A stretch of DNA of 42,480 nucleotides from NCBI GenBank assembly GCA_015228875.1, contig JADGCS010000029.1, positions 1 through 42,480 on the forward strand. Direction: 5' to 3'. A model generated the notes under the pieces. It was not told where the DNA came from, did no database searches, and was given only the letters and a program-made list of their open reading frames with translations. The position numbers and the translations under genes were made by a program. This document shows, piece by piece, positions 1 through 42,480 of this stretch (positions within the stretch are counted from its first letter, which is position 1; every line of letters begins with the position of its first letter). The stretch comes from Deltaproteobacteria bacterium. GTDB taxonomy: Bacteria; UBA10199; JADGCS01.

Positions 1-85
1 CATTCTCGTGCTTATTTATTTTGCTGGTTTTATCTCCTTAACAAGCTCACGGCGCTTGCGTCTTATATGTTTGGTCTGCCTCGCG

Positions 86-127
86 GCAGATCCACGGCCT
101 GCGGCCAAACCACTCGGCCACCTCTCC
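86..127 (-). pseudogene. tRNA-Ser-like 5' remnant
   Basis: Read on the minus strand from 127, the sequence has the geometry of the 5' half of a tRNA: a 7-nt acceptor strand (GGAGAGG), T8, a 3-bp D stem (GCC/GGC) around a GAGTGGTTT loop, and a possible 5-bp anticodon stem around a 7-nt loop. The loop lacks the invariant U33, and no T arm or pairing 3' acceptor strand (CCTCTCC) follows. The first 18 bases look like a bacterial tRNA-Ser, so this is more likely a broken copy, perhaps left by an integration event, than a working tRNA. Confidence 0.35.
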
Positions 128-222
128 AAAAATTTGCGGCAGCAAATTTTTCCTCTATTTTCTCATGCCATTTTCCAGTGCGCCAATTTTAGAAAATGGC
201 ATTGGAAAATAGAAAATAGAGG
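128..222. repeat. two adjacent hairpins in the gene-free first 416 bases
   Basis: A perfect 10-bp stem with a 4-nt loop lies at 128-151 (AAAAATTTGC / GCAAATTTTT). A second, longer inverted repeat lies at 152-222: its left arm is 152-175 and its right arm 192-222, with 11 + 12 paired bases and a 7-nt bulge caused by a duplicated AAAATAG. Neither has a convincing T tract on one side. No coding gene is supported between 1 and 416. Confidence 0.6.
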
Positions 223-416
223 TTTAAAAAAACAATTTTCAACTTTTCTAATCCGCCAACATGACCCTGTATCCTGGGCCGGCAAACAACACTTCTCAAT
301 CACAACCGCACCTGCGCCCTGTACGCCCTTGGTGTTGGATTTTCAACAATAAAAAAACTTCTCCGTCTTGTTGTGACCCCGTTATTTTGACCCGCCCCCT
401 GTCTTTGGTTCAGAAC

Positions 417-445
417 TTGCAATGATATTGTAATTATATTATAAT
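417..445 (+). promoter_or_regulatory. sigma-70 type promoter of brnTA, with AT-rich dyad
   Basis: TTGCAA (417-422) and TATAAT (440-445) are separated by 17 bp, close to consensus. The -10 box lies in an AT-rich dyad (ATAATTATAT region, 430-448), a plausible operator for autorepression by the downstream antitoxin. Transcription would start around 452, only about 10 nt before the ATG at 463, so the toxin mRNA would have a very short leader with no Shine-Dalgarno sequence. Confidence 0.6.
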
Positions 446-462
446 TATGTCATAATTTGACT

Positions 463-750
463 ATGATTGAATTTGAATGGGATCCGGGCAAGAACCGACG
501 CAATAAAAACAAACACGGCATTAGTTTTGAAGAAGCCAGCACGGCCTTCTACGACCCACGTGCCCGTATAAACACAGATCCTGATCATTCTGCTGATGAA
601 GATAGATTTCTTTTACTGGGTCTCAGCGCAAACCTGAAGCTTTTGGTAGTTTGCCATTGTTACAGAAAGAACGATCAATTGATAAGAATCTACTCTGCAA
701 GAAAGGCAAACAAGTTAGAAGCAACGCAATACAAGGAGTTTTTACCATGA
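463..750 (+). CDS. brnT: BrnT family type II toxin (ribonuclease)
   Basis: This is a 95-residue protein of the BrnT (DUF497) family, RelE-fold ribonuclease toxins that cleave mRNA and are neutralised by BrnA. It shows the family pattern: an N-terminal FEWDPGKN, KHGISFEEA, the central DPDHS..EDRFLLLG, and a C-terminal IRIYSARKA. The length is normal. I chose ATG 463; a TTG at 457 is in frame, but ATG 463 gives the usual short N-terminus. The gene overlaps brnA by 4 nt (ATGA), the classical toxin-first order. The promoter at 417-445 sits immediately upstream. The gene appears intact. Confidence 0.87.
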   Translation: MIEFEWDPGKNRRNKNKHGISFEEASTAFYDPRARINTDPDHSADEDRFLLLGLSANLKLLVVCHCYRKNDQLIRIYSARKANKLEATQYKEFLP

Positions 751-956
751 GAAAAAACTACGATTTTTCATCATCAAAGAAAAACCCCTATTTAAAACAT
801 CTTAAAAAACAAATCACAATCAGGTTGGATTTTGATACCATTGAATATTTCAGAAAACTTTCTGAAGAAACTGGTATTGCCTATCAAATTTTGATTAATC
901 TCTATCTCAAGGAATGTGTAAAAAAAGAAAAACGACCTGATGTGACTTGGGCATGA
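747..956 (+). CDS. brnA: BrnA family antitoxin
   Basis: This 69-residue protein is translationally coupled to brnT through ATGA. After a basic N-terminus it shows NPYLKHLKKQ, then TIRLDFDTIEYF and a ribbon-helix-helix type segment around ETGIAYQ, followed by NLYLKECVKK near the end. These match BrnA antitoxins, which bind BrnT and repress the operon through an RHH DNA-binding fold. An AAGGAG-like sequence 11 to 16 nt upstream of the ATG, inside brnT, may serve as ribosome-binding site. The longer in-frame extension back to 651 would run through brnT and is not expected to be real. Confidence 0.85.
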   Translation: MRKNYDFSSSKKNPYLKHLKKQITIRLDFDTIEYFRKLSEETGIAYQILINLYLKECVKKEKRPDVTWA

Positions 957-1047
957 TGCCTGACCAATGAAACAAATATTATGTCGGCATCCAAAATCAC
1001 ACAGGTCCGTAGGTCTCAATTTGGGTCACTCCATCGTATGACAATCT

Positions 1048-4000
1048 TCACTTTTGTTCTTTATAATAAACCCCGATCCGGTTTGTCCCTACAGGTTGTG
1101 AGGTGTAACCAATCTGAATAGACCCCCCGTCTTTTGTGTGGATGCGTGTGTCATCCGCCATGCCGGTATCGAGATTGACCGCCCTTGTGACTGTGACACC
1201 ATTGATATTAATGCCTGCCACGGCGCGCGCCACATCGATCTCGTACATGGGTTTGCGGCTGTCATAGATCCCGTAGGTGTTGTCGGAAAATTTGAGCAGA
1301 AGACGACGGTGCGCCCCTGATTTATTTTTTTTGACCGTGCTTGAACCATTTTCCACAAACAGGCTCTCAATAAAACCGCTCAAGCGCCCGAACTTTGCGA
1401 TCTTCCAAAAGAGCTTCTGCGGCAGATAGCTTTGCTCACTGGCGTAGTTGAGGGGTTTGCCGTCTTTCCACTGCTCAAAGAGTTCGCGCATTTCAAGAAG
1501 CTCCTGATATTTTTTAAACTCCTTTGGTTCGAGCAGGGCAATCTCACCTGCCGTGCATTTTGAAAGATCACCGCATTTTGTGATGAGGTGGGCCGCGGTC
1601 TCCTTGATTTCTTTATCAAGGGCGTCTTTAAATTTACCCAACGAAACAACTTGCGCCATTTCGTAATAGTTGATCCTTGTCTTGTTGACGATGGCCAGAC
1701 GGCCCGCGGGTGAAAAGACCACAAGCCCGTCGCGCTCACCTTCCATCGTTGTTTTTTTATTTTTGGGTTCGCCGTATTCAAAGATCATGCTGATCGGCAT
1801 CCCCTCTCCCTGAACCATGGCGCCCACGGTATCGAGCATGAGATTATTACCGCGCCTGCCTTTAAGGATATTGGCCAGATCTGCCATGTTGCCGCCTGTG
1901 GTGGCCCCTACCTGCACCAAAAAGTCAAAGCGGGCCCCTTTTTTGGGATCAAACTTTTCAACGATGGCCTCGACAGGGCCACCGCGTTTAATCGTAAACA
2001 GCGAGGCGCAGGGATGGACAGCCTGATCGGTGATTGCGGCGCCATCTGTGTCTTCAAATCGTGCCTCGCCACCCGAAAAACCAGGTTCAAAGTTAAGCCC
2101 CGCACTCACAACAGCAGGGATTTTGAGGTTGATGTTTTCGGTCTCATACTCCTGTGTGGCCCTTGTTTTAACGTACAGCGGATTGGTAAACAACCCGACG
2201 ATCCCTTTTTTGAGTTTGGTCCCAACGCCTGTCCCTGTTTCGAGATATTCTATCCCCATGAGTTTAAGCACGTCCCCAAGATCGGTCTCGGTTTCATTCC
2301 ACCTGATTGTTTCCCCCATCAGGTCTTCATATTGCGAAATGTTTCTATTGACCCACGAGACCACTTGTTCCCTGATCAGGTTCATAAGGTCGGCGAGTCC
2401 CCGCTTTTCGTACTCGCTATAAAGGACAAGGCGGGCGTTGAGTTGTTCTCTCGTCGTGATCCTGCCGACAATCTCGGGACTTGTGCTTTGTCTGAGCGCG
2501 TAGTCCTCTAAGGCTTGTAATAACTGTGTTTGCGGATCAGGCATGATTTCTTGAATGGGTTTGTCATCTGCCTTTTGCGGTGCGGGTTGTGTTTTTGGCT
2601 CCTCCTTAACATGTGTAGACTGTTTCTTTTCTTTAACGGCTGGAGTTGTCTTGTTGATTTCGATTGCGGCCTTGATGGCTGCTTGTGCCGCGTTGATGTC
2701 GCGGATCTCTTGCTCATCAAAGATGTTCCAACTGCCGATATCATCGCAACAGAATTCATTCTGCATGCAGAACTGCTTAATCGCATTCTTTTGCCTCAAG
2801 GCGGCCTGAATATAAATGTCATAGACATAGCGCGTGTCGGCGTTCCATGGGATCTCTGCACCGTGTCTCTGCGGGTTGGACCATATCTGTACAAATTTTA
2901 TCTTTTTTGGGATGGCATCCTTGGTGATGGGCCCCTCAACGTAACCCTGTGCCTTGATCTCTACAAACTGGTTTGCCTTTTCCTTGCTGATGCCTAAAAG
3001 TTTCTGTCTCATCTGTTCGATGAGACCTATCTCTAAAAGGTTTGCGGGAAAATCGGTGATGATCCTCTCCCACACCTCAAGTGAGACCCCAAGCTCTTCA
3101 AGCACACCAAAGACCTCAAGGCTCATCGACTCTCTTGCAAGCCTGGAGAGATCGATCTTTTTAATCATCGCCGCTATATTTTCTTGCGAGCCCGTCAGCT
3201 TGTACCCTGTGAGAATGTAATAATAGTCGCTGAGTTTTGCCTGTGGCTTTGCTGTCTCAGTCGTCAAATAGGCGTCCACATCGGCCTTTGTGAGATTAAG
3301 TGCCGCGGTGAGTTTATTGAGATCAACCTTAAGATACGAAAGAACAACCTGTGCGGCGATCACCTTTTCTTCGACACTCACATTCTGCCAGCTTGAAAAG
3401 ACCTTTGTCCAGTCAACTGCTGCTCCAAAACGCAGGAGCGCGTTATTTGATGTGGCATCCAAAAGACCAAGGACAATCTTTAACGGCGCTGTGTTGGCCC
3501 CTTTTTTGGGGAATTCACTCTCCACAAATCTTATCAAGGCCTCGTCTTTGGCCACCTTAAAGTTGGCAAAGAGTTCAAGGGCATCGAGGAGGGGCATGGG
3601 ATAGACAGCGACAAAACGGTTCATACCGCTCATAAATGAATCACTCAAGTCCCCCAGATCGGCTCGTATGACATTAAACCGGCGACAGACCTCCCTCACT
3701 TGATCTGCGTTGTGGATATCAAGCCCCTCCTTGATGATCTGCGGGGAGACGAACTTTAAAAAATCAAGGGCCCCATTTTTTGTGTCCTCAACAACTGCAT
3801 TGACATAGCCTCTAAAAGACTCGTCCCAGAGGTCATCATTGTGTGACGTTGCAAGCCATTGGGCAAGGTCATAATAGTTGCCGTACTGATAGTCACTTCT
3901 GGAAACCACCGTTGCCGCGTGCAGAATCAGTTCCCAGTACCCCTTGACGGCGGCATACCCTCCCTTTTCAAGGCGCGCCCATGTGTCTTGGGTAAACGCG

Positions 4001-6987
4001 CTGTCGATGAGTTTAAACAGGTCATTCATTTTCAACAAGCCTATCCCCACGGCAAAGGGGGCTGTGTAGTCATCAACCCTTGCCTCTGTGATTTTTTCGG
4101 GCGGGACCCGTTTAAAAAAGTTGCTGATCAATTTTAAAGAATGTTCATCTTCGTACCCATAATACCCCCTGTCTCGGGGTATACTGTTGACCATGGCCTG
4201 CAGTGCCTTTGCAAGGTGCGAAGGGCTGATACGCTCAAACAGTGATTTGCCGAGGGCGGCAGAATCAAGGCACTGTTTCATTTGTAGGCCGTCCATGCCA
4301 AAACATGGCAGGGCGGGGAGGAGCCTTTCTATCAGATAGGCCTGAGCCTTTGTGTTTGCGGAGAAAACTTTTATCAGGTCACGGCCATGTCGAGCATCAA
4401 GGCGGTATACATGCGGATTGGGCCCGTTGTTTGGGCGATACAGGCCGTTGTCCTTTGTGATGTTGCCGTAAAAGATGTCCACAAGGTGCAGGGCCGCAGT
4501 ATCTGTCAAGACAGGTAAAATATTTGCGATGTTTTGGGCGGTCATATCGAAGACCAGATCGAGGATCTTTGATTGAAGTGTGGGCGCGCTTGCAAGCCAT
4601 TCCTTTAAATTCGAATCGGCGACGACTGATTGGGGTTCAAGATTTTTAAGATAGGCCTCCTGCAGTTTTGGATAAGCGTTTGTATACCAAAAATTGCTGA
4701 GATCCTGATCGGTAAACACAGACCTGCTGAGTTCTCCATGCTTTTCCTCAAGCGAGACATCGACCAGCCCCGTGAGGGCCTGTGCAAGCTCATCGCAATG
4801 CGATTCTCTGACCATTGCAAAGAGGTGGGAGATAAAATTTTTGTCACGAAAACGCTCGATGGGAAGTTTAAAACAAAGCGCCGTTAAAAATGCGGGTGTT
4901 TGTGCAATGTAGCGTTTGCCTTCTTCAAGCTGTGTATTTAACTTTGCAAAATAGTCATCAGTGGCCACGATATCCGGTTCTAACATGCCTGCAAGATACC
5001 TTTGCAGGGCGGGTCGTTTTTCTTTAACCTCTCCCCACAGGGACACGATGCGCGCTTTTTCTTCGTCACTCACCTCGGGGATTTGGGCAAGCGTGGTTTC
5101 CAGGTCGACAAGGGTCTTGATCTCGTCATTAAATTTGAACTCATTGATGTAGTTAACAACGTCATAAAACACCGCTGGCGAATATTTTTTTAGCTGTATG
5201 GCAAGAGGACTCTCTCTACCGCCGTAACCCCCAGTTTCGATGGTGTCCCAGAGCCGTCTGCTCCCAAAGTACCCCATGGTGTTTTCGGGCTCGGCAAAAA
5301 AGGCGCGCCAGGAGGCGGGTGATATCTTTCTCCCTATGAGAGGGTAAAGAGAGGGATCAAACCTGCACAAAAAATCCGCGGGGTTTTCGATAACCAGAAA
5401 ACCATCCGGTATCTTGTTAAAAATCGATGTGAGAAGACCGGTGTGACCTGCGGGGATGTTTGCAATCACGTCGATATAATCTGCACCGGTTTTAAACTCC
5501 CCCTTAAAATACACCCCTATCAAATCCCCCTGCAGTGACTCGCTGTTGCTTGTTTTCCAGAGGAGTGAACAGAGTTCCCCGATGCTGGTCAATGATCCCT
5601 GATACTTTTTAAGGATGAGTGCCTGCAGTGCGGGGTTATCGCGGGTGGGAAAGAGCAGTTGATTGAGTTCTTGATGGTTGTTAATGGAACCCTCAAACCT
5701 CGATAATATATACATCTGCTGTTTAGTGTCACCTTTAAGGCGATCAAATGCCCATCGCAGATTATCACCATCGATGATTGGCGAGTTAAGCGTCACGCCA
5801 TCTCTTAATTCTTTAGGGAGCGAGTTTATTAAAGCGAGGTAGTTCCACAGACTATCAATTTTTTTGTCAGTACTTTTTTTGAGGGCCATGTTTTGCTGGT
5901 CAGGAAAACCCTCAAGTCCAGTCACAAGCTTGGTGGCGACACCTTCGTCCGTCACCGCACCGTCGGGGATTGCTTTGACGGCTGTGGCCAACTCTGTTTC
6001 CTTAAATCTGCGCAGACAAACACGCGCCCTGTAATTCCAATAGAGTTTGGGGCCTGTCTTTGCCTGAAAAAAATCAACAACCTCGTCCTCGTGTTCTTGA
6101 CGATCACGGTCGTCACCAAAAATTTGGGATACTTGTTCGTTGGAGCAAAGCAGGTCATTTGAAACCTTTGAGGCAAGCAGGGCAAGGGATGCGGGGAACG
6201 CCTCATTGATATGGTCTACAGCGGTAAGGGCCGTGTCAAAGTGATTGACCGCACCATCGGGGAGTGCGTTGATCCGCGCACGCAATTCGTTTTCATCCGT
6301 TAAACGCTTGTCCACAAGATCAATGATCAGCTCCATCACCGGGCGGACTGCGGGTTGGTTTGGGTTAACAATATCCAGAAAGGCCATCTTTGTTTCGCGC
6401 GTTGCGGGGAGCCATGCAAGGTGGTGGACGCTCTCAAGGTCAGTCAAGGCCCCCGTGGCAAGCTTGGGAAGAAGGGTCTTTACCAAACCCTCTGCGGCGT
6501 TCGGGTTTTTGTCAAAGTTTCTCAGCGAGCGAAACCGCCATATTGTCCACAGCTCATTTTTTGTGAGGGACCCGTCTGGGATGTCATCGATGGCCGAAAA
6601 TATCCTGCCCATCGCCCTACGATAACCGTTTAAATAGTCGTCGAGTGCACTGTGGATGGTCTCTTTGGCAATCTCTTTGACCGAGAGGGGGTTGTTAGGA
6701 TCTGTGGGGATGGTGAACCCGTGTTTTTTAAAAAGTTCGATACAATCTAAAAATCTCTGCGATGAAAACTCTGTGGTTTTGCCAACCCAGCCCTTGAGAC
6801 CTGCAACCTCTCTATTACCAACAATCCCGTCGCGGTTAAGATCAAAGAGACTCACAGCCTCGGTGCTGTCGATGTTGTCATCACCGTTGTGTGTATCTGG
6901 CCTTTGCTCCGTTACCGTTTTTAAGAGTTCGCGAAGCAGGTCATCGTCTGCATCTGTGCCGAGCCATTTTCCGTTGATGGTAACCAT
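1048..6987 (-). CDS. giant protein of unknown function (1979 aa) with N-terminal EF-hand and internal repeats
   Basis: I do not recognise this family. There is no signal peptide. Residues 49-60 form a canonical 12-residue EF-hand calcium loop (D49, N51, D53, G54, E60), preceded by another Asp-rich stretch near 31-43. The next several hundred residues are helical and carry a recurring motif of the form I/L-P-D-G-A/S-V/L, at about 136, 242, 340 and again near 510-530, roughly 100 residues apart, suggesting diverged tandem repeats. A Pro/Lys/Glu/Gln-rich linker near 1440-1480 separates this from a C-terminal part with glycine-rich, strand-like sequence. The gene reads without interruption and has its own promoter (7002-7007) with almost no 5' leader. 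It sits behind the carboxylase genes but does not look metabolic. A large intracellular or non-classically exported scaffold or effector is possible, but that is inference only. Confidence 0.8.
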   Translation of the reverse strand: MVTINGKWLGTDADDDLLRELLKTVTEQRPDTHNGDDNIDSTEAVSLFDLNRDGIVGNREVAGLKGWVGKTTEFSSQRFLDCIELFKKHGFTIPTDPNNPLSVKEIAKETIHSALDDYLNGYRRAMGRIFSAIDDIPDGSLTKNELWTIWRFRSLRNFDKNPNAAEGLVKTLLPKLATGALTDLESVHHLAWLPATRETKMAFLDIVNPNQPAVRPVMELIIDLVDKRLTDENELRARINALPDGAVNHFDTALTAVDHINEAFPASLALLASKVSNDLLCSNEQVSQIFGDDRDRQEHEDEVVDFFQAKTGPKLYWNYRARVCLRRFKETELATAVKAIPDGAVTDEGVATKLVTGLEGFPDQQNMALKKSTDKKIDSLWNYLALINSLPKELRDGVTLNSPIIDGDNLRWAFDRLKGDTKQQMYILSRFEGSINNHQELNQLLFPTRDNPALQALILKKYQGSLTSIGELCSLLWKTSNSESLQGDLIGVYFKGEFKTGADYIDVIANIPAGHTGLLTSIFNKIPDGFLVIENPADFLCRFDPSLYPLIGRKISPASWRAFFAEPENTMGYFGSRRLWDTIETGGYGGRESPLAIQLKKYSPAVFYDVVNYINEFKFNDEIKTLVDLETTLAQIPEVSDEEKARIVSLWGEVKEKRPALQRYLAGMLEPDIVATDDYFAKLNTQLEEGKRYIAQTPAFLTALCFKLPIERFRDKNFISHLFAMVRESHCDELAQALTGLVDVSLEEKHGELSRSVFTDQDLSNFWYTNAYPKLQEAYLKNLEPQSVVADSNLKEWLASAPTLQSKILDLVFDMTAQNIANILPVLTDTAALHLVDIFYGNITKDNGLYRPNNGPNPHVYRLDARHGRDLIKVFSANTKAQAYLIERLLPALPCFGMDGLQMKQCLDSAALGKSLFERISPSHLAKALQAMVNSIPRDRGYYGYEDEHSLKLISNFFKRVPPEKITEARVDDYTAPFAVGIGLLKMNDLFKLIDSAFTQDTWARLEKGGYAAVKGYWELILHAATVVSRSDYQYGNYYDLAQWLATSHNDDLWDESFRGYVNAVVEDTKNGALDFLKFVSPQIIKEGLDIHNADQVREVCRRFNVIRADLGDLSDSFMSGMNRFVAVYPMPLLDALELFANFKVAKDEALIRFVESEFPKKGANTAPLKIVLGLLDATSNNALLRFGAAVDWTKVFSSWQNVSVEEKVIAAQVVLSYLKVDLNKLTAALNLTKADVDAYLTTETAKPQAKLSDYYYILTGYKLTGSQENIAAMIKKIDLSRLARESMSLEVFGVLEELGVSLEVWERIITDFPANLLEIGLIEQMRQKLLGISKEKANQFVEIKAQGYVEGPITKDAIPKKIKFVQIWSNPQRHGAEIPWNADTRYVYDIYIQAALRQKNAIKQFCMQNEFCCDDIGSWNIFDEQEIRDINAAQAAIKAAIEINKTTPAVKEKKQSTHVKEEPKTQPAPQKADDKPIQEIMPDPQTQLLQALEDYALRQSTSPEIVGRITTREQLNARLVLYSEYEKRGLADLMNLIREQVVSWVNRNISQYEDLMGETIRWNETETDLGDVLKLMGIEYLETGTGVGTKLKKGIVGLFTNPLYVKTRATQEYETENINLKIPAVVSAGLNFEPGFSGGEARFEDTDGAAITDQAVHPCASLFTIKRGGPVEAIVEKFDPKKGARFDFLVQVGATTGGNMADLANILKGRRGNNLMLDTVGAMVQGEGMPISMIFEYGEPKNKKTTMEGERDGLVVFSPAGRLAIVNKTRINYYEMAQVVSLGKFKDALDKEIKETAAHLITKCGDLSKCTAGEIALLEPKEFKKYQELLEMRELFEQWKDGKPLNYASEQSYLPQKLFWKIAKFGRLSGFIESLFVENGSSTVKKNKSGAHRRLLLKFSDNTYGIYDSRKPMYEIDVARAVAGININGVTVTRAVNLDTGMADDTRIHTKDGGSIQIGYTSQPVGTNRIGVYYKEQK

Positions 6988-7001
6988 AAGTATTGGCTCT
7001 T

Positions 7002-7007
7002 ATTATA
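7002..7007 (-). promoter_or_regulatory. -10 box of the giant gene, near-leaderless
   Basis: On the minus strand a perfect TATAAT occupies 7007-7002. Transcription would begin about 8 nt before the ATG at 6987. No Shine-Dalgarno sequence is present between them. No good -35 box is seen at the expected spacing. Confidence 0.4.
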
Positions 7008-7092
7008 GCGCATAAACGGGGTGTTGGGAACTGTAAAATGTTGGGGGGATTTGCCAACGAATTTATGACTTTGCGCCTTAATGCTAAAAGAA

Positions 7093-8694
7093 TCACATCC
7101 TAAACACCCCATAGTTTGCATCCGGGATCTCGGCATTGGCCGCGGCTGATAAGATGATGGTGATCACCTCCCTTGTTTTTCTGGGATCAATGATACCATC
7201 GTCATAAAGTTTTCCCGTGGCGTGGTAGGGAGAACATTGTTCCTCGAACATGTATTTGATCGGCGCCTTGTATTGCTCTTCTTCTTCTGTGGTCCAGACC
7301 TTGCCCTCTTTTTCGAGTGCGGCCCTTCTGACGGTGGCCATCACACCGGCGCCCTGCTCAGGTCCCATCACCGATGTCTTGGAGCAGGGCCACGAGGCAA
7401 TGAATCGGGGATTGTAGGGGCGCCCGCACATGGCGTAGTAACCGGCACCGTGCGCGGCACCAATGACGATGGTGATCTGCGGGACAGTGGCGTTGGTGAC
7501 CGCGTTGATCATGTTGGCACCGTGCTTTACAATGCCGCCTTCTTCGTATTTTTTACCCACCATAAAGCCTGTGATGTTGCAAAGGTAAATGATGGGGATT
7601 TTTCTTTGATTGCAGAGTTGAATAAAATGCGCGGCCTTTTGTGATGAATCCGAAAAAAGAATCCCGTTGTTGGCGATAATCCCCACCAGATACCCGTTGA
7701 TGTGCGCAAAACCTGTGACCAGCGTGGTCCCGTAAAGCGGTTTAAATTCTTCCATGTCGGAGCCGTCTACAAGTCGGGCAATCACCTCTTTGACATCAAA
7801 AGGGTAGCGGGGATCAGGTGACACGATCCCTAAAATTTCGTTGCGGTCGTACAGGGGCTGTCGGGGTTCATGCTCAGGGACAATGGAATTGGTTTTTCTC
7901 CACCCCAGATTTCCCACAATACGGCGCCCGAGCAAAATCGCGTCCGCGTCGTTTTCTGCAAGATAATCGGCGACACCCGATACCGTGTTGTGCATCTGTG
8001 CCCCGCCCAGTTCTTCGTCGGTAGAAATCTCGTTCGTCGCCATTTTGACCAGCGGTGGGCCGCCAAGATAAATCATCGCCGCATCTTTTACCATCACCAC
8101 ATGGTCGGAAAGTGCCGGAATATAAGCCCCTCCGGCCGTTGATGATCCAAAGACAAGGGCAACCTGCGGGATTTTAAGCGCCGATGATTTGGTGATGTTT
8201 CTAAAAAGCCCGCCCCCCGGCACAAAGACGTCTCCCGCGTACATGAGATTGGCCCCCGCCGACTCCACCAGATGAATCCCCGGCAGCCTGTTCTGCATGG
8301 CAAACTCCTGCGCGCGCAGATACTTCTGCACCGTCATGGGGTTGGATGCCCCGCCTTTAACCAGCGGTTCGGAACTCATGATCATGCACTCCACACCGCA
8401 GACACAGCCGATACCCGTGACACAGGAGGCACCGATAAACTCATCGTTGTAAAGACCTATGGCCGCGAGCGGCGAAAATTCGAGAAAGGGGGAGCCTGTA
8501 TCCAAAAGGGCCTCGATTCTTTCGCGGGTGAGAAGTTTGCCCTGTTTTTTAAATTTGGCAATGGCCTTCTCCGAGCCGCAGTTCTGCGCCCTGGTGATTT
8601 TGTTGTTGAGTTCATCAATCAGCTTGATGTTGGCCTCGTAGTTAAGCCTGTACCGCTCTGCATTTTTGTCGATTGTGGATTTGATGGTGGTCAT
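7093..8694 (-). CDS. mccB: methylcrotonyl-CoA carboxylase carboxyltransferase (beta) subunit
   Basis: This 533-residue protein is a biotin-dependent acyl-CoA carboxyltransferase. It transfers carboxyl groups from carboxybiotin to the acyl-CoA, most likely 3-methylcrotonyl-CoA in leucine degradation. Visible family signatures are FGSSTAGGAYIPALSDH, then MIYLGGPPLVKMAT and IVSPDPRYPFDV, and the C-terminal GVFRM ending typical of MCC beta subunits. Length matches MccB (about 535 aa). Two crotonase-like halves are complete. It begins 4 nt after the stop of the biotin subunit gene, so the two are co-transcribed. A related geranyl-CoA or general acyl-CoA carboxylase cannot be excluded by eye. Confidence 0.88.
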   Translation of the reverse strand: MTTIKSTIDKNAERYRLNYEANIKLIDELNNKITRAQNCGSEKAIAKFKKQGKLLTRERIEALLDTGSPFLEFSPLAAIGLYNDEFIGASCVTGIGCVCGVECMIMSSEPLVKGGASNPMTVQKYLRAQEFAMQNRLPGIHLVESAGANLMYAGDVFVPGGGLFRNITKSSALKIPQVALVFGSSTAGGAYIPALSDHVVMVKDAAMIYLGGPPLVKMATNEISTDEELGGAQMHNTVSGVADYLAENDADAILLGRRIVGNLGWRKTNSIVPEHEPRQPLYDRNEILGIVSPDPRYPFDVKEVIARLVDGSDMEEFKPLYGTTLVTGFAHINGYLVGIIANNGILFSDSSQKAAHFIQLCNQRKIPIIYLCNITGFMVGKKYEEGGIVKHGANMINAVTNATVPQITIVIGAAHGAGYYAMCGRPYNPRFIASWPCSKTSVMGPEQGAGVMATVRRAALEKEGKVWTTEEEEQYKAPIKYMFEEQCSPYHATGKLYDDGIIDPRKTREVITIILSAAANAEIPDANYGVFRM

Positions 8695-8698
8695 AGTT

Positions 8699-10684
8699 TT
8701 ATTCCAATGTCATGAGGACTGCCCCAAGACCCACGGTGTCCCCCTCTTTAAAGTGGATTGCCGTGACTCTGCCGTCTTTGTTTGCCTTGATCGGGTGTTC
8801 CATTTTCATGGCCTCCACGATCATCAACGTGTCTCCCAACACAACCGTGGTCCCTTCTCCTACCACGACTTTCAGGACCTTTCCGGGCAGTGGCGCCGTG
8901 AGCGCACCCGCAATATTTTTGGTGCTTCTGTTTTGGTGTTCTGTGGCAGGTGTAAAGACAACCTCGCCGCCTGCTGTTTTAAAATGAAGTCGGTGACCCT
9001 TTTGCGCGTAAATAAACTCGAACCTCTCTGCATTGATCATCAGGCAGATGGTGTGATCAGTTATATGAAGAGGTGCAATGTTAAAGCTGTCGCCATCAAG
9101 TTTAAATTCGAAAATGCCCTTTGCGGGATCCATGACACGGTAAAAGAGCCCAACCTCTGTATCGCCGTAATAAAGGGCTAGCGGGATCATCTGACAGTCG
9201 TTGATTCTAAACCCGGCCAGCCCCTTGTTAAAGTAAAGACCCTTTGTTGTATGGAGCCTGTTTTTTAAAAAAGTGAGGACGGCCGCGGCGAGGATTGTGT
9301 GCTGGATGTTAAATTTCGCATCCTCGGTTAAAAGAGTGCTCAAGTGTTGATCAATAAAATCTGTGCTGATCCTGCCCTTGATGTGTTCGGGGTGGGTGAT
9401 GAGTCTGTTTAAAAACCAAAGGTTGGTTGTTGTTCCCAAGAGTGTGGTTTGATCCAGTGCTGTGGCCAAGAGCTGGATGCACTGGTCGCGGTTTTTTGCG
9501 TGAGCCGTTATTTTTCCCAGCATGGGGTCGTAGTACACACTGATCGCAGAACCGTTTTCTATGCCCATGTCGTATCTGATACCTTCGAGACAGGGCAGGT
9601 CCATGTAAAGGACCTCTCCCGTGACAGGGAGAAAATTGTTTCTGGGCGCCTCGGCGTAAACACGGGCCTCCATCGCGTGACCATTTATTTTAACTGCGTC
9701 CTGTGTGATCCCCAGGGGAACGCCCATGGCTGTTTCTATCTGCATTTTGACGAGATCAAGTCCGGTGATCTCCTCTGTGACAGGGTGTTCGACCTGCAGA
9801 CGGGTGTTCATTTCGAGAAAGTAAAAATTTTTATTGGGGTCGACAACAAACTCAACGGTGCCGGCCCCGATATAATTGACCGCCTGTGCCACCCTGATGG
9901 CGGCCGCACCCATCTGACAGCGCAGGTCTTCGGTGACAAAGGCAGAGGGGGATTCTTCGATTACCTTTTGATGGCGGCGCTGCAGCGTGCATTCGCGCTC
10001 AAACAGGTGGATGATGTTGCCATGCTGGTCTCCAAAAACCTGGATCTCGATATGCCGTGGTGAGGCGATATATTTTTCGATGATGAGGGTGGCGTCTCCA
10101 AAGGCCGACTGGCCCTCGCGTTGTGCCGAGGCGATGGCGTTTTTAAGTTCACAGGCCTCGTGCACCCGTTTTAATCCCTTGCCGCCGCCGCCAGCCGCGG
10201 CTTTGATCATGCAGGGAAGCCCGATTTTAAGGGCCTCGCTCACAAGGGTTTCTGTCGACTGATCCGCTCCGTGATAACCGCGGATGACGGGCACGCCTGT
10301 GTTGCCCGCGATGTCCTTGGCACGCGCCTTGTCACCCATTTGTTTGATGGTTAGAGGTGCTGGTCCAATGAATATAAGGTTGTGATCGATCACGGCCTGT
10401 GCAAAGGCGCTGTTTTCGGACAAAAAACCGTAGCCAGGGTGAATGGCATCGGCGTGTGCGTTTTTTGCAGCGGTGATGATTTTTTGAATATCAAGATAGG
10501 ACTCTGAGCTGGTGTTGCCGCCGATGGCTACCGATTCATCCGCGGATTTTACAAACAGGGCGTCTTGATCGGCCTCGGAATAAATTGCCACAGAAGTGAT
10601 GCCCATTTTTTTACATGTGCGGATGATCCTTAAAGCAATCTCGCCGCGGTTGGCGATGAGTATTTTTTTTATGGTTTGGCTCAT
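8699..10684 (-). CDS. mccA: methylcrotonyl-CoA carboxylase biotin-carboxylase/BCCP (alpha) subunit
   Basis: This 661-residue protein combines biotin carboxylase and biotin carrier domains. The N-terminus shows KILIANRGEIALRI; the ATP-grasp region has the glycine loop GGGGKGL and the catalytic stretch EMNTRLQVEHPVTE; the C-terminus carries the biotinylation site EAMKMEHP, whose Lys is about 35 residues from the end. Size and order match MCC alpha. I start at ATG 10684 (MSQTIKKIL). A longer start at 10705 would add seven residues that come only from the flank of the 83-bp repeat. The repeat fills the gap to the upstream BKACE gene. Confidence 0.88.
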   Translation of the reverse strand: MSQTIKKILIANRGEIALRIIRTCKKMGITSVAIYSEADQDALFVKSADESVAIGGNTSSESYLDIQKIITAAKNAHADAIHPGYGFLSENSAFAQAVIDHNLIFIGPAPLTIKQMGDKARAKDIAGNTGVPVIRGYHGADQSTETLVSEALKIGLPCMIKAAAGGGGKGLKRVHEACELKNAIASAQREGQSAFGDATLIIEKYIASPRHIEIQVFGDQHGNIIHLFERECTLQRRHQKVIEESPSAFVTEDLRCQMGAAAIRVAQAVNYIGAGTVEFVVDPNKNFYFLEMNTRLQVEHPVTEEITGLDLVKMQIETAMGVPLGITQDAVKINGHAMEARVYAEAPRNNFLPVTGEVLYMDLPCLEGIRYDMGIENGSAISVYYDPMLGKITAHAKNRDQCIQLLATALDQTTLLGTTTNLWFLNRLITHPEHIKGRISTDFIDQHLSTLLTEDAKFNIQHTILAAAVLTFLKNRLHTTKGLYFNKGLAGFRINDCQMIPLALYYGDTEVGLFYRVMDPAKGIFEFKLDGDSFNIAPLHITDHTICLMINAERFEFIYAQKGHRLHFKTAGGEVVFTPATEHQNRSTKNIAGALTAPLPGKVLKVVVGEGTTVVLGDTLMIVEAMKMEHPIKANKDGRVTAIHFKEGDTVGLGAVLMTLE

Positions 10685-10696
10685 TTTAATGTATAT

Positions 10697-10779
10697 GAAT
10701 TTCAAAGTCGACAGAGCGCGGGTGCGTTCCTCGCAAAGTGGAGGAGTTTAACCGCGTCAAAGTCAAGTTAGTAACTTGT
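10697..10779 (+). repeat. 83-bp palindromic repeat, copy A
   Basis: This is one of five copies of an 83-bp repeat (others at 25180, 33878, 39724, 40941). In this orientation it begins GAATTTCAAAGTCGACAG and ends GTTAGTAACTTGT. The core forms an imperfect hairpin between the GCGCGGGTG and AACCGCGT arms, and the end contains the 7-1-7 palindrome CAAGTTAGTAACTTG. Copy A supplies the last codons and stop of the BKACE gene and ends 12 nt before the mccA start. Confidence 0.9.
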
Positions 10780-11640
10780 AAACCCCATGATTGCTCTTGC
10801 CTCGGACGCACTGGCAACGGTCCTTCCTGTTTCTTGCGCCAGACGGGCAAGGGCCTCGATAAGTGGGGCATTTGAATCCACCTTGTCACCGTTATCAAGA
10901 TAAAAAGTATCCTCAAGCCCCGATCTTAAATTGCCGCCGAGTTCTGCCGCCCTGCGGTGCAGGGGCCACACATCTTTGCGGCCGATTGCGGTCACCTGCC
11001 AGCGCGTTGCGGGACCGATTTCTTCGAGCAGAAGGGGGAGCCAGTGCGGTTTTAAGGGCATCCCGCTCTGAACACCCATCACAAAGTTGATGGAGGGATG
11101 ATGAACCATGCCGTTTTTTTCAAAGAGGGCGATGCTTCTCACATGACCGGTATCAAAACACTCAAACTCGGGGCGTGTCCCGGTTTCTTGCATCACATCG
11201 AGAAAACCCTGTATTTTTTCCACCGGGTTGTCAAACACGAGGGGTGGCCAGGCCCATGCCCCGTCATTTTTGATTTTGAGGTAATTGAGTGTCCCCGCGT
11301 TGCAGGCCGCGTATTCGGGCCTGATCCTTTTAATGCAGGCTGTGGGACCTGATATGTCCATCCCCATGATCCCCGTTGACAGGTTGATAATGATTTCGGG
11401 GACCGCGTTTTTGATGGCGCTGATCACGCGATCGCAGACATCGGGGTCAAACGAGGGCAGGTGCCCGAGGTCAGGGTCCTGATTGCGGCAGTGCACATGA
11501 ACAATCGCGGCCCCCGAATCAAAGGCGCGCCTTGCCTCAAGGGCCATTTGTTCGGGGGTGACGGGCACCCTGTGTAATTTGGGATTGGTAAGTACGCCCG
11601 TGAGGGCACATGTGATGATGACTTTATCGTTTTGTGACAT
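10768..11640 (-). CDS. BKACE family beta-keto acid cleavage enzyme (DUF849)
   Basis: This 290-residue protein belongs to the family of 3-keto-5-aminohexanoate cleavage enzyme, TIM-barrel zinc enzymes that condense a beta-keto acid with acetyl-CoA to give acetoacetate and a new acyl-CoA. Visible are the zinc ligands in VHVHCR (H48, H50) and RSGLED with the third ligand near E243, plus INLSTG. The substrate is unknown. Its place before mccAB fits amino-acid or branched acyl-CoA breakdown, since acetoacetate is also an end product of leucine degradation. The final residues (TSY and stop) lie in the 83-bp repeat; the conserved ending (ARAIMGF) lies just before it. Confidence 0.85.
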   Translation of the reverse strand: MSQNDKVIITCALTGVLTNPKLHRVPVTPEQMALEARRAFDSGAAIVHVHCRNQDPDLGHLPSFDPDVCDRVISAIKNAVPEIIINLSTGIMGMDISGPTACIKRIRPEYAACNAGTLNYLKIKNDGAWAWPPLVFDNPVEKIQGFLDVMQETGTRPEFECFDTGHVRSIALFEKNGMVHHPSINFVMGVQSGMPLKPHWLPLLLEEIGPATRWQVTAIGRKDVWPLHRRAAELGGNLRSGLEDTFYLDNGDKVDSNAPLIEALARLAQETGRTVASASEARAIMGFTSY

Positions 11641-11724
11641 AATGTGTGGCCCTTTAAAATGTCCGACTCAAATCTCCGACTGACCTATGTTGAGTCTGTC
11701 GGGCAATCCCCGGCGGACACTCAA

Positions 11725-13065
11725 TTAAAACGCGTACCCCAGCATGGTATAAATACTGTAACCCTCCCTGCCAAAACCCATATCAACCCTTCCTACGACA
11801 TTGGGAGGGACAACCCCCCTTAAGGCAATACCGCCGACGGGTTGAAGATTATTAAAATCAAAATGATCAAGGTGATGAAAGACGCGCCCCGCCTCAAAAA
11901 AAGGATCGGCGTAAAAATCGCACGGCACACCAATGACTTTTATCGAGAGGACCTTAATGCGTTGCTCCCAGCTTAAGATCATCTTACTGGTGTCTGTAAA
12001 TCTGTTGGGGATAAAGGCCCTCAGTTCGTAAGGCCCTCCGAGGCTCGATTGCAGATAAAACGGGATGCCGGTCCCGTACATGTCCTGCAAAAAAAATCTT
12101 AAGGCCGTGATGGTCCTTTCTTTAAAGAACGGGATGAGTTTAATCGCCTCAAGTGAAAAACCCTGAAAGGTCTGGTCAGACCCCAACGCCTTGTGACTCA
12201 AAAAATAACCGCCCTCGGCAAATGTGCCTTTTGTGCTCATTATACCGCTGGGCCGTGTATCGAATGTGACAGAGAGCCTGTGGATGAGGTTTGTGCTGTC
12301 GTTGACGCCAACAAGGGCGCCGTACCGTGTTAATGTGTCCGCAACGTTGGGAAAGGCGCGGGTGAGCACGTCGGTCGTGGTAAATTTTTCGGTGATACCC
12401 GCACGAAGGTTTTTAACAAGGGGATAGCCGAAGGTTGTTTCAAAAATAAAATTGCGCGCCACAAAATTGCTCTCGTTGTTTTTTACTGTACCCGCGCCGT
12501 ATCCGTAAAATCTGGGGAAGGGGGTTTTAAGCCAGACAAAATTTGATTCGAAAAAATACTTACGGAGAAAACGCGGATTAACATAATGCACTGTTGCCTC
12601 GCGGGCGTATTTTTGCGCGTACTCAAAGCACAACTCGAGGACCTCTTCGGGATTGTCCATGGGACGAGGAAAATAATGGGCCATGGCGGCGCCGTTAAAT
12701 TTGATGATCGAGTTGTACTGCCCAAGGAGTGCCAGTATCACCGAGATGGCCTTTGAGTCTTTGTCCGAGAACAGGACAACAGGCATGGCACCATAACTTT
12801 GCCCCTCATCCGGCCTTGTCTCAAAGACGGGGATCGGAAAAAAATCGATGTCCTTATCTTTAAACATGGAGAAGATGCTTTTTTTTGCGGGGGTGTCTTT
12901 TTTTGCCTGATTGTCTGCCTCTGGTATTGCGTTTTGGCCCTCCGTGACACCCGATGTCGATTGCCTCATGAGTTTAGAGGCATGGGCACGGGGTGGCCAC
13001 ACGCAAAAGGAGAGGCAAACAATGACGATACAGAAGATGGGAATTTTTAGACGCTGTCTATTCAT
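11725..13065 (-). CDS. Omp85/D15-like outer membrane beta-barrel protein
   Basis: This protein of 446 residues has a signal peptide (about residues 1-29, hydrophobic stretch IFCIVIVCLSFC, AHA cleavage site). A short charged linker is followed by alternating beta-strand sequence. The features LGGPYELRAF and FIPNRF resemble the Omp85/surface-antigen D15 motif, and the chain ends in YAF, with the terminal Phe typical of barrels inserted by BamA. There are no POTRA repeats, so it is a short barrel-only member rather than BamA or TamA. Substrate and partner are unknown. ATG 13065 is preferred over TTG 13071. It is divergent from the pilin-like gene. Confidence 0.75.
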   Translation of the reverse strand: MNRQRLKIPIFCIVIVCLSFCVWPPRAHASKLMRQSTSGVTEGQNAIPEADNQAKKDTPAKKSIFSMFKDKDIDFFPIPVFETRPDEGQSYGAMPVVLFSDKDSKAISVILALLGQYNSIIKFNGAAMAHYFPRPMDNPEEVLELCFEYAQKYAREATVHYVNPRFLRKYFFESNFVWLKTPFPRFYGYGAGTVKNNESNFVARNFIFETTFGYPLVKNLRAGITEKFTTTDVLTRAFPNVADTLTRYGALVGVNDSTNLIHRLSVTFDTRPSGIMSTKGTFAEGGYFLSHKALGSDQTFQGFSLEAIKLIPFFKERTITALRFFLQDMYGTGIPFYLQSSLGGPYELRAFIPNRFTDTSKMILSWEQRIKVLSIKVIGVPCDFYADPFFEAGRVFHHLDHFDFNNLQPVGGIALRGVVPPNVVGRVDMGFGREGYSIYTMLGYAF

Positions 13066-13201
13066 GATCAACCGATAGCATTTTAACGCGTAACTGATGG
13101 TGACAGGTTTTCGGTAATATGATTCATAAAATGGCCTGCGTCTCTTGTCGAGAAGTTTACGATGTTAATGATCCTGTAAGGTTACACATGCCTAACTGAC
13201 T

Positions 13202-13217
13202 TGGCACGTGCATTGCT
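13202..13217 (+). promoter_or_regulatory. sigma-54 (RpoN) promoter
   Basis: TGGCACG-N4-TTGCT matches the -24/-12 consensus at every conserved position (GG at 13203-13204, GC at 13215-13216). The predicted transcription start is near 13228, 27 nt before the pilin-like gene. An enhancer-binding activator would be required; none is encoded nearby. Confidence 0.8.
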
Positions 13218-13254
13218 AAACAAGGTTTATGCAGGGCGTTGGGTTTGAAATGAG

Positions 13255-13680
13255 ATGTTTAAGAGATTAAAAGATCAAAAAGGATTTTCGCTGATCGAGG
13301 CTATCTTTGCGACGACTATATTGGCTGTGGGTCTTGTGGGGGGGATGTTGACATTACAGAACTCAACCCTCCATACTGTGAATGCTGATTTCTCGTCTAT
13401 TGCGACGCAGCTTGCCAATGAAAAGATAGAGGCGATACTCGCGGACAAGGAATATCTGGGATATGGTTATCTGGATGCGGAGGCCAATTATCCCGCAGAA
13501 CAGCTTGCAGAGGATTTTAATGCCTTTGAGAGATTTGTGACCATCACGGAGGTGGATCCGGATGATTTGACCGAACCGCAGGAGGGGAGCGGTGTAAAAA
13601 AGATCAATGTGGTCGTTAACTGGGGGGAGAAGGATTATCAGACGGTGACGGTGACGACTTTAGTAACGGATTACATGTAA
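13255..13680 (+). CDS. type IV pilin-like (PilV/GspI-type) prepilin
   Basis: This 141-residue protein has a class III signal: a short basic leader, then G10 before F11, with Glu at +5 (GFSLIEAIFATTILAVG) and a single N-terminal hydrophobic helix. It resembles minor pilins of the PilV/GspI type, processed by PilD and placed in a pilus or pseudopilus. The C-terminal part is strand-like without a clear disulfide pair. No other pilus or secretion genes are near. The perfect sigma-54 promoter fits pilin regulation known from Pseudomonas and Myxococcus. An intrinsic terminator follows. Confidence 0.8.
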   Translation: MFKRLKDQKGFSLIEAIFATTILAVGLVGGMLTLQNSTLHTVNADFSSIATQLANEKIEAILADKEYLGYGYLDAEANYPAEQLAEDFNAFERFVTITEVDPDDLTEPQEGSGVKKINVVVNWGEKDYQTVTVTTLVTDYM

Positions 13681-13712
13681 AGGTTTTACCAACCAACCTC
13701 ATACGCCATGCC

Positions 13713-13800
13713 GTCAGGAACGTGTTTTGAGCCGAGCACATTCCTGACTGTCGAAAATAAAAGGCCGCTGATCCACGAACGATAGGGGTATCGTTGGTGG
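13713..13800 (+). other. two stem-loops in the 3' region of the pilin-like transcript
   Basis: The first stem pairs GTCAGGAA (13713-13720) with TTCCTGAC (13741-13748), with inner GTG/CAC pairing. The second pairs CCACGAACGAT (13773-13783) with ATCGTTGGTGG (13790-13800). Both lie between the stop codon and the terminator, so the transcript would end in three consecutive hairpins. Confidence 0.5.
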
Positions 13801-13835
13801 TGAGTGCTGGTCTTAAAAATAAAAGAATATCTTTT

Positions 13836-13868
13836 CCCCGTATCCATTGTGGGTACGGGGTTTTTTTT
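13836..13868 (+). terminator. intrinsic terminator after the pilin-like gene
   Basis: CCCCGTATCCA (13836-13846) pairs with TGGGTACGGGG (13850-13860) with one G-T pair, and is followed by eight T residues. It points away from the pilin-like gene and faces the convergent RHH/RelE pair. Confidence 0.85.
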
Positions 13869-13889
13869 AGCCTGATTTAGTTGTTTGGG

Positions 13890-14090
13890 TCAAAAGCTGT
13901 CATTAAAGTCGCTGTTTTCCTCATCAAGGCGGGATTCGGCAAGTTGAATATCCTGTATGTCTTTTTTGCTGATAAAATAATTAATGATGGCAGCCCTGAT
14001 GATTTCGACTTTTGTTGATTTTTTGCTTTTGGCCTCTTTGTCGATAAGGTTGAGAAGATAGTCATCAACACGAATAGATAGCAGTTTCAT
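13890..14090 (-). CDS. ribbon-helix-helix antitoxin-like protein
   Basis: This 66-residue protein begins MKLLSIRVDDYLLNLID, followed by a helix-turn-helix stretch (SKKSTKVEIIRAAI), the layout of CopG/RelB-type ribbon-helix-helix DNA-binding antitoxins, and ends in an acidic tail expected to contact a toxin. A strong ribosome-binding site (AAAGGAGG) lies 8 nt upstream. It overlaps the end of the relE-like gene by 4 nt (ATGA). The gene is intact although its toxin partner is frameshifted. Confidence 0.75.
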   Translation of the reverse strand: MKLLSIRVDDYLLNLIDKEAKSKKSTKVEIIRAAIINYFISKKDIQDIQLAESRLDEENSDFNDSF

Positions 14091-14343
14091 CTGTAGGCCT
14101 CCTTTCGGTGTTGTATTGAAAGTATGTCGATGATCATTTGATTATCATCGATTGTATAAAGAATCCTGTAATTTCCATATCTGATTCTGTAGATGTCTTG
14201 TCGACCTCGTAGTTTTTTAACTCCATGGGGGCGTGGATTTTTTCTCAGATTATTGACCGCTTGACGAATTTGTCTTTGATGCCCTCTGGTATGCCCCTTG
14301 ATTCGCGAATCGCAGAATGCTTGATTTTAATATCGTAATCCAT
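14087..14343 (-). pseudogene. RelE/ParE-type toxin gene with a one-base frameshift
   Basis: From ATG 14343 the frame reads MDYDIKIKHSAIRES and stops early, but a second frame continues as GHQRQIRQAVNNLRKN, GVKKLRGRQDIYRIRYGNYR and ILYTID up to a stop at 14087 that overlaps the antitoxin start. Joined, the two parts make a normal RelE/ParE-fold toxin of about 86 residues. The break lies in a GAGGGC stretch near 14283, where a missing G would restore PEGHQR. Either the toxin is inactivated or the base is a consensus error. The residual order is toxin first, antitoxin second. Confidence 0.75.
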
Positions 14344-14363
14344 CTCTTGTTCCTTGTCATACA

Positions 14364-14392
14364 ATTGTAGTTCATTATGATATCAACATCAA
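14364..14392 (-). promoter_or_regulatory. promoter of the RelE-like/RHH pair
   Basis: On the minus strand TTGATG (14392-14387) and TACAAT (14369-14364) are spaced by 17 bp, about 20 nt upstream of the toxin ATG. Confidence 0.5.
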
Positions 14393-14536
14393 CTCATTGT
14401 TTGAAATTCATCATACACCATCGGCGCAAGGGGCAGATGGCGGGGTTGACGTGCCAATGGGCAGCCAAAATGACACCAAAACGCTATAATTTAAAATGTT
14501 TTGATCATCGTTTTAGGGTTGAGTAAACATTTCTAA

Positions 14537-15058
14537 ATGCCTTCATCAAAACTCATCACCTTGCCCCAAGTAGAAAAGACAATTTTTCTTATGCGGGGTG
14601 AAAAGATCATTCTGGACACACATCTTGCCAAACTCTATGGGGTGACAACCAGAGTCCTCAATCAGGCAGTCAAAAGAAACAAGCGTCGTTTTCCTGATGA
14701 TTTTCATTTTCAACTTACCAAATCTGAGAAAGAAGAGGTTATCACAATTTGTGATGACCTTAAAACACTCAGATTTTATAGAGGACTTCCCTACGCCTTT
14801 ACAGAACATGGGGCCATAATGGCAGCAAGTATTCTCAATTCGGACAGAGCAATTGATGTGAGCGTTTATGTGGTACGTGCTTTTGTTAAACTGAGAGAAA
14901 CATTATCAGCACACAGACAAATCGCAAAAAAACTTAATCTGCTTGAAAATAAAATCGTTAATCACGATTTTCAAATCAAGGCGATCTTTGATGCCATTAA
15001 GCAACTTATGGAGCCACCACAAAAAAAGAAATCCCTGATTGGCTTTGAGAGAAAATAA
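14537..15058 (+). CDS. ORF6N domain protein
   Basis: This 173-residue protein carries an ORF6N domain, the DNA-binding domain of phage and mobile-element regulators related to KilA-N and Rha proteins. Visible signatures are IFLMRGEKIILDTHLAKLYG, then LNQAVKRN, RRFPDDFHFQLT, and YAFTEHGAIMAAS with a following NSDRAI. The C-terminal third is a basic, coiled-coil-like tail. It stands alone among mobile-element debris, and no phage structural genes are nearby. A TATAAT-like box lies around 14484 without a good -35 box. The role in the host is unknown. Confidence 0.82.
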   Translation: MPSSKLITLPQVEKTIFLMRGEKIILDTHLAKLYGVTTRVLNQAVKRNKRRFPDDFHFQLTKSEKEEVITICDDLKTLRFYRGLPYAFTEHGAIMAASILNSDRAIDVSVYVVRAFVKLRETLSAHRQIAKKLNLLENKIVNHDFQIKAIFDAIKQLMEPPQKKKSLIGFERK

Positions 15059-15059
15059 C

Positions 15060-15131
15060 CCCCACCTCCCGCTTGGGCCTGTAATACTTGGTTCGCGAGA
15101 TGCCGTGTTTGGTGCAAACTGCGAGGTCTAG
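15060..15131 (-). pseudogene. transposase helix-turn-helix remnant
   Basis: On the minus strand this stretch encodes AVCTKHGISRTKYYRPKR in one frame, which resembles the N-terminal helix-turn-helix of IS3/IS481-type transposases or their orfA. There is no start codon and no remaining catalytic domain. It is a short fragment, so the family is uncertain. Confidence 0.35.
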
Positions 15132-15166
15132 AAAAAAATGACGGAGGTCAATATTCAAGACTTGGT

Positions 15167-15212
15167 ATTCCCATTTTCTTCGCTTAAAGTGCTACGCTCA
15201 GAAAATGGGAAT
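15167..15212. repeat. perfect 13-bp inverted repeat
   Basis: ATTCCCATTTTCT (15167-15179) pairs exactly with AGAAAATGGGAAT (15200-15212) across a 20-nt loop. It lies in the gap between two converging genes and just before a 55-bp repeat. Confidence 0.6.
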
Positions 15213-15216
15213 CTAT

Positions 15217-15271
15217 TGATGGCTGGGTCCTCGGGCCAGAAATTTCAAGGGTTGCGTGGTGCGTTATGCGG
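15217..15271 (+). repeat. 55-bp direct repeat, copy 1
   Basis: This 55-bp stretch is identical to 18136-18190. It starts TGATGGCTGGGTCCTCGG and ends GTGCGTTATGCGG. In both places a second short similarity (AATGAC-G/A-GAGGTC) lies nearby, at 15137 and 18259, but in the opposite order relative to the 55-mer. Each copy lies just past the 3' end of a minus-strand gene. It is probably debris of a mobile element no longer present. Confidence 0.85.
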
Positions 15272-15296
15272 AATCAAGGCTCTACGCCCCCTCGCT

Positions 15297-16076
15297 CTAT
15301 TTTCCGACATGAAACATCAGCGAGGTTGCAATGTGCATGTCGTTTTTTTCAATCCCTGGCTGGGGGTTGGTATCGTATTCGTCAACAAAGCTGAGTTTGA
15401 GTGAGAGGAGATCTTTATAGATCAGCGTTTGAATATAGGCTGAGCCATAAAACTGGAGATCCTCCCAGCGTGTGAGCCTGGGCATGACAAATATGTCCGA
15501 ACCGATTTTTACATGTTTGGACAGTGCGAGTTCAAAGAGGTTGCGAAAGGAGAGGCTGAGATAATGATCCTTGCCGTTGCTGATGTACCATTCACTATTT
15601 TGAGTCGGGGCAATGCTGACCCCATTTTTGATGTTTTTATAAAAAAAATCATACCAGGGACCGATGCCATTTGACGTACGGTAATGCAGCCTTGTGAACT
15701 TGTTGTGTCCGTGTGTTGAAAAGGCAAATAACTTGAACTTGTCTGTCAGGCTAAAATCGTAGCGAAAGATTCCCTGCATCTGGTTAAAAATGGTTTGCCC
15801 TGACCATTTTTGAAAAATACTGTTGCCGTGAACGTAAAAGCTGTGTCGGTCGAATTTTTTAAAGGCACCGCTCGTCACAGCAAGATATGTCATGTCCACA
15901 TTACCTTTGTAATATTGACCTCCAAGGTCAAAGTCCAGACCCCACGATTTTCTTTCTCCCCAGAGCTGTTCGGGCGGCAGGGTACGGGTATCTTCGCCCC
16001 TGAGGTACATTTCGGCCTGTACCGAACAAGGGATAATAATTAAAAAAAAGATTAAAAGAATGTGTTTAACAGACAT
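15297..16076 (-). CDS. DUF481-like outer membrane protein
   Basis: This protein of 259 residues has a clear signal peptide (about 1-21, hydrophobic LLIFFLIIIPC and cut after VQA). The rest is a run of aromatic-rich beta strands, with segments such as GQYYKGNVDM, GAFKKFDRHSFYVHG and a later YDFSLTDKFKLFAFSTHGH like those of the DUF481/YdiY putative salt-induced outer membrane proteins. Function is unknown beyond a predicted barrel. ATG 16076 is chosen because it gives the signal peptide and has a GGAGG ribosome-binding site 8 nt upstream; the frame is open back to 16127 without support. Confidence 0.7.
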   Translation of the reverse strand: MSVKHILLIFFLIIIPCSVQAEMYLRGEDTRTLPPEQLWGERKSWGLDFDLGGQYYKGNVDMTYLAVTSGAFKKFDRHSFYVHGNSIFQKWSGQTIFNQMQGIFRYDFSLTDKFKLFAFSTHGHNKFTRLHYRTSNGIGPWYDFFYKNIKNGVSIAPTQNSEWYISNGKDHYLSLSFRNLFELALSKHVKIGSDIFVMPRLTRWEDLQFYGSAYIQTLIYKDLLSLKLSFVDEYDTNPQPGIEKNDMHIATSLMFHVGK

Positions 16077-16373
16077 AATGGCCTCCTCACCTGCGTGACG
16101 ATGGTATAAAACCGGCGGGGAAGTCAATACAATCCTGATAATCCGGAATACGGTGGGATAAATGAACCAACAGACAGGAGGGCGTTGGTCGCCAAATGCA
16201 GGTTAATAGGTATCAAGACGGGATCAAACAGAGTCTGTTGGGAAATGGCGCGTTGCTCCGGAAGTACCCACTCAATGGCCACGGGGTGAATCCTGCTTGA
16301 GGCGCCCCTGGTAAGTAACAAGGGATCGCATCAGTAAGGCTTGTCCCTCGAAGTAGGGGGATTGAAAATAATG
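16077..16373. other. 297-bp gap with no supported gene
   Basis: The gap separates two minus-strand genes. A 65-codon open frame lies on the minus strand (16124-16321) with a hydrophobic C-terminal half, but it has no ribosome-binding site and no family I recognise. I see no terminator or clear promoter here. Confidence 0.4.
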
Positions 16374-17075
16374 TTATTTTCTCAGCTTTTCAACAACAGC
16401 CTCTGCCGTAGATACAGCCGACATTGGGTTCTGGCCTGTAATGAGCTGTGTCCCGCGACCCGCAACATTATTCTGCCAGAGCCCGCCTTCAACAAACCTT
16501 GCCCCCCGGTCTCTTAAAGCGGTCTCTAAGGCAAAAGGCACGATCTCATGCAACTGCGCAGCTGTTTCTTCTGCATTGGTAAAACTTGTCACCTCTCTGC
16601 CGCCAACCAGATAAGACCCGTCAGAGAGTTGCACATCAACAAGGGCAGCCGGACCATGACAGACAGCAGCCACAACCCCACCGCGCTCAAAGATGCTTCG
16701 TGCTATCTTTGCTATATCCTTGTTGCCATTAAAATCCCACATGGTTCCGTGTCCTCCCGCAAAGAACACAGCCGAATATAACTCAGGTCTCACATGCCGC
16801 AGGGGGATGGTGTTTGCAAGGGCCCTTTCTCCGGGTCCCCTCCAGAACGAGCTGATCACTGGATCACTTAAGTCAAAGCTGGATTTATCCATTGGTGCCA
16901 GGGCCCCATTTGGACTCGCATAATCCATCACGTAACCAGCGTCGGAAAAAACCCTGTGAGGATGTGCGACCTCTGAAAGGTAATACCCTGTATCCCTGCC
17001 GGTCGAACCAAGCGCGGCGTGACTTGTCACAACAACAAGGATACTGTGATTTGGTAATGCAGATATTGGCGGCAT
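16374..17075 (-). CDS. DJ-1/PfpI family hydrolase (Hsp31-type glyoxalase or chaperone)
   Basis: This 233-residue protein belongs to the DJ-1/PfpI class I glutamine-amidotransferase-like superfamily. The nucleophile elbow AAVCHGPAAL contains Cys139 followed by His140. The FFAGGHGTMWD motif (about 104-114) forms the usual oxyanion region, and Glu35 (YYLSEVAHP) fits the conserved acidic residue next to the Cys. The size and the insert resemble Hsp31-like members that act on methylglyoxal or its adducts. A strong ribosome-binding site (GAAGGAGAC) precedes ATG 17075. It seems to be a single-gene unit. The 286 bp upstream hold no gene. Confidence 0.85.
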   Translation of the reverse strand: MPPISALPNHSILVVVTSHAALGSTGRDTGYYLSEVAHPHRVFSDAGYVMDYASPNGALAPMDKSSFDLSDPVISSFWRGPGERALANTIPLRHVRPELYSAVFFAGGHGTMWDFNGNKDIAKIARSIFERGGVVAAVCHGPAALVDVQLSDGSYLVGGREVTSFTNAEETAAQLHEIVPFALETALRDRGARFVEGGLWQNNVAGRGTQLITGQNPMSAVSTAEAVVEKLRK

Positions 17076-17361
17076 GCTGTCTCCTTCATAATTAAATCAA
17101 AAAAGTATTTTATACTGAAAACCCACGTCATCGGACCTCGGATACATTTCTGTGATACCGTGTGTTTATTATCGGATGAACCTGTGTCAAGGTTGCTTTT
17201 TTTTTCGCCCAGAATCCGACACTTGACAGAAACGGGAACTCTCCTCAAATCTTCCGCGGATTATTTCGTAGCCATTTAAAACTTGATTGTTTTCGAGCTT
17301 CTTTGATGTTATAGCAACAATAAAATGCATCGAGTGAACACCCTCTCTTGAGGTACAACGC

Positions 17362-17583
17362 ATGAATAACCCGCCTCACAAATCAGGGATAGTCGAACAA
17401 TATGGGCCCTTAACAAACCATGACCGGAGTTTTGATTGCCAGTTCTGGCAGTCTCAGGGCGTCAAGGCTATCTTTGATGCCGCCTTTGACCTTATTAAAG
17501 ATTATCTTTTGTTAAAGGACAAAAATGTTAACCAGCCCAGAATTCAAAGATCTGTTGAGTCTTTTGGAAAAATATCATTGTAG
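17362..17583 (+). CDS. small conserved protein overlapping a nucleotidyltransferase, putative antitoxin partner
   Basis: This 73-residue protein has a recognisable middle, DCQFWQSQGVKAIF, and a helical end (DYLLLKDKNVNQPRIQRS). I have the impression that this pattern recurs in small proteins encoded beside nucleotidyltransferase genes, but I cannot name a family. It overlaps the start of the next gene by 59 nt in a different frame, which implies coupled expression. A toxin-antitoxin or regulator role is inferred only from this arrangement. Confidence 0.6.
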   Translation: MNNPPHKSGIVEQYGPLTNHDRSFDCQFWQSQGVKAIFDAAFDLIKDYLLLKDKNVNQPRIQRSVESFGKISL

Positions 17584-17980
17584 ATATCTCGTCATTGGTG
17601 GCTATGCGGTTATGAAATACACAGAACCGCGTTTCACCAAGGATCTTGATTTGTTGATTGCCATTGATAAAAAAAATGCACAGGCAATTTATGACGCCCT
17701 CAAAGAATTTGGCGCTCCGCTTAAGGGTCTGAGCAAAGATGATTTCTCCAAAACCGGATTCTTCTACAAAATGGGTGTTGCCCCTTTAAGGGTTGATATA
17801 TTGATGTCAGTGCCTGGGGTTGATTTTGAAAGTGCCTGGAAACAAAAAGAAACAGATTTTATTGACGGGGTTAAACTGCATTTTATTTCCAGGGCTGATT
17901 TGATATCGTCCAAAAAAGCATCGGGAAGACCACAGGACTTGCTTGATGCTGAAAACCTCGAAAAAAACACCACGTCTTAG
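17525..17980 (+). CDS. AbiEii-like / DUF6036-type nucleotidyltransferase
   Basis: This 151-residue protein has the minimal nucleotidyltransferase fold: an N-terminal helix, the strand VIGGYAVMKY with the Gly-Gly motif, then FTKDLDLLIAID with the metal-binding D-x-D, and a third acidic residue in VDILMSV. The C-terminus contains the conserved basic segment KKASGRPQDLLD. Such proteins are found as stand-alone domains and as toxins of AbiE/MenT type. The stop codon lies in the CTTAG target duplication of the MITE that follows, so the insertion occurred exactly at the gene end without truncating it. Confidence 0.75.
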   Translation: MLTSPEFKDLLSLLEKYHCRYLVIGGYAVMKYTEPRFTKDLDLLIAIDKKNAQAIYDALKEFGAPLKGLSKDDFSKTGFFYKMGVAPLRVDILMSVPGVDFESAWKQKETDFIDGVKLHFISRADLISSKKASGRPQDLLDAENLEKNTTS

Positions 17981-18093
17981 TACCTCGATTCATAAATATG
18001 GCAATATTTATTCACTCGGAACTCAGTACTGAGTGAGCAAAAATTTAATTCAATGGTAATCAAATTACGTTACCGTATTTGCGAATCGAAGTA
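17981..18093. mobile_element. 113-bp MITE with 5-bp target duplication
   Basis: The element begins TACCTCGATTC and ends GAATCGAAGTA; the terminal inverted repeats extend about 21 bp (17981-18001 and 18073-18093) with four mismatches. It is bounded by CTTAG at 17976-17980 and 18094-18098, a clean 5-bp target duplication. A perfect 14-bp palindrome (ACTCAGTACTGAGT) lies inside. There is no coding capacity. The source transposase is not in this window. Confidence 0.75.
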
Positions 18094-18135
18094 CTTAGAG
18101 CCCATGCCATATAAGATCACATGACGGATATGCCG

Positions 18136-18190
18136 TGATGGCTGGGTCCTCGGGCCAGAAATTTCAAGGGTTGCGTGGTGCGTTATGCGG
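18136..18190 (+). repeat. 55-bp direct repeat, copy 2
   Basis: Identical to 15217-15271. The remaining sequence from 18094 to 18281 shows no gene. Confidence 0.85.
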
Positions 18191-18281
18191 TGGTATCGAA
18201 AAAGGGCGCCCTGGACTTCCCCCGTTTTTTAAAGTAATAAAGTCGTGCGATTAAAAAAAATGACAGAGGTCGATATCTTGT

Positions 18282-18776
18282 CTACCCATCTTGAAGCCGC
18301 GCCTCAAATTCCCTTTCGACATCTTGCATAAGATAATACCTTTTACCATTACGTATCTCGTAAGGATTTAAAATTGCGGCAACCTGATCGCGGTCAAGGA
18401 CCCTAAGGCTGTTTAAAAAAAACTCAAAGCTCAATCGGCATGTGATGCCTGTAGAGCTAAAGAGCGGGGAATCAGTTGCAACGGCAGTGGACCTGATCAT
18501 GATATCAACCTTTTGAGACCAAGTCTGTGCGCGCAGGAGGCGACAGGCAAGCGAGATCGCCAGAAAATCGGGGTAAGTAGCGTATTTGGTCATGTCGTTG
18601 TTGGGAGAGTCGGGCTGGATATACATAAATTGGACTGCGGTTTCCTCAATGCGGGCGAAGTGGTCCCTCGCTGTCTTGTCGTAATCAAAACCCCTTTTGT
18701 GGACTGTCTCCGTTGACATGATTTGAGCCAAGGTTCTGGTGCGCCACGAGCGAAGGGTGTCGTTGACAAGCGGCAT
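18282..18776 (-). CDS. hypothetical protein (164 aa), possibly 5'-truncated
   Basis: I do not recognise this protein. It is mostly helical, with a charged N-terminal part, a middle containing YATYPDFLAISLACRLL, and an acidic, basic-alternating tail. No signal peptide or membrane segment is seen. There is no ribosome-binding site at ATG 18776; the Met 19 codons further in (MSTETVHKRG) is an alternative start. The upstream flank is occupied by a mobile-element repeat and then the insertion sequence at 18846, so the original 5' end may have been lost. Confidence 0.45.
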   Translation of the reverse strand: MPLVNDTLRSWRTRTLAQIMSTETVHKRGFDYDKTARDHFARIEETAVQFMYIQPDSPNNDMTKYATYPDFLAISLACRLLRAQTWSQKVDIMIRSTAVATDSPLFSSTGITCRLSFEFFLNSLRVLDRDQVAAILNPYEIRNGKRYYLMQDVEREFEARLQDG

Positions 18777-18796
18777 GGGATTAAAGGCATAGGCAG

Positions 18797-18816
18797 AAAA
18801 GGGGTCAAACCTTTAC
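18797..18816 (+). repeat. 20-bp dispersed repeat, shared with 37500-37519
   Basis: The 20 bases beginning AAAAGGGGTCAAACC are identical at both sites and continue with similar pyrimidine-rich sequence. At 37500 the repeat supplies the last codons of the 612-residue protein gene. Confidence 0.7.
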
Positions 18817-18845
18817 CTTTACTTTTATCCCCGTTTGCAAGTTAA

Positions 18846-20804
18846 ACAGGAGTTTCAGAGATAACCAGACAAAAATCGGCGCAGGCCGCGCCAGTCAAGG
18901 GCTAGCTACTTTATAGGGTGTAAGACCCCACCTTGGCCAATCTGATGGCCAAAGGCCTTTAGGACTTCGGCTTGGGTCTTTGTAGGGGTCTCAAGCATAC
19001 GCTCTGGTTTACGAGCGTCCTTGTTCCAAACAAGACAAGAATCCAATGATTGCATCTCTTTCATGGTGAATTTGGCACTCATCTTATTCCCGGCTGCTAA
19101 AAGTTTGCGCTCGATGATTCTCAAATAGGTCAGTGCCACGACACAAGACAGTAGATGACAGCGTATTTTTGAATCAGTCCAATGTCTCATAGGATAAACT
19201 GTTACCAAATCATCATCCTTAGATAACCGAAAATCTTCTTCTACTTCATAACGATCCAAGTACCCCTGCACAATGTCATCAGTCGTCCAGTCGGCATTGT
19301 CTGTAATGATGATGTTTTTACCAAGGGTTTCTGTTTTTTTCTCAACCTCGTAGAGATCTTTACGGAAGCTCAAATTGAGATCACCGTTTTCATAATCAAA
19401 TTCAAGTTGGTAATAATTTGTGGCAACATGATACCTTTGGCAGAGACGAACGTAACGCTCCTCGATAGCCTTTTTATTGCGCCATTGACTATCCTTGTTT
19501 TTGACGTGGGTTCTCATTTCCAACAAGGCTTCTCTAATTTCGCACAGCTTTTTTTCAAATGTATAAGACTGCTTGCGATAGGTCTTTGGATTGTATGTCA
19601 CAACCACCGTCCTGGATTTTCCCCAAAAATCGCCTTTTGTTCTGTAGGCCAACATCTTGTCTTTGCCTTGGTCATCACCTTCCAGAATAACATTTTTATT
19701 GATACCAAGCGGCTCAAACTTTGATATGTTCTCACGGGCGTATTCCTCGGCAAAATAAGGAGAGTAGGACGTGATAAAATGAATCTGCGTGTTTCCATCG
19801 ATAACCTTGAAATTATCATCTGAGTTCATGCCCTTATCAAAAACAACAGTGAGACGTTGTTTGGTATCGCCAAACCCATGAATGACCCCGAACATCTCAT
19901 CCATGATCTGGGCGAACAATTTGGAGTCGTGTGTGCTGCCCTCATAAACGTGATAATACAAAGGCAATCGACTACCGCGCCCCACAAGCAAGGCAAGGCC
20001 AACTTGTCTGAGGTGAGATTTGCCATCCTTGTTTTTCCCCCTCTTGGCTAAGTCTGACTTAGTATGAGTGGCCATAAAGGTGTAATAATTTGTGGTATCA
20101 AACAAAAAACAATCTGATTCTGGTTTTTCGATTTCCCAGACCTTCTTAAAAAACAACTCGCCTATTTTTGTAATGTGCTTGCTATCAACACGATTCCACT
20201 TTTCCCAATAACGTTCACTACTCAGATCCGAAATGGTTGTGGGGCGAATGATCTGGATGGCTGTTTTATTATACCAGTCACATAAAGCACGTTTGGATGT
20301 AGAATCCACCATTCGATTAAAAATGGCATAAACAAAATAATCGCCTACGGACGGGCCTTCTTCTTTTTGACTCCTGGGGATGACCCCATCAACAATACTG
20401 GCAAAATCATATTTTTTATCAACCTCATTGGCTACCCACAAGGCCCCAAACTCCTGGGTTTGAATCTTATCTGGTTTGGATTCTTCGGTAAAAACCTTCA
20501 TGATTTTTTCAGCGGTGCCCAGATAGATCTGGTTGGTGACTTTTGGCTTGCCGTCGATCCGAGCCATCTCTCTGATGTAGTAGTAGGGTCTGCCCTTCTT
20601 GTGCTTGGTGTGTAGGTGGGCCATGCTCCCTTATACACAGTAGGGTCTTACATGTCAAGCATAAAACACGGCTAATGCTTTATTTTTAACGATTTAATTG
20701 ATTTTTAATTAAATTTTTGAAGGGTCTTACAGATAGGCGTCATGGAAGGTGTTGAAAGTTCAGACTTTTTTCTGAATTTTGAGGCTTAACTCTGAAACTC
20801 CTGT
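18846..20804 (-). mobile_element. IS1634-like insertion sequence (about 1.96 kb)
   Basis: The single transposase gene is enclosed by a perfect 15-bp inverted repeat: ACAGGAGTTTCAGAG at 18846-18860 and its complement at 20790-20804, with some similarity continuing inward. The total of 1959 bp fits the IS1634 family. A TGTAAGACCC motif recurs just inside both ends (near 18918, 20645 and 20731), possibly transposase-binding sites. I see no target duplication, so the exact ends are uncertain. Confidence 0.6.
18906..20624 (-). CDS. IS1634 family DDE transposase
   Basis: This 572-residue protein carries the DDE catalytic triad in the usual spacing: D176 in LFDTTNYYTF, D263 in VVFDKGMNSDD, and E462 in LDRYEVEEDF. 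The N-terminus (RPYYYIREMARIDGKP) is typical of IS1634-type transposases. The frame is complete, so the element may still be active. The C-terminal codons run into the left-end motif TGTAAGACCC, as in compact insertion sequences. Confidence 0.9.
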   Translation of the reverse strand: MAHLHTKHKKGRPYYYIREMARIDGKPKVTNQIYLGTAEKIMKVFTEESKPDKIQTQEFGALWVANEVDKKYDFASIVDGVIPRSQKEEGPSVGDYFVYAIFNRMVDSTSKRALCDWYNKTAIQIIRPTTISDLSSERYWEKWNRVDSKHITKIGELFFKKVWEIEKPESDCFLFDTTNYYTFMATHTKSDLAKRGKNKDGKSHLRQVGLALLVGRGSRLPLYYHVYEGSTHDSKLFAQIMDEMFGVIHGFGDTKQRLTVVFDKGMNSDDNFKVIDGNTQIHFITSYSPYFAEEYARENISKFEPLGINKNVILEGDDQGKDKMLAYRTKGDFWGKSRTVVVTYNPKTYRKQSYTFEKKLCEIREALLEMRTHVKNKDSQWRNKKAIEERYVRLCQRYHVATNYYQLEFDYENGDLNLSFRKDLYEVEKKTETLGKNIIITDNADWTTDDIVQGYLDRYEVEEDFRLSKDDDLVTVYPMRHWTDSKIRCHLLSCVVALTYLRIIERKLLAAGNKMSAKFTMKEMQSLDSCLVWNKDARKPERMLETPTKTQAEVLKAFGHQIGQGGVLHPIK

Positions 20805-20816
20805 CTGATTGTGGCC

Positions 20817-21056
20817 TCACAGGGAGCCATGAACCGTTGTTTTTTTTGATCGTAACGGCACCAGAGCGGCATTTGCCCAAACCAATAAAGCAACCCATTG
20901 GTTTTTAAGAGTTGCCACATAACGTAAATGCCTCCCAACCAAACCTCGATACCCAAGGTAGTGATGCTGGGCCATCAGATTTTCCCAGAGAGCAACCTCA
21001 GGGGGTGTTATCAAGCGCACAACCAGTGTTTCGAATGTTTTGAGGTTTTGGCCCAT
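20817..21056 (-). pseudogene. truncated DUF4338 (DruA-type) protein
   Basis: The 79 codons from ATG 21056 encode an N-terminal DUF4338 segment: RLITPPEVALWENLMAQHHY and LGYRGLVGRHLRYVA, then WVALLVWANAAL. DUF4338 is found in the Druantia protein DruA and in large transposase-like proteins. Full-length members are several hundred residues; here the conserved part stops after about 65 residues and the frame ends 12 bp from the insertion-sequence end. It is therefore a remnant, and no other Druantia gene is present. Confidence 0.65.
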
Positions 21057-21062
21057 GGTCAC

Positions 21063-21290
21063 CTATTCAAAATATTTCGGATCATAGGCTACTTCTGCCC
21101 TTGCCAACAGCTCGATGAGTTCTTCCTTGGAGGACTGTTTGTGGTGGTGTTGGGAAATTCCTCCCAACCCTCGAATGGTTCCCCCAAGATAATCGTGCAG
21201 ACGGGATTGCCATTCTAAAGCAATCACGGGAATTCGATTTTTGACCGCAAAGACAACGTGATAATGCAGGCTGAGATATGTGGATGCCAT
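21063..21290 (-). pseudogene. IS200/IS605-type TnpA with internal deletion
   Basis: The N-terminal part (STYLSLHYHVVFAVKNR, then WQSRLHDYLGGTIRG) matches IS200-type Y1 transposases, and the C-terminal part (SKEELIELLARAEVAYDPKY) matches their ends. The region between, with the HUH motif and the catalytic Tyr, is missing: 75 residues remain of about 150. Reading frame is kept across the deletion. The start is taken at ATG 21290 (MASTYL). The stop is immediately followed by the DUF4338 remnant. Confidence 0.8.
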
Positions 21291-21302
21291 AAAAATATAC
21301 TG

Positions 21303-21378
21303 GCACCCCCTCCGGGGTGCGTTTTTTTGTTTTTCTATTCCGGTGGTATCGTCCGCCAATAGCGGACTCAACCACCGG
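21303..21378 (+). repeat. IS200-type end hairpins
   Basis: GCACCCC (21303-21309) pairs with GGGGTGC (21314-21320), followed on the plus strand by seven T residues; it can act as a terminator and resembles the hairpin before tnpA in IS200 elements. A second, two-part stem pairs CCGGTGGT (21340-21347) with ACCACCGG (21371-21378) and GTCCGC (21351-21356) with GCGGAC (21362-21367). Confidence 0.6.
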
Positions 21379-21896
21379 CTAATAGCTGAAAACCCTACGG
21401 GTTAAGGACGGGGACATGATTCTTCCAAAAAAAACACCCCAATTTACGGATTGCCTACCACAAGGCAAAACATTTGGCCAGTTTTTAATTGAATTTAAAT
21501 GAATGTAGCGAGTTATGGTCCCGAACTACGAAGCCCTGATATAATATTTTACGACTCAGGGTGTTGATTGTGTAGATGGGGTGGTTTGTGTCGGACAAAA
21601 CATAAAAAAACTTGCATTGTTTTACAATGTGTGACTTTATTTCAAGCCAGTGCAAGGATTGAAATACGCTATCCGGCATCAGACGACGTGACTTTAAAAA
21701 AAATAGCAAGCAATATCAGGGGAGTAAATTTATTTTCATTTTTTTTCATTTTTTACGAAACTTCTTTTTGCGCACAAAGATAAGTTACATGGTTGTTGCA
21801 TGTCGGGGGGGCAGGCCCTTTGTGACTGCGATGATCCCTGTGTGTTCCTTTCGCAAAACGAAGGGAAAAAGAAAAAGTTATTAACCAAGGGGTAAC
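21379..21896. other. 518-bp AT-rich stretch without a supported gene
   Basis: It contains a small hairpin (TTGCCT 21451-21456 / AGGCAA 21463-21468), several homopolymer A and T runs, and a 74-codon minus-strand open frame (21485-21709) that I cannot assign and do not call. An imperfect dyad (CCTTTCG / CGAAGGG, about 21847-21864) precedes the next gene. Confidence 0.4.
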
Positions 21897-22247
21897 ATGA
21901 AAAAGCAGACTGGCAATCAAAGCAAAAGTGGCCTTGATCGTTTCATCAATGGACTCGAGAAGGTTAATATCAAAATTACAGAAAAAGAAGTGTGGGCGGG
22001 GGTTGATACCAAAAAACAAAAAAGCCTCAAAACGCTCGCAAAAAATGTTGTCGAGAGCGACATCAAGCAGTTTTCATTTATTCTTAATCCTGCCGAAAAT
22101 CACACCGAGAAAAGAAAAATCGAAAGAATATACTCCAAAAACGAGATCAGAAAAATGGTATGTGAACACCTCATCAGGGACTATCAGCACGAAAAAATCA
22201 TCAACGCAGTGACCGATTATATTTACGGCATACACGTCAGCCAGTAA
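21897..22247 (+). CDS. hypothetical protein (116 aa)
   Basis: I do not recognise this protein. It is lysine-rich and hydrophilic, without signal peptide or membrane segment, and looks largely helical. The C-terminal third (KMVCEHLIRDYQHEKIINAV) could be a small helical domain. A purine-rich ribosome-binding site (CAAGGGG) lies 8 nt before the ATG. It stands alone between mobile-element debris and the convergent protease gene. Confidence 0.55.
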   Translation: MKKQTGNQSKSGLDRFINGLEKVNIKITEKEVWAGVDTKKQKSLKTLAKNVVESDIKQFSFILNPAENHTEKRKIERIYSKNEIRKMVCEHLIRDYQHEKIINAVTDYIYGIHVSQ

Positions 22248-22252
22248 TCAGC

Positions 22253-22383
22253 CCACAGCCCTCAGCCTTTAGCCTTTAGCCCTCGGATATCAACTCAACA
22301 ATCACTCATCACCCATCGACATTCGGGCCATTGATCTTACTTACTCCGGCTAAGGGCTAAGGGCTGATGAGGGCTAAGGACTG
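22253..22383. repeat. imperfect inverted repeat between convergent genes
   Basis: The left part repeats AGCCCTCAGCCTTTAGCC-like units (about 22256-22284), and the right part repeats GGCTAAGGGCT units (about 22349-22378). Together they can fold into a long stem with G-T pairs. The position between the ends of two converging genes suggests a two-way terminator. The last bases overlap the 3' end of the protease gene. Confidence 0.5.
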
Positions 22384-25112
22384 ATGACAGACTCCTTGTT
22401 AAAAACAAACGACATTGTTTTTTGTGTCTGCAGGTCTCCCGCGTCTCTTGCCTGCACAATGATCGAGTTAATGCCTTCTTCGAGAAGCAGCTCGGCGTCA
22501 AAGTCTTTTGACCTGACCGGTGGCACACTCTCGAGATTGATATATTTGATTTTGCGTCCCTTGACAAAGATGGTGATGTCTTTGATGTTGTCGGGGTCTG
22601 TGGCGGTTCCCGAAATGAAAAGTCTGTCTCCGGTCTGCCTGATTTTATCTGATAGGGTGACTTCGGGAGCAATTTGAATCTGCCCTGGCACGGGATCTGC
22701 TGAATGCGGGGGGACAATGTGAAAGGAAAGTGTGTCGTTGATATTGGCCTTGGTCTCGTTGTCTATCGCAAAAAATTCAATCGAAAAGTCACTCTTGTTG
22801 AAGCTGTCTTTGATGTCGAAATGAAGGGTCTTTGTGCTTTCGTCTGATGGATTTAAGAGACCGATTGTCTCACGGGCACTGCCTAAAAAGACGTGTTTGC
22901 CCTCTGTGTTCTTGATGTTGATGATGGTATCTTTTGAGACGCCTGGGCCAAGATTTTTTACGGAGATGTCCATCGCAATTTTTTCGCCTTTTTCGGGGAT
23001 GCCGTTTTGATTGCCTTTGGTTCCACTTTTCCCGCCATCGTCAATCTTATACGAGAAGGCCAGGCGGGGTTGTTCCTGTTCTGTAAAACGTGTCGCGGCA
23101 AGGTATTTGTGCGGTGCCTGTGCTGTTTTTTCGGTGTAGGTGAGGAGCTTGATGTTCTCTGAGAATGTCATGATTTCGGGAGGGGCCACAATGACGATCT
23201 TTGCCGTTTTTTCCTCCCCGGGTTTTATTTTTCCAAAGACAAATTCACGGTTATTGATGAGTGGGTTAAGTGAGTTGATTTCTGTCACCACACGAGAGAC
23301 GGTCTCGGAGCTTAAGTTTTGAACAGATGTGACCATCTCGACGGTACTTCCAGCCCTGATGGAGACAACGGGGGAGCCATTGGTATCGATAAATTTGTGT
23401 TGGACCTTAAGCTTGGGGGTATTGTTGGTCTGCTCATGGGACCAGTCGATGTTCATTTTATTGAGCGCCTCAGCGATCAGGCCGTCCTGCTGTAGGGCTT
23501 CTTTTTTAAGAATGGCATTTGTTTTGTCCAGCATCTCCGCTGTTGATGGGGAGGCAGCCTTGTCCAAAATATTGATGGCCAGTTTGATTTCGAAATCATC
23601 TTCTTTTATTTTGCTGGTGTAAGAACTCTCGGAGGCGTCATCCGGTTCTTTGCTGTTGAGATAGGTCAGCGTGTATTTTGAATTTGAACTGTTGCGGTCG
23701 CCTGTGCGGTCGAGATGCGCATCAAGTTTTTCTTCGGTGAAGTCGATGTTTTCAACAAGATCAAAGTATTCGTTGTTAATGGATGAGGCGTAAAGATGAA
23801 TGTCGGGGCTAATGCCGAGGGCCTGAATGGACTCCCTCCCCGGGGTGAGGTATTGTGCCACTGTGAGCTTAAGGGAGGAGCCATCGCGCAGACTAAAAAG
23901 CGACTGCACAGACCCCTTGCCGAACGACCTCTGTCCGATGACAATGGCCCTGTGGTTGTTTTTGAGCGCCCCGGCTACAATCTCTGATGCCGATGCCGAC
24001 CCTTGATTGATCATCACAATCATGGGGATGATGTTGTCATCGCTCTTGCGCTGTGCCACGGCCGCTTCTTCGTCCTCGTTATTTGCCCCCACGGTAAACA
24101 CGATGTCTCCACTTTCGAGAAACTTGTCGGCGATGATGATGGCCTGATCTAAAAGCCCCCCCGGATTATTTCGGAGGTCAAGCACAATGCCTTTAAGGGC
24201 GTTGTTTGATTTTTGTTCGAGGTTGCCGAGTTCTTTGACAAGATCACGGAAGGTGTCTTCCTGAAAACCCTTGATGCGGATGATGCCGAAGTGTTTGCCG
24301 TTTTGTTCGACGTGTTTGGCCACAACAGATTTGATCACGATGATTTCTCTGGTGATGGTGACGTCACGGGGGGGTCTGTTTTTTGAACTTATTTTTAAAA
24401 CGACTTTTGTCTTTGGCGGTCCTCTCATGAGATCGACAGCATCGTTAAGAGGCATGTTGGTGGTCGACTGGCCGTCGATCTCGAGAATTTTGTCGTCGGC
24501 GAGGATCCCGACACGACTCGCGGGTGTGTCCTCGATGGGAGAAATCACCGTGAGGGCGAGATTTTTGATGCCGATGACAATGCCCAGTCCTCCATATTCG
24601 CCCTGCGTCTGGGTCTTGAACTCCTCATAAACCTTGGGTGGCAAAATATTGGAGTGAGGGTCAAGCACGGACAGCATCCCTCCGATGAACGCGTATTCCA
24701 TATCGTCAAATTTGGATTTGCCCCTGTAATTTTTTTTTAAAAAATTAAAGGCCTCACTGACAACGGGGAAGATGTCGTAGAGTTGTTTGATGCTGCCCAA
24801 GGGGATATCAACTTTTTGCGCCCCGAGCTGGAACTGGAGCGTGCTGCCGTTAAACACGGGCAGGGCCTCGGGGATTTCTTTGGCGAGTTCGTAAAACCCT
24901 TCTTTGAGCATCTCGATGGGCTTGATACGGGCCGGGTCGTAGTATTCATGCTGAATAAGATAGGTGCTTCGGGTGATTCTTTTGATGTTTTCGAGATTGA
25001 GTGTCTTTGATTGATCTTGTGAGGCACCGCCGACTTCAAAAAAACCGGTCTCAAGAAAGGCAACAAAAATCAACACACACAACAAACCCATTTTTTTGAG
25101 GGGTATAGACAT
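22374..25112 (-). CDS. S41 family C-terminal processing peptidase with PDZ and long C-terminal extension
   Basis: This 912-residue exported serine protease has a signal peptide (about 1-30), a helical region, a PDZ domain (about 165-250, GGLGIVIGIKN, GILADDKILEIDG), and the S41 core with LDLRNNPGGLLD and GSASASEIVAG. By comparison with CtpB and Prc, the dyad is Ser374-Lys399 with Gln403 (SFGKGSVQ), spaced 25 and 4. CtpA/CtpB proteins are about 400-480 residues; here about 350 extra residues follow, with two beta-sandwich-like segments, which may bind substrate or cell-wall partners in the periplasm. No lipobox is seen. The gene is monocistronic, and the 83-bp repeat lies in its upstream region. 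Confidence 0.88.
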   Translation of the reverse strand: MSIPLKKMGLLCVLIFVAFLETGFFEVGGASQDQSKTLNLENIKRITRSTYLIQHEYYDPARIKPIEMLKEGFYELAKEIPEALPVFNGSTLQFQLGAQKVDIPLGSIKQLYDIFPVVSEAFNFLKKNYRGKSKFDDMEYAFIGGMLSVLDPHSNILPPKVYEEFKTQTQGEYGGLGIVIGIKNLALTVISPIEDTPASRVGILADDKILEIDGQSTTNMPLNDAVDLMRGPPKTKVVLKISSKNRPPRDVTITREIIVIKSVVAKHVEQNGKHFGIIRIKGFQEDTFRDLVKELGNLEQKSNNALKGIVLDLRNNPGGLLDQAIIIADKFLESGDIVFTVGANNEDEEAAVAQRKSDDNIIPMIVMINQGSASASEIVAGALKNNHRAIVIGQRSFGKGSVQSLFSLRDGSSLKLTVAQYLTPGRESIQALGISPDIHLYASSINNEYFDLVENIDFTEEKLDAHLDRTGDRNSSNSKYTLTYLNSKEPDDASESSYTSKIKEDDFEIKLAINILDKAASPSTAEMLDKTNAILKKEALQQDGLIAEALNKMNIDWSHEQTNNTPKLKVQHKFIDTNGSPVVSIRAGSTVEMVTSVQNLSSETVSRVVTEINSLNPLINNREFVFGKIKPGEEKTAKIVIVAPPEIMTFSENIKLLTYTEKTAQAPHKYLAATRFTEQEQPRLAFSYKIDDGGKSGTKGNQNGIPEKGEKIAMDISVKNLGPGVSKDTIINIKNTEGKHVFLGSARETIGLLNPSDESTKTLHFDIKDSFNKSDFSIEFFAIDNETKANINDTLSFHIVPPHSADPVPGQIQIAPEVTLSDKIRQTGDRLFISGTATDPDNIKDITIFVKGRKIKYINLESVPPVRSKDFDAELLLEEGINSIIVQARDAGDLQTQKTMSFVFNKESVISP

Positions 25113-25179
25113 AGGGGGTTCTCAGCGCAACGGAAGGCTGTTAAACAGTTTTATTTTACCGAAAGCAAACACGCACGTT

Positions 25180-25262
25180 ACAAGTTACTAACTTGACTTT
25201 GACGCGGTTGAGTTTCCACGTCATGCGAGGAATGCACCCGCGCTCTGTCAACTTTGAAATTC
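25180..25262 (-). repeat. 83-bp palindromic repeat, copy B
   Basis: This copy is in the reverse orientation (starts ACAAGTTACTAACTTG, ends AACTTTGAAATTC). It lies in the divergent space between the protease gene and the secreted-protein gene at 25455, 68 bp and 192 bp from the two start codons. The remainder of this 342-bp gap is AT-rich and shows no further gene. Confidence 0.9.
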
Positions 25263-25454
25263 CTAGATATAAATTTAATGCAGGCTCATAGACATTTTTT
25301 GTTTTAATTTCAATTAATTTAAGGGGGTTAACTGATAATTTTTTTGTGTGTTCAAAAGGAGAATTTAATGATTACCGGTTGATACAAATACCAATATATA
25401 TTATGGGCAAAATATTGTATCATGATCACTTAATCCGTTTGTAGGGAGTTTCTT

Positions 25455-26069
25455 ATGTGCAAAAAAATATTTGTTGTCCTGTTTGTACTGTTTTTGGGGT
25501 CGTCATCTGTTCACGCAACCTCCGTAAAGCCTGTCAATATAGAGGTCTTAACGCAGTTGTCGCAGTACATTGTCAAGGCCGAGGTGGTGGGGATTCAAAC
25601 CGAGGTGGACGAATACGAGAGCGGCAGCCTTGTGACCTATTACACACTCAAGGTTGACGACTGGATCAAGGGCGGCCCTTTGAGTGATGACAATATCATC
25701 GTCATTAAACAGCTTGCCGATGGTGATTACGCAAACGCAGAGGGGGTAAAACTCAGGCAGAGACTGTTTTTTCCGCAGTACCAAAAAAACAGGTCCTATG
25801 TTTTTTTTCTGCCCAAACCGCACCATGTGACGGGGCTTCTTGCGCCTATTGGGCTCTGGCAGGGGGTCTTTGATGTCGAGTACGACGCGGAGGGTAATGC
25901 TGTGCTGCCGCAACTCAAGTCACCCCGAAGGGCCGGCATTCTGGGCAAGGGTCTCAAAAAAGGGTCAAAGAACAAATTTGCAAGTTTAAAGGGATCTTCA
26001 GGAGAGGGCAAAGACACCAGCTATCTCAGTTTTAAGAGCATGGTAAAGGCCCTTGTCAAACCGGAGTGA
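25455..26069 (+). CDS. secreted protein of unknown function, matrixin-associated
   Basis: This 204-residue protein has a signal peptide (cut after VHA, about 21). The mature part begins with strand-like sequence (YIVKAEVVGIQTEVD, YYTLKVDDWIKG, NIIVIKQLADGD), an arrangement I associate with small exported proteins beside matrixin metalloprotease genes. It may be a chaperone, inhibitor or cell-surface partner; that is inference. The C-terminus is basic and Gly/Ser-rich. A GGGAG sequence lies 7-11 nt before the ATG. It is the first gene of a run with the two metalloproteases. Confidence 0.6.
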   Translation: MCKKIFVVLFVLFLGSSSVHATSVKPVNIEVLTQLSQYIVKAEVVGIQTEVDEYESGSLVTYYTLKVDDWIKGGPLSDDNIIVIKQLADGDYANAEGVKLRQRLFFPQYQKNRSYVFFLPKPHHVTGLLAPIGLWQGVFDVEYDAEGNAVLPQLKSPRRAGILGKGLKKGSKNKFASLKGSSGEGKDTSYLSFKSMVKALVKPE

Positions 26070-26155
26070 GTGGTTAAGGTCATGGCTGTGTCATTGCTGC
26101 GCCATTGCCGCGTCATGGCTGCGTCAATATCGTTTCATTTTTGTGAGGAGTGATC

Positions 26156-27796
26156 ATGAAAAAATTCCTGCTGTTTTCTGTTCTGGTGTCCGTGTTCCTG
26201 TTCATTGGGGTTACAGCCTTTGCCGGACAGGGGTATATCATCAACAATTACGGGGCGCCTGTGCTGTGGGACGCATCGGCCACTGATCCCATTGCTGTTC
26301 ACCCCGAGGGCGGTGCCTGTGGCAGGTTCGCAAACAGCGAGATGCTCACAAGGCTTACTTCAAATCTTGGTCAGTGGGCCAACCTTACCGATCTTGACCT
26401 TGCCTTTAGCATTACTTCTGGTGTGGTTGAGGGTGTGGACTACTGCAATTACACAGATTATCTCGCCGGTGTTCTGGGCAACACGACGACGGAGAATACA
26501 AACAACATCCAGGATAACGTCAATCCTGTTCTCTTTGACAACGACGGGGAAATTATTGACGCCGCAACGGGTGAGTCAAACGGCCGTTACACCATATTGG
26601 GATTTGCAAACCCCTCCGGTTTTTCCACCGATCCTGATGATGACACTCTCTACACGGGCATTGTAGACGGGCAGGCCCTTTTTAACTGTTACTGCCTTGA
26701 AGATGCCGATGGAAACCCCGCACACAGCGACTGCGGTGCAACTGTATTCACGACGGACGATCTTGATTTTACCATGATCCACGAGATGGGGCACTTTATG
26801 AATCTGGATCACACACAGATCAACGATGCGTTCTCTTCGGATGACGACGCAGAAAACGACGACGAGCTCCCTACAATGTACCCCGTGTCTATCAGCGCTG
26901 GTAGTCAATTAACACCCATGGAGGATGACATCGTCGCTGTTTCAAGCCTGTACCCCGCGGATAGCTTTTTTACCTCCGGCAACGCTGCTTCTACTTATTG
27001 TCTGGTCACGGGGACACTGCTCGACCGCTTTGGAGATGAAATGCGGTGTGCCGATATTCAGGCGATTGATTCGGTCGACAACACCTACAATGTCGCGTTT
27101 GTCTCGGGTGCCTACGCCCCGGCGGTGGATGGGAACGGCGATGGTGATTCGGCGGATACGGGTGAGTGTACATCTGCTTGCGGCGGTTTTCAATTGTATC
27201 TCAGGCCTGGCAGAACTTATGCCCTGCAAGCTGCCAGTATCAACAACACTTTTATTGGGGGATCCGGCATCTCCCCGTGCGCCAACGCCCAGCACGTCCA
27301 GTGCGATTCTACAATCACCGGGCGATGCACGGACAACAATACCAGCACGGAGTGCCGTGCCTGTGTCGATAACGAAACATTGGTAGATAACGACAACAGC
27401 GAGGTTATTGCGGCAAAGATATCTGCAGGGTGTACTGCTGGTGCGACTGTGGCTCTGGGGGATATTACCGGCGGTTCTGTGAGCAGCGTATCGGCGGCCT
27501 CAAAAAATCTTGTCAAAAAATCACTCAAGGGTGAAACGCCTGTCCCGGTCCCGTATGCGAGGCTTTTACCAGGAGGAGAACAGGCAGCCCTCTCTGCAGC
27601 CATCACTTGTCCAGAATCTGGCGGAGACAGCGATGATGACGACGACAATTCTTCTTCGTCACTCTCGGGTTGTTCCCTGCGCCCCGAACAGCGGATGACC
27701 AGGGGGACAGGTTTTGGTTTTGCGATGGTCATGATGGCTCTTGTTTGTCTCTTTGCAGGGCATCGTGCCATCAAGGCTTTTTCGGGGAATGAGTGA
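26156..27796 (+). CDS. matrixin-like zinc metalloprotease with C-terminal anchor
   Basis: This 546-residue protein has a signal peptide ending at AFA. The zinc site is HEMGHFMNLDH (His209, Glu210, His213, His219), a metzincin pattern with Asn in place of the usual Gly. A downstream Met (TMYPVS) fits the Met-turn. Cys-rich segments follow. After an Asp/Ser-rich linker the end has SGCSLRPEQ, one hydrophobic helix (about 22 residues) and a basic tail, like a C-terminal sorting signal. ATG 26156 is preferred to GTG 26150 because of the GAGGAG 7 nt upstream. It is paralogous to the next gene. Confidence 0.8.
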   Translation: MKKFLLFSVLVSVFLFIGVTAFAGQGYIINNYGAPVLWDASATDPIAVHPEGGACGRFANSEMLTRLTSNLGQWANLTDLDLAFSITSGVVEGVDYCNYTDYLAGVLGNTTTENTNNIQDNVNPVLFDNDGEIIDAATGESNGRYTILGFANPSGFSTDPDDDTLYTGIVDGQALFNCYCLEDADGNPAHSDCGATVFTTDDLDFTMIHEMGHFMNLDHTQINDAFSSDDDAENDDELPTMYPVSISAGSQLTPMEDDIVAVSSLYPADSFFTSGNAASTYCLVTGTLLDRFGDEMRCADIQAIDSVDNTYNVAFVSGAYAPAVDGNGDGDSADTGECTSACGGFQLYLRPGRTYALQAASINNTFIGGSGISPCANAQHVQCDSTITGRCTDNNTSTECRACVDNETLVDNDNSEVIAAKISAGCTAGATVALGDITGGSVSSVSAASKNLVKKSLKGETPVPVPYARLLPGGEQAALSAAITCPESGGDSDDDDDNSSSSLSGCSLRPEQRMTRGTGFGFAMVMMALVCLFAGHRAIKAFSGNE

Positions 27797-27802
27797 CGCA
27801 TT

Positions 27803-29272
27803 ATGTTTACATTAAGGCTCATCGTATTCCTTGTCATGACCGCCGTTTGTTTTGTCTCATCTGCAACGGCGGGTGGGCCGCTTTACAAGGATAATATTGG
27901 TCTGCCCAGCTCGTGGGACAATTCGACGGCCATCGATTATCACCCCGAGAGCGGGACCTGTGGTGCTTTTTCAAACGCGGAGATGCTTGCTTTTTTTGAA
28001 ACGGCCCTTGAGGTCTGGACGGACATTGATGAGGTAGAACTTGCATTTAATCAAGAGGACGGGCAGATTGGTCAGGTGGGTGTCGATAATTACGATGATT
28101 ATGTTTACCTTGATGCCGCGTCACCCGCCGCTCTTTTAACAGACAACATCAATCCGGTGCTTTTTGATGATGACGCAGAGATCACGGCGGAGATTGCCGG
28201 TGAGGCAAATCAGTATCTCGTCCTTGGTTTTGCTGCGCCCGCTGCTTTTACGTCAGATTATACAGAAATCACGGATGGGCAGGCGGTCATCAACTGCCGC
28301 TGTCTTACAGATCACCCGAGCGGCCCTTGTTATCTCGATGGCGGTCAGGGTACGGTAGAGGTCTCCGAGTCCGAGCTTGAGTTTACCGTTGTGCACGAGA
28401 TGGGGCATTTTATAAACCTCGATCACTCGATCACCAACGACAATTACTACGGCACCGCGACAGAGGGGAGCGTGGTCCCTATCATGTACCCCGTTTCCTT
28501 TGAGGCCGAGGGAGGGTTGTCTGCAAGGACCGATGACATTGCTTCCCTGGCCCTGATCTATCCTTCATTAACTGACATCGATGAATCGTGGTGCCTTGTG
28601 ACCGGGACCCTGCTTGACGAAGATGGCAACGAGGTTCAGTGTGTGGCGGTAACGGCGACAGCGTCGAGTGTTGTCGATTCATCTCTCTCCGTGGGTTCTG
28701 TCTCGGGCTCGTTTGCTATTTCTGAGGATGAAAACAGCGATGGGGATGCTGTTGATGATGGTGAGTGTTCCGAATACTGCGGTTATTTCGAAATGTATCT
28801 CAGGGCGGGCTATTCTTACACCCTCGAGACATACGAGATCTATTCGGGTTTCACGGGGGGGTCAAGTGTTGGCCCCTGCATCAATGCACAGAAAAGCGTC
28901 ACGGCAGAGGAGGTCACAACCGTGGATGAGGCCCAGTGTGTGGCCGGGACAACCATTGGACTTGGGACGTTCACGCTGACGGGCGTTTCATCGAGCGGTG
29001 GTGGGGGTGACGATGACGATGACGGCGGCGGTGGTGGCGGCGGTGGTGGTGGTTCGATTGTGGATGATTCGGTTGAGAATCCTGTTGGGTACTGGGATTG
29101 CTCGCTTTCGCAGGTTCGTGTGCCCCATCTTGGGAGCGGGCGGGGCAATGTTTCAACAACGAATATTTTCACACTGCTGTTTTGTGTTTGCCTTTCTTTC
29201 CCTGTCATTTTATTCAGGCTGAATGAAATTTTCAAAATCGCTCATACACACATACAGAGAAGCCCCCGCTGA
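27803..29272 (+). CDS. second matrixin-like zinc metalloprotease with C-terminal anchor
   Basis: This 489-residue protein starts 6 nt after the first protease and has the same plan: a signal peptide (cut after ATA), a conserved CGAFSNAEML segment, DNINPVLFDDD, and the zinc motif HEMGHFINLDH (His198, Glu199, His202, His208), followed by MYPVS. The linker is Asp and Gly only over about 20 residues. The end has WDCSLSQ, then a hydrophobic helix and Arg, matching the CSL of its neighbour. The last 50 nt overlap the proS start, so the true end should be checked for a frame error. Confidence 0.78.
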   Translation: MFTLRLIVFLVMTAVCFVSSATAGGPLYKDNIGLPSSWDNSTAIDYHPESGTCGAFSNAEMLAFFETALEVWTDIDEVELAFNQEDGQIGQVGVDNYDDYVYLDAASPAALLTDNINPVLFDDDAEITAEIAGEANQYLVLGFAAPAAFTSDYTEITDGQAVINCRCLTDHPSGPCYLDGGQGTVEVSESELEFTVVHEMGHFINLDHSITNDNYYGTATEGSVVPIMYPVSFEAEGGLSARTDDIASLALIYPSLTDIDESWCLVTGTLLDEDGNEVQCVAVTATASSVVDSSLSVGSVSGSFAISEDENSDGDAVDDGECSEYCGYFEMYLRAGYSYTLETYEIYSGFTGGSSVGPCINAQKSVTAEEVTTVDEAQCVAGTTIGLGTFTLTGVSSSGGGGDDDDDGGGGGGGGGGSIVDDSVENPVGYWDCSLSQVRVPHLGSGRGNVSTTNIFTLLFCVCLSFPVILFRLNEIFKIAHTHIQRSPR

Positions 29273-30968
29273 TGCCGAGGTGATCTCGCACAACCTTCTT
29301 GTCAGGGCCGGGATGATCCGCAAGGTCACAGCCGGTATCTACGAGTACCTGCCTTTGGGGCTAAAAAGTCTCAAAAAAGTTGAAAACATTATTCGTAACG
29401 AACTCAACAGGGCCGGCTGTCAGGAGGTTCTTCTTCCGCATCTTGTGCCGGGAGAACTCTGGAAAGAAAGCGATCGCTGGGCAAAATACGGCAAAGAACT
29501 TCTGCGTCTTTCCGACAGACACGGGCGTGAATACTGTTTTGGCCCGACGCACGAAGAAACCATCTGCGATCTCGTGCGACACGTGGTCAGTTCCTACAAG
29601 GCCCTGCCGCAGAATCTCTATCAAATACAAACAAAATTTCGTGATGAAATCCGTCCCCGCTTTGGGCTGATGAGGGGACGCGAATTTTTAATGAAGGACG
29701 GGTATTCCTTTCATGTGGATCACGAGGATCTCGACCGCGAGTATAAAAACATGTTTGCAACTTACAAGCGCATCTTTGAAAGATGCGGGCTCACAGCGCG
29801 GGCCGTCGACGCCGATACCGGTGCTATTGGGGGTAAATCAAGCCACGAGTTTATGGTGATTGCACAGACCGGCGAGGACGTCGTTGTGTATTGTTCGGCC
29901 TGTGATTATGCCGCCAATCTCGAAAAGGCGTCCTGCAGAACAGCAAATGTTGGTGCAGCCCAAGAAATCAGCGCCGTTCAAGAGGTCCACACCCCTGGTC
30001 TTAAAACCGTGGACGAGGTTGCCGCCTTTTTAAAAATCAAGCCGCAACAAATGATCAAGACCCTTGTGTACAAGGCCGATCAGGGCTTTATCGTTGTCTG
30101 TACTGCGGGGGACCGCGAGGTAAGCGAGATCAAGCTTCAAAACATCGCCAAGGCAGAAGCACTGCGCCTTGCCACAGACGAAGAAGTGGTCAGCTTTACC
30201 GGAGTGCCCGTTGGTTTTCTGGGGCCTGTCGGTCTTGATGCCTGTATCAGAAAAACCGCTCTGGGGGCGCAATGGTGGTTAGTGTACGATCATTCGGTCA
30301 AGGGAATCGTCGAAGCAGCGACGGGGGCAAACAGGGCAGATTACCACGTTGTTCATGTTGCTGTGACGCGCGATCTTAAATTATCAGAAGACAATCTTGT
30401 CGATGTCTGTAATGTTATCGAGGGAGACCCTTGTCCTCATTGTTCGTCCGGTCAGCTCAAACTCACTCGCGGGATCGAGGTGGGGCATATTTTTAAGCTG
30501 GGATTCAGGTATTCCAAACCCATGAAGGTCACCTATCTCGACAACGAGGGCAAAGAACAACCCGTGGTGATGGGTACATATGGCATCGGTGTGGGCAGAA
30601 CCATGGCGGCAAGTGTGGAGCAAAACCACGACGACAAGGGCATTATCTGGCCGCGTGCCCTTGCCCCGTTTGATGTGCATCTCATTCAGTTGGATCATAC
30701 GGACGCCATCACGCAGGAGGCGCAAAAAATTTATGACGCGCTCTGGGGCGCAGGTATAGAGGCACTCTGGGACGACCGCGACGAAAGGGCGGGCGTCAAA
30801 TTTAACGATGCCGACCTCATCGGGATCCCTGTTCAAGTCATTATCGGCAAGCGTGGTCTGCAAAAGGGGACCCTCGAATACAAAATCAGACGCACGTCGC
30901 AAAAAGGCGAGGCGCCTCTACTGGGGGCTGTGGACATCATTGCGGGGCTTCTCAACGCTGCGGCGTAA
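29223..30968 (+). CDS. proS: prolyl-tRNA synthetase
   Basis: This 581-residue class II aminoacyl-tRNA synthetase charges tRNA-Pro. The bacterial form is clear: RKVTAGIYEYLPLG near the N-terminus, motif 2 in FRDEIRPRFGLMR with REFLMKDGYSF, an inserted editing domain of about 200 residues in the middle, motif 3 in GTYGIGVGRTMAA, and a C-terminal anticodon-binding domain. Length is normal (about 570). It starts inside the end of the second metalloprotease frame, which suggests co-transcription with that run, and is followed by a strong terminator. Confidence 0.95.
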   Translation: MKFSKSLIHTYREAPADAEVISHNLLVRAGMIRKVTAGIYEYLPLGLKSLKKVENIIRNELNRAGCQEVLLPHLVPGELWKESDRWAKYGKELLRLSDRHGREYCFGPTHEETICDLVRHVVSSYKALPQNLYQIQTKFRDEIRPRFGLMRGREFLMKDGYSFHVDHEDLDREYKNMFATYKRIFERCGLTARAVDADTGAIGGKSSHEFMVIAQTGEDVVVYCSACDYAANLEKASCRTANVGAAQEISAVQEVHTPGLKTVDEVAAFLKIKPQQMIKTLVYKADQGFIVVCTAGDREVSEIKLQNIAKAEALRLATDEEVVSFTGVPVGFLGPVGLDACIRKTALGAQWWLVYDHSVKGIVEAATGANRADYHVVHVAVTRDLKLSEDNLVDVCNVIEGDPCPHCSSGQLKLTRGIEVGHIFKLGFRYSKPMKVTYLDNEGKEQPVVMGTYGIGVGRTMAASVEQNHDDKGIIWPRALAPFDVHLIQLDHTDAITQEAQKIYDALWGAGIEALWDDRDERAGVKFNDADLIGIPVQVIIGKRGLQKGTLEYKIRRTSQKGEAPLLGAVDIIAGLLNAAA

Positions 30969-30999
30969 AAGAGCCAAACGAGCCAGATCAAACGAGACC

Positions 31000-31063
31000 A
31001 ATGACGCCTATGAGACAGTGAGTTTTTTTATTGACTCACTTTCTCATAGGCGTCATTTTTTTT
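31000..31063 (+). terminator. strong intrinsic terminator after proS
   Basis: A 16-bp perfect stem (AATGACGCCTATGAGA at 31000-31015 with its complement at 31042-31057) continues into GTGAG/CTCAC and is followed by a T run to 31063. It is nearly symmetrical but serves proS. Confidence 0.92.
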
Positions 31064-31101
31064 GATTTTTTTTGTTGAACGGAGGATTTGCCCTTAATTG
31101 C

Positions 31102-31130
31102 TTGGACAAAATATCCTGCTTTGATATTTC
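31102..31130 (+). promoter_or_regulatory. possible promoter of the YfcC-type transporter
   Basis: TTGGAC (31102-31107) and TATTTC (31125-31130) are 17 bp apart, 22 nt before the ATG at 31152. The -10 box is weak. An AGGAG ribosome-binding site follows at 31139-31143. Confidence 0.35.
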
Positions 31131-31151
31131 AGTGTATCAGGAGATTTTCTT

Positions 31152-32681
31152 ATGACATCAACCCACAAGACACCAACCCAAAAATGGCAGATGCCGGACA
31201 CTCTTATTATCATTTTCTTTGTAGCCCTTTTTGCTTCGGTGCTCACCTACATCATCCCGGCAGGAAATTTTGAAATCAAAAAAGTCGCGTTCGTCAACGA
31301 ACTTGGACAAACTCAAACAAAAGAAGTCCCTGTTCCCGAAAGTTTTAAGTACAATCTGGATCCAACATCAGGAAAACCGGCAGCCAATGGAATACCTCTA
31401 TTTGCCGAAGGTGGTCACATTGGAGTCGCCAATTTTGCCTACAATGGGCTCACAGCAGGCACCATGTGGGGAACAGCTGTGGGTGTTATCGCTTTTATAC
31501 TCTTGGTGGGTGGCGCCTTTGGCATTATATTAAGAACGGGTGCCATTGATTCTTGCATCACTCATATTATCATCAAATCATCAAAGTTCGAATTTCTCAT
31601 CATCCCCATTATCTTTTTACTATTTTCAATCGGTGGGGCTGTTTTTGGTATGGGCGAAGAAGCCATTGCCTTTGCCATGATCATTGTTCCTATTATTGTG
31701 AGGCTTGGCTACGATGCAGCAGTTGGTGTGATGATTACCTACGTGGCCACTCAAATTGGTTTTGCCACCTCTCCCATAAATCCCTTTAGCGCTGTGATTG
31801 CCAATGGGATTGCAGGATTGCCTCCTGTGTCTATCCCCACTTTTAAATGGTGTCTTATGGGATTCTCAACCCTGGTGGGGATCCTTTTTACCTGCTGGTA
31901 CGCGTACAGGGTAAGAAAAAATCCCTCCAAATCTATATGTATTACAGCCAATCAGTATTTTTTAAGTCAATCTCAGGATCAAACACACACAAATGAAAAT
32001 TTTGGTTTGGGACAGCGCCTTGTCATCCTCTCGCTGGTGCTTGCCATTTTCTGGATGACGTATGGCATTCTGGATAAAAACAAGGCCTATTTTTTGCCGG
32101 AGATCGCAACCATTTTTGTTGTTCTTGGACTCGTGGCAGGGATTATTGGTGTGGTTTTCAGGCTGAGGGACATGCGCATGAACGACATCCCCGATTCTTT
32201 TGTCAATGGTGCCAAAGATCTCTTAGGCGCAGCCCTTGTTGTTGGAATGGCAAAAGGCATTGTCCTGATTTTGGGTGGCGACAGCGCGACTCACATGAGT
32301 GTATTAAACACAATTCTCCACAGTGTGAGTTCTGTTCTTAAAAACATCCCTACTGTTTTAAGTTGCTGGCTCATGTTTGTTTTTCAATCTATCTTTAATT
32401 TTTTTGTAACCTCAGGAAGTGGTCAGGCGGCCCTCACCATGCCTTTTATGGCGCCACTTGCAGATCTTATTAATGTATCCAGAAACACAGCTGTCCTTGC
32501 TTTTCAATTGGGAGATGGTCTCACCAATATCATTATCCCCACATCTGGCTCGTTAATTGGAACCTTGGCTGTGGCTCGCATCCCCTGGAGTGATTGGGCC
32601 AAATTTATTATAAGATTTCAGGCTCTTTTATTTTTGATAGCCACAACTGTGATGATCATCGCCACGTATACAATCAAATGA
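31152..32681 (+). CDS. YfcC family (DcuC/ArcD-type) membrane transporter
   Basis: This 509-residue inner-membrane protein has about 11 to 13 hydrophobic segments. The start (DTLIIIFFVALFASVLTYII then PAGNF) and the conserved LVGGAFGIILRTGAI, GMGEEAIAFAMI and TSPINPFSAV segments match the YfcC/C4-dicarboxylate anaerobic carrier family, thought to move amino acids or dicarboxylates. Substrate is not known. Length is typical. It is transcribed from its own promoter after the proS terminator and converges with the LysR gene, which may regulate it. Confidence 0.85.
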   Translation: MTSTHKTPTQKWQMPDTLIIIFFVALFASVLTYIIPAGNFEIKKVAFVNELGQTQTKEVPVPESFKYNLDPTSGKPAANGIPLFAEGGHIGVANFAYNGLTAGTMWGTAVGVIAFILLVGGAFGIILRTGAIDSCITHIIIKSSKFEFLIIPIIFLLFSIGGAVFGMGEEAIAFAMIIVPIIVRLGYDAAVGVMITYVATQIGFATSPINPFSAVIANGIAGLPPVSIPTFKWCLMGFSTLVGILFTCWYAYRVRKNPSKSICITANQYFLSQSQDQTHTNENFGLGQRLVILSLVLAIFWMTYGILDKNKAYFLPEIATIFVVLGLVAGIIGVVFRLRDMRMNDIPDSFVNGAKDLLGAALVVGMAKGIVLILGGDSATHMSVLNTILHSVSSVLKNIPTVLSCWLMFVFQSIFNFFVTSGSGQAALTMPFMAPLADLINVSRNTAVLAFQLGDGLTNIIIPTSGSLIGTLAVARIPWSDWAKFIIRFQALLFLIATTVMIIATYTIK

Positions 32682-32692
32682 TCACAATAAAT

Positions 32693-32891
32693 AGTGTCTG
32701 TCGGGAAATACCGCTTTTCGTCATTGCGAGGAGTAAAACGACGAAGCAATCTCCCGCAACCAATTGATTTCAGGAGATCGCCACGTGGGCGCGCAGCGTT
32801 AGACATGACCCCGTCATGTCCACCGCAACGCACCGCTCGCGATGACGATTCGCTTGTTTTACGTCAAAACAGGGGCTTTCCCGACAGACTC
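32693..32891. mobile_element. 199-bp MITE-like palindromic element
   Basis: The ends are inverted repeats (AGTGTCTGTCGGGAAA on the left, and GAGTCTGTCGGGAAAG read from the right), flanked by TAAAT on both sides (32688-32692, 32892-32896). Inside are CGTCATTGCGAGG, paired with CTCGCGATGACG near 32837-32848, which resembles a widespread bacterial palindromic repeat, and a perfect hairpin GACATGAC/GTCATGTC. It lies between two convergent genes. Confidence 0.7.
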
Positions 32892-32912
32892 TAAATACCC
32901 ATACATTGTTAT

Positions 32913-33776
32913 TTAAGCCCCGCCCAAAAATTGTTTTGAGTCTTTAATCAAAATATCAATCACAGACTGGTGCAATTTTGTGTAATCGTGCTGTCTTCTG
33001 TAATGGAGATACACAGGTTTAATAAGCGGTTTATAGCCAGGCAAAACCCTTATCTCTGAATGAGCATAGATCATGTGACGTGGCTTGACAGCTCTACCAA
33101 TTCCAAGTTCGGTGCCAACAAGAATACCCCATTCGTCATTCATAAAGGAACGATGATAACGTTTTGGCTTCTTTTTTTGAATTTGAAAAAACTGCTCTGT
33201 TGTTTCGTCATTGGGACTGATGTCCAGAAAAATATCATTACGTCCACTCACCTTGGTACTCTCAGTCAGGACATAATGCTCATACCCAATGAGATGGTTT
33301 TCAATATCCACCCGTTCAATTTTGTTATTAGTAATTGCCAAATCAGTTTGTCCCATAAACAGGACTTCTGGAATCTGTGACAGATACAAAACCAGACATG
33401 TGATCTGCACATGAGGGTGTTTGGTCATAAAGGGCGCCAGGGCAGGAAGGACCACGGGGTGCATAATCGAGGCATAACTCGTGATCTTGATCATGCCGCC
33501 CAATTCGCGGTCAGTTTTTTTGGAAAGATCAAAAAAAAGTTCTTCTTCGAGCTGCCCCAATGTGTTGGAGTATTTTAAAAGTCTCAAGCCCTGCTCGGTG
33601 AGCTTAATCCCTGCCTGAGATCTGATAAAAAATCGGGCATTAAAAAACTCTTCAAGTTCCTTAATCCGGCGGCTTAAGGCCGGCTGCGTGATATGGAGCT
33701 CTTGTGCAGCCTTGGAAAAACTCCCCAATTGGGCAATGATGTGAAACGCCTCGATCTGTAAATTGGATGTTTTCAT
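32913..33776 (-). CDS. LysR family transcriptional regulator
   Basis: This 287-residue protein has the LysR winged helix-turn-helix at the N-terminus (IEAFHIIAQLGSFSKAA, then LHITQPALSRRIKELEE) and a periplasmic-binding-like effector domain (about 90-285). The effector is unknown. It is divergent from the ATP-grasp gene and converges with the transporter gene, so both are candidate targets. The upstream region is very AT-rich and contains 83-bp repeat copy C. Confidence 0.92.
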   Translation of the reverse strand: MKTSNLQIEAFHIIAQLGSFSKAAQELHITQPALSRRIKELEEFFNARFFIRSQAGIKLTEQGLRLLKYSNTLGQLEEELFFDLSKKTDRELGGMIKITSYASIMHPVVLPALAPFMTKHPHVQITCLVLYLSQIPEVLFMGQTDLAITNNKIERVDIENHLIGYEHYVLTESTKVSGRNDIFLDISPNDETTEQFFQIQKKKPKRYHRSFMNDEWGILVGTELGIGRAVKPRHMIYAHSEIRVLPGYKPLIKPVYLHYRRQHDYTKLHQSVIDILIKDSKQFLGGA

Positions 33777-33877
33777 GATATTACTTATTTTTATATGTTA
33801 ATAAGATAAATGCAATTTATTTATATAAAAAATTATCGTATACAATGGTTCAATGCATATTAAGAGGGGTTTATTCC

Positions 33878-33960
33878 ACAAGTTACTAACTTGACTTTGA
33901 CGCGGTTGAGTTTCCTCGTCATGCGAGGTACGCACCCGCGCTCTGTCAACTTTGAAATTC
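33878..33960 (-). repeat. 83-bp palindromic repeat, copy C
   Basis: This copy has the best hairpin tip: CCTCG-TCATG-CGAGG, flanked by GCGGTTG paired with CACCCGC. It ends 14 nt before the ATP-grasp ATG and lies between that gene and LysR. Confidence 0.9.
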
Positions 33961-33974
33961 CCATACATGAATAT

Positions 33975-35426
33975 ATGCAAACTATTTTTTCAGGACAACC
34001 AGCCATCAGACAACTCTATCCCGCCGGTGTAGTGCACCCTGCCAATTATTGTGCAGAAGCTCAAAATTTTTCTCGGGGAGACACCACGGGTGGTGATCTG
34101 GTACGCTTGGATGGCAGGGGGCTTGTTGCCCTTTCAAGAGGAGATGTTGTCATCTGCCGTCAATCAGAAGTCAGCCAACACCAGGACATGGTCCGTTATC
34201 TTAACACGCTGGGCGTTTCTTCGTTAAGACCCAGAGATGTGTTTGGTGTCGAAGACAGAGAAGCCTCCACTCCAGTGTGTCAAACAACCGCCAGCTTGCT
34301 CCAACAAGATCGCGCTTCAATACAAGCGGTCAGGGCCATGATCAATGGGGCCAGGCATATGGTCCCCTTTATTGCCTCCGATGCCTCCATTCAGATTGCG
34401 TCCCATTTTAAACTGGATGGAACTCAATCATCACAAGCTGTAGACCTTGCCAACAATAAAGGGGCGCTTTCGCACGGCGCACAGCAGTTTGGTTTTTTAA
34501 CTCCACCCACCACCAGACCAAAAAACCTTGCGCAAGCACAAGAGCAATTTGAGCATCTTTTACACTTAGCCGATCAGTACCCCACAATTTACGATAACAA
34601 GGTTTGGCTCAAACTCAACCGATCATCGGGTGGCGAAGGTGTCATGGCCTTTTCAGACATCGACGCATTTTTATCTTTTTTAACTCAAGATCATAACCCG
34701 CATAAATCGGAAAACACTACGCGGGCGGACACCATACAAAAATTGATGCCGAAAGGCGTAGAAAAAACCTTCCAAGGTTCCAAAGGCCTTGGTTTTTACA
34801 ATTCCATGGTGGATCAAGGTGAATACGAAGGCGTTGTTCTCCAAATCGGGGGCAAGGCCAGAGCTCATGAACCTGTTCCAAACATCAATTTTTTTGTTGG
34901 AGCATCACCCTCCGAAGACCGTTATATCGGGGCCTCTGCCCAGGTGATTGAAAAGGATTCCATCCATGTTGGAAACCAGGGTCTCTCAAATCAAAATGAC
35001 CACAATAGTTTTTTACCGGTCATCCAAAAAGTCGCTCATTGGTTAAGATCTCTTGGTTTTAGGGGAATCTGCGGCATTGATGCTGTGATCAGCCCCCAGG
35101 GAGACATCTGGGTCATTGATATCAATGCACGTTGGAATGCAAGCACCTCTACGCTCATGACCTTTAACAATCTGCGTCACCTGCCTGGTGTTGAAACCTT
35201 TAGATACGCTGGAAAAATCCGTGTACCCCAAGGCACAGGGATGCATGCGTTTACACGATGGCTCGATTTACAAAAAATCAACTTCACCCCAGGTCGTGGT
35301 GGAGTGATCCCTATAAATCTGATGCCAGCGCAAGATGCCGATCATCCTGTGATCAATGCCGCAATCCTGGGCCCTGATTCACAGACCGTGAGTGAGTACT
35401 TTGATTTGGCGCATATGCGTCCTTAA
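33975..35426 (+). CDS. ATP-grasp carboxylate-amine ligase-like protein
   Basis: This protein of 483 residues has an ATP-grasp core: KLNRSSGGEGV (about 211-221) as the glycine-rich nucleotide loop, GICGIDAV and then DINARWNAS (about 381-389) with the metal-binding Asn. ATP-grasp enzymes join a carboxylate to an amine via an acyl-phosphate; the PGM1-type peptide ligases are the nearest I can suggest, with low certainty. The frame opens earlier at 33891, but that part is the 83-bp repeat, so ATG 33975 is preferred. Residues of about 240-270 are the in-frame inserted element. It may act on amino acids handled by the adjacent transporter. Confidence 0.7.
   Translation: MQTIFSGQPAIRQLYPAGVVHPANYCAEAQNFSRGDTTGGDLVRLDGRGLVALSRGDVVICRQSEVSQHQDMVRYLNTLGVSSLRPRDVFGVEDREASTPVCQTTASLLQQDRASIQAVRAMINGARHMVPFIASDASIQIASHFKLDGTQSSQAVDLANNKGALSHGAQQFGFLTPPTTRPKNLAQAQEQFEHLLHLADQYPTIYDNKVWLKLNRSSGGEGVMAFSDIDAFLSFLTQDHNPHKSENTTRADTIQKLMPKGVEKTFQGSKGLGFYNSMVDQGEYEGVVLQIGGKARAHEPVPNINFFVGASPSEDRYIGASAQVIEKDSIHVGNQGLSNQNDHNSFLPVIQKVAHWLRSLGFRGICGIDAVISPQGDIWVIDINARWNASTSTLMTFNNLRHLPGVETFRYAGKIRVPQGTGMHAFTRWLDLQKINFTPGRGGVIPINLMPAQDADHPVINAAILGPDSQTVSEYFDLAHMRP
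34691..34784 (+). repeat. 94-bp intragenic palindromic element, copy 1
   Basis: This copy is 94 % identical (6 differences) to 36915-37008 and lies in the same reading frame relative to its host, coding for a peptide with the core ENTTRADT and VEKTFQGSK. CTACGC/GCGTAG arms enclose the middle, and AACCTT/AAGGTT forms a short terminal hairpin. It lies between a helical segment and the next conserved part of the ATP-grasp protein, as expected of a tolerated loop insertion. Confidence 0.88.
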
Positions 35427-35454
35427 ATCATACCCACGTGTTGCAGAATCTAGG

Positions 35455-35603
35455 AGCCTGTCGGACAATACCTGTTTCGGAGGAGTCCTGAAAAATCATG
35501 TCCCGTGATAAAACGTACAGACATGATTTTTCAGGGTTTGAAATATTTTGCAAGCGGCAAAATTTTCAAACTTCCGGAGAAACAGGTATTGTCCGACAGG
35601 CTC
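35455..35603. mobile_element. 149-bp MITE, copy 1
   Basis: The perfect 24-bp terminal inverted repeat starts AGCCTGTCGGACAATACC. The element is flanked by CTAGG at 35450-35454 and 35604-35608. Inside are two more hairpins: CCTGAAAAATCATGTC (35487-35502) paired with 35520-35535, and TTTGAAAT-ATTTTGC paired with its complement around 35552-35556. The whole folds as a three-stem structure. It lies between the ATP-grasp gene and the 612-residue gene. Confidence 0.88.
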
Positions 35604-35694
35604 CTAGGGAAAAAACGCACAACTTTCAAATCCCCCAAACGAGAATGGGTATGCACGTTTAAAATAAGAAATAACAGATTATTTAAAGACAACC

Positions 35695-37533
35695 ATGATA
35701 GGCACACCACAATTAATTTTTGGCCACTTGACCTCACTGCTCCCCTGGTGTGGCCCACTTGCCGCACCACCAGCCCTGCCTGCAACTACGCTTTTGCCAA
35801 GATCAACGATTTCAGCACAAGCCTCTTTGCAAACGGCCAGTTCATACCTCTCATCAGCAGCAACAACCGTGCACACTGCTTTGCCTGCTTTTGCCACAGA
35901 TCATCCTGTCTTGACAGGAGTGGCTGTGTCCCTGGCTGGTTACGCACTTTATAAAAATTATCAAGCTGCACCCAATAAGAACCCCCCAAAACAAATTGAA
36001 CCAGGCATCCCTCAAACAACAGATGCGTATCAAGAACACTTTGACAAACTCTCAAGTCTTAAATCACAGCTCTTAAAAGCACCTGAAGAAAAAATCCCAG
36101 GGCATTACGCAGAGATTCAAAAAACGATCCTGGAACAAGTTGCTGTTTACGAAGAACAAGCCCAGGCTCTTTCCAAACAGATTCATGACTTCAAATCTGT
36201 AAGTCCCTTCACTCCTGACAGGCAATCCTTACTGATCAGCAAGGTAGAAACAAGAAAAGATATTTTTAGGGCCTTTCAAAAGGATGTGACCTTCTTAAAT
36301 GACCTTATGTCTCTGTGGGGCGTGCGACAAGTCGTTGATGCAGAAAAGGTCATGCGTCAAATTGAAGAGCGCTATTTCAACCTCGAAAACAACAAGCTTA
36401 AATTGATTCCCATGTATGGATATAATTTTCTGAACTCGATGTGCTCGGTTATGGGTGCCCTTGTGATGATCAGCGCTTTGAATGCAGGTTTGCCTGCTCT
36501 CTTTCACGACACGTTTCCAGAAGTCATAAATACGGTGGCCGAGCCACATGCCCACATGACAACCGGTGCGCTCATCAATTTTTTTAAGCAGATGACATTT
36601 TTTGGAATTGCTTTTGATGCCGTGTATGCCGGGACAAAAGGCATGCGATGCCGTAACACCACAGCCGCACCAGCGAGGGCTTGGAACAAAGTCCTGGACA
36701 CAGCAGGTAAAATAGCGAGCATCCCTTCGCCTGTTTTTAACATGATCAACGGGGCCTTGCACGCGGCGCTTGGCAAGCCCTGGGATGTGGTCACACGATA
36801 TGCCTATCGCGCCGCAACACTGGGGGCCATGGGTGTTGTACGTCAAATCGGACAGGACCTTGAATTTAGTTTGAATGATATTGCGAGTTCTTGTGTCACA
36901 AAAATTTTTAAAACTCATAACCCGCATCAAGCGGAAAACACTACGCGGGCGGACACCATGCAAAAATTGATTCCGAAACGCGTAGAAAAAACCTTCCAAG
37001 GTTCTAAACAAGTCAGACCCTTTGGGAATGTTGGGGATGTCTCTATTGGTCTTCTTGTTGGTGGAATCTTTGATTGGTCAGTAGGAATTATCGAAAACGT
37101 GATGCAGAATATCATAGTCAAAACATCAGCAGGATCCCTTTCTTCAAAGGTTGGCGCTGCGTTGCAGAATCCTTTTGCACTGATCTGGCATAATGCCGCC
37201 CCCACTGCCGCCTGCAACGTTCTTCATTCCAACGCCACAGCGCGGGTATCACAATTTGCGGGCAATGATGATATTGATGTTGTGATGAGCCGATTTGCCC
37301 TGGGTGTTATTAAAGGGAGCCTCCTCACGGCCCTGATCACAAACGCCGCTATTAATGGAAGTTCTCCAGCGGCAACGGCCATCTACCTCACAGCTCAACT
37401 GTTCATTGGTGCAAACAGTATCCTCTTGTCAAAAGCCATGACAAACCCGGCATTGCGATCAAAGGTCTCTCGCTTGATGTCCCGGATCAAGCAAGGGGGA
37501 AAAGGGGTCAAACCTTTACTATTACCTTTTTGA
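35695..37533 (+). CDS. membrane protein of unknown function (612 aa)
   Basis: I do not recognise this protein. The N-terminus is Pro/Ala/Thr/Ser-rich without a clean signal peptide. Hydrophobic segments are seen at about 71-88, 245-270, 295-315, 440-460 and near 540-580, and a charged helical stretch lies between 105 and 230. Residues of about 408-438 are the second copy of the in-frame element. The last residues (KGVKPLLLPF) are encoded by the dispersed repeat shared with 18797, so the original C-terminus was probably altered. Position after the ATP-grasp gene may mean a shared function. Confidence 0.6.
   Translation: MIGTPQLIFGHLTSLLPWCGPLAAPPALPATTLLPRSTISAQASLQTASSYLSSAATTVHTALPAFATDHPVLTGVAVSLAGYALYKNYQAAPNKNPPKQIEPGIPQTTDAYQEHFDKLSSLKSQLLKAPEEKIPGHYAEIQKTILEQVAVYEEQAQALSKQIHDFKSVSPFTPDRQSLLISKVETRKDIFRAFQKDVTFLNDLMSLWGVRQVVDAEKVMRQIEERYFNLENNKLKLIPMYGYNFLNSMCSVMGALVMISALNAGLPALFHDTFPEVINTVAEPHAHMTTGALINFFKQMTFFGIAFDAVYAGTKGMRCRNTTAAPARAWNKVLDTAGKIASIPSPVFNMINGALHAALGKPWDVVTRYAYRAATLGAMGVVRQIGQDLEFSLNDIASSCVTKIFKTHNPHQAENTTRADTMQKLIPKRVEKTFQGSKQVRPFGNVGDVSIGLLVGGIFDWSVGIIENVMQNIIVKTSAGSLSSKVGAALQNPFALIWHNAAPTAACNVLHSNATARVSQFAGNDDIDVVMSRFALGVIKGSLLTALITNAAINGSSPAATAIYLTAQLFIGANSILLSKAMTNPALRSKVSRLMSRIKQGGKGVKPLLLPF
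36915..37008 (+). repeat. 94-bp intragenic palindromic element, copy 2
   Basis: This copy has perfect CTACGCG/CGCGTAG arms and the same terminal AACCTT/AAGGTT hairpin as copy 1. It is in frame in a protein unrelated to the ATP-grasp ligase. Four of the six differences from copy 1 change the amino acid conservatively or mildly, and none creates a stop. Confidence 0.88.
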
Positions 37534-37960
37534 TTTTTTTCATTGACGTTGCCCCCTTTGCCCGTTCTTTAATCATCATCAGCACATCATCAGCACATGG
37601 CGGAGTTCATCAGAATACATGACGGTGTTCATGACATTCCTTAGTGCAAATAGTATCCTCTTATCAAAAGCCACGACTCATCCAAGATTGCGATCAAAGC
37701 TCTCTTGCTTGATGTCCCGGATCAAGCATGTAGAAATGTAGAATAGGGGTAGAACACATAAGAAAACATCAGCATCATTTTATTTTTTTCGTTTTTTATT
37801 CTTGGTTAAAAAAAACCAGAGGAGTATGAAGCAGAACAACTTGTTTATTCATGGATCAATAATACAGCAGCCTGACTACTGCGAGACTGTGTCTGTTTTT
37901 TTTTGGGGGGGGGAAGATCAGACTGAGATAGAAACTACCGCTACAAAATAGTATTTGAAA
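37534..37960. other. 427-bp gap: decayed gene-end copy, homopolymer tract
   Basis: The gap contains a CATCATCAGCA tandem repeat near 37573, a 15-bp dispersed repeat (37601-37615, also 40665-40679), a decayed copy of the preceding gene's 3' end, and a T9G9 tract at 37896-37913. No intact gene is seen. Confidence 0.6.
37644..37728 (+). pseudogene. decayed duplicate of the 3' end of the 612-aa gene
   Basis: 85 bp resemble 37409-37493 inside the membrane-protein gene, at roughly 87 % identity by eye, both ending in GATGTCCCGGATCAAGCA. The rest of the gene is absent. Confidence 0.8.
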
Positions 37961-38908
37961 ATGGAAAACACCATTAGAATGCTTCAATCCAGATTTCAAG
38001 AACGTGGCCTGCAAGGGCGAGTTGTCTCTGTGCGACATCTGCAGGATTTGCGCGACGAGATCGAAGGGCATCATGCGCAAGGTCTTTTGAACGAAGAATT
38101 CTACAAGGAAGCATTGTCGTTTTTTTTGTTCCAAGACCCAGAGAATCTCCCTCATGCCGCTTCTTTGATTGTTGTGGCTGTGCCGCAACCCCAAACCAAG
38201 GTCAGTTTTGCGTACAACGGAAACACACAAACGCTTATACTTCCACCAACCTATCGAGGTTTCAGGGAAACCACCCAACAAGTTCAAAGTCTTTTAACAG
38301 AATGGCTGGCCCCCGATGGATACCACGTTGCTTCGGCCAGACTGCCGCGAAAACTATTGGCTGTACGCAGTGGTCTTGCTGAGTACGGTCGCAATAACAT
38401 TGCCTATATCCCGGGCATGGGAAGTTTTTTTCAACCCACGGTTTTCTTCTCAGATTTGCCTTGTCCGCAAGATACCTGGCACAAATCGCGCATGATGGAC
38501 AGATGCTTAGATTGCCATGTTTGCCTGACCAAATGCCCTACAGGTGCAATTACTGCTGAACGATTTCTTCTCCGCGCTGAGCGGTGTCTGGTCTTTCACA
38601 ATGAAAGGTCAGCGGATCATCCTTTTCCCGACTGGATAGACCCGACCGTACATCATTGTCTGGTAGGTTGCATGTTGTGTCAGCAGTTTTGCCCGGAAGA
38701 CAAGGATTTTCTCAATTGGTTCGAAGGAAACGAGACGTTCGCTCATGAAGAAACGGCGCTCCTTTTAGGCGGTACTTCGCTGAATCAGTTGCCGACTCTA
38801 ACTCAGGAGAAATTAAAGCGACTTGATTTGCTCGATTATCTGGGTGTTCTCCCTCGTAACCTGGGTGTTTTTTTCAAGACCTCTGGACAGGTACGCTTTA
38901 TGCCTTAA
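37961..38908 (+). CDS. QueG-like double [4Fe-4S] cluster protein
   Basis: This protein of 315 residues has two ferredoxin-like cluster motifs: CLDCHVCLTKCP (Cys182, 185, 188, 192) and CLVGCMLCQQFCP (Cys233, 237, 240, 244), preceded by AEYGRNNIAYIPGMG, as in epoxyqueuosine reductase and its relatives. QueG reduces epoxyqueuosine in tRNA with cobalamin; this protein is somewhat divergent and may be a QueG-like reductase of other function. ATG 37961 is preferred over TTG 37955. A T9G9 tract lies 47 nt upstream. Confidence 0.75.
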   Translation: MENTIRMLQSRFQERGLQGRVVSVRHLQDLRDEIEGHHAQGLLNEEFYKEALSFFLFQDPENLPHAASLIVVAVPQPQTKVSFAYNGNTQTLILPPTYRGFRETTQQVQSLLTEWLAPDGYHVASARLPRKLLAVRSGLAEYGRNNIAYIPGMGSFFQPTVFFSDLPCPQDTWHKSRMMDRCLDCHVCLTKCPTGAITAERFLLRAERCLVFHNERSADHPFPDWIDPTVHHCLVGCMLCQQFCPEDKDFLNWFEGNETFAHEETALLLGGTSLNQLPTLTQEKLKRLDLLDYLGVLPRNLGVFFKTSGQVRFMP

Positions 38909-38910
38909 AC

Positions 38911-39033
38911 AAAACTGATAAGGCCCTTGTGCGTGCCAAGACAGAAATGGTGATGGTTTCGGTCTTTAATCTGGCGATTGTAAGAAACGAAAAGCATGAT
39001 GCAGATGGGGCATATGATCTTGTAGAGGGATAA
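38911..39033 (+). pseudogene. C-terminal remnant of a transposase
   Basis: One open frame encodes KALVRAKTEMVMVSVFNLAI and then a stop at 39033, which resembles the C-terminal end of IS1182/IS5-type DDE transposases. It has no start codon. It lies between the Fe-S protein and the cysteine hydrolase. Confidence 0.4.
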
Positions 39034-39079
39034 ACAAGGCATTGTGCTGCCAAGCTGTGCCGCACCAAAGGGGGGATCC

Positions 39080-39664
39080 ATGACGACAGCATTACTTCTC
39101 ATAGACATTCAAAATGATTATTTTAAAAATGGCAGGATGGTTTTGGAGAATAGTGATAGCGCAGCGTTGAACGCAGGCAGATTGCTTTCATTTTTTCGAG
39201 AACACGCATTACCTGTCTTTCATGTTCAGCATCTATCTTTGCGGCAGGGGGCCACATTTTTTATACCTCATACGTCAGGAGCGGAATTTTATAAAGGTGT
39301 CTTGCCAAGCGAAGGAGAAACAGTTGTTCAAAAACACTTTCCCAACAGTTTTCGGGAAACAACGCTGTCAGATCATCTGTTGCACTCGAAGGTTGAAAGG
39401 CTCGTTGTGGCTGGGATGATGACGCACATGTGTGTTGATACCACCGTGCGGGCTGCTGTGGATCTAGGGTTTCAGTGTATCATTGCCCACGATGCCTGTG
39501 CAACACGGGATCTTGTCCTTGGTGACAGGCGAGTTGTAGCCGCAGATGTTCAGACGGCTTTTATGGCCGCCCTTGACGGGGTTTTTGGCAAAGTACTCAC
39601 GGTCGATGAAATTATTTTATTGCTCAATGATGCCTTTGGAATGAAAACACCTTCTTCATCTTGA
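39080..39664 (+). CDS. isochorismatase-family cysteine hydrolase
   Basis: This protein of 194 residues belongs to the isochorismatase-like superfamily of cysteine hydrolases (nicotinamidase, biuret hydrolase, ureidoacrylate hydrolase). The triad is visible: Asp9 in LLIDIQNDY, Lys85 in VVQKHFPNSF, and Cys118 in GMMTHMCVDTT. The typical cis-peptide segment before the Cys is present. Substrate cannot be told. ATG 39080 follows a GGGGGG-rich ribosome-binding region; the frame is open 12 codons earlier without support. Confidence 0.88.
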   Translation: MTTALLLIDIQNDYFKNGRMVLENSDSAALNAGRLLSFFREHALPVFHVQHLSLRQGATFFIPHTSGAEFYKGVLPSEGETVVQKHFPNSFRETTLSDHLLHSKVERLVVAGMMTHMCVDTTVRAAVDLGFQCIIAHDACATRDLVLGDRRVVAADVQTAFMAALDGVFGKVLTVDEIILLLNDAFGMKTPSSS

Positions 39665-39723
39665 GACTGGCAAGTTTATCAGGTGGGCATGTGAGTCCAA
39701 GGTGGTGTAGATTTATGAATAGC

Positions 39724-39832
39724 AATTTCAAAGTCGACAGAGCGCGGGCGCACTCCTCGCAAAATGAAGAAATTCAACCGCGTCCCCCAAGGGGATTTCC
39801 TTCGGGGCATCAAAGTCAAGTTAGTAACTTGT
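39724..39832 (+). repeat. 83-bp palindromic repeat, copy D, with 27-bp insertion
   Basis: This copy carries an extra 27 bp after the CCGCGTC arm (39784-39810), itself a small dyad (CCCCAAGGGG and CCTTCGGGG). It ends 3 nt before the ATG at 39836 of the ACT-VOC gene. Confidence 0.85.
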
Positions 39833-39835
39833 GAA

Positions 39836-40663
39836 ATGGTGAAAAAAATGACCGCAGAAACAGATTTGACAACCCTTATTGCCTTAATGCATCCCGTCTT
39901 GCACCCTGATACATTCGTGTTTGCGACTCTGCCAGACTCAAAACGTGCGACACTCACAGTGTCACCCATCATGGAATTTTGCGAGGCCGAAGGGGTGACT
40001 GTTGTTGTGCGTGAGCAAGAGGCCAAGCAGGCTGAAATTGATTATCAGTACCCATGCCGGATGATTACGCTCAATGTTCATTCCGATCTTAATGCTGTTG
40101 GTTTTATGGCGCGCATAAGCACGGTCCTGGCCGAGGCGGGAATCAGTCTGAATGCTGTTTCTGCATTTTACCACGATCACCTGTTTGTTCCTGCAAACAG
40201 GGCAGAGGAGGCTGTGTTGTTACTCAACAGGTTACGACAAGAACCATGTCCTTACAGTCAGACAGCCCACTTTATTTTGTACGTGAAAGACCAGACTATC
40301 AGCACCGAATTTTATACAAGGGTCCTCGGATGTGTACCACGTCTCGATGTGCCTGGCATGACGGAGTTCGCATTGTCCGGCGGTGCAGTGTTGGGACTGA
40401 TGCCCGTCTCGGGGATCAAACGACTTCTGGGTGATAAACTTCCCAATCCAGAAGCAGTGCGGGGGGTTCCCTGCGCCGAACTTTATCTTGTTGTTGACAA
40501 TGCAACTGTCTTTCATCAACGGACCCTTGCCGCAGGTGGGCGAGAACTCAGTCCTGTTACAACTCGTGACTGGGGCCATGTTGCTGGTTACTGTCTTGAT
40601 CCCGATGGCCATGTTGTTGCATTTGCGAATGCCCTTGAAAAAAAGGTCGGCAAGAACACATGA
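39836..40663 (+). CDS. ACT-like domain fused to a VOC (glyoxalase) domain
   Basis: This protein of 275 residues has two parts. Residues 1-130 look like the COG3602-type ACT-related family: TDLTTLIALMHPVLHP, then FVFATLPD, MITLNVHSDLNAVGF, VLAEAGISLNAV and YHDHLFVP. Residues 140-265 form a VOC domain: ILYVKDQTISTEFYTRVLG, FALSGGAVLGLMP and CLDPDGHVVAFA. The fusion suggests ligand sensing coupled to a small-molecule enzyme or resistance-type activity. ATG 39836 or 39848 is the start; the frame open back to 39764 is the repeat. Confidence 0.75.
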   Translation: MVKKMTAETDLTTLIALMHPVLHPDTFVFATLPDSKRATLTVSPIMEFCEAEGVTVVVREQEAKQAEIDYQYPCRMITLNVHSDLNAVGFMARISTVLAEAGISLNAVSAFYHDHLFVPANRAEEAVLLLNRLRQEPCPYSQTAHFILYVKDQTISTEFYTRVLGCVPRLDVPGMTEFALSGGAVLGLMPVSGIKRLLGDKLPNPEAVRGVPCAELYLVVDNATVFHQRTLAAGGRELSPVTTRDWGHVAGYCLDPDGHVVAFANALEKKVGKNT

Positions 40664-40695
40664 TCGGAGTTCATCAGAACACTTCATTGGCTGGG

Positions 40696-40844
40696 AGCCT
40701 GTCGGACAACTCCTGTTTCGGAGGAGTCCTGAAAAATAATGTCCCGTGACAAAACATAAAGACATGATTTTTTAGGGTTTGAAATATTTTGCAAGCGGCA
40801 AAATTTTCAAACTTCCGGAGAAACAGGAGTTGTCCGACAGGTTC
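40696..40844. mobile_element. 149-bp MITE, copy 2
   Basis: Same length as copy 1, flanked by CTGGG at 40691-40695 and 40845-40849. The terminal inverted repeat starts AGCCTGTCGGACAACTCC. Compared with copy 1, ATA is replaced by CTC-type bases in the left arm and the right arm has changed to match. The two inner hairpins are kept in position. Confidence 0.88.
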
Positions 40845-40940
40845 CTGGGCAACAGTCAGTGAAATAAAGGAAAAACAGTTCACCCAAATAATTCAACACA
40901 CCGACACTCAAATTGTCTTGTCTTGTAATTCAATGTATAG

Positions 40941-41023
40941 GAATATCAAAGTCGACAGAGCGCGGGTGCATTCCTCGCAAAATGAAGGAATTCAACCGCG
41001 TCAAAGTCAAGTTAGTAACTTGT
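40941..41023 (+). repeat. 83-bp palindromic repeat, copy E
   Basis: This copy pairs ATTCCT with AGGAAT and GCGGGTG with CAACCGC around the loop. It ends 23 nt before the rimO start and follows MITE copy 2 by under 100 bp. Confidence 0.9.
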
Positions 41024-41046
41024 AAAATTTTAAAGCGTGGTCCCTC

Positions 41047-42411
41047 GTGACAAAAAACAAAAAAATCACCGTCAGTTTTATCTCACTCGGTTGTCCAAAA
41101 AATCTGGTCGATTCGGAGACCATGATTGGGCTTTTGCAAAGTGAGAATTTTATTATCAATCCCCCCGATGTGAAGAGTGATGTCTCTATCATCAACACCT
41201 GTGCCTTTGTCGAAGACGCAAAAAAGGAATCCATAAACACCATTCTCGAAATCGCGCAAAAAAAGAAAAAAGGGGGCTGTCGGCTTCTGGTGGTCACGGG
41301 GTGTCTTTCGCAGCGTTACATTACGGACCTCCCTCAACTTCTGCCCGAGGTCGATCTTTTTGTCGGAACAGGCGAATACCACCGGCTTCCCCTTTTAATC
41401 CGCGAAAAACTGGACGGACAGAAGGCAACCAGCTTTGTCAAAATCCCCAGGTACATCCAGACCTGCAAAACACCACGTACACAGACCACACCTTTTTACA
41501 CACGATACATCAAGATTGCGGAGGGGTGCTCCCACCGGTGCAGCTTCTGTATTATCCCCACAATCAGGGGCCGTTTAAGATCGCGCACCCCTGCCGATAT
41601 TTATAAAGAGGTCTTACGCGGGGTACAAAATGGGGTGAGGGAATTCAATCTGATAGCGCAGGATCTTAACGAGTACGGGCGTGACCTTAAAGCAAGGTCG
41701 TCTCTTTACAAGCTCCTTGATGCCCTTGCCCGTATCGACGGCGACTTCTGGATCAGGCCCCTGTACATGTACCCCCTGCAGTTCCCCGATAAACTTGTCA
41801 GGCTCATTGCAGACCAGCCCCGCATTGCAAAATATGTCGATATCCCCCTGCAGCACATCAGCGACACCATGCTTAAAAGGATGAACCGCGGGTCCGCGTC
41901 GCGATACATTTACAGGCTCATCGACCAGCTAAAAACGCACGTCCCCGATATCACGCTCAGGACCACCTTTCTGGTTGGTCACCCGGGGGAGACCAAAGAA
42001 GATTTTAATGAACTTAAAAGTTTTATCAAACAGACGGAGTTCAACCATGTCGGCATTTTCAAGTATTCAAACGAAGAAGGCACTGATTCATTTCTTCTCA
42101 AGGACCACGTCCCCAAAAAAACAGCAGAGGCCCGCTACCACGAATTGATGAGCATCCAGCAGAAGATATCACTCAAAAAAAACAAGGCACTTGTTGGCAA
42201 ACAATTAAAGACTCTGCTCGAAGGCCCATCAAGAGAGACAGAGCTTCTCCTTCAGGGCCGCTGTGAAGGGCAGGCCCCCGACATTGACGGCGTGATATTG
42301 ATCAGGGACGGCACAGCGCCGGTCGGCACATTCTGTCAGGTTAAAATTGTCGAGGCCTACGAGTATGATCTGTTGGGGGAGATTCAGGGCTTCGTAGGCA
42401 AATTTTTTTGA
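41047..42411 (+). CDS. rimO: ribosomal protein uS12 methylthiotransferase RimO
   Basis: This 454-residue radical-SAM enzyme adds a methylthio group to Asp of ribosomal protein uS12. The N-terminal cluster cysteines are Cys16 (GCPKN), Cys52 (NTCAF) and Cys86 (TGCLSQ). The radical SAM motif is C161-x3-C165-x2-C168 in EGCSHRCSFC. RTTFLVGHPGETKEDF is typical, and the C-terminal 65 residues form a TRAM domain. The start is the GTG at 41047; no clear ribosome-binding site is seen and copy E of the repeat lies just upstream. Confidence 0.94.
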   Translation: MTKNKKITVSFISLGCPKNLVDSETMIGLLQSENFIINPPDVKSDVSIINTCAFVEDAKKESINTILEIAQKKKKGGCRLLVVTGCLSQRYITDLPQLLPEVDLFVGTGEYHRLPLLIREKLDGQKATSFVKIPRYIQTCKTPRTQTTPFYTRYIKIAEGCSHRCSFCIIPTIRGRLRSRTPADIYKEVLRGVQNGVREFNLIAQDLNEYGRDLKARSSLYKLLDALARIDGDFWIRPLYMYPLQFPDKLVRLIADQPRIAKYVDIPLQHISDTMLKRMNRGSASRYIYRLIDQLKTHVPDITLRTTFLVGHPGETKEDFNELKSFIKQTEFNHVGIFKYSNEEGTDSFLLKDHVPKKTAEARYHELMSIQQKISLKKNKALVGKQLKTLLEGPSRETELLLQGRCEGQAPDIDGVILIRDGTAPVGTFCQVKIVEAYEYDLLGEIQGFVGKFF

Positions 42412-42480
42412 TATTTCCAAAAATAGAAGATGGGGGCTGTGATTTTAGGTTATTTTGATGAGTCCATGAGATTGGGGGGG

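Follow-up and report, generated by a model that had tools for sequence, protein, structure and literature searches.

In-frame copies of a modular hairpin repeat in conserved genes of a deltaproteobacterium-like genome

A repeat family of the JADGCS01 genome, here named family A, is very probably a non-autonomous, hairpin-forming mobile element that proliferated recently in one lineage and is tolerated and translated within genes as an insert resembling the Rickettsia palindromic elements (RPEs), to which its sequence shows no relation so far as searched; the translation and the function of the host proteins are inferred. Its copy number, in-frame insertion, clean absence from homologues, occurrence in a single-copy essential gene, lack of target-site duplication (TSD) and modular nesting are established as far as DNA sequence alone can establish them. 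The genome is a draft of 228 contigs and 4,584,649 bases with 4.55% contamination, and the repeat census covers 1.87 of its 4.58 Mb (41% of the genome), on contigs chosen in part for holding matches.

The two copies in the window and the anatomy of the unit

The window, the whole stretch of 42,480 nucleotides that was analysed, is the whole of one contig (C150). It contains two copies of a 94-nt repeat, both read in the same plus frame and each within a long ORF (Table 1). Alignment confirmed the original prediction that they share 88 of 94 bases, and the similarity ends abruptly at both borders. The predicted position in the same frame of both proteins also held, but the predicted gain of about 31 residues has to be corrected, as the unit proper is 87 bp, or 29 codons. 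Likewise, the element does form hairpins, though not the single palindrome that had been described: three small, separate hairpins were identified (CCGC/GCGG, CTACGCG/CGCGTAG and AACCTT/AAGGTT). The borders of the unit were fixed exactly by comparing empty and filled copies of a second repeat family, B. In the empty site GAAATTC is followed directly by CTATACATT, while in the filled site the unit (ATAACC...AAGGTT) stands between GAAATTC and CTATACATT, with no TSD. The bases of the 94-nt repeat that extend beyond the unit are the preferred target context, C before and CTA after.

Table 1. Repeat copies and host genes in the window
Feature	Position	Strand	Remarks
Repeat family B copy	33878..33975	-	At start of host gene 1; elsewhere A copies nest in B
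Host gene 1, ATP-grasp ligase-like ORF	33891..35426	+	511 aa from TTG; Pfam ATP-grasp_3
Element A copy 1	34691..34784 (core unit 34693-34779, 87 bp)	+	In frame in ATP-grasp gene; peptide HNPHKSENTTRADTIQKLMPKGVEKTFQGSK
Family G copy (long hairpin repeat)	35450..35611		Between the two host genes
Host gene 2, predicted membrane protein	35695..37533	+	612 aa
Element A copy 2	36915..37008 (core unit 36917-37003, 87 bp)	+	In frame in 612-aa membrane protein; peptide HNPHQAENTTRADTMQKLIPKRVEKTFQGSK

The true start of host gene 1 is likely the ATG at 33975, because the first 28 codons from the TTG fall in the B repeat. No Pfam family matched host protein 2. A genome of the same class but another family (G029) encodes an ATP-grasp homologue (45-56% identity) without the insert; the alignment is interrupted at residues 264/299, leaving 15 nt between, and the window insert occupies residues 268-296. 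A homologue of the 612-aa protein adjoins it, and here the alignment is split at 405/436, where about 6 nt remain. In both cases the segment absent from the homologue falls cleanly between conserved blocks. The gene pair is thus syntenic, and both A copies are additions in the JADGCS01 genome. The lifestyle first proposed for the segment, that of an RPE, is supported because further copies occur in the genome and because both homologues cleanly lack it. The two copies lie only 2.2 kb apart in adjacent genes and might be ascribed to recombination between these genes rather than to independent insertions; this is hardly credible given the sharp borders, the many further copies and the two G029 homologues without the element. 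As the source of the whole family, recombination between the window genes is excluded by the copies found genome-wide.

Across 59 distinct copies of A, pairing of the main and tail stems is kept in 92-100%. Base-pair covariation is weak apart from one tail pair, the last, where a compensatory change occurs (T-A in 36, A-T in 18). No terminal inverted repeat was seen in the unit, and an Rfam search with A gave no convincing RNA family match. Three forms were distinguished: subfamily A1 is 87 bp long, subfamily A2 is 88 bp long in 20 of 22 copies, and A1D, which carries an added hairpin module D (net +48 bp), is 135 bp long in 12 of 17. Further hairpin modules, E (CCCCCAAGGGGATTTCCTTCGGGG) and F (CCATGTGCCGTACGGAACATGG), were found within A and/or B. 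The element is thus modular, with other hairpins nested in A and A itself nested in B; eight copies, comprising A1, A2 and A1D, occupy one identical B site. This landscape of nested hairpin modules amounts to 433 repeat regions, or 2.6% of the 1.87-Mb sample.

Copy number, reading frame and host proteins

A whole-genome search with the repeat returned at least 41 matches among 209 candidates, inside as well as outside genes and in excess of chance, and a consensus query returned 221 candidates. The census contains 102 A matches. From the 23 contigs not picked for matches, which hold 25 A in 0.72 Mb, about 159 copies per genome are extrapolated, and family A is therefore put at about 160-220 copies. 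Many of them are 97-100% identical to the consensus, and the burst looks recent and, as far as observed, restricted to one lineage. No match to A was found in 145 relatives or in plasmids or phages, and exact searches with its core 20-mer found none in GTDB r220 (84,980 species) or in IMG/VR, from both of which the source genome was possibly excluded. An origin from a phage, plasmid or virus was rejected, as these collections hold no match. The nearest named lysyl-tRNA synthetase (LysRS) sequences belong to Deltaproteobacteria bacterium GWA2_38_16 and Bacteriovoracaceae MAGs (53-54%).

To examine the relation of A to coding sequence, a codon-phase Markov model was built from 636 ORFs and used to score the 150-bp flanks on either side of each copy. 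Fourteen A copies have a length divisible by 3 and lie between two flanks that code on one strand; in 12 of these 14 the same phase is kept and the frame runs open across the element, against an expectation of one-third (p = 8e-5). No A2 copy of 88 bp is in frame, nor is any copy of another length not divisible by 3; the one A2 copy that does lie in frame is a variant of 87 bp. When lengths divisible and not divisible by 3 are compared directly, the in-frame counts are 12/59 and 0/27 (Fisher p = 0.007); this comparison argues partly in a circle, as an insert that shifts the frame can never lie in frame, and the 12/14 test was therefore relied on instead. Copies in genes are 87 or 135 bp long, have one open frame and lie mostly in one orientation (15 in-frame copies sense and 2 antisense; 14/16 alone would give p = 1.2e-5). 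This excess of sense copies is found although only one of the unit's open frames is sense and two are antisense. The sense frame encodes a hydrophilic peptide (GRAVY -1.56), whereas the antisense peptides score -0.10 and +0.88. One antisense copy is located in a PMT_2 membrane protein, where the hydrophobic peptide may be harmless.

It might be supposed that A is an ordinary intergenic repeat of the REP/BIME or MITE-like kind that fell into a few ORFs, some of them pseudogenes, by chance. Most copies indeed lie between genes or next to them (in A1, with 44 copies, both flanks are non-coding in 13 and a single flank is coding in 14), the GTAG tag with its hairpin is REP-like (PMC8266576, PMC3733652), and family B is in frame no more often than by chance, with 9 of 18 copies in the same phase. 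B was for this reason rejected as an in-frame coding element, despite several in-frame B ORFs. For A itself the explanation is improbable in view of the 12/14 result and of the full-length host proteins, which include the single-copy LysRS and Mfd.

In LysRS (contig C145) the insert occupies residues 373-401, and alignments to relatives break at about 371/403; the LysRS gene of a genome of the same family (G001) has 6 bp at this position. LysRS is single-copy among the genome matches, a second aligned match being consistent with AspRS. Judged from the assembly, A interrupts a single-copy essential gene. The insert falls inside the stretch matched by the catalytic domain tRNA-synt_2, and the best-matching PDB LysRS aligns on each side of it but not across. 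An AlphaFold2 model built from 19 sequences is of moderate quality (mean pLDDT 65); its residues 354-381 (insert 351-379 in model numbering) have a pLDDT of about 31 and lie between better-modelled helices, and the insert is, according to this model, probably a disordered, floppy loop. In Mfd (1220 aa) a copy with 89% identity occupies residues 374-402; alignments with relatives leave it uncovered, and the relatives aligned in detail show a clean gap in its place. Additional hosts are an OppD-type ATPase, a futalosine-hydrolase-like protein, an MscS channel, a kinase, an acyltransferase, an Rsm22-like protein, TPR proteins, ComEC, which carries the A1D form, and a radical-SAM/DUF2344 protein with the insert between its domains. 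In a cluster read from its sequences as aroK-aroB-aroQ, A copies are located at gene junctions and seemingly extend N-termini.

In the absence of transcript or protein data, it is inferred that the insert is translated and kept in RNA and protein and that the host proteins are functional. The insert could be present in the gene but missing from the protein, through removal from the RNA in the manner of an intron, through ribosome skipping like that of mitochondrial bypassing elements, or through excision from the protein. The strong structure of A and its presence in conserved enzymes would suit such a process. Under removal, however, neither length nor frame would matter, so the restriction of in-gene copies to 87 or 135 bp, one open frame and mostly one orientation, with no 88-bp copy in frame, argues against it. 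No Rfam family matches either, and the explanation is given very little weight. Under the preferred reading, a translated and tolerated insert, A would enter TTC^CTA-like sites without target duplication, and copies arriving in genes in the correct phase and orientation would be tolerated, because A1 (87 bp) and the D-module variant (135 bp) have a single stop-free sense frame. The tolerated copies would be translated as a hydrophilic, probably disordered loop of 29 residues, and those causing frameshifts or introducing stops would be purged.

Insertion site and possible mobilisation

The target site of A is TTC^CTA, with C before the unit in 93% of cases and C-T-A after it in 75-86%. No TSD of 2-9 bp was detected above shuffles for A or B (44 A1, 22 A2 and 123 B copies). 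In most A copies GTAG is located 5' of the tail hairpin (CGCGTAG-AAAA-AACCTTCCAAGGTT), separated from the stem by 4 nt, and CT stands just 3'. In TnpAREP systems GTAG acts as a guide, and cleavage takes place at CT (PMC8266576). A strict guide model was rejected for A, as copies with the guide variant GTCG do not show the predicted change of flank.

The genome contains 10 Y1_Tnp matches. In the six of these ten loci that were examined, no Y1 transposase locus is bounded by A or B ends, and none of the six shows a Y1 transposase framed by A ends, as an autonomous parent would be. Because no element-bounded transposase was found, mobilisation by Y1 is only inferred and the mobiliser remains unidentified. 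Movement of A in trans by a Y1 (HUH) single-strand transposase is a tentative inference, possible rather than probable. Relative to GC skew, 48 of 75 A copies lie on the C-rich strand and 95 of 135 B copies on the G-rich strand. Long ORFs are found on the G-rich strand in 59% of cases, and the bias of B tested against this value gives p = 0.009. Some of this bias may reflect gene orientation; transposition of single strands at replication forks would also yield such a bias. A broader scheme is more doubtful still and is offered only as a conjecture. In it, A, B and the nested D, E and F would be exchangeable hairpin cassettes that a Y1 transposase, working in trans, mobilises in single-stranded form, with coding-compatible inserts repeatedly placed in housekeeping proteins; the GTAG guide would pick TTC^CTA, and selection for lengths divisible by 3 would separate "protein-safe" A1 from protein-breaking A2.

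Relation to RPEs and other small repeats

RPEs were reportedly the subject of studies by Ogata et al. in 2000 and 2002. They are palindromic repeats of 100-150 bp, present in all sequenced Rickettsia and in Wolbachia, and certain families are found in ORFs whose frame stays intact, including those of conserved proteins such as aminoacyl-tRNA synthetases (PMC3767692). The fusions preserve the host reading frame (PMC10969869). In one case, that of a guanylate kinase, the RPE-bearing protein is reported to be active (cited in PMC2229807). A review of 2024 regarded such a mechanism in other prokaryotes as only "conceivable" (PMC10969869).

Family A resembles RPEs in its scale of about 100 bp (87-135 bp), its hairpins, its many copies in several families, and its location both between genes and in frame in conserved genes (LysRS, Mfd, OppD, ComEC and radical-SAM/DUF2344). 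It differs in its host, which lies outside Rickettsiales and has a 4.6-Mb genome that is not reduced, in having three separate hairpins where RPEs have one long stem with terminal inverted repeats, and in its in-gene forms of 87 or 135 bp with modular nesting of hairpins. Furthermore, A is known so far from one genome, whereas RPE sites are common to several species. The shared lifestyle, including in-frame insertion in housekeeping hosts (PMC3767692, PMC10969869), might suggest a genuine RPE family acquired horizontally from Rickettsiales. Against this, neither A nor B peptides match NCBIfam at E <= 1 (the presence of an RPE model in the release is unconfirmed, and published RPEs were not aligned directly), and the exact core 20-mer search of GTDB species and the searches of relatives, plasmids and phages were negative, so that true membership is very improbable. 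The likeness is supported as behaviour only: A appears to act as an RPE does, but membership of an RPE family is not demonstrated and no relation of sequence was found.

The REP/BIME elements of TnpAREP/RAYT systems share with A the GTAG 5' of a terminal hairpin, the CT 3' of it, the lack of a TSD, the presence of several Y1 transposase genes in the genome and a mosaic arrangement. REPs, in contrast, are 20-40 bp long and extragenic, whereas A is 87 bp long and often intragenic; moreover, the GTAG of A is 4 nt away from the hairpin, and no element-flanked RAYT was found in six of ten Y1 loci. Classical MITEs differ from A, which has neither terminal inverted repeats nor a TSD. ERIC, YPAL and Correia, reviewed by Delihas in 2007, are small non-autonomous repeats that form occasional in-frame gene fusions in enterobacteria, Yersinia and Neisseria (PMC2229807). 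The statement of the original prediction that RPE-type elements are described mainly from Rickettsiales therefore needs a qualifier, and the kind of element is already known. Most repeats of the ERIC, YPAL and Correia type possess terminal inverted repeats and TSDs (PMC2229807, Table 1), both of which A lacks. The 107-bp form of Correia occurs in genes and its 155-bp form almost never (PMC2229807), a parallel to A1 and A2. The novelty lies in a modular family, apparently unrelated, that includes a coding-compatible subfamily and has, outside Rickettsiales, an essential gene present in one copy among its hosts.

Protein-coding palindromic elements have so far been treated as peculiar to Rickettsia and Wolbachia, with their reduced intracellular genomes. 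An apparently unrelated family in a 4.6-Mb deltaproteobacterium-like genome suggests convergence and no tie to genome reduction. As a young burst in a single genome, with sister subfamilies only 1 bp apart in length (87 and 88 bp), family A represents a natural experiment in how selfish DNA becomes tolerable in proteins.

Repeat families B and G

Family B is built of units of about 86-98 bp containing hairpins, with about 150 full-length copies in the 1.87 Mb of the genome sampled for repeats (contigs partly chosen for hits), and its orientation is skewed to one strand with respect to GC skew. Some copies are interrupted by the nested hairpin module E, and eight hold the hairpin repeat element A, always at one fixed nesting site. 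Family G, a long-hairpin repeat of about 160 bp, numbers about 20 copies in the sample.

Copies of repeat families B and G in the window
Family	Positions	Location
B	10685-10782, 25180-25277, 33878-33975, 39711-39808, 40929-41026	
G	35450-35611, 40691-40852	intergenic

Duplications within the window

The 3' end of the gene for the 612-residue predicted membrane protein (37402-37493) is partly duplicated immediately downstream at 37637-37728, with 86% identity, and this partial duplicate is a gene remnant. The neighbouring ORFs 26150-27796 and 27803-29272, which look like a tandem duplication, have in common the motif HEMGHF(M/I)NLDH (at 26758-26826 and 28372-28440), zinc-metalloprotease-like as judged from sequence. 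Identical copies of a 55-bp repeat lie at 15217-15271 and 18136-18190, 2.9 kb apart.

Repeats on other contigs

A further repeat, TCATTGCGAGGAGCGAAGCGACACGGCAATCCC, is located at G000:C145:21080-21193 and is presumably frequent in unrelated bacterial genomes. The inverted repeat of about 180 bp at G000:C149:21348-21528 consists of one copy each of the element A subfamilies A1 and A2, adjoining in opposite orientation. Copies of A are also carried at gene junctions of an aroK-aroB-aroQ-like cluster (G000:C76), where they apparently lengthen the N-termini of AroB and AroQ.

Follow-up and report, generated by a model that had tools for sequence, protein, structure and literature searches.

The window, a 42,480-nucleotide stretch of the Deltaproteobacteria bacterium genome (contig JADGCS010000029.1), contains two copies of a short palindromic element whose terminal arms differ in a concerted way: AATACC/GGTATT in copy 1 corresponds to AACTCC/GGAGTT in copy 2. 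A preliminary description had attributed these paired differences, which are borne out here, to selection or gene conversion acting on the folded structure. This locus raises the question of how both arms of a mobile palindrome come to change together, and whether its fold is selected at all.

Both copies are present where the preliminary description had placed them, with 92% identity and a gap-free alignment of copy 2 to copy 1. Their limits, given as 149 bp with 5-bp duplications (CTAGG and CTGGG), had to be revised, and the copies are best described as 150-bp elements with a 4-bp target duplication, CTAG in copy 1 and CTGG in copy 2:

35450–35453, unstranded: left target duplication CTAG of copy 1 (sequence)
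35454–35603, + strand: MITE copy 1, type A ends, 150 bp (sequence, comparison with family)
35454–35478, + strand: left outer arm of copy 1, GAGCCTGTCGGACAATACCTGTTTC, variant TA at spacer (predicted fold)
35487–35535, + strand: hairpin 1 of copy 1, 16-bp stem, conserved loop (predicted fold, alignment)
35536–35571, + strand: hairpin 2 of copy 1, 15-bp stem, one bulge, loop AAGCG (predicted fold, alignment)
35579–35603, + strand: right outer arm of copy 1, GAAACAGGTATTGTCCGACAGGCTC (predicted fold)
35604–35607, unstranded: right target duplication CTAG of copy 1 (sequence)
40691–40694, unstranded: left target duplication CTGG of copy 2 (sequence)
40695–40844, + strand: MITE copy 2, type A ends, 150 bp (sequence, comparison with family)
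40728–40776, + strand: hairpin 1 of copy 2 (alignment to copy 1)
40777–40812, + strand: hairpin 2 of copy 2 (alignment to copy 1)
40845–40848, unstranded: right target duplication CTGG of copy 2 (sequence)

The duplication is called 4 bp rather than 5 because the next right-hand base varies among the type A copies of the family (G in 9 of 21) and because an unoccupied site is available. This site lies in a copy of another repeat, on the minus strand near 17221 (...ttatatCTAGgaATTTCAAAG), which matches its occupied counterpart at locus L003. The pre-insertion site in the window reads TTATATCTAGGAATTTC, while L003 reads ...TTATAT CTAG, the MITE, and CTAG GAATTTCAAA, with the element between two CTAG. 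Most type A copies have a CTAG on either side. For type A overall, 63 of 84 bases match in the duplication test, against a shuffled mean of 59.9, and a true duplication cannot be separated statistically by shuffling from a target preference for CTAG.

Copy 1 is predicted to fold into a 25-bp closing stem (35454–35478 with 35579–35603) and two hairpins with stems of 16 and 15 bp, recovering the three-stem structure noted earlier. Its folding z-scores against shuffled sequences are −15.7 as DNA and −16.3 as RNA, with no shuffle equally stable, and an Rfam scan of the window returned nothing at gathering score. Copy 2 carries the majority arm sequence, AACTCC/GGAGTT, together with three stem changes that affect one arm only and have stayed uncorrected, one in the right arm (GGTTCC) and two in hairpin 1 (ATAATG and TTTTTTAGG); therefore, not all changes are paired.

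The census of copies that the preliminary description had called for yielded 59 core matches at 59 distinct sites in the genome, 48 of them with both arms. Complete copies are mostly 150–152 bp long and mainly intergenic, and in most of them each arm of the terminal inverted repeats has at least about 18 matching bases. The core is almost invariant between copies and is common to two end types whose arms differ. Type A (GAGCCTGTCGGACAACTCC) accounts for 17 complete copies at CTAG-like sites, and L017, sorted under type B by the script yet with type A arms, is one further A-armed copy. Type B (GTGTCTGTCGGGAAATGCCC, with the end GTGTCTGTCGGGAAA) comprises about 30 copies with a 6-bp duplication, TANNTA, in which 238 of 336 bases match (shuffled mean 179.6, maximum 197). 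One copy, L010, resembles a type A left arm joined to a right arm like that of L019.

Type B ends also enclose unrelated cores, chiefly a ATTGCGAG palindrome that is itself also found without such ends. The window holds one element of this kind:

32694–32891, + strand: third element, type B ends GTGTCTGTCGGGAAA...TTTCCCGACAGACTC around the unrelated ATTGCGAG palindrome core, TAAATA on both sides

The genome is also rich in nearly empty palindromes, solo ends and truncated copies. Together with the shared ends on several cores, these remnants give the picture of a MITE population with common ends. The element is best explained as a non-autonomous, protein-less MITE of a new family, being short and dispersed, with inverted repeats and a target duplication.

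No insertion sequence with these ends, which the preliminary description had proposed to look for, was found in the assembly or in relatives, with the proviso that the assembly is in 228 contigs and such an element could have fallen into a gap between contigs or sit in another strain. A genome-wide search for type A and type B ends with up to three mismatches, followed by inspection of about 40 loci, gave no pair around a transposase gene (for type B, among the 100 of 122 matches listed), and the DDE_Tnp_1 and rve transposase loci of the genome lack such ends. The IS1634-family insertion sequence at 18846–20804, with a 571-aa transposase typed by NCBIfam, is likewise mobile and lies on the same contig, but it was rejected as a partner, its 19-bp ends (ACAGGAGTTTCAGAGATAA) being unrelated to those of the MITE. 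The family was not found at E ≤ 0.001 in any of 59 further genomes (45 from the same class), apart from a single 21-bp match in one genome (E 6e-4) judged to be chance after locus inspection; an exact 27-base core piece had no match in a scan of named genomes. The family looks young and local, given the absence of a transposase element with such ends and of relatives in those 59 genomes.

Other repeats accompany the MITEs in the window. The one with the unoccupied site belongs to a many-copy family (..TAGGAATTTCAAAGTCGACAGAGCGCGG..CAAGTTAGTAACTTG) found at 39728–39837, 40941–41028, about 10699 (+) and 17221 (−); L003 and L006 are MITE copies at its CTAG edge, and in L088 and L121 it is nested within the loop of hairpin 1. 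At 34691–34784 and 36915–37008 lies a repeat of about 92 bp, with at least 40 genome copies that are 92–97% identical. Its two copies here lie within adjacent ORFs and share a reading frame, so that each protein gains HNPH..ENTTRADT.QKL.PK.VEKTFQGSK, and we take the repeat to resemble the in-frame palindromic repeats of Rickettsia. The 3' part of the ORF at 35695–37533 (37402–37493) is duplicated just downstream, at 37637–37728 (92 bp, 86% identical).

Covariation between the arms was assessed pair by pair, with the alignment anchored on the almost invariant CTGTTTC and GAAACAG. In the 48 complete copies, 19 double changes were paired, where about 1.3 would be expected from independent arms, and three were unpaired. 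Type A (17 copies, counted without L019, whose arms are one base longer) showed 10 paired doubles and 8 singles, with 0.64 doubles expected; type B (29 copies, excluding spacer pairs 3 and 4) showed 6 paired and 1 unpaired double and 18 singles, with 0.50 expected. The inner stems (44 copies, 38 pairs) gave 3 paired and 2 unpaired doubles and 19 singles, against an expectation of 0.12. In the full alignment, 67 cells were changed on both sides, compared with 25.6 after shuffling (none of 500 shuffles reached 67) and 2–15 with slid partners, although this figure partly reflects the split into types A and B, and more weight belongs to the counts within each type. Covariation is strong in all outer stems and in one inner stem. 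Concerted arm change is thus real and general across the family, at a level far above chance.

Most of the paired changes occur in a single copy, as in L001 (where they occupy adjacent positions), L014, L016, L017, L025 and L061, and further in L064, L068, L076, L084 and L086. The fact that they are private, while the core is nearly unchanged, indicates recent and largely independent events. In L121, the hairpin-2 loop is inverted (CGCCT, where the inverse of AAGCG is CGCTT) and the stem bulge is gone, this being the only inverted loop found. L056 has lost exactly the bulge base of hairpin 2, so that its first arm is fully complementary to its second.

Type B ends show where such rewriting falls short. 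Variation is greatest in the two spacer bases that separate GTGTCTGTCGGGAAA from CCCTGTTT, chiefly in the right arm, and about half of the copies are mismatched there. The same spacer mismatch (TG on the left, GC on the right) has been kept by many type B copies across several transpositions; therefore, correction is occasional and inefficient. In L084 the left spacer appears rewritten to match the common right spacer, and in L025, L026 and L072 the right spacer matches the common left one, the direction of rewriting being presumed in each case. CCCTGTTT comes after the ends also where these enclose other cores; the type B end is therefore likely a transposase site of two blocks, with a free spacer between them. 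At the junctions, type B copies with the two-hairpin core (for example L056, L057, L075 and L118) often have TANNGA on the left and TANNTA on the right; over all type B elements, G occupies the left junction base in 21 of 56 and T the right one in 49 of 56, and the ATTGCGAG-core copies mostly have TA at both junctions.

If templates are switched within a palindrome, the arms should become homogenised, with changes in short tracts of several bases and now and then an inverted loop; loop inversion and arm homogenisation have been described as footprints of the process (PMC8794818, PMC8604942, PMC7202029). The family, with its ends and duplications, carries private paired changes in excess of independent mutation, and these probably arose by intra-palindrome template switching (quasipalindrome correction) in a recently spread MITE, with no need of selection for the fold. 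We infer that the agent is template switching at replication rather than another hairpin-based repair. According to this model, the MITE would have spread recently in one lineage, inserting mostly between genes, presumably mobilised by a transposase acting in trans. Each copy is one long palindrome, in which a closing stem encloses two hairpins. If one arm suffers a point mutation, the growing strand may at times fold back and be templated by the other arm, which would either erase the mutation or put its complement in the other arm. Over many copies, private, paired and multi-base arm changes could accumulate without selection for the fold. Against the model count the spacer mismatches that many type B copies have retained, the failure of the searches in the assembly and in relatives to find an autonomous element with these ends, and the fact that only one inverted loop was found.

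Given this footprint, the conversion half of the preliminary description is supported, by the private pairs, the inverted loop and the corrected bulge, and the selection half is not. Convergence of the arms within individual copies, which that description had counted against its own reading, was in fact seen. Were a fold under selection, uncompensated changes should be few and intermediates should be wobble pairs; an RNA should also keep a fixed orientation. A functional fold, whether in RNA (through transcript stability or processing, for example) or in DNA as a cruciform, with selection purging single changes and keeping compensated ones, would account for the strong covariation in all outer stems and one inner stem, the very stable predicted structure and the mainly intergenic location. 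However, unpaired changed cells outnumber paired ones (45 of 67 changed stem cells are unpaired singles) and are of neutral-looking types, half of them non-wobble: 14 are G–T, 9 A–C and 22 other. The wobble preference is not significant (G–T versus A–C, p = 0.40), and the slight surplus of G–T is compatible with a weak RNA effect. Orientation relative to co-directional genes is unbiased, with 15 copies one way and 18 the other. The missing Rfam match in the window, the abundance of solo ends and truncated copies and the absence of the family from the other genomes, bar the one chance match, also make a selected fold improbable.

Alternatively, the ends could be renewed at transposition, with a hairpin or single-strand intermediate copying one end onto the other so that pairs arise on insertion. 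The private nature of the paired changes fits this proposal, as do the intact duplications of some of the copies concerned (L001, CTAG/CTAG). It is nevertheless unlikely: mismatched type B spacers outlast many transpositions, paired changes also occur in inner hairpin stems, beyond the ends, and direct duplications suit ordinary DDE-type insertion. Quite unlikely, too, is a coupling of arm renewal to transposition in which the moving element folds back on itself and one end serves as template for its partner; on an unchanged core, the ends could then switch as a matched pair, and the preferred target (CTAG versus TANNTA) with them.

It is very improbable that the paired states come only from the shuffling of a few old matched subfamilies, by recombination among copies or element types sharing ends. 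Types A and B do share a core under different arms, type B ends do surround other cores, and the seemingly composite L010 points the same way, but the pairs unique to L025, L061, L064 and L068 are without a donor among the sampled two-hairpin copies. An assembly artefact was dismissed by reasoning, as graph merging would make rare arms more like the common one and has no way of producing private pairs.

Covarying base pairs are usually taken as proof of functional structure. Strong covariation combined with neutral-looking mismatches in dozens of nearly identical copies of a mobile palindrome suggests that mutation alone may suffice, a caution for RNA-structure discovery, and the family offers a natural data set for rates of arm correction in bacteria. 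A literature search covering few subscription journals found no work tying template switching to bacterial MITEs, which speaks only weakly for novelty.

The family resembles known bacterial MITEs (Correia/NEMIS, ERIC/IRU, RUP and RPE; PMC2229807) in its length of 100–200 bp, the absence of a protein, the terminal inverted repeats and duplications, the many intergenic copies and the stable stem-loop fold. Unlike them, it combines one core with two end types of different target lengths and shows clear arm-to-arm correction, and its sequence, to judge by the lack of an Rfam match, is unrelated to theirs. The homogenised arms, multi-base changes and loop inversion are shared with quasipalindrome template-switch mutation in E. 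coli (PMC7202029) and hairpin switching in RNA genes (PMC8794818). Whereas those studies used a reporter and an RNA gene, here the deduction rests on about 48 naturally occurring copies of a single mobile palindrome; the process itself is a known mutational one, here with unusually clear natural evidence.
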